A stretch of DNA of 23,926 nucleotides from a virus, in the IMG/VR virus record IMGVR_UViG_3300009702_000087, positions 1 through 23,926 of that record. One strand, written 5' to 3'. The notes beneath the pieces were generated by a model. The model ran no database searches. It was not told the DNA's origin and was given only the letters and a program-made list of their open reading frames with translations. Shown in pieces: positions 1 to 23,926 of the stretch. The position numbers and the translations under genes are program-made. Numbering within the stretch: position 1 is the first letter of the stretch; every line of letters starts with the position of its first letter.

Positions 1-1
1 A

Positions 2-187
2 CATATCATGTTCGCGACTTTCGACGACGAATGGTCCGATAAGCAGGTGATGCAGTGGTTCGCTGATCCACTCGGCGCAGTGCGGCCCCAGTATGACATG
101 GGGCAGTTCTTCGTGCCGGCGGCTCCGGTCGGCGGACTGTCGATCCCGGTAGCGCATCACCACTATGAGAGCATGAGGCGGGTTTAG
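2..187 (+). CDS. C-terminal end of an upstream phage gene, possibly large terminase subunit (5' truncated)
   Basis: An open frame enters from the left edge and stops with TAG at 185-187, directly before the ATG of the next gene. The visible 61 residues include an acidic, aromatic stretch (FDDEWSDKQ, then QWF) and a His-rich end (HHHYESMRRV). The last gene before the small head genes and the portal in such phages is commonly the large terminase, and the tail of this fragment fits a packaging ATPase C-terminus only by position. No Walker or nuclease motif is in view, so the identity is an inference; the coding nature is supported by codon use and the tight junction with the next gene. Confidence 0.55.
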   Translation, partial: HIMFATFDDEWSDKQVMQWFADPLGAVRPQYDMGQFFVPAAPVGGLSIPVAHHHYESMRRV

Positions 188-1117
188 ATGCTGTTTCTCA
201 GGCAATCGACGGCTTCACAGAACGTCCTGATCGGCCCCTTCGTCGATGACACGGATGGGACCACGCCGGAGACCGCTCTTACCATCGCGAACACCGACAT
301 TCGTCTCTCGAAGAACGGCGGTAATCTCGCTCCCAAGACTCTCGGCGGCGCCACCCATGACGAAGCGGGCTGGTACCAAATCACCCTCGATGCGACCGAC
401 ACCAACACCGTCGGCAGCCTTCAGGCTCACGTCAAGGTCGTAGGGGCTCTGATGGTCCACGCCGAGTTCCACGTGCTCGAGGAAGCCATCTATGACGCCC
501 TGTTCGCCGCCGCGGCCAAGGGCTTCGATGCCAATCAGCGTGTCGATGTGGGCTCATGGCTCGGCACTGCCGCTGCCACTCCAACCGCCGCGGGCGTGCC
601 AGTGGTGGACGTGACGCACGTCGCCGGCTTGACAACGAACGTGTCCACGATGCCGACCAATATTTCCGACATCCTTACCGACACGGCCGATATGCAGCCC
701 AAGATAGGGACGCCTGTCGCAGACGTGAGCGCAGACATCGCCGCCGTGCAGGCGGATACCAACGACATCCAGACGCGCCTTCCCGCTGCCCTGGTGGGCG
801 GTCGTATGGACGCCAATGCCAGCGCCATCGCCGGCGACGCCACCTCGGCGGCGCGGCTCAAGCAAGGCGCCAAGGGCGTCCTCGATGTCGTGGTCGGGAC
901 CGGCTCGACGACGACGACCGTCAAATTGTCCACCGTCAATGGTGTCGCGCCGAGTGCGGTCAACGACTTCTACAATGGCGCTGTGCTTGTGTTTTTGACT
1001 GGCGCGCTCGCCGGGCAGCGCACAGATATCACTGGTTATGTGGGATCGACCACAACGGCGACTGTGACCGCACTGACCTCTGCACCAGCCAACGGCGATA
1101 CGGCGGTGATCGTGTGA
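188..1117 (+). CDS. Fibre-like phage structural protein with conserved C-terminal domain
   Basis: A 309-residue protein starting at the ATG that abuts the upstream TAG; a GAGGCGGG stretch lies before it. The N-terminal ~95 residues (LFLRQSTASQ, then IGPFVDDTDG) resemble a compact beta domain recurring in phage and prophage proteins. Residues ~150-230 are helical and Ala/Asp-rich with ADTNDIQTRLPAALVGGRMD, a motif I recognise from uncharacterised phage fibre-like proteins. The C-terminal ~75 residues (FYNGAVLVFLTGALAGQR, then DITGYVG, ending GDTAVIV) look like a repeated beta-rich head or fibre module. No catalytic motif was seen. A trimeric fibre, spike or head appendage is the likeliest role; this is inferred from composition and from its place among virion genes. 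Confidence 0.8.
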   Translation: MLFLRQSTASQNVLIGPFVDDTDGTTPETALTIANTDIRLSKNGGNLAPKTLGGATHDEAGWYQITLDATDTNTVGSLQAHVKVVGALMVHAEFHVLEEAIYDALFAAAAKGFDANQRVDVGSWLGTAAATPTAAGVPVVDVTHVAGLTTNVSTMPTNISDILTDTADMQPKIGTPVADVSADIAAVQADTNDIQTRLPAALVGGRMDANASAIAGDATSAARLKQGAKGVLDVVVGTGSTTTTVKLSTVNGVAPSAVNDFYNGAVLVFLTGALAGQRTDITGYVGSTTTATVTALTSAPANGDTAVIV

Positions 1118-1118
1118 C

Positions 1119-1346
1119 ATGGCACAGCGTACACGCCTCGGCCAGATCGGCATACCCGCGCGCCCGTATGGCGGATTCACGGCCAAGGCGCCAGGCGCAG
1201 CGCCTGCCGTCCAGATCACGCGGCTCGGCCAGATGGGTATCAGCGCCCGCGCCTATGCCGGGTTCACCGCGAAGGCCGAATCGGCGCCGACAGGCCCGCC
1301 CGAGTTCGAGGGCTTCTTGCAGAACGTCGGCAGGATGATCCGATGA
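1119..1346 (+). CDS. Small protein with two tandem copies of a ~20-residue motif
   Basis: A 75-residue protein starting one base after the preceding stop. Residues 5-24 (TRLGQIGIPARPYGGFTAKA) are repeated at residues 34-53 with four substitutions (I/M, P/S, P/A, G/A), a period of 29 residues or 87 nt. The two DNA copies (about 1131-1190 and 1218-1277) differ at many third positions, so the duplication is old and selected at protein level. The C-terminus carries EGFLQNVGRMI. I do not know its function. Its place between a fibre-like protein and the portal region suggests a small virion or assembly component, with each repeat perhaps a binding peptide. The next gene overlaps its stop by ATGA. 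Confidence 0.75.
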   Translation: MAQRTRLGQIGIPARPYGGFTAKAPGAAPAVQITRLGQMGISARAYAGFTAKAESAPTGPPEFEGFLQNVGRMIR

Positions 1347-1546
1347 CGATCGAGCCGGACAAAACACCGATCGAACCGACCGAAGAGCAGAGACGCAACG
1401 GCTGGACCACCGAGGCGCTGGCGCGGTACTTCGCCGAATCCGAGAAGATCACGCAGAACATCATCGATCCCGCCGGCGTCGGACGCCGCTCGCAACCCAA
1501 GCGATGCCTCTCACCGCTGGCTTACTCGCGATGGAGAGTACGGTGA
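1343..1546 (+). CDS. Small hypothetical protein
   Basis: A 67-residue frame beginning with the ATG of an ATGA overlap with the preceding gene and ending in a GTGA overlap with the next, so it is embedded in a coupled series. The N-terminal half is charged (DKTPIEPTEEQRRNG) and followed by a predicted helix (TEALARYFAESEKITQNIID). The last ~20 residues are basic. I recognise no family. Support for coding comes from the junctions at both ends and from the lack of any competing gene. If the next gene really began at ATG 1504, the overlap would be larger. Confidence 0.6.
   Translation: MTIEPDKTPIEPTEEQRRNGWTTEALARYFAESEKITQNIIDPAGVGRRSQPKRCLSPLAYSRWRVR
1533..1538 (+). promoter_or_regulatory. Shine-Dalgarno site favouring a GTG start at 1543
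   Basis: GGAGAG lies four bases before GTG 1543-1545, which itself overlaps the preceding TGA as GTGA. No comparable purine run precedes the alternative ATG codons at 1504 and 1531 in the same frame, so GTG 1543 is preferred. Confidence 0.5.
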
Positions 1547-2028
1547 AGCCAGGCGATGTCATCGAGGTTGCCGTGTGGCTCGATGGGCGAGAGACCGCCG
1601 AGATTCGGCGGCAATACGAGGCGGACGTGCTCGAAACCGCGAACCTCAATCTCAAGGCGCACGGCCTCGTGGTGACCGGCATCCGATGGATAGAGAAGCG
1701 CCCAGGTGAGCCTCGCGTGCCCGAGCCGCCGAACAGCATCAGCGGGCGTGTCCCACGGTTGCTCGTCGCGGAGATCGCGGTAGGCGTGCCGCCAAGCGCC
1801 TTCGTGACTGAGTTGGAGCCTGATGACCTTGCCCGTCTGAGACGCCTGACCCGCGCGGCCTATGAGCGCGAATGGCCTGAATATGGGCGTCTCACCGATC
1901 GTCAATGCGATCGGCTGATCAATGACATCGGACCGGATGCCGCACTGAGGTCGCTTCGTCATGCGAGTATGAGACTGAAGGCCGAGTTGGATGGAAAAGG
2001 CGATGAAAGTACTGGTCGTGTTCACTGA
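1543..2028 (+). CDS. Hypothetical phage protein, two-part
   Basis: About 161 residues if translation starts at GTG 1543, which has the best ribosome-binding site and a GTGA overlap; ATG 1504 or 1531 would add 13 or 4 residues. The N-terminal part (PGDVIEVAVWLDGRE) is probably a small alpha/beta domain containing Val/Ile-rich strands. After a proline-rich linker (EPRVPEPPN) and a second strand-rich stretch, the C-terminal ~65 residues are helical and charged, with LARLRRLTRAAYEREWPEYG and DRQCDRLINDIGPDAALR. I have no function to assign. It sits in the block of small genes before the portal, and its end overlaps the start of the next gene by some 26-38 bases depending on that start. Confidence 0.7.
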   Translation: MKPGDVIEVAVWLDGRETAEIRRQYEADVLETANLNLKAHGLVVTGIRWIEKRPGEPRVPEPPNSISGRVPRLLVAEIAVGVPPSAFVTELEPDDLARLRRLTRAAYEREWPEYGRLTDRQCDRLINDIGPDAALRSLRHASMRLKAELDGKGDESTGRVH

Positions 2029-2590
2029 CGGAGGCGACCACCCGCTATCGCGTTTGCTCCGTCGCGGGTTCCGACACTGTTTCTGCGTCGTTGAATCTGG
2101 TCCCTACATGGTCCGAGTCGACGGAATGACCGGAACGCCTGTCATTGACGTGGTATGTGGATCGGATTACGACTTGGCTGGCTTCTATCGAAAGGAAGGA
2201 TTCACCGTGGTTAACACCGTTCAGCGAAGCGCCGTTCCTTTCTGGCCCACCGTTAGTGCCAACTGTGTCGGCCTCGTCAAGGCTGTCCTCGGGATGTTCA
2301 GCATCTTTCCGATCACACCCTTCGGGCTCTACACGCGGCTCCGCGGATACTCGATGTTGCCTGGCTCGTCGCTGTTCAGCCCGCCAAAGCCGAAAATCGA
2401 ACCGCTCCCGCCGCCGCCGCCGCCGCCTCCCGAGCGTACCGATCCGGCCGTTCTAGAGGCCAGGAAGAAGAAGCGGATCGCTGCCAGGCTCCGCAAAGGA
2501 CGCTCGGCGACGATTCTCACTGGTGGCGCCGGAGTGCCTGAGACGCCGGCGCTCGGCCGTCCCGTGGCCGGTTCCGATACCCTCGGCTAA
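1991..2590 (+). CDS. Permuted papain/NlpC-like protein fused to a basic phage C-terminal motif
   Basis: The start is ATG 1991 or ATG 2003; numbering here uses 2003 (195 residues). The first ~115 residues have FRHCFCVVE with His25, then a strand-rich stretch, then ANCVGLVKAVLG with Asn87-Cys88, followed by ITPFGLY. A His before an Asn-Cys helix is the layout of permuted NlpC/P60 and LRAT-type enzymes, so a cysteine hydrolase or acyltransferase fold is plausible; activity is inferred. A linker with eight consecutive prolines (136-143, from a CCG run at about 2408-2431) leads to a basic tail, RIAARLRKGRSATILTGG, a motif I know from separate small podovirus proteins. The DNA of the N-terminal domain looks less G+C-rich than its neighbours. 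A role in the particle or in assembly is possible. Confidence 0.8.
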   Translation: MEKAMKVLVVFTDGGDHPLSRLLRRGFRHCFCVVESGPYMVRVDGMTGTPVIDVVCGSDYDLAGFYRKEGFTVVNTVQRSAVPFWPTVSANCVGLVKAVLGMFSIFPITPFGLYTRLRGYSMLPGSSLFSPPKPKIEPLPPPPPPPPERTDPAVLEARKKKRIAARLRKGRSATILTGGAGVPETPALGRPVAGSDTLG

Positions 2591-2602
2591 GGAGGTCGAG
2601 AC

Positions 2603-2905
2603 ATGGCGGATTTGTTCTACAGGGTCTATATCGCAGCGTCCGAAGTCGCACTCGGACAACCCGTCTCGGAGGGGACAGTCGCGATCACCGGGGCGTCGAC
2701 GGCCTCTGCGGCGGTCATGGATGCCTCAGGCGGTAACCGGCAGCGTCGGGTCCGCCTCTGGGCCGACGTGGACTGTTTCGTCACCTGGGGTGAGAGCCCA
2801 ACGGCCGCTAACGACGGGACCAGTGGGATTCCGGTCGGGGCCAAAAACCCAGAATATGTCGGCATTGCGGCGAACGAGAAGATCGCCGTCATTCAGAAGG
2901 TATAA
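2603..2905 (+). CDS. Small beta-rich phage structural protein
   Basis: A 100-residue protein with an excellent Shine-Dalgarno GGAGG at 2591-2595, seven bases before ATG. The sequence is strand-rich with small residues, and its centre RVRLWADVDCFVTWGE, followed by GAKNPEYVGI and KIAVIQKV, resembles a family of small proteins found beside portal genes in tailed phages, where the cysteine-containing strand and a Tyr/Val-rich end recur. Function is unestablished; a head-decoration or connector-associated role is my inference from context. Its stop is followed after two bases by the next start. Confidence 0.75.
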   Translation: MADLFYRVYIAASEVALGQPVSEGTVAITGASTASAAVMDASGGNRQRRVRLWADVDCFVTWGESPTAANDGTSGIPVGAKNPEYVGIAANEKIAVIQKV

Positions 2906-2907
2906 GG

Positions 2908-3462
2908 ATGGTCGGAAACATCGGAATGCTCAGGACGCCCACCGCCGGCTATGCCGACGAGGCCGTGAGATTTGCCTTTACCCTCGTCTCCGGCTGGAAG
3001 GACAAAGACCGCGGCCCGATCCAGAAGGCACTCGACGATCTCCGGGAGGCGGCGGCCGGCAACCAAAAGGTGTACGAGAAGGCCGCCGCCAAACTCAAGG
3101 AACTCTCTGCGGCCGAGACGGCGGCGAACGAGAGGCTGGCGGCTGCGGAGAAAGCCGAGGCTGCGGCTCGGGAAGAGCAGGCGGCTGCGGAAGCCGCGCG
3201 CCGGAAGGCGGACGCCGACATTGCCGCCAGGACCACGGCTCTCGAAACCGAGAAGCGCGAGTTCAAGAAGTGGGTCGATGAGCAGCGAAGGATCATCCAG
3301 TCCGATCTTCGCACCAACAGGTATTACGCCAAGGAACTCGACCGCAAGGCGTCCGATCTCGCGAGGGCCGAGCGTGCTGTCGCCGAGCGCGAGAAGAAGG
3401 CAGCCGAGGCCACCGCGTCCGCCGAGACGAAGATCGCCGCCCTGCGCGCAGCTATCGGCTGA
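2908..3462 (+). CDS. Coiled-coil protein upstream of the portal
   Basis: A 184-residue protein with AGAAGG seven bases before its ATG. After a short head (residues 1-35) it is almost wholly predicted coiled coil: residues ~36-130 are a long Ala/Glu/Lys/Arg heptad-like run, then EKREFKKWVDEQRRIIQSDL, and a second helical segment ends ATASAETKIAALRAAIG. There are no cysteines and no membrane segment. Such alanine-rich rods are common in phages as assembly or tail-associated proteins, but low complexity makes homology unreliable. Being directly before the portal, it may help head assembly; this is inference only. Confidence 0.75.
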   Translation: MVGNIGMLRTPTAGYADEAVRFAFTLVSGWKDKDRGPIQKALDDLREAAAGNQKVYEKAAAKLKELSAAETAANERLAAAEKAEAAAREEQAAAEAARRKADADIAARTTALETEKREFKKWVDEQRRIIQSDLRTNRYYAKELDRKASDLARAERAVAEREKKAAEATASAETKIAALRAAIG

Positions 3463-3465
3463 TCC

Positions 3466-5124
3466 ATGAGCAAACGTGCCGCAGAGCTCATCAAGCGGTG
3501 GGAAAGGCTCAAGGGCCGGCGCAGCCAGTGGTTGTCACACTGGGATGACATCGCCCGCGTCACGTTGCCGCGCCGCCTTGGCTTTTTGAGTCAGACGATC
3601 GAAGGCGATAAGCGGACGCAGGACCTTTTCGACGGCACGGCGATCCATTCCGCCAAGAGCCTCGCCAACGTCACGGGTTCCCTGCTACGTCCCGAGGGAC
3701 GGCCGTGGGTGTTCATCAAGACGGTGGATGACAGTGACCAGACGACGGATGAGGCTAAGGATTGGCTCGCCGACGCCCAGTTTCGGCTTCACAACGCGAT
3801 CTACAGGCCGACGGCGCGCTTTCGCCAGGCGACGGGCGAGATCGACCTGGACCTCGTGACGCTTGGCACCGCCATCGGGTTCGTCGGCGAAAACGACATC
3901 CGTGACCGGCTCACGTTTCGCTCGATCAGCATCAAGGATGCCCTGCCGATGTACGCCGAAGACGGCAACCTCGAAGGCATATTTCTGACCCGCAGCTTGC
4001 CGCTCAGATCGGTCATCGACCGTCCTGGATGGAGACTCTCCGAGGAACTACGCAAGCGCGCCGAGGACAGGTCGAAGATCGACGAGAAGGTCAAGTTCCT
4101 GTTCGCGATCGTCCCTCGTCGCGATGGCCGCGACGGCGCGCTGATCAACAGAAACCTGCCGATTGCGGAACTCGTGATCGAGATCGATACCAAGCACGAG
4201 GTCGCCGAGGGCGGGTACCACGAGATGCCGTACTTCGCGCCTCGCTGGGACACGTCGAGCGGAGAGGACTACGGCAGGTCACCGGGCATGACGGCGCTGC
4301 CTGACGCGAACTCGGCGCAGGCCATCGGCGAGACGATGTTGGTCGCCGGCCAGCGCGCCGCGGACCCGCCTATCCTCGCGCCGTCCGATTCCTTCATGGA
4401 CACGCCGAATACGTCGCCGGGCGGGATCGCCTACTATGAGGCGGACGCCGTGCTGGACCTCGGTGGCGCTGCGATCCGTCCCCTGGAGCCGGGGCGAGGG
4501 TTTCCTCTGACGCGCGAGATTCAGAACGACATGCGCGAGCAAATCCGCAACGGCTTCATGCAAAACGTCTTCGACCTGCCGATCGACAGGCCGCAGATGA
4601 CGGCGACGGAAGTCGTTCAGCGCACCGAGAAGCTACTCCGCGAGATCGGCCCCGTCTTCGGGCGGCTGGAGAGCGACTACACGGCGCCGATGGTCGAGCG
4701 GGCCTTCCAGATCATCCTCCGTTCCGGCGGATTCCTACCCATCCCGCCGGTTTTGCAGGGGGCGGGAATCCGGTTCGAGTATGAGAGCCCGGTGAAGCGG
4801 ATGCGCGAGCGTGCTCAGGCGGTTGCCGCGATCGAGTGGGCGCAGACGATGGCGACCGTGGAATCGATACGGCCCGGCACTTTCGACAGGGTGGACACCG
4901 ATGCTCTCGCCAAGTTCGTCGCCGAGGCGATGACCGTTCCGAGAACCGTGTTGCGCTCCGACAAGGAGGTCGCGCAGATTCGCGACCAGCGCGCGCAGGC
5001 ACAGGCGGCAGCGGCTAAGGCCGCAGAATTGCAGCAAATGGTCGAGGGTGCCAAGACCGGGACAGCCGCCATCAAGAACCTCGCCGCCGCTGGGGCAGGG
5101 GCACCTGGGAGCCCGCCGCGATGA
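3466..5124 (+). CDS. Portal protein (podovirus head-to-tail connector)
   Basis: A 552-residue protein, close to the 536 residues of T7 gp8. The N-terminus (RWERLKGRRSQWLSHWDDIA, then SLANVTGSLLRPEGRPWVFI) is the hallmark of the podovirus head-tail connector family (Pfam Head-tail_con). The middle has the expected alpha/beta core with DYGRSPGMTALPDAN, and RPQMTATEVVQRTEK lies in the stem region. The C-terminal ~60 residues are Ala/Gln-rich and helical, as in crown or barrel segments. As a dodecamer at one capsid vertex it would be the DNA packaging channel and the docking site of tail tubular proteins. No clear Shine-Dalgarno precedes the ATG. Its stop overlaps the next start by ATGA. Confidence 0.96.
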   Translation: MSKRAAELIKRWERLKGRRSQWLSHWDDIARVTLPRRLGFLSQTIEGDKRTQDLFDGTAIHSAKSLANVTGSLLRPEGRPWVFIKTVDDSDQTTDEAKDWLADAQFRLHNAIYRPTARFRQATGEIDLDLVTLGTAIGFVGENDIRDRLTFRSISIKDALPMYAEDGNLEGIFLTRSLPLRSVIDRPGWRLSEELRKRAEDRSKIDEKVKFLFAIVPRRDGRDGALINRNLPIAELVIEIDTKHEVAEGGYHEMPYFAPRWDTSSGEDYGRSPGMTALPDANSAQAIGETMLVAGQRAADPPILAPSDSFMDTPNTSPGGIAYYEADAVLDLGGAAIRPLEPGRGFPLTREIQNDMREQIRNGFMQNVFDLPIDRPQMTATEVVQRTEKLLREIGPVFGRLESDYTAPMVERAFQIILRSGGFLPIPPVLQGAGIRFEYESPVKRMRERAQAVAAIEWAQTMATVESIRPGTFDRVDTDALAKFVAEAMTVPRTVLRSDKEVAQIRDQRAQAQAAAAKAAELQQMVEGAKTGTAAIKNLAAAGAGAPGSPPR

Positions 5125-5420
5125 GCAAGTTCAACCAGATGTTTTCAAGCCCGGAGCAGGATGCGCAAGCAGTCGTTGAGACCTATCGTCACGAGATCGA
5201 GCGGCTCAAGACCCAATATCGGGGTATGTTGGAAACGCTTTGTGCGAAGGAGCGCAGGGACGGCTCGTTCGTGATCGACTTCATGGCGCTGGCGGCGAAG
5301 TTGTCTCTCGACGGCGCGCTGGAACTGCGTGCTTCCATCGACGAGGTTCACAGAATCTCGGGCGCACCCGGCGAGAAACCGAGAATCCGAGTGCGACAGC
5401 CCAAGAAGGCTGACGCATGA
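5121..5420 (+). CDS. Small hypothetical protein after the portal
   Basis: A 99-residue protein coupled to both neighbours by ATGA overlaps. It is mostly helical: SSPEQDAQAVVETYRHEIER is followed by a helix around YRGMLETLCAKERRDG, a FVIDFMALAAKLSLDGALEL segment, and a basic tail (RIRVRQPKKADA). I recognise no family. Its fixed place between portal and the Bbp19-like gene suggests a small head-assembly accessory protein, which is inference. Confidence 0.7.
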   Translation: MSKFNQMFSSPEQDAQAVVETYRHEIERLKTQYRGMLETLCAKERRDGSFVIDFMALAAKLSLDGALELRASIDEVHRISGAPGEKPRIRVRQPKKADA

Positions 5421-5710
5421 TCGACGACATTGACCATTTGTTGACCGAGTATGCTAGGTCGAAAGCCGCAGAACGTAACCCTATCGACCGCCACCGCGAG
5501 TTCAGCCGTGTGTTCCTCGGTTCGGAGGAGGGTAAGCGCGTCCTCGCGGACATCGTTGCGTGGGGCAACATGTGGAAGAGTTCGATCTATGCCCAGAGTT
5601 CCGACGTGACCGCAGCGCGCGAAGGGGCACGTCGGCTCGTCCTCCAAATCCTCGCGACAATCAGCGTCGAGCCGACCGATCCACCCACGCAACAGGGCAA
5701 AGAGGGCTAG
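5417..5710 (+). CDS. Bbp19-like small phage protein
   Basis: A 97-residue protein beginning in an ATGA overlap. The core EFSRVFLGSEEGKRVLADI, followed by a spacer and AAREGARRLVLQILATI, matches the pattern of the Bbp19-like family: Phe and Leu, then Glu-Gly-(Lys/Arg)-x-Val-Leu-x-Asp-(Ile/Leu), then Glu-Gly-x-Arg. Members of that family sit beside portal and scaffold genes in podoviruses, as here; their biochemical role is not known to me. The match is to a remembered pattern, not to a computed alignment. Confidence 0.75.
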   Translation: MIDDIDHLLTEYARSKAAERNPIDRHREFSRVFLGSEEGKRVLADIVAWGNMWKSSIYAQSSDVTAAREGARRLVLQILATISVEPTDPPTQQGKEG

Positions 5711-5714
5711 GGCC

Positions 5715-5915
5715 ATGGCTAAGAAGTTCATCGCGGGCGCTATTCGGCATCCTGGCTCGCTCAGAGCGACGGCGAAGCGGAAGGGACTGATCAGGGACGG
5801 CGAGAAGCTGTCCGAGGCTGACCTGAAAAAGCTCGCGGCATCCGGCGATGCGACGACCAGGAAAAGGGTCGCCTTGGCGCGGACGCTGCGGAAACTGAGA
5901 AGGAAGAAGAGGTAG
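5715..5915 (+). CDS. Small very basic phage protein
   Basis: A 66-residue protein with an AGGG ribosome site before the ATG. It opens with AKKFIAGAIRHPGSLRATAK, a pattern common in small phage proteins near scaffold and capsid genes, and ends in a highly basic helix (RKRVALARTLRKLRRKKR). About a third of residues are Lys or Arg. Nucleic-acid or acidic-scaffold binding is plausible on charge alone. The following gene encodes the acidic scaffold. Function is unknown. Confidence 0.78.
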   Translation: MAKKFIAGAIRHPGSLRATAKRKGLIRDGEKLSEADLKKLAASGDATTRKRVALARTLRKLRRKKR

Positions 5916-5918
5916 ACC

Positions 5919-6881
5919 ATGGCAGAAGCAGGCACTGTCAGCGCCCAGGTGGAAACGGGCGAGGCCCAGACCCAGGACGACGGCGAAGCGGCGACCGGCG
6001 AAGGCGAAGGCGCGTGGTACGAGCGCATCGGTGACGACCAGATCAGATCGGTCGCGGCGAACTTCGACGACGAGGCGACGTTTCTCGACGCCCTGGGCTT
6101 CGAGGAGGCGAAGGATGCGGCCGACTGGCGCGAGACGCTCGACGAGGACGGCAAGAAGTTCGCCGCGTCGAGCCCGGACATCGGCCACCTCGTCTCGCGC
6201 GCCGTCGCACTGCAGAAGAAGGTATCCGGCGCGATCATTCCGCCCGGCAAGGACGCCGACGAAGCGACCGTAGCCGCCTACCGTAAGCGGATCGGCGTTC
6301 CTGAGACGGCCGAAGGCTATACGTTCACGGTCCCCGAAGGCACCGAGGTCACCGACACCGACAAGGCATTCCAGCGTAAGTTCGCCGAGACCTTCCATTC
6401 GGCGAACATTACTCAGGACCAGGCGGCGGTGATCAACCATGCGTGGAACGACATGGTGGCGGCGTCGAAGGCGCAACAGATCGAGGACGACAAGCACTTC
6501 GCCGAGGAATCGGAGGCGCAACTGAGACGCGATTGGCCGGGCGCAGAGTTCGACCGCAACAAGACCTTCGCGGAGCGCGCGGCGACTCGTATCTTCGGCG
6601 AGCAGCTACAGGATGCGCGGTCCCTGGAAACCAAGGATGGGAAGTTCGTCCTCGATCATCCCTTGATGTTGCGCGCTCTCGCAGCAGTCGGTCGAGAGAT
6701 GGCAGAGGGTGGGCTGGTGCCGCAACTCGACGCCGAAGAGGTCGAGCAGATCGAGGAGCAAATCCGCGATATGCGCGCGCGCAGCAAGAAGGCCCAGGCT
6801 GAGGGCGACATGCGGAGAGCGAACGAGTTGTACCTGAAGGAGCAGGAACTGCGGGAAAAGGCGCTTGCGGGTCGCGGGTGA
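5919..6881 (+). CDS. Scaffolding (capsid assembly) protein
   Basis: A 320-residue acidic protein, similar in length to T7 gp9 (about 307). The N-terminal ~30 residues are Glu/Gly-rich and probably disordered. Middle features include IIPPGKDADEATVAAYRKRI and GVPETAEGYTFTVPEGTE, the Gly-Val-Pro-Glu...Glu-Gly-Tyr pattern typical of phage scaffold proteins. The C-terminal ~70 residues form a charged coiled coil (EEVEQIEEQIRDMRARSKKA) ending in a Lys/Arg-containing helix, as expected for a capsid-binding end. It should direct procapsid assembly from the major capsid protein encoded next and then leave. An AG-rich ribosome site precedes the ATG. A 222-nt gap follows. Confidence 0.9.
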   Translation: MAEAGTVSAQVETGEAQTQDDGEAATGEGEGAWYERIGDDQIRSVAANFDDEATFLDALGFEEAKDAADWRETLDEDGKKFAASSPDIGHLVSRAVALQKKVSGAIIPPGKDADEATVAAYRKRIGVPETAEGYTFTVPEGTEVTDTDKAFQRKFAETFHSANITQDQAAVINHAWNDMVAASKAQQIEDDKHFAEESEAQLRRDWPGAEFDRNKTFAERAATRIFGEQLQDARSLETKDGKFVLDHPLMLRALAAVGREMAEGGLVPQLDAEEVEQIEEQIRDMRARSKKAQAEGDMRRANELYLKEQELREKALAGRG

Positions 6882-6903
6882 CATCGCAACACTGATTATG
6901 CGA

Positions 6904-6931
6904 TTGACATAACCAGCGCGAGGAGACTAAT
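6904..6931 (+). promoter_or_regulatory. Candidate sigma70-type promoter before the capsid gene
   Basis: TTGACA at 6904-6909 matches the -35 consensus exactly. Sixteen bases on is ACTAAT (6926-6931), four of six to TATAAT but lacking the important second-position A; TAATAA at 6928-6933 is an alternative at 18 bases. Position in the only long gap, directly before the most highly expressed structural gene, supports it; the weak -10 limits confidence. Confidence 0.4.
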
Positions 6932-7017
6932 AACGAGAAGGTCACCTGCGGATCGCCGTATTACTCGGCTCCGCGGATGACAGCCCGGACTACCAGAAGT
7001 CCCGGCGGATGCGCATT

Positions 7018-7039
7018 GCGGCTCCCATCGCGGGACCGC
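7018..7039 (+). other. RNA hairpin in the capsid leader
   Basis: GCGG, a one-base bulge, TCCC, a five-base loop ATCGC, then GGGA and CCGC give eight pairs. It is the best of four consecutive hairpins in the leader; the others are GCGGA..GCCG/CGGC..TCCGC (6948-6974), GGACT/AGTCC with flanking pairs (6983-7006) and GGACGG/CCGTTC with a G-T pair (7063-7078). In G+C-rich DNA some of this is expected by chance. Confidence 0.4.
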
Positions 7040-7103
7040 CGACAAGCCTTCCAAAGGTTCGCGGACGGTATGCCGTTCCCACAACTTTCAGGGGACAGCA
7101 ACC

Positions 7104-7997
7104 ATGTCCACGTCTATCTCTACCGCCTTCATCAAGGCCTACGACACTGAGGTCAAACAGGTCTTCCAGCGTGAGGGCTCGTATCTGCGCGACACCGTGC
7201 AGAAAAAGACCGGCGTCGTCGGCTCTACGGCGGTGTTCCAGAAGGTCGGCACGGGTTCGGCGACCACCAAGGCACGCAACGGCATGATCGTGCCGATGAA
7301 CCAGACGCACACGGCGCCGTCGGTCACCTTGGTCGATTTCTATGCCGCCGATTACGTCGATCGACTCGATGAGGTCAAAACCAACATCAACGAGCGCGAT
7401 GTCATCGCCCGCGGCGGTGCCATGGCTCTCGGCCGGAAGCTGGACAGCCAGATCACCACGGTTCTGGACACCACGTCACAGTCTACGGTCACTCTGACCA
7501 CGACTAACAAGGGCACCGTTCTCGCCACCGCCTTGGAGTTCACCGAGGCACTTTGGAGCAACGACGTGCCCAATCGGGGCGACGTGTATGCCGCTGTGAC
7601 CTCGCGTTTCTGGTCGCAGTTGAGCACGCTCGATCAGTTCGGTCATGCGGACTACGTGCGCGCCGACGGCCAGGTGTTCGTATCCGGCCCCGATGTCGGT
7701 CGCAACAAGTTCAAGGACTGGCTGGGTGCCAAGTGGACCATGTTCACTGGGCTCCCCGGCGAGGGCACGGCGACGGCCAAGAACTTCATCTGGCACAGGA
7801 ACGCCGTCGGTTACGCCTCGGCCGCGGATGCCAGGAACATCGCAGGTAGCGGCGAAGTGGCGGCCGACATCAACTTCGTGGCCGAACGGGATGCTTATCT
7901 CATCACCCACGTGATGAGCGGCAACGCGGTCATGATCGACGACACGGGCGTCATCGAAGGCGATGTCGATGACACCGCCGCCATCGTCACGTCGTAA
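7104..7997 (+). CDS. Major capsid protein
   Basis: A 297-residue protein directly after the scaffold, with AGGGGA eight bases before the ATG. The N-terminal arm (FIKAYDTEVKQVFQREGSYL, then RDTVQKKTGV) and the core (VDFYAADYVDRLDEVKTNIN, then ERDVIARGGAMALGRKLD) match podovirus and related capsid proteins of HK97 fold, where the Asp-x2-Asp...Arg-x3-Gly-x-Ala-Leu-Gly-Arg-x2-Asp pattern marks the spine helix. The later part has GRNKFKDWLGAKWTMFTGLP, FIWHRNAVGYA and VMSGNAVMIDDTGVI. It is somewhat shorter than T7 gp10A (about 345). No slippery site for a minor capsid readthrough was seen at the end; the stop is TAA. Identity is by pattern and position, and both agree. Confidence 0.93.
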   Translation: MSTSISTAFIKAYDTEVKQVFQREGSYLRDTVQKKTGVVGSTAVFQKVGTGSATTKARNGMIVPMNQTHTAPSVTLVDFYAADYVDRLDEVKTNINERDVIARGGAMALGRKLDSQITTVLDTTSQSTVTLTTTNKGTVLATALEFTEALWSNDVPNRGDVYAAVTSRFWSQLSTLDQFGHADYVRADGQVFVSGPDVGRNKFKDWLGAKWTMFTGLPGEGTATAKNFIWHRNAVGYASAADARNIAGSGEVAADINFVAERDAYLITHVMSGNAVMIDDTGVIEGDVDDTAAIVTS

Positions 7998-8010
7998 GGA
8001 GGGCTGAAGG

Positions 8011-8304
8011 ATGGCTTTCGACTCCAGTAACCTTGTCCGGATGGCCGGTGGCAATGGCTTCGGTCTCTACCGCTACGACACGACCGACGCTCTGAGCGTG
8101 GTTGCCGCGTCGGGCTACATGAACAACTCCGATGACACGCTCAACCTCGTGGTGGGCGACATCATCGAGGTTGTCGTTTGGCCATCGGCTGTGCGAACGG
8201 GCATACCGTCAGACATCGGTCGCCACGTCGTCATGCAGGTGACGGCCGGCTCGGTCGATCTCTCCGACGATCTGTTGGTGGCTACGCCGGCCACCGGCAC
8301 CTGA
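8011..8304 (+). CDS. Small head protein downstream of capsid
   Basis: A 97-residue protein with an ideal AAGGAGGG (7996-8003) seven bases before the ATG, suggesting high expression. It begins MAFDSSNLVRMAGGNGFGLY and contains YDTTDALSVVAASGYMN, then LNLVVGDIIEVVV and strand-rich sequence to the end. Short beta proteins with Gly-Gly-Asn-Gly-Phe-x-Leu-(Tyr/Trp) near the start and a Gly-Tyr-(Met/Phe)-Asn motif are common immediately after phage capsid genes. A decoration or stabilising protein is likely from position and expression signal, but the family function is not known to me. Confidence 0.78.
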   Translation: MAFDSSNLVRMAGGNGFGLYRYDTTDALSVVAASGYMNNSDDTLNLVVGDIIEVVVWPSAVRTGIPSDIGRHVVMQVTAGSVDLSDDLLVATPATGT

Positions 8305-8327
8305 CGCCCGCAGGGGAGGGGTTGGAC

Positions 8328-8333
8328 AGGAGG
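8328..8333 (+). promoter_or_regulatory. Shine-Dalgarno at unusual distance before the first glycosyltransferase
   Basis: AGGAGG is a strong match but lies 14 bases before ATG 8348, longer than the usual 5-9. No start codon in the same frame lies closer, so either initiation is weak or the intervening bases fold. It marks a new translation unit after the 43-base gap that follows the head module. Confidence 0.4.
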
Positions 8334-8347
8334 TTCGATCTCTCCCC

Positions 8348-9115
8348 ATGCACGTCCGCGTCATGCCTTCTCTGGGCGATGCCATCTACTGCCGCCCTTT
8401 CGTCAAGGCGTTCGCCACATCGATCGAGACCAAATGGCCGGCGCTATTCTCGGACCTTGTGTTTCGTGGCGGCGACGACAGAACAATCGCGCCGCGCTAC
8501 GACTCCAAGAACCTGGCGCTCGGCAGCATCCCCCAGGCCATCGGCCGCTTCTTTCCGCCGTTGTCGGAAATCCGCCTGGACCTGCCTCCCGTTGCGCCCT
8601 CGGGTCGGCCGCCCTATGCGCTCGTTCGCGCACCGACGCTCCGGTCCAGATTCTACGCCCCCGCTCGCAACCCGGACGCCCGCTACATCCGCCAGGCCGG
8701 CGAGATCGTCCGCGCGCGCGGTTATCGGCTCATCGGCATCGGGACGGTCGGACCGGACGAGGTGTTCGACGGCGATCCGCCCGTCGTCGATGAAGCCTTC
8801 TGGCACGGCGAACTCGCGATCGAAGAATTGCTCGCTCTGGTCGCGGGCGCGTCGCTGATCGTTGCCGGCCCAGGATGGACCGTGCCGGCCTCCATGGCCT
8901 ACGGCGTTCCACACGTCATCGTCTACGGCGGCGCTGCCAAGTGGAACTCCGTGGACAAGCTGATCGACGAAAGGATGCCGAAGCCGCGTCTGGCGACCGT
9001 AGAGCCCGACGGGTTCTGTAGGGGATGCAAGGATGTCAGACACGACTGCGACAAGAGGATCACCGGGTTCGAAGAGAAGTTCTCCGATGCACTTGATCAC
9101 GCGATGTGTCTGTGA
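8348..9115 (+). CDS. GT-B glycosyltransferase, GT9/heptosyltransferase-like
   Basis: A 255-residue protein. The N-terminus MHVRVMPSLGDAIYCRPFVK has the Gly-x-Gly-Asp-like loop (Ser-Leu-Gly-Asp11) of GT9 heptosyltransferase-type enzymes, in which the Asp is the presumed base. The C-terminal lobe has LLALVAGASLIVAGPGWTVP followed by ASMAYGVPHVIVYGG, the nucleotide-sugar-binding half of GT-B folds. It is shorter than typical heptosyltransferases (about 320-350), so the N-terminal lobe is reduced. Near the end there is a Cys cluster (FCRGCKDVRHDCDKRI) of the C-x2-C-x6-C type, perhaps metal-binding or disulfide-forming. It is the first gene of a three-gene sugar cassette between head and tail genes and overlaps the methyltransferase gene. 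Donor and acceptor are unknown. Confidence 0.8.
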   Translation: MHVRVMPSLGDAIYCRPFVKAFATSIETKWPALFSDLVFRGGDDRTIAPRYDSKNLALGSIPQAIGRFFPPLSEIRLDLPPVAPSGRPPYALVRAPTLRSRFYAPARNPDARYIRQAGEIVRARGYRLIGIGTVGPDEVFDGDPPVVDEAFWHGELAIEELLALVAGASLIVAGPGWTVPASMAYGVPHVIVYGGAAKWNSVDKLIDERMPKPRLATVEPDGFCRGCKDVRHDCDKRITGFEEKFSDALDHAMCL

Positions 9116-9737
9116 CGGCGTGATCTTCGAGCCCGCGCGCATGCACGGCATCGACATCATGAGATGTGCGCGTTGCGGCGTACTTCATCAATGTATCCAC
9201 ATGACGACAGACGATTTGGCAAAGTGGTACAAGAAAGAGTATCACGACAGCGTTTACACGCACGACTACTACCACGATGCCGACGTTGCGCGCCGTCGCA
9301 TCGCTCGCTATACTCAAGCGTTGAAGCCGACAGTCCTTGATGTAGGTTGCGGCAACGGCGCTTTCGTGGACGCTTGTCGCGAGATCGGGGTCGAGGCCAT
9401 AGGCCAGGACATCGGAGGCTACGCCGCGGATGTATATGAATCGATCGAGAGCATGGACGGTTCGTTCAGGACCGTGACGCTGCATGACGTTCTCGAACAC
9501 GTCATCGACCCCAAGGCGACATTGCGCTCTGTCCGCCGCTTGCTCGATGCGGGCGGCTGGCTGATCGTGGACTTCCCGGATTTCTTCTCGAAGGCGGGCC
9601 GCCACCACTGGAAGGCGATCGAGCACCTTTGGATGCTCGGCCGCGACGATATTAGAAACCTCCTCGGGGATGCGGGGTTCGTCGTGCGCAAGATCGACGA
9701 GCCAATCCCTGGCAGATTCGTGGTGTACGCACAATGA
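9087..9737 (+). CDS. Zinc-ribbon SAM-dependent methyltransferase
   Basis: The start at ATG 9087 (216 residues) is preferred because GAAGAGAAG lies seven bases before it and the protein then opens just before the metal-site cysteines; ATG 9033 in the same frame would add 18 low-complexity residues. The N-terminus has C7-x-C9 and C27-x2-C30, a likely zinc ribbon. Motif I is VLDVGCGNGAF (residues 83-93), and HDVLEHVIDP follows, the usual class I methyltransferase acceptor-side loop; then LRSVRRLLDAGGWLIVDFPD. Zinc-ribbon class I methyltransferases often act on sugars or nucleotide-sugars, so glycan methylation fits its place between two glycosyltransferases. Part of the 5' half looks more A+T-rich than its neighbours. 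It overlaps the next gene by ATGA. Confidence 0.85.
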   Translation: MHLITRCVCDGVIFEPARMHGIDIMRCARCGVLHQCIHMTTDDLAKWYKKEYHDSVYTHDYYHDADVARRRIARYTQALKPTVLDVGCGNGAFVDACREIGVEAIGQDIGGYAADVYESIESMDGSFRTVTLHDVLEHVIDPKATLRSVRRLLDAGGWLIVDFPDFFSKAGRHHWKAIEHLWMLGRDDIRNLLGDAGFVVRKIDEPIPGRFVVYAQ

Positions 9738-10651
9738 CCACTGCACGCATCCTGGTGCCTCCTGGCATCGGCGACATCTACTGGGTGTTCGTGAAGTTGC
9801 GCGGCTTCATGGCCGACAAGGGCATAGAAAGGGCCGAAATATGGATCGACGCACCTGACGACAAGCGCCGCTCGCTTGGCTTCGTCGAGCGGGTGCCCTT
9901 TGTCGAGGCAGGCGGGTATTTCGACCGGCGATCCGTCGATCCGAGGCCGGAAGGCCATCTGTCAGGCTGGAAGGCGCGGGCTGCTCGCAAGGAGGCTTAC
10001 ACCAGGGACGCGCGTCATGCCTTCCCGGACATAGACGGGTTCGACTGGTTCATCTCCTTCAACGGTTCGGTAGACGCGGGACGCTCACTCGATGAGATCG
10101 AGCCGCAATGGCCGGCGAATTGGGATCTCGGACTGATTGAGACCCACAGGGACCGGGCCTTCGGCGCGCGCGCCGTCGAGAAGCATGGGGATTACGTCGT
10201 CGCCGCCTTCTTCGATCACGGCATGTATCGGAAGTGGCTGCGCGACATCGACGCCGATGCGATCTCGGGCATCCTGCGGCGCATAGCCGATGCGACAGGA
10301 CATCGTATCGTGCTGGTCGGGGCGAAATGGGATTTGTCGCCGCTGAACCGTGCGTTGCTCGACGCCGGTGGCGACTACCTGGTTTCCGAAATCGGCAACA
10401 CGACGATCGGAGACTATTTCGGGATGCTCCGGCGCGCCAAGGGCTGCATCGGGTTCCCCGCCGGCAACACCATGATGGGTGCCATCCTCGGCATCCCTAC
10501 AGTCCTGATATGGAACCGGCATTTTGCGGAGGGGATGTGGACGAATGCGCTGCCGCCGAACAGCCCGCACTATCTGCCGCTGGACAGCGCGCTCGGTGGC
10601 GAGGCGATCGCCGAGCGTGCGGCACAACATCTTGTGACGCAGACGGTCTAG
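9734..10651 (+). CDS. Second GT-B glycosyltransferase, GT9/heptosyltransferase-like
   Basis: A 305-residue protein starting in an ATGA overlap with the methyltransferase gene. It opens with ARILVPPGIGDIYWVFVKLR, again the Gly-x-Gly-Asp loop (Gly11-Ile-Gly-Asp14) of GT9-like enzymes. The C-terminal lobe has HRIVLVGAKWDLSPLNRALL, then IGDYFGMLRRAKGCIGFPAG followed by NTMMGAILGIPTVLIWNRHF, matching the donor-site helix of GT-B folds (site of the usual Asp-Ser-Gly-x2-His motif, here replaced by Pro-Ala-Gly-Asn-Thr). It is too different from the first glycosyltransferase to be a recent duplicate. With the methyltransferase it could build a short methylated glycan. Substrate unknown. Confidence 0.82.
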   Translation: MTTARILVPPGIGDIYWVFVKLRGFMADKGIERAEIWIDAPDDKRRSLGFVERVPFVEAGGYFDRRSVDPRPEGHLSGWKARAARKEAYTRDARHAFPDIDGFDWFISFNGSVDAGRSLDEIEPQWPANWDLGLIETHRDRAFGARAVEKHGDYVVAAFFDHGMYRKWLRDIDADAISGILRRIADATGHRIVLVGAKWDLSPLNRALLDAGGDYLVSEIGNTTIGDYFGMLRRAKGCIGFPAGNTMMGAILGIPTVLIWNRHFAEGMWTNALPPNSPHYLPLDSALGGEAIAERAAQHLVTQTV

Positions 10652-10721
10652 CTGCGGCACACTTGCCGATTGCATCATTGCAGACTACCATTCGGCACCT
10701 GGACGTTTCATGCGAGGAACC

Positions 10722-11240
10722 ATGAGCAAGACGATCGCCCCCCAGGAAATGATGATGCTCAACGACAACCCCGTGATCCGCACGGTCTGCTCGCCGCAGT
10801 TCATCACCGGGGACATGGTGAAGCGCCACGTGCGGCGCGCCAACCTCGCCGTCGGCGACACCGTGATGGTGCAGTGTTTCAGCCACGATCGGGAACACTT
10901 GATCGCCGAGGTCGAGTACAGGGTGACGGCGCGCGTCACCTCGATCAAGGTAGTCGAGAAGCCCGACTTTTCGACGCATCAGAGCGAGGAGACCGGCTAC
11001 GAGGTCAGGCAGTGGTCCGATTGGTGTTATGTCGATGAACCGCTGCCGACTGTGAGCCACGCTCAGCGGCTCGATCCGGTAGCGTCATCCGAAGTGTCTG
11101 ACGATCGCGCGATCGTAAAGTGGAACGTCGGCAAACGGGCCTACGAGGTGATCTCTGCGGGCGAGGTCGTCGGCGAGTACAACGATAAGGACGCGGCTCT
11201 GTACGCAGCCTCGGCGCATGGGACGACCGCGGCGGCCTGA
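10722..11240 (+). CDS. Hypothetical protein preceding tail tubular protein A
   Basis: The ATG at 10722 (172 residues) follows a GAGGA run; ATG 10710 in the same frame has no ribosome site. The N-terminal ~110 residues are a conserved-looking domain: SPQFITGDMVKRHVRRANLA followed by VGDTVMVQCFSHDREHL, then strands (AEVEYRVTARVTSIKVVE) and a YEVRQWSDWCY motif. The Asp-Thr-Val-x-Val-Gln core suggests a small beta barrel. The C-terminal ~45 residues (AIVKWNVGKRAYEVISAGEV, then YNDKDAALYAAS) look like a separate short repeat found at the ends of phage proteins. No function is assigned. Its stop overlaps the tail tubular A start (TGATG), so it belongs to the tail operon. Confidence 0.75.
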   Translation: MSKTIAPQEMMMLNDNPVIRTVCSPQFITGDMVKRHVRRANLAVGDTVMVQCFSHDREHLIAEVEYRVTARVTSIKVVEKPDFSTHQSEETGYEVRQWSDWCYVDEPLPTVSHAQRLDPVASSEVSDDRAIVKWNVGKRAYEVISAGEVVGEYNDKDAALYAASAHGTTAAA

Positions 11241-11848
11241 TGGCTATCAGCACCACTGGGATCGCCAATAGAGCCCTGAGACTTCTCAAGGCGCGCCGCA
11301 TCACGTCGATCGACGATGGCTCGAAAAATGCCAACGTCGTCTCGGACGTGTTCGATTCAGTGCGCGACGATCTTCTCCGCTCTCACACCTGGCGGTTCGC
11401 TCTCAGGCTCGTCGAGTTGGGCAGGCTCGCGACCGCGCCGGCGTTCAAATGGGACTACGCCTATGCGCTGCCGAGCGACTGGATTCGTACCTTCCGTGTC
11501 TCCGACAACGACGCCGGAACCGGAGGAATCGCTTATGAGGAAGGCGAGGCCGAAAATACCGGGGCGATCCTGACCTCAGCCCAGAACGTCTACCTCATGT
11601 ATGTCTACCGCGTCACCGATCCGAACCGGATGCCACCGGATTTCCAGACCGCGCTCGCCTATGCGCTGGCGGTGGATATGCCTGGGATTTCCAACGTCAG
11701 CGCCGCGGAATGGCAGCTTTTGGAACGTCGAGCGTCCAGAAAGCTGATCCGCGCCAAGTCTGCGAGCTCGCTAGGTTCGCCACCATCGCCACGACCGACC
11801 GGCACCTGGTCGGCCTCGCGACAGGCATGGCGCGGGCCCACGGCTTAG
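11240..11848 (+). CDS. Tail tubular protein A (T7 gp11-like adaptor)
   Basis: A 202-residue protein, close to T7 gp11 (196). The N-terminus has ISTTGIANRALRLLKARRIT, then DDLLRSHTWRFALRLVELGR followed by YAYALPSDWIRTFRVSD: the Leu-Leu-x-Ser-(His/Tyr)-x-Trp-x-Phe-Ala and Tyr-x-Leu-Pro-x-Asp-(Trp/Cys) motifs are characteristic of this family. It would form the dodecameric adaptor between portal and nozzle. The last ~35 residues are Ser/Pro/Arg-rich and probably flexible. Start is fixed by the TGATG overlap with the preceding stop. The nozzle gene follows after four bases. Confidence 0.92.
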   Translation: MAISTTGIANRALRLLKARRITSIDDGSKNANVVSDVFDSVRDDLLRSHTWRFALRLVELGRLATAPAFKWDYAYALPSDWIRTFRVSDNDAGTGGIAYEEGEAENTGAILTSAQNVYLMYVYRVTDPNRMPPDFQTALAYALAVDMPGISNVSAAEWQLLERRASRKLIRAKSASSLGSPPSPRPTGTWSASRQAWRGPTA

Positions 11849-11852
11849 CCCG

Positions 11853-12656
11853 ATGGTCAAGTCGAACCCGTTCCTGCCCCTGTTCTCGGCGGGCGAGCTT
11901 TCACCGCGTCTCGAGGCGCGACTCGACTTCAGTAAATATCCCCAGGGCCTCGAAACCGCTGTCAACCTCATCGCCCTCGCCGAAGGCGGTCTGATGCGGC
12001 GGCCAGGCACCCGGTACGTCGCCGAGGTCAGAGATTCCTCGAAGGCGACGCGGCTCCTGGCCTTCCAGTTCTCCGACATCCAGGCGTACCAGATCGAGAT
12101 GTCGGACAAGGCGTTCCGGTTCTACAGATTCCAGGGGCAGATCGTGGTTCCGCAGACGGATGCGGTGATCGCCAATGGCACGTTCACCTCGGATATCACG
12201 GGCTGGTTCGACCGCAGCACCGGCGGTGTCGGTAACCAGCTAAGCCATGATGCGGCCAACGGTCGGATGACGCTCGAAACCAACGGCACTGCGGCCGACG
12301 ACATCGGATGGGCCGAGCAGATCGTGTCGGTCTCGGCCAGCTTCCAGAACTCGCTGCACGTCCTCAAGTTCCGCGTCATCGGCGCGCCTTCCGACAGGCT
12401 GGAACTGCGCATCGGCACCACCTCGACGGGGAGCGAGATCATCGCCGACAAACTGTACGAGGTCGGCTACCACGCTGTGTCGTTCACGCCGACGGCGGCG
12501 ACCTTCTATGTCCAATTCCGCAACCGCGGCAATTTCCGCGACAAGGATGTGCAGATCGATGATGTGTCCCTGATCTCCAATGCGGCCGTCGAGATCGACA
12601 CGCCATACGCCGCAGCCGATCTTTTCCAGGTGAATGGCCTCAATCGGCCGATGTGA
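11853..12656 (+). CDS. Tail tubular protein B, N-terminal part (T7 gp12-like nozzle), frame-interrupted
   Basis: A 267-residue frame. Residues 1-100 (NPFLPLFSAGELSPRLEARL, then DFSKYPQGLETAVNLIALAE followed by GGLMRRPGTRYVAE) are the conserved start of T7 gp12-type nozzle proteins. Residues ~103-243 are an inserted jelly-roll-like region (ANGTFTSDITGW at one end, DVQIDDVSLIS at the other) resembling carbohydrate-binding modules. The family pattern resumes at VEIDTPYAAADLFQVNG, then the frame ends at TGA 12654-12656. Shifting to the -1 frame near 12638 gives PQSADVIYL, which continues the expected Gln-Ser-Ala-Asp-Val motif straight into the next frame. Together with that frame (577 residues) the length is about 844 residues, like T7 gp12 (794) plus an insert. 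No Shine-Dalgarno precedes ATG 11853; coupling to tail tubular A is likely. Confidence 0.88.
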   Translation: MVKSNPFLPLFSAGELSPRLEARLDFSKYPQGLETAVNLIALAEGGLMRRPGTRYVAEVRDSSKATRLLAFQFSDIQAYQIEMSDKAFRFYRFQGQIVVPQTDAVIANGTFTSDITGWFDRSTGGVGNQLSHDAANGRMTLETNGTAADDIGWAEQIVSVSASFQNSLHVLKFRVIGAPSDRLELRIGTTSTGSEIIADKLYEVGYHAVSFTPTAATFYVQFRNRGNFRDKDVQIDDVSLISNAAVEIDTPYAAADLFQVNGLNRPM

Positions 12657-14386
12657 TCTATCTGTTTCACGGCAGCTATCCCACCTACAAGCTACAACGG
12701 CTCGGGAACAGCGATTGGTCGCTGGTCGAAGTCGCCTGGCAGGACGGTCCCTATTTCGATCAGAACGTGATCGTGCCTGGCACAGTAGGCACCGGCGTTG
12801 GATTGACGCCTGCCGCTACGACTGGCATGGCTATCGCCGTGTCCTCGTCGGCTGCGGGCACCTTCACCGCTGATGATGTCGGGCGTGTTCTCGGGCTCTC
12901 CAATCCCGCATCCGGCACCGATTGGGGATGGGGAGTGGTCGTCGAATACGTATCGGGCAGCCAAGTCAAGGTCGATGTGATGCGTGACTTTGCTGCGACC
13001 ACCCAGACGTTCGTATGGCGTCTAGGCGCGTGGTCGGCAAGGACCGGCTACCCCTCCGCGGGCACCTTCTTCCAACAGCGAATGATGGCCGCCGCCACTA
13101 CGTCGCAGCCCCAGACCTTCTGGGCGTCCAATACCAGCGATTTCGAGACGTTCTCGCCCGATTCGGCGAACCCTACGGGCGTCTGGGACGGTACGGTCCA
13201 GGACGATGACAGCTTCGCCTACACGATCTCGGCAGATCAGGTGAACACGATCCGCTGGATGCGCTCGATCAAGGCGACGATGATGATCGGCACCTTCGGC
13301 GGGACATGGACGATCAGTTCCACCGGCGCGGTCGTGACGCCCACGGACGTGTCCGTGGATGCGGCCACCGTCGATGGCTCGGCGCAGATCGAACCGCTCG
13401 CCATCGGCCGTGTTATCCTGTTCGTGCAGCGCGCCAAGACGAAACTGTGGGAAATGGCCTACCGTTTCCAGTCCGATGGCTTCACGGCAGAGGACATGAC
13501 GCGGCTCGCGCAGCACGTTTTCGAGCGGCCGGGACAGGGCATCGTGGAGATGGCCTATGCGCAGGAGCAGAACGGCATTGTCTGGGTCGTGCGGGGCGAT
13601 GGCACACTGTGCAGCATGACCTTCCGGCGCGAGGAGGACGTGGTTAACTGGTCGCGCCACATTCTGGGTGGAAGTTTCGGCTCGGGTCAGGCCGTGGTCG
13701 AGAGCGTATCGGTCATCCCTGGCGCCGACGGGACCGGACAGGTCAAATCATCCGAAAACCGAGACGAGGTGTGGGTGATCGTCAAGCGTACGATCAACGG
13801 GGCGACGAAGCGCTACGTCGAGTTCATGGAAGGCGACTGGACCACGGGCGACGACCAGGAGGATGCCTACTACACCGATTCGCTAATCACCTATGACGGC
13901 GCGGCGACGGGGACCATCACAGGTCTCTCGCACATCGAAGGCGAAGCGGTGCGCATTCTCGCCGATGGCTCGGTCCACCCCGATCGAACCGTCAGCGGCG
14001 GCTCGGTGACGCTCGACGCGAGCACCTACAAGGTCGTGCAGATCGGGCTCCCGTACAAGCACACTGCCAAGACGCTCAAGATGATCTCGGGGACGGTCGC
14101 AGGCACGCCGGCGGGCAAGACGAAGGAGATTTTCGGAATCACGTTCATCGTGCTGAACTCCCACACTCTCACCTTCGGCCCGGATACGTCGAACCTCGAA
14201 ACGATCGACTTCCGAAAGGTCACCGACCTTATGGACGCGGCGGTACCGTATTTCACCGGCGAGTTCTTCGTCGAGTTCGACGATGACTGGAAAACCGATC
14301 CTCGCATCGTGATCGAATCCAACGACCCGGTACCTTTCTCGTTGCTCGCGCTGGCGCCGGAAATGGACACCCGGGAGACTCGGTGA
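12653..14386 (+). CDS. Tail tubular protein B, C-terminal part (T7 gp12-like nozzle)
   Basis: A 577-residue frame whose first possible start, GTG 12653, overlaps the preceding TGA as GTGA but has no Shine-Dalgarno. The sequence IYLFHGSYPTYKLQRLGNSD continues the gp12 family pattern without a gap, followed by the barrel repeats, WSARTGYPSAGTFFQQRMM, QTFWASNTSDFETFSPDS and RILADGSVHPDRTVSGGSV. The final part, FVEFDDDWKTDPRIVIESND followed by PVPFSLLALAPEM, is the typical family C-terminus. It may be translated by reinitiation, by a -1 frameshift, or only if the frame break is a sequencing error. Hexamers of the whole protein would form the tail nozzle. The stop overlaps the GNAT gene start. Confidence 0.88.
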   Translation: MIYLFHGSYPTYKLQRLGNSDWSLVEVAWQDGPYFDQNVIVPGTVGTGVGLTPAATTGMAIAVSSSAAGTFTADDVGRVLGLSNPASGTDWGWGVVVEYVSGSQVKVDVMRDFAATTQTFVWRLGAWSARTGYPSAGTFFQQRMMAAATTSQPQTFWASNTSDFETFSPDSANPTGVWDGTVQDDDSFAYTISADQVNTIRWMRSIKATMMIGTFGGTWTISSTGAVVTPTDVSVDAATVDGSAQIEPLAIGRVILFVQRAKTKLWEMAYRFQSDGFTAEDMTRLAQHVFERPGQGIVEMAYAQEQNGIVWVVRGDGTLCSMTFRREEDVVNWSRHILGGSFGSGQAVVESVSVIPGADGTGQVKSSENRDEVWVIVKRTINGATKRYVEFMEGDWTTGDDQEDAYYTDSLITYDGAATGTITGLSHIEGEAVRILADGSVHPDRTVSGGSVTLDASTYKVVQIGLPYKHTAKTLKMISGTVAGTPAGKTKEIFGITFIVLNSHTLTFGPDTSNLETIDFRKVTDLMDAAVPYFTGEFFVEFDDDWKTDPRIVIESNDPVPFSLLALAPEMDTRETR

Positions 14387-14754
14387 TGGCCATCGAGATC
14401 GAGCCCCTCCGTGCGGACCACATCTGGCGTTTCGTCGAGGATTTCCCATTCAACGAGTTTCCGGTTAATATCTGGGCCGGCAAGGCAGCGGTAGCGGTGG
14501 AAGGCGACGAGGTGCTCGGGATTGCCGGCATATCCGTGATCGGCGACACGGCGACCGTAGGCATGATCCTGTCGGAACATATGCGGAAACACCCCTTGTT
14601 CCTGCACAAGCACACGCTCTATGGGATCGAGGGCTTGAGAAAGCAGGGAGTCACCACGATAAGGGCGCATGCGGAGAGCGACACCGGTGCACGCTGGCTG
14701 CGCCGCTTGGGCTTCATCGAGGACCATGGCTGGTACGTCAAATGTCTGGCATAG
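14386..14754 (+). CDS. GNAT-fold acetyltransferase-like protein at the gp13 position
   Basis: A 122-residue protein from ATG 14386 (TGATG overlap; GGGAG upstream); GTG 14383 is an in-frame alternative. The pattern is that of a compact GNAT domain: EIEPLRADHIWRFVED at the start, a central DEVLGIAGISVIGDTATVGM strand pair, and ESDTGARWLRRLGFIEDHGW near the end, the Ala-x2-(Leu/Phe)-Leu-x2-Leu-Gly-Phe motif of the family. The canonical Arg/Gln-x2-Gly-x-Gly/Ala acetyl-CoA loop is not obvious, so catalytic activity is doubtful. GNAT-like proteins occur at the place of T7 gp13 (internal virion protein A) in many podoviruses, between nozzle and gp14-like genes, so a structural role is as likely as an enzymatic one. 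Confidence 0.78.
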   Translation: MAIEIEPLRADHIWRFVEDFPFNEFPVNIWAGKAAVAVEGDEVLGIAGISVIGDTATVGMILSEHMRKHPLFLHKHTLYGIEGLRKQGVTTIRAHAESDTGARWLRRLGFIEDHGWYVKCLA

Positions 14755-15233
14755 ACCTAGCGACAGCCCTCGCGCTCGCTGGCACCGCTGTCGGTACCGT
14801 CGGCGTGATCCAGCAAGGCGAAGCGGCGGCGAGCCAGGCCAAGTTCCAGGCGGAACAAGCGTCGAGGCAGGCAGAGATCGAGCGACAGAAGGCCGATCGC
14901 GCGCGCGCCGCGGGCAGGCAGCGCGAGGAGGATTTCCGCCGCAACCAGGCGCTTCTCATGGCGCGGCGCAGAGCAATCCTCGGCGCCAGCGGCGTCCAGA
15001 CGGATACCGGTGCTCCCTTGTTGACCTCACAGGACTTTGCGAGCGAGGTCGAATTGGAGGCCCAGCGCTTGAGGTCGAACGCGCTCACCACATCGACGCG
15101 GTTGGACCAGGCGGCGACGCTTCAAGCGGATCAGGCGGGGTTGTTCCGGAGCGCGGCAGGCTCCGCTAGGGTCGGCGGTCTGGTCCGCGGAGGCGCGTTG
15201 CTTCTGACGGGCGTCGGCAAGGCGCTGGCATAG
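14742..15233 (+). CDS. Internal virion protein B-like (gp14-type) ejection protein
   Basis: A 163-residue protein starting 13 bases before the end of the GNAT gene. An N-terminal hydrophobic segment (ATALALAGTAVGTVGVIQ) is followed by a long Ala/Gln/Arg-rich helix (residues ~25-75), then ILGASGVQTDTGAPLLTSQD followed by a second helix, and a hydrophobic end (GGLVRGGALLLTGVGKALA). This order (membrane-like segment, helix, small-residue turn with Gly-Val-x-Thr-x-Thr-Gly, helix, hydrophobic tail) is the one seen in T7 gp14-type proteins, which form the outer-membrane part of the ejection conduit. Assigned by pattern and position, not alignment. Confidence 0.8.
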   Translation: MSGIDLATALALAGTAVGTVGVIQQGEAAASQAKFQAEQASRQAEIERQKADRARAAGRQREEDFRRNQALLMARRRAILGASGVQTDTGAPLLTSQDFASEVELEAQRLRSNALTTSTRLDQAATLQADQAGLFRSAAGSARVGGLVRGGALLLTGVGKALA

Positions 15234-15242
15234 GGTGACCCG

Positions 15243-17441
15243 ATGGTAGTCAAGCTCCCCACCGCTTCCGCAGCCGCCTTCGGATCGCCGCGTAGGGCGC
15301 GCCGGTTGCAGCCGGTCCCGACGGCGGCGAACGTCCCCCAGGTGCAGGTGCAGCCCGACCCTGGCTTGCCCGCGCTCGTGGCGCCGCGTGGCGCGTTCGG
15401 TGGTCAGATCGGGGCCGGCTTGGAGGTGGCCGGCAATGTTGCAGCGCGGATTGGCATCGAGAATCTGCGTGATGCAGAGAGAGCCCAGCGACTGAAAGCA
15501 GATCGGGATTTCACCGAGTTTCTGTCGGGAGTGAACGCGGATGTCCTGCAAAAAACCGACCTTACGTCCGATAACGAGGTCAACGCGGTAAAGTCCCAGG
15601 TCGATAAGAAGGCGAGCGAAGTTCTTTCCAACTTCCAAGGCAGTCAGCAAGGCCGGACGCTTCTTACGGATCGGATCGAACGCCGCAGGATTGCCTTTTT
15701 CGACAAACTTGCTGTCGCCAAGGTCACTGCCAAGCGTACGCGGCGAAGCAACGACCTTCAAAAGGGTATCAATTCGGTCTTGTCCAGTGTCGAGCAGGAC
15801 GCGGCTGTCGTCGCAAATGGACCCGGCGCCCCTGATGTCGTTGACGTATTCAAGAAGCACTCGGCTGATTTGCAAGACCAGTTGATTTTTCAGAATACCC
15901 CGCCGGACCTTTTCCGCGGCGCGGTCTCCGCAGGCAATCTCGCAATCGCCAAGTCGATGATCGATGCGCTGATCCAGGAAGGCGATACGACACGAGCGCA
16001 GCGTCTCATCAACAGCGAACGATTGCACGATGTGCTTCCGCCGCAGGCGCGGCGAGATTTTGCCGAGCGCATCAATCGCGTCGAGCGAGCGATGCAGAAA
16101 GACGATGCGAAGATCGCCCAAGCAAGAGAGATCGCGAAATTGGAACTAGGCAATTCTGCGACGCAGGATCAGATAGACGCTCGCGCAGGCCAGATTTTAG
16201 AGGGCAGCAAAGGCTTCCACATCATCCAGACAACTACGGGTGACGTGATTGGCATCGATCCGCATACGGGCGCCGCTCGGGTCCTGATAGAAGGGCCATC
16301 GGCACAGGAATTGGCGGACAGAGCAGCCGCTGTAGAAACCGCGAAACAGACCGCCAGGACTGAAGTGTTGGGCCGACTTTTCAAGAATCTTGGCATTGGC
16401 ACCGGCGCCGACAGTGGCGCGTCCCAGGTGGATCAGAGAAGTGGAGTGGGTGCCACGCCGCAATCGCCGTCGGATATTGGTGGTCAGGCCGCCCCGACCG
16501 ATCCTGAGACAGCGGCGTTGGCAAAGGGACAGGAGCCTCCGTCAGTCGCGCAACCTTTTGCCGACACGCAGGAACGTCCTACCAATGACATGAAGGACGC
16601 CATGCGTTTGTTCGTCGCAGCGAGGGGATTCATGCTCGCCGGTCAGACACAAATGGCAAACTCGATCCTGTCCCAGGCACGTTTTCTTGTCGATAACAGC
16701 GCCGAAATTAGGAAGAGCCGCGAACTCGACAAGACCCTGAGCGTCCAAGCAGCGGCGGCATTGGGCGTCGGAGTTGGCACGACTGTAAGAGACGCCCTCG
16801 GCAAGATTCCGCCTTCCTTGGAACAACAGGCCGAGAGCCGCGCACGTGGCACCGCGTTCGGGAAGGGACAGATCGAAGCAAAACAGACGATCCGGTTCAT
16901 CGATAGTGGGCTCGAACAGACGGCTAATATCATCAGCAAGATCGAAGCCGACCCATCGCTGGTGGGTGTCACTGGTAGTCTGCGCAAGACCGGCCAGACG
17001 GTCGTGCAGGTGTTAGGCGACCTAGGCGCACGCAATTTGGTCCAACGGGCAAAAAACATTGCTCTTTCGGACGCGGACCTGACCCCCGATCAATTCAATG
17101 GGCTGTTCAACGATCCAACGCTCTCGACCTTGGACATCATTCAAAACAGCCTAGGCATAACTCTTGCTCGAGTTCTGAATCCGAAAAACAGAGTTCCTGT
17201 GGAGATCATCAAACGTTCGATCGACAGTGTTGCGCTTACTGGTCTTGAGTCATCCAAACAGGTGCTGGACAGGTTACGATTCGTTCAGAGGTTTCTAAAA
17301 GATCAGAAAGCCAGATTGCAGAGGGACTTCCGCTTGGGTGAGGCCGAGCCGACGTTCAGGATTGAAAACGGAAAAGCGGTGCCTACTAACGATGCCGCGA
17401 AACGAATCTTCGGCGGCCAATCCCGCAATCCGGGTCAGTGA
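15243..17441 (+). CDS. Large internal virion protein (gp15-position ejection protein)
   Basis: A 732-residue protein, near the size of T7 gp15 (747), with AGGGTGA before the ATG. The N-terminal ~60 residues are Pro/Val/Arg-rich. Residues ~75-310 are helical with Ala/Gln/Lys repeats (FTEFLSGVNADVLQKTDLTS and many DRIERRR-type helices). Around residue 335-360 a small insert FHIIQTTTGDVIGIDPHTGA resembles a beta-hairpin tag common in phage proteins. The C-terminal third is helical with EQTANIISKIEADPSLVGVT and SKQVLDRLRFVQRFLKDQKA. No transglycosylase motif was seen. It should form the periplasmic part of the DNA ejection channel. From about 15.5 kb the DNA is visibly more A+T-rich than the head genes. 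Its stop overlaps the next start (GTGA). Confidence 0.8.
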   Translation: MVVKLPTASAAAFGSPRRARRLQPVPTAANVPQVQVQPDPGLPALVAPRGAFGGQIGAGLEVAGNVAARIGIENLRDAERAQRLKADRDFTEFLSGVNADVLQKTDLTSDNEVNAVKSQVDKKASEVLSNFQGSQQGRTLLTDRIERRRIAFFDKLAVAKVTAKRTRRSNDLQKGINSVLSSVEQDAAVVANGPGAPDVVDVFKKHSADLQDQLIFQNTPPDLFRGAVSAGNLAIAKSMIDALIQEGDTTRAQRLINSERLHDVLPPQARRDFAERINRVERAMQKDDAKIAQAREIAKLELGNSATQDQIDARAGQILEGSKGFHIIQTTTGDVIGIDPHTGAARVLIEGPSAQELADRAAAVETAKQTARTEVLGRLFKNLGIGTGADSGASQVDQRSGVGATPQSPSDIGGQAAPTDPETAALAKGQEPPSVAQPFADTQERPTNDMKDAMRLFVAARGFMLAGQTQMANSILSQARFLVDNSAEIRKSRELDKTLSVQAAAALGVGVGTTVRDALGKIPPSLEQQAESRARGTAFGKGQIEAKQTIRFIDSGLEQTANIISKIEADPSLVGVTGSLRKTGQTVVQVLGDLGARNLVQRAKNIALSDADLTPDQFNGLFNDPTLSTLDIIQNSLGITLARVLNPKNRVPVEIIKRSIDSVALTGLESSKQVLDRLRFVQRFLKDQKARLQRDFRLGEAEPTFRIENGKAVPTNDAAKRIFGGQSRNPGQ

Positions 17442-19105
17442 CGAAGATGGGCAGCATCAGGATCGAAGGCGTCGGCACATTCCAGATCAAGGGCGACCAG
17501 CCCACGGACGAGGAGTTCAGCGCCATTATGGATGCCGCGAATAAAATCGCGGGATCGGAGGCTGTATCGCAGCCGGCCCAGCCAGTCCAAGCCAACCCTG
17601 CCCCACCGATACCGGAACCGCAACGCACTGGTACGCGCGGGACTAACGTTCCGCTCACTGACCTCCAGCCGACCGAGGGACCAGTCGGCATCGTGTCTCC
17701 GGAAGCGAGGCAACGTGCGCGCACCGCCGTCAATAATGCGCCAGGTCTGATCCAACTGCTCGCGGAGCTAACTCCATCGACGATTGGGGCAACCGCAGGA
17801 GCCGCCCTGGGGGCAGCGGGCGGCCCGGTCGGTGTGGCGGTCGGTGCCGGTCTTGGCGGGGCCGCAGGGGAAATATTCGCGCAGGAAACAGGCGTCGCTC
17901 CGCGAAGCAATTTGAACCTTGGGCTTGCCGCGGCTGGGCCGTCGGCAAGCCTCGCGGTACGAGGCGCTGGGAAACTCGTGGCTCGTGGAACGGGTTCGTT
18001 AATAAGGCGTTCTCCGTTCATTAAAAAATCGATTTCCGTCGTCGAGGGCGAGAAGGCTACGGAAAAAATAGGCAGTCTCGGCAGCGAACTTCTAGCAAAG
18101 CAGCGTGGTTTGTTGGCGCGCGGGTCATCGGAACTCTTCCAGGCGGTCAAAAAGGCTGGCGTGAAAATTGCGGGACGCGAACTCGACGCAACGCGCAAAG
18201 CCCTGGTCGAATTGTCTCAGGAGATCAAACCAATATCGGTGTTTCCTGAGGCGAAGCAAGCCAACCAACTGATAAAGAACGCGATCAAATCCCTATCGGG
18301 CGTCAATGATCTAGAGACCGTGGTAAGAACGAGACAGTTGATCGGTGCCGCCATCAGAAAGGCACAAAATGCGGGCGGCATACGGCTAGGCGCGAGCAAA
18401 AAGGTGTTTGCTGCGCTCAGCGATGATCTCGATCGTATCTCACAGCGGGAGGGTCTGACTGCCGACGCTGCAAAGCTCGCAAAGGCCGCCACTCAGCGGG
18501 CGAAACTGGAGTTTTCCGTACAGGAATTTGAAGGAGCGGTGTCGAAATTCACTGCGCCGTCCTCAGACGGAGGTGAATTTGTCGTCAATTTCAAGAGCCT
18601 ATCAAAGTGGTTTCATGATGTAACGGACCCGGCGAATCCGCGGTTCAACAAGAATTTTGCGACGGCTCTAAAGGACGACATTCCGGAAATCCGGGAACTT
18701 CTTAAGAAAACGGCTGCGGTGACAGGCGTAGGAAGCGCCGTTGGACGTGGCTCGATTGTCTTCAGAAACCTTTTTGCACGAACAGGCCGAACGGTCGTAG
18801 GCGGACTACTAGGCGGGATCATGGGCGGGCCTGCTGCCGCAGGGCTCGGCGCTCTTGCCTTTGCAAGTGGACCCGAGGTTATCGTTGCAGCGATGGTTAG
18901 TCCGAAAGGCCGCAAGCTCCTCGAAAAAGCGATCCGCCTCGGCAAGGGCCGCATCAGCGCGCAAAAGTGGGCCGTCATTGGGGAGTTCGTCGCACGTTCC
19001 GTTGGTGAAGGCGGCAAAGGTCCATCGAAGCCTGCCGGACGTGCGAAACGCGTAAGGCGATCGCGACCGAGTGGCGCGGGCAGGTCAATCCTGACCATGC
19101 CTTGA
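17438..19105 (+). CDS. Second large internal virion protein (gp16-position), glycine-zipper segments
   Basis: A 555-residue protein starting at GTG 17438 (GTGA overlap) or ATG 17447. It opens with GSIRIEGVGTFQIKGDQPTD, a short beta-hairpin tag plus Gly-Asp-x-Pro-Thr-x-Glu-Glu helix that I recognise from N-termini of phage internal proteins. A hydrophobic Gly/Ala stretch lies at about residues 110-150 (IGATAGAALGAAGGPVGVAV, then GAGLGGAAGEIF) and a second near 450-490 (VVGGLLGGIMGGPAAAGLGA), both with the small-xxx-small spacing of glycine zippers. Between them are long helices. T7 gp16 is far larger (1318) and carries a transglycosylase, which is absent here. Membrane-inserting ejection conduit protein is the best reading. 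The DNA is A+T-richer than average for the window. Confidence 0.75.
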   Translation: MTKMGSIRIEGVGTFQIKGDQPTDEEFSAIMDAANKIAGSEAVSQPAQPVQANPAPPIPEPQRTGTRGTNVPLTDLQPTEGPVGIVSPEARQRARTAVNNAPGLIQLLAELTPSTIGATAGAALGAAGGPVGVAVGAGLGGAAGEIFAQETGVAPRSNLNLGLAAAGPSASLAVRGAGKLVARGTGSLIRRSPFIKKSISVVEGEKATEKIGSLGSELLAKQRGLLARGSSELFQAVKKAGVKIAGRELDATRKALVELSQEIKPISVFPEAKQANQLIKNAIKSLSGVNDLETVVRTRQLIGAAIRKAQNAGGIRLGASKKVFAALSDDLDRISQREGLTADAAKLAKAATQRAKLEFSVQEFEGAVSKFTAPSSDGGEFVVNFKSLSKWFHDVTDPANPRFNKNFATALKDDIPEIRELLKKTAAVTGVGSAVGRGSIVFRNLFARTGRTVVGGLLGGIMGGPAAAGLGALAFASGPEVIVAAMVSPKGRKLLEKAIRLGKGRISAQKWAVIGEFVARSVGEGGKGPSKPAGRAKRVRRSRPSGAGRSILTMP

Positions 19106-19165
19106 GTGGCGCGATATGACGTGTAATGCTGATCCTCAGCCGCGACACCTGGTGGGAATGATGCC

Positions 19166-21733
19166 ATGACCTTATCGTCCGACGTCACCAAGGTCAGTTA
19201 TTTCGGCAACGGCTCCACAACACCCTTTGCCGTGCCCTTCATCTGGTGGGACGACACCGACCTCCGCGTCTTGCTGCGGGATGCCGCCGGCGTAGAGACA
19301 GAGTGGGTCCAGGGGACAGATTACACGCTCGTCGGCGGCAACGGCGCCTCCGGTACGCTGACTGCTACCGTGGCGCCAGCCACGGGCACGACCCTGGTCA
19401 TCAAGTCAAACCGGGCTGAAACGCAATTGGACGATTTCCCGCTTGGAGGTCCGCTGTCGTCGGCCACGCTGGAACAGGCCATCGACAAGACGGTGCGTCT
19501 TGTCCAGCAAAACTCCGAGGGGATCGGCCGATCCTTGCAGGTAGCGGAGACGGACCCGGCGTCGACGCAGATCGCTTCGGTCACAGCGCGCGCCAACAAG
19601 CTGCTCGGGTTCGACGCCGGCGGGAACTTTAGCTACACGTCGATCTTGACGGGGACGCCGACGGACATTTCCGGGAGCACGGTTCAGACGACTATCGGCA
19701 CGGTGGCATCGACCGTCGCCGATCGTTTCGGTGATCTACCCAATCTCAAGCGGGACTTCGGTGCTGTTGGAGATGGCGTGGCCGACGACACTGCGAAGGT
19801 CGTCGCGGCACATAACGCCCTGTCCGAGAACGACACCTTGTTCGTGCCGGATGGGCTTTACCGCTGCACGAGTACGGTCAACTGGACGAAGGCGATAAAC
19901 ATCATCGGGGTTGGGCCGGCATCGGCCTTCTATCTCGACGTTGGCGCTGCAAATGACGGGTTCGTCGTCGGCACCGATGCCGCGCTGATAGAGGGTATGT
20001 TCTGGCACGAGATCGGTTTCCTCGGGAAGACATGCCGCGACGTCCTCGTGCTGAAACACGTCACCAAGAGCGATTTGGGACGCGTGTTCGCCGGCACTGA
20101 CGAGGCGTTTGGTACGATCGGGAGATATTGCTTCCACACCATCGGTTCGCTGGTCAACCGCTATGCTTTTCTGTGTCCCGGCAACAACATGCCGGTCAAT
20201 ACGGTGCTGGGGACCAAAGCATATCACAACGCCGGGAACGGCGTCGTCTATGTCGCGCCGATAGCTGACAGCGCGCTAGGCATCGGCCAGAACGCCAATC
20301 GCTTCTACGTCCATTTGTTAGGGATCAAGGCATATAACGCGGCGACGGAAGCCGTGTTTTACCAGGCGGCGCAGAGCCCGACAGGCGGCAATTCCGTCAT
20401 TCAGGGGGCCATCGAGGGTCTCACCGCTCAGACGAACGCAGTGCCATTCAGGCTCGATCAGTGTGCAAAATTTCGCGTCGAGTCACTGCACATCGAGGGG
20501 TTTTCTCAACAATCCAAGCTCGTTGGAACAGTCGAGACCACGATCGTAGGTTCGCGCCTCGAAGCCGGTCTCGATATCGATTCAACCACCCTGTCTCCCG
20601 TGATCGATGGCAACGAGATCGTTGGCTATCTCACGATCGCAGCCAACGCGCTGCATAGTGGCGCACAGGTCGGCCGCAACCTGTTCAACGGGGCCTTCAA
20701 CATCCGCGACAAGAGCGGGCAGGTGGTCGGGACGGGGCCGAACCGTTTTTCATCTGGTACGGGGGGCGTATCACAGGCTCCGGCGACTCCTGGCGGCATG
20801 ATCTGGGGCGGGGGGCTCGACCGTTGGCGCGCCACTGGTTTTCCGGAAGGCGTTGCCGTGGTGGGGGCCGGCGTCACTTTGACGAAGACCGGCCTCGGAC
20901 AAGCGGACACCACGCGGTTCCATTCGGAGTTCGCGGCGAAGGTCACGACGACGAACGCGAGCACCGGGATCAAGTTCGTGGCCGAGTTCGAGCCAACGGA
21001 CGGCCATCGCCGCATCAAAGGCGAATGGATCACGGCGCTGGTCAAGGTCAAAATCCCTTCCGGTTCGACGACGACGACGGTTTGGCTCGCACCGACTTAT
21101 GCGCCGTCGGGTGCCATACTCGCGCCTTTCAACAGTACGACGACCGTCAGGGTCAACACGAAGGACGAAGACACGTGGCTTTACGCGACGGTCAAGGCCG
21201 AGAACGGTGCCGATACGTTTGTCGGGTTCCAGTTGCTCGCCGTGGAAGCAGGGGACTTCTACTTTGGTGACCCGGCTGTTTACGTCGGGGTTGCGCCGGC
21301 CTTCGGCAGCCATGTCCCGCCGCGTGTTCTGGCCGATGTCGTCACGATCGACGGTCAGCGCATTGGATTCGCCAGTGCGCCGCCGACCACAGGCGATTGG
21401 ATCCAGAACGACATTCTCATCAATAATGCGTCAGCTGTCGGACAGCCACTGGGATGGGTCTGCACCGTCAGCGGAGTGCCTGGAACGTGGGTGGCTCTGC
21501 CACTCGTGGGCGGCAGCAATAGCGGGACGATCACGACGGGGGTTTCGGTGAGCGGCAACAGTTCTCCGACCCACGGCCTAGGGCGCACCCCGGCCAAGGA
21601 TGAGGTGTCATTGACGCCTGTGTCCGATCCCGGCCCGATGCGCTTCTGGGTCAGCGCGACGAGCGCGACGACCATTACGATCGACTGGGCCGCCAACGAC
21701 AGCGTGGACCGTTCCATCGGCTGGTCCATCTAG
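19166..21733 (+). CDS. Tail fibre/tailspike with T7-type anchor and pectate-lyase-like beta-helix
   Basis: An 855-residue protein. Residues 1-~130 (VSYFGNGSTTPFAVPFIWWD, then TLEQAIDKTVRLVQQNSEGI) match the T7 gp17-like anchor that binds the tail. Around residue 189, LKRDFGAVGDGVADDTAKVV is the standard opening of pectate-lyase-type (Pectate_lyase_3) beta-helix domains; strand ladders (IEGLTAQTNAVPFRLDQCAK, TTIVGSRLEAGLDIDST) run to about residue 530. From ~535 a jelly-roll/lectin-like region begins (GGGLDRWRATGFPEGVAVVG ... DTFVGFQLLAVEAGDFYFGD). The C-terminus has RIGFASAPPTTGDWIQNDIL then WVCTVSGVPGTWVALP, a module common at phage fibre ends, and a last beta domain ending DRSIGWSI. It probably binds and may cleave a capsule or exopolysaccharide; active residues cannot be named from sequence. 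Confidence 0.9.
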   Translation: MTLSSDVTKVSYFGNGSTTPFAVPFIWWDDTDLRVLLRDAAGVETEWVQGTDYTLVGGNGASGTLTATVAPATGTTLVIKSNRAETQLDDFPLGGPLSSATLEQAIDKTVRLVQQNSEGIGRSLQVAETDPASTQIASVTARANKLLGFDAGGNFSYTSILTGTPTDISGSTVQTTIGTVASTVADRFGDLPNLKRDFGAVGDGVADDTAKVVAAHNALSENDTLFVPDGLYRCTSTVNWTKAINIIGVGPASAFYLDVGAANDGFVVGTDAALIEGMFWHEIGFLGKTCRDVLVLKHVTKSDLGRVFAGTDEAFGTIGRYCFHTIGSLVNRYAFLCPGNNMPVNTVLGTKAYHNAGNGVVYVAPIADSALGIGQNANRFYVHLLGIKAYNAATEAVFYQAAQSPTGGNSVIQGAIEGLTAQTNAVPFRLDQCAKFRVESLHIEGFSQQSKLVGTVETTIVGSRLEAGLDIDSTTLSPVIDGNEIVGYLTIAANALHSGAQVGRNLFNGAFNIRDKSGQVVGTGPNRFSSGTGGVSQAPATPGGMIWGGGLDRWRATGFPEGVAVVGAGVTLTKTGLGQADTTRFHSEFAAKVTTTNASTGIKFVAEFEPTDGHRRIKGEWITALVKVKIPSGSTTTTVWLAPTYAPSGAILAPFNSTTTVRVNTKDEDTWLYATVKAENGADTFVGFQLLAVEAGDFYFGDPAVYVGVAPAFGSHVPPRVLADVVTIDGQRIGFASAPPTTGDWIQNDILINNASAVGQPLGWVCTVSGVPGTWVALPLVGGSNSGTITTGVSVSGNSSPTHGLGRTPAKDEVSLTPVSDPGPMRFWVSATSATTITIDWAANDSVDRSIGWSI

Positions 21734-21749
21734 ATGGCGCTGCGGGGAC

Positions 21750-21787
21750 AAAAAATGGCCGCCGAATCTGACGACTCGAGGCGGCCA
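21750..21787 (-). terminator. Intrinsic terminator-like hairpin, oriented to stop leftward transcription
   Basis: TGGCCGCC (21756-21763) and GGCGGCCA (21780-21787) form a perfect eight-pair inverted repeat with a 16-base loop. On the minus strand the stem is followed by TTTTTT (complement of A 21750-21755), the classic layout. On the plus strand it is followed by AAGGG, so it is a poor terminator for the tail genes, though the stem could still pause RNA polymerase or shield the 3' end of the fibre mRNA. Confidence 0.5.
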
Positions 21788-21797
21788 AGGGAGGACA

Positions 21798-21803
21798 GGG
21801 AGG
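21798..21803 (+). promoter_or_regulatory. Shine-Dalgarno deciding a GTG start at 21809
   Basis: GGGAGG lies five bases before GTG 21809-21811. The frame also has ATG codons at 21734, 21755 and 21848, but the first two fall before or inside the hairpin without a ribosome site, and the last has only a GGTGGTGA stretch. GTG 21809 puts the hairpin outside the gene. Confidence 0.5.
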
Positions 21804-21808
21804 TCTCT

Positions 21809-22009
21809 GTGCCGAGACGCGATGATAGTGCCACCGGTGGTGACGTGATGCAAGAGGAAATCACGGAGTTTCTCTACGCCCCGCTCCACGCATGGGTGAC
21901 CTTGCTGGCCGCCGGGTGGCAGTTCGCCAACATGATCGCCGAGCCCATGGCCGGCACGCACGGGCTCTATGCCGTGCTGTTGGAGCGGTCGGTGGGGTCT
22001 GAACTATGA
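21809..22009 (+). CDS. Small hypothetical protein at the start of the lysis region
   Basis: About 66 residues from GTG 21809, or 53 from ATG 21848. After a polar start the core EEITEFLYAPLHAWVTLLAA followed by GWQFANMIAEPMAGTHGLYA and VLLER looks conserved, with the Ala-Gly-Trp, Ala-Glu-Pro-Met and His-Gly-x-Tyr-x-Val-Leu-Leu elements I associate with small proteins near phage lysis genes. The middle is moderately hydrophobic but lacks a clear membrane helix. No function is known to me. Its stop overlaps the next start (ATGA). Confidence 0.65.
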   Translation: MPRRDDSATGGDVMQEEITEFLYAPLHAWVTLLAAGWQFANMIAEPMAGTHGLYAVLLERSVGSEL

Positions 22010-22275
22010 TCGCCGGGGTCGCCCTCGCCGCCGGTATCGCCTGCGCCCCACCGCAGGTCGCGCACGATGTATTTCTCTCCTGGCTGTCAGCCAAATACAG
22101 CGAACGGGTCGTTGCGGAAGGGATCGCCGGCAAGGGGAAGGCGATCATCGAGATCACGGTGAGCAAGGCGGGGACCTGGACGGTGGTGGTGACCGATAGC
22201 GATGGGTGTAGTGGCATCATCGCGAGCGGTATGGCTTGGACGGTGGTTCCAGAGGCGCCGGGAGACGCGACATGA
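22006..22275 (+). CDS. Small secreted-type hypothetical protein in the lysis region
   Basis: An 89-residue protein beginning in an ATGA overlap. The N-terminus (IAGVALAAGIACAPP) is a short hydrophobic segment ending in Ala-Cys-Ala, signal-peptide-like but without a positively charged start and without a canonical lipobox. The mature part has DVFLSWLSAKYSERVVAEGI, then strands KAIIEITVSKAGTWTVVVTD followed by a Gly-Cys and GMAWT. The Gly-Thr-Trp-Thr and Gly-x-x-Trp pattern resembles small periplasmic phage proteins of unknown role. Its end overlaps the next start (ATGA). Confidence 0.65.
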   Translation: MIAGVALAAGIACAPPQVAHDVFLSWLSAKYSERVVAEGIAGKGKAIIEITVSKAGTWTVVVTDSDGCSGIIASGMAWTVVPEAPGDAT

Positions 22276-22493
22276 GCGACATAACAAGTTTGGCGGATTC
22301 CCTATTTGCGGAGTTTGGCGCCCTCGCATTGGGCTGGATCGGCTTCGCGATGCTCTTGTGGGCGAACATCACGTTGAGCCGCGCGCTCGTTCGCAATTAC
22401 TCGGTCAGCATCGAAGCAGCCACCGCAACGGCACGCGCGCTGTCGCTTCTTGCCGAGAAGATGGATCGACTCATGGAGAGGTCGAATGCCTAG
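22272..22493 (+). CDS. Single-transmembrane small protein (possible holin or antiholin)
   Basis: The start at ATG 22272 (73 residues) has GGGAG seven bases upstream and an ATGA overlap with the previous stop. Residues ~15-36 (FGALALGWIGFAMLLWANIT) form one strong membrane helix; the N-terminus is short and acidic, and the rest (RALVRNYSVSIEAATATARA followed by LSLLAEKMDRLMERSNA) is an amphipathic, probably cytoplasmic helix. Single-helix proteins of this size in a lysis region can be holins, antiholins or endolysin partners, but no family is recognised. Confidence 0.65.
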   Translation: MSDITSLADSLFAEFGALALGWIGFAMLLWANITLSRALVRNYSVSIEAATATARALSLLAEKMDRLMERSNA

Positions 22494-22689
22494 CATCTCT
22501 CGAGGTTGGCGTGATCTTGTCGAGGCGCTCGGCGGTGCCAATCTCACGAAAGAAATGACAGCCATGCGGGAGGCCGCGAGAAAACTGAATGGCGCCTGCG
22601 ACGACAAGACACCGGAGGAGAGAGTTCGTAGCGTGGTCGATGACCCCCATAAGCCGCATGACATACATAAGGCCGCTCGCAGAGGATGA
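22486..22689 (+). CDS. Small hypothetical protein
   Basis: A 67-residue protein. ATG 22486 is chosen because GGAGAGG (22475-22481) lies four bases before it. It is helical (RGWRDLVEALGGANLTKEMT, then AMREAARKLNGACDDKTPEE) with a polar tail rich in His and Lys (DDPHKPHDIHKAARRG). It overlaps both the membrane protein gene and the winged-helix gene. No family recognised. Confidence 0.55.
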   Translation: MPSISRGWRDLVEALGGANLTKEMTAMREAARKLNGACDDKTPEERVRSVVDDPHKPHDIHKAARRG

Positions 22690-22939
22690 GCTCGCAATCG
22701 TCGATCGCCTCGGTTGCCGCGCCAAGGAGGCGCAGGTGGTCGCCGCCATGCAGCGTGCCGCAGGCCGGATCGTGACACGGGATCACCTCACCGACGCGCT
22801 GTGGGGCTCCGACCCGGATGGAGGGCCGGACGATCCCGAGGGCTCGGTAAAGGTCTATATCTCGCGCCTCAGGCGCCGGCATGGCTTGGAAATCGAGACG
22901 GTGTGGGGCGTCGGATACAGGCTGGTGAGGATGCCGTGA
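22640..22939 (+). CDS. Stand-alone OmpR/PhoB-type winged-helix DNA-binding protein
   Basis: About 99 residues from ATG 22640; ATG 22661 and earlier in-frame starts are possible and none has a clear ribosome site. Residues ~28-96 follow the Trans_reg_C pattern: KEAQVVAAMQRAAGRIVTRD then HLTDALWG (first helices), SVKVYISRLRRRHGLEIETV (recognition helix), and VWGVGYRLVRM (the Thr-x-x-Gly-x-Gly-Tyr wing). There is no receiver domain or phosphorylation site, so it is a DNA-binding unit alone. It sits in the lysis region and its stop overlaps the endolysin start (GTGA), so the two are likely co-expressed. It could time lysis or late expression; the target is unknown. Confidence 0.8.
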   Translation: MTPISRMTYIRPLAEDELAIVDRLGCRAKEAQVVAAMQRAAGRIVTRDHLTDALWGSDPDGGPDDPEGSVKVYISRLRRRHGLEIETVWGVGYRLVRMP

Positions 22940-23433
22940 ACAGCACCGACTTCCTCAAGGGCGTGATCAAGCCGACCTTGGCCTGGCTGCACCTCGAAAG
23001 CCCCGCGGCCGAGGCGCTGCTTCTGGGGACGGCGCTCGCGGAGAGCGGCCTTCAATACCTGTTCCAACTCGGCGGGGGGCCCGCCCTGGGCGTCTACCAG
23101 ATGGAGCCCGCGACCCACGATGACATCTGGAAAAACTACGCGGCGTTCCGACCGGCGCTGGCACAAAGGGTCGTCGAACTGCTCGCCCCATGGATGCACG
23201 AGGACATCGATCAACTGGTCGGTAACCTGCCTTACGCCACGGCGATGGCGCGGCTCCATTATCTCCGCGTGTCCGAGGCGCTGCCGGAGACTCCTCAGGG
23301 CATGGCCCGGTATTGGAAGCGGCACTACAACACCGCCTCGGGCGCCGGCACCGTCGAGGGCAAGCTCCGGTGGTTCCAGGCGGCGCATGATCTGGTCTAC
23401 AATCTCGACGCCGAGCAATCGCGACCAAGCTGA
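22936..23433 (+). CDS. Endolysin-like protein with lytic-transglycosylase features
   Basis: The start is GTG 22936, in a GTGA overlap with the preceding stop and with GAGGA shortly upstream; 165 residues. AALLLGTALAESGLQ-type sequence is present as GTALAESGLQYLFQL with Glu36-Ser37, followed by GPALGVYQMEPATHDDIW, the order of the SLT/lysozyme fold (catalytic Glu-Ser, then Gly-x-x-Gln-x-x-Pro-x-Thr). Later YATAMARLHYLRVSEALPET and ARYWKRHYNTASGAGTVEGK are motifs I know from phage proteins near holin genes. There is no signal peptide, so it would need a holin to reach the wall. A transglycosylase acting on peptidoglycan is the best reading. Confidence 0.8.
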   Translation: MNSTDFLKGVIKPTLAWLHLESPAAEALLLGTALAESGLQYLFQLGGGPALGVYQMEPATHDDIWKNYAAFRPALAQRVVELLAPWMHEDIDQLVGNLPYATAMARLHYLRVSEALPETPQGMARYWKRHYNTASGAGTVEGKLRWFQAAHDLVYNLDAEQSRPS

Positions 23434-23444
23434 AAGGAACGATC

Positions 23445-23636
23445 ATGGACAGCAAGCCCTGGTACGCATCGAAGACCCTTTGGGTGAACGCCATCGCCGG
23501 CATCGCCGCCATGGCAGGCGCGTTCGGCCTCGACCTCGGTCTCACGCCCGAGACGCAGACCAGCCTTGTGGCGGGCATCCTCGCCGTCGTGAACATCATC
23601 CTGCGGCTCGTCACCAAGCAGCCCGTCGGCAAGTGA
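23445..23636 (+). CDS. Holin candidate, two transmembrane helices
   Basis: A 63-residue protein with AAAGGA six bases before ATG, directly after the endolysin. It opens with DSKPWYASKTLWVNAIAGIA; helices span about residues 11-31 (LWVNAIAGIAAMAGAFGLDL) and 38-57 (TSLVAGILAVVNIILRLVT), with a basic C-terminus (KQPVGK). Two helices, short soluble ends and the place between endolysin and spanin genes fit a class II holin. The Lys-x-Trp-Tyr-x-Ser-Lys-Thr start is common in small phage membrane proteins of this kind. Confidence 0.75.
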   Translation: MDSKPWYASKTLWVNAIAGIAAMAGAFGLDLGLTPETQTSLVAGILAVVNIILRLVTKQPVGK

Positions 23637-23848
23637 GCATCCTTGCGATCCTCAAGGGCATCTTCACGCTTGCCGGTGCGCTGGCCCGTTTGGCCGAGCG
23701 GAAGCAACTCATGGACGCCGGCGAGGCCAATGCCGTCGCTCGTGACGCGAGGAGAGCACTGTGGCGGATCGAGAAGGCGCGTCGTGCTCGCCGTGCTGTC
23801 CGCGACGATCCTGACAGCGTGCGCTCAGACCCAAGGAACCGCGACTGA
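23633..23848 (+). CDS. Inner-membrane spanin candidate (Rz-like)
   Basis: A 71-residue protein starting at GTG 23633 in a GTGA overlap with the holin gene. Residues ~2-20 (SILAILKGIFTLAGALARLA) are a short amphipathic/membrane anchor; the rest is a charged helix (ERKQLMDAGEANAVARDARR, then WRIEKARRARRAV) ending DDPDSVRSDPRNRD, a tail often seen in i-spanin-like phage proteins. The Rz1-like lipoprotein is read from another frame inside its 3' half, the classic spanin arrangement, which strongly supports the assignment. Confidence 0.7.
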   Translation: MSILAILKGIFTLAGALARLAERKQLMDAGEANAVARDARRALWRIEKARRARRAVRDDPDSVRSDPRNRD

Positions 23849-23926
23849 CGTATCCTGTTCAGCGTTCCAGCCGCTCACATATTCCGCGAGTCGGGACACG
23901 CCCGAGACCATCGCGCAGATCAGGCG
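23730..23926 (+). CDS. Outer-membrane spanin candidate (Rz1-like lipoprotein), 3' truncated by window end
   Basis: An open frame, +1 relative to the Rz-like gene, with possible starts at ATG 23730 (GAGG just before) or GTG 23784. It gives a basic n-region (GSRRR), a hydrophobic stretch (VVLAVLSATIL) and the lipobox Leu-Thr-Ala-Cys, then VSCSAFQPLTYSASRDTPET, whose Cys-x2-Phe-x-Pro-(Ile/Leu)-x-Tyr/Trp-Ser...Asp-Thr-x-Glu-Thr pattern is typical of phage Rz1-like lipoproteins. The gene overlaps the 3' half of the i-spanin gene and runs on past 23926. Together the pair would fuse inner and outer membranes at lysis. Confidence 0.72.
   Translation, partial: MPSLVTRGEHCGGSRRRVVLAVLSATILTACAQTQGTATDVSCSAFQPLTYSASRDTPETIAQIR

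Follow-up and report, generated by a model that had tools for sequence, protein, structure and literature searches.

Two glycosyltransferases (GT1 and GT2) and a methyltransferase (MT), encoded as a cassette within the podovirus-type structural block of the virus record IMGVR_UViG_3300009702_000087, probably serve the late-expressed glycosylation of a virion protein, with methyl capping of the glycan; its activity, acceptor, donor sugar, order of steps and benefit are as we infer them. The stretch analysed, called the window here, covers 23,926 bases. In the cited literature, demonstrated glycosylation of phage particles is that of mycobacteriophages. If the reading given here is right, phages that infect Pseudomonas, Enterobacter and many uncultured hosts would share the trait, and a function would be suggested for phrog_6804 (now 'unknown'). 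Particle glycans affect antibody recognition, which makes the question relevant to phage therapy and to how virion surfaces are shaped in nature.

The cassette in its structural gene block

An earlier, sequence-only reading had described three overlapping genes between capsid and tail genes, and this was confirmed by the open reading frames, the PF12236 and PF19821 matches and the tail-gene neighbours (Table 1). The program-called MT frame begins at 9033, but its start was set at an internal ATG at 9087 because homologs align from there; from this start MT overlaps GT1 by 29 bases, and the overlap of MT and GT2 is ATGA. The small protein encoded 3' of the capsid gene (8011-8304) gave a profile match to the N-terminus of 'orf16' (PDB 9eg4_H; seven chains in 9eg4), a likeness consistent with a capsid-associated protein, and in relatives a gene of this type also lies 3' of the capsid gene. 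Pelagibacter (HTVC010P-like) and Vibrio podoviruses were among the relatives of the window portal and capsid, at approximately 29-42% identity.

The GC content (58-65%) and GC3 (74-80%) of the cassette were near the range of the neighbouring genes, and recent acquisition from a compositionally different host was set aside on this basis. Chance open reading frames were excluded, as the homolog families are deep and conserved. Promoter and terminator scans of the region gave nothing above shuffled sequences, and a DNA-level search of the cassette region against phages returned no match. None of the scanned window proteins was recognised as an enzyme of sugar-nucleotide synthesis, so that donors would be supplied by the host or by a part of the genome outside the record.

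Table 1. The cassette and the structural genes around it in the window
Feature	Coordinates	Strand	Basis
Portal	3466-5124		PF12236
Protease-like gene	5919-6881		
Major capsid protein, 5' of the cassette, possible acceptor	7104..7997	+	PF19821, E=4e-49
Small capsid-linked protein, probable decoration protein, left border of the insertion site, possible acceptor	8011..8304	+	phrog_18004
GT1, phrog_6804-family GT-B glycosyltransferase, 255 aa	8348..9115	+	Profile match, AlphaFold, Foldseek
MT, class I SAM methyltransferase with N-terminal zinc-ribbon-like cysteines	9087..9737	+	PF13489
GT2, GT9-like GT-B glycosyltransferase, 305 aa	9734..10651	+	AlphaFold, Foldseek
Small protein, right border of the insertion site	10710..11240	+	BLASTP to cassette-free relatives
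Tail tubular A-like	11240-11848		
Nozzle	11853-14386		

Folds and relatives of the three enzymes

Structures were predicted with AlphaFold (AF2) from an alignment of the fetched loci, giving models with a pLDDT of 92 for GT2 and 82 for GT1. In Foldseek searches, GT2 matched the GT9 structures 3tov (2e-9), 1psw (2e-8) and 2gt1 (4e-7), with the LPS heptosyltransferases WaaF and WaaC among the best folds. The best PDB folds for GT1 were those of TibC (4rap/4rb4, E about 1e-4), followed by GT9 3tov (1e-3) and WaaC, and the likeness of GT1 to TibC was moderate (TM about 0.5, with a large rmsd). A GT-B fold of the WaaC/WaaF type was thus found in the GT2 model, and more weakly in that of GT1, and the GT-B/GT9-like folds that had been proposed for both transferases are supported. 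The Gly-x-Gly-Asp loops ascribed to both enzymes were found in part: GT2 has G-I-G-D, and shares the G-x-G-D loop with WaaF and WaaC, but GT1 of the window reads S-L-G-D. Nearly all relatives of GT1 have G-L-G-D at this position, and a cyanophage copy has G-I-G-D. GT1 and GT2 are distantly related to each other (hhalign probability 87%).

GT1 was matched by phrog_6804, a family of unknown function, at E=2e-47 in two stretches, the best covering residues 76-252 of 255. GT1 had no GT9 match at E<0.1 in Pfam (PF01075) or NCBIfam. A profile search of PDB sequences with GT1 ranked TibC at the top, at a non-significant E=0.6, and single-sequence searches of the PDB with GT1 and GT2 gave nothing informative. 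For GT2 there was no match in Pfam (the GT9 model at E<0.1 included), NCBIfam, PHROGs or the GenBank phage collection; the lack of a Pfam GT9 match and the location of its gene in a phage virion block distinguish GT2 from WaaF and WaaC.

In IMG/VR, GT1 and GT2 retrieved nothing as single-sequence queries but did retrieve relatives as profiles. Relatives of GT1 were found in 24 GenBank phages and at 171 places in IMG/VR, of which 80 were kept, and relatives of GT2 at 44 IMG/VR loci, exclusively in uncultured viruses within the collections searched. In GTDB, a scan with a GT2 profile built from three sequences returned no relative in bacteria; the scan uses strict peptide patterns and does not imply a phage-only status. 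The alignments of GT1 showed an invariant C-terminal motif, C-x(1-2)-C-x4-H-x-C-x-K-x-I, which plausibly forms a compact metal site. The D3-type copies, with dN/dS values of 0.10-0.21, are under purifying selection.

The description of the middle gene as a zinc-ribbon methyltransferase held. PF13489 (Methyltransf_23) matched MT at E=8e-21 (74.9 bits against a curated cut-off of 27), a D-V-G-C-G-N-G motif of the G-x-G-x-G type is kept in relatives, and an N-terminal cysteine set, C-x-C followed by C-x-x-C or C-x-C, recurs in the ribbon-type relatives examined. Sugar 3-C-methyltransferases were among the solved relatives of MT.

Linkage and fusion of the three genes

A methyltransferase, of either the ribbon or the D3 type, was present at all 80 kept GT1 loci and at 40 of the 44 GT2 loci, the remaining four being L111 (at a contig end), L123, L146 and L149. 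GT1, MT and GT2 also co-occur in L029, L095/L145, L147 and L148. In relatives, GT2 is usually fused to MT: the two form a single open reading frame of 514-595 aa in L029, L112, L113, L115, L116, L120 and L150, lie inside one larger frame in L110 and L114, and share a frame that includes at least part of MT in L119. One 1052-aa frame with the order GT1-GT1-GT2 directly follows the capsid gene in L148 (4766-7924), and a LicD domain is fused to GT1 in L035. That the three genes act as one functional unit, as had been suggested from their overlaps, is supported by these gene fusions.

Position of the module across phages

At 83 of 123 fetched loci the module was flanked by head genes upstream and by tail genes downstream. 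This figure is a description and no test of the head-tail placement, as 60 of these 83 loci are D3-like, and so not independent, and the loci themselves supplied some of the structural queries. The other loci had head genes upstream only (19), tail genes downstream only (7) or neither (14). The module was seen with at least eight capsid types, including those of D3, PAJU2, Psp6, L115/L150 (phrog_771), L120 (phrog_1005), L128 (phrog_10), L148 (phrog_247), L035 (phrog_617) and the window (PF19821), so that the placement in a virion block noted for the window recurs across unrelated phages.

The position between capsid and tail genes was not universal, with exceptions in L029, L095 and L149. In L095, a T4-like phage, GT1-GT2-MT (6998-9273) is flanked by a regA-type translation repressor and DNA polymerase, and the same order adjoins DNA polymerase genes in L095/L100/L145. 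The module of L029 is near DnaC-like and Holliday-resolvase-like genes, and GT2 of L149 is near nrdA. As L095 shows, the association of the module with late genes does not hold for all phages.

The insertion site in capsid relatives

Of the 17 capsid relatives found for the window, L014 and L020 have an empty site in place of the cassette, with a single small bordering protein that separates the 8011-type gene from the tail genes; the protein encoded at 10710-11240 of the window is weakly similar to it (BLASTP E=4e-6 for L020 and 3e-4 for L014). In L013, L015 and L022, with capsids 62-68% identical to that of the window, different sugar genes occupy the same site. These are a phrog_1962 glycosyltransferase in L013 and L022, and a DegT aminotransferase, a B12-radical SAM protein, a TPP enzyme and an NDP-sugar dehydratase in L013 (10311-15192) and L015 (10209-18889), to which L015 adds a GHMP kinase, a cytidylyltransferase and an MptE-like protein. 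The gene sets of L013 and L015 look like a pathway for the synthesis of an unusual sugar. The MptE-like matches, which were below the Pfam cut-off, recur in the head-gene block of L115, PAJU2 and L015, and this family is presumably related to the flagellin-modifying Maf proteins. The capsid C-termini were alike in relatives with and without a cassette.

We tentatively suggest that the capsid-tail junction is a general island for glycan cassettes in tailed phages, and that virion glycosylation may be widespread and quickly exchanged beyond the mycobacteriophages. TibC/GT9-like transferases, MptE-like proteins, LicD domains and sugar methyltransferases would then be parts that have possibly been shuffled and fused across unrelated capsid lineages.

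An annotation as 'alpha-2,3-sialyltransferase' was encountered among the head genes of D3 (orf7; L002 5204-5662) and PAJU2 (ORF010; L003 6450-7019). PAJU2 ORF010 and the L115 relative weakly resemble MptE-like proteins, and proteins of a similar kind are found repeatedly near the glycan cassettes of other phages.

Comparison with known systems

Corndog, a cluster O mycobacteriophage, is similar to the window in that gp35-gp38 comprise an O-methyltransferase and several glycosyltransferases within the head gene block, and the maps of Firecracker and Catdawg contain a cassette of the same type, with Firecracker gp35 annotated as a GalNAc-transferase. The O-methyltransferase and three transferases of Corndog lie between portal and protease (PMC4351075), whereas the window cassette follows the capsid gene. 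According to PMC12363180 and PMC12691614, glycosylation of the Corndog capsid was shown by Freeman et al. 2023, and the former reports that gp38 is essential for it. Catdawg gp34 and gp33 gave hhalign probabilities of 0.2, 2.4 and 0.8% for the pairs tried against GT1, GT2 and MT, and homology to the Corndog-type cassette was rejected for gp33 and gp34 (<3%).

The D3 orf12/orf13 pair and its equivalents in PMG1, PAJU2, Psp6 and Enterobacter phage Mulvp2 include a GT1 homolog of 30-36% identity, and carry no functional annotation in the database records. As in the window, this gene overlaps or abuts a methyltransferase gene between head and tail genes, but the group lacks GT2 and its methyltransferase is of a second type, without the cysteine ribbon. 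In D3, orf12/13 occupy 7.7-9.1 kb, with head closure on one side and tail genes on the other; the serotype-conversion/O-antigen genes (iap, acetylase and wzy-beta) lie apart from them, close to the integrase, at 21.0-24.6 kb.

TibC, the best solved fold for GT1, is a protein O-heptosyltransferase of the bacterial autotransporter heptosyltransferase (BAHT; TibC/AAH) type. The invariant W177 of GT1 aligns with the sugar-binding W305 of TibC, but L161 stands at the position of R286 (HMMER alignment), so that the W305 and R286 pair is incomplete. The iron finger of TibC consists of C339, C342, C358 and C370 (PMC4358343). Its BAHT pattern, C-x2-C-x15-C-x11-C, differs from the C224-x2-C227-x4-H232-x-C234 of GT1, which is C-terminal, at a place comparable to that of TibC, and offers C-C-H-C as candidate ligands with shorter spacing. 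GT1 is also shorter (255 aa against 406), starts at the strand before the GD loop and lacks the BAHT N-terminal beta-barrel of about 97 residues. GT1 departs from the BAHT type in three features, and the resemblance of its model to TibC is a fold-level lead.

Proposed role and alternatives

GT1, MT and GT2 together would form a single late-expressed glycan assembly unit. GT1 would most likely act in the cytoplasm and place a sugar on one of the side chains of a virion protein, in the way that TibC modifies its autotransporter, GT2 would extend the glycan or add a second sugar, and MT would methylate a sugar and so cap the glycan. The glycan would most likely be carried by the capsid protein or by its small decoration protein; no motif for an acceptor site was detected. 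The capsid-tail junction would serve as a hotspot for the exchange of sugar cassettes, allowing a rapid change of the particle surface.

The sequence-only reading had left a choice between decoration of virion proteins and remodelling of host-surface glycans. Of these, virion decoration is favoured, because of the late-gene position of the cassette and the different sugar cassettes found at the same site next to related capsids, and because the D3 serotype-conversion genes are elsewhere, the nearest solved relative of GT1 is TibC and Corndog provides a precedent. Remodelling of the LPS core or O-antigen, whether in lysogens or at a late stage of infection, would block re-adsorption or superinfection, and agrees with the closeness of the GT2 fold to GT9 and to WaaF/WaaC, with the many temperate Pseudomonas phages among the GT1 carriers and with the O-antigen modification genes of D3. 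We consider it unlikely, as those D3 genes are near the integrase and outside the head-tail operon that contains orf12/13, and as the best solved match of GT1 modifies a protein. Late operons also contain unrelated cargo, which counts against virion decoration, and the cassette might be such a moron, late by accident and with a role unrelated to the virion, for example host metabolism or a small-molecule glycoside. The empty sites in relatives, which indicate that the cassette is dispensable for a phage of the window's type, and the location of the module elsewhere in some relatives would agree with passing cargo. This is nevertheless improbable, since the same junction recurs with unrelated capsid types, and phages whose capsids are related have it refilled with different sugar cassettes.

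Glycosylation and methylation of modified bases in the phage DNA, as a protection against restriction, appears very improbable. Phage GT-B enzymes that decorate DNA do exist (Pyle et al. 2024, as cited in PMC12619734), and the module is among replication or nucleotide genes in L095, L029 and L149. Most loci, however, are in the head-tail block without DNA metabolism genes adjoining the module, the window showed no partner for base modification, and the LicD, DegT, NDP-sugar and MptE-like neighbours indicate glycan rather than base chemistry.

Tail genes of the window

Glycan-related domains had also been ascribed to the tail fibre and the nozzle. The first was found, as PF12708, a pectate-lyase-like domain, in an 855-aa protein (19166-21733) with a weak T7 tail-fibre N-terminus, which is a probable glycan-degrading tail spike; in the nozzle, no Pfam domain related to glycans was found. 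The window has its nozzle gene in two frames (11853-12656 and 12653-14386), whereas the gene is a single open frame in L014, L017, L019, L020 and L024. The window record has a frameshift here, which reflects either an error in sequencing or a genuine split of the gene.
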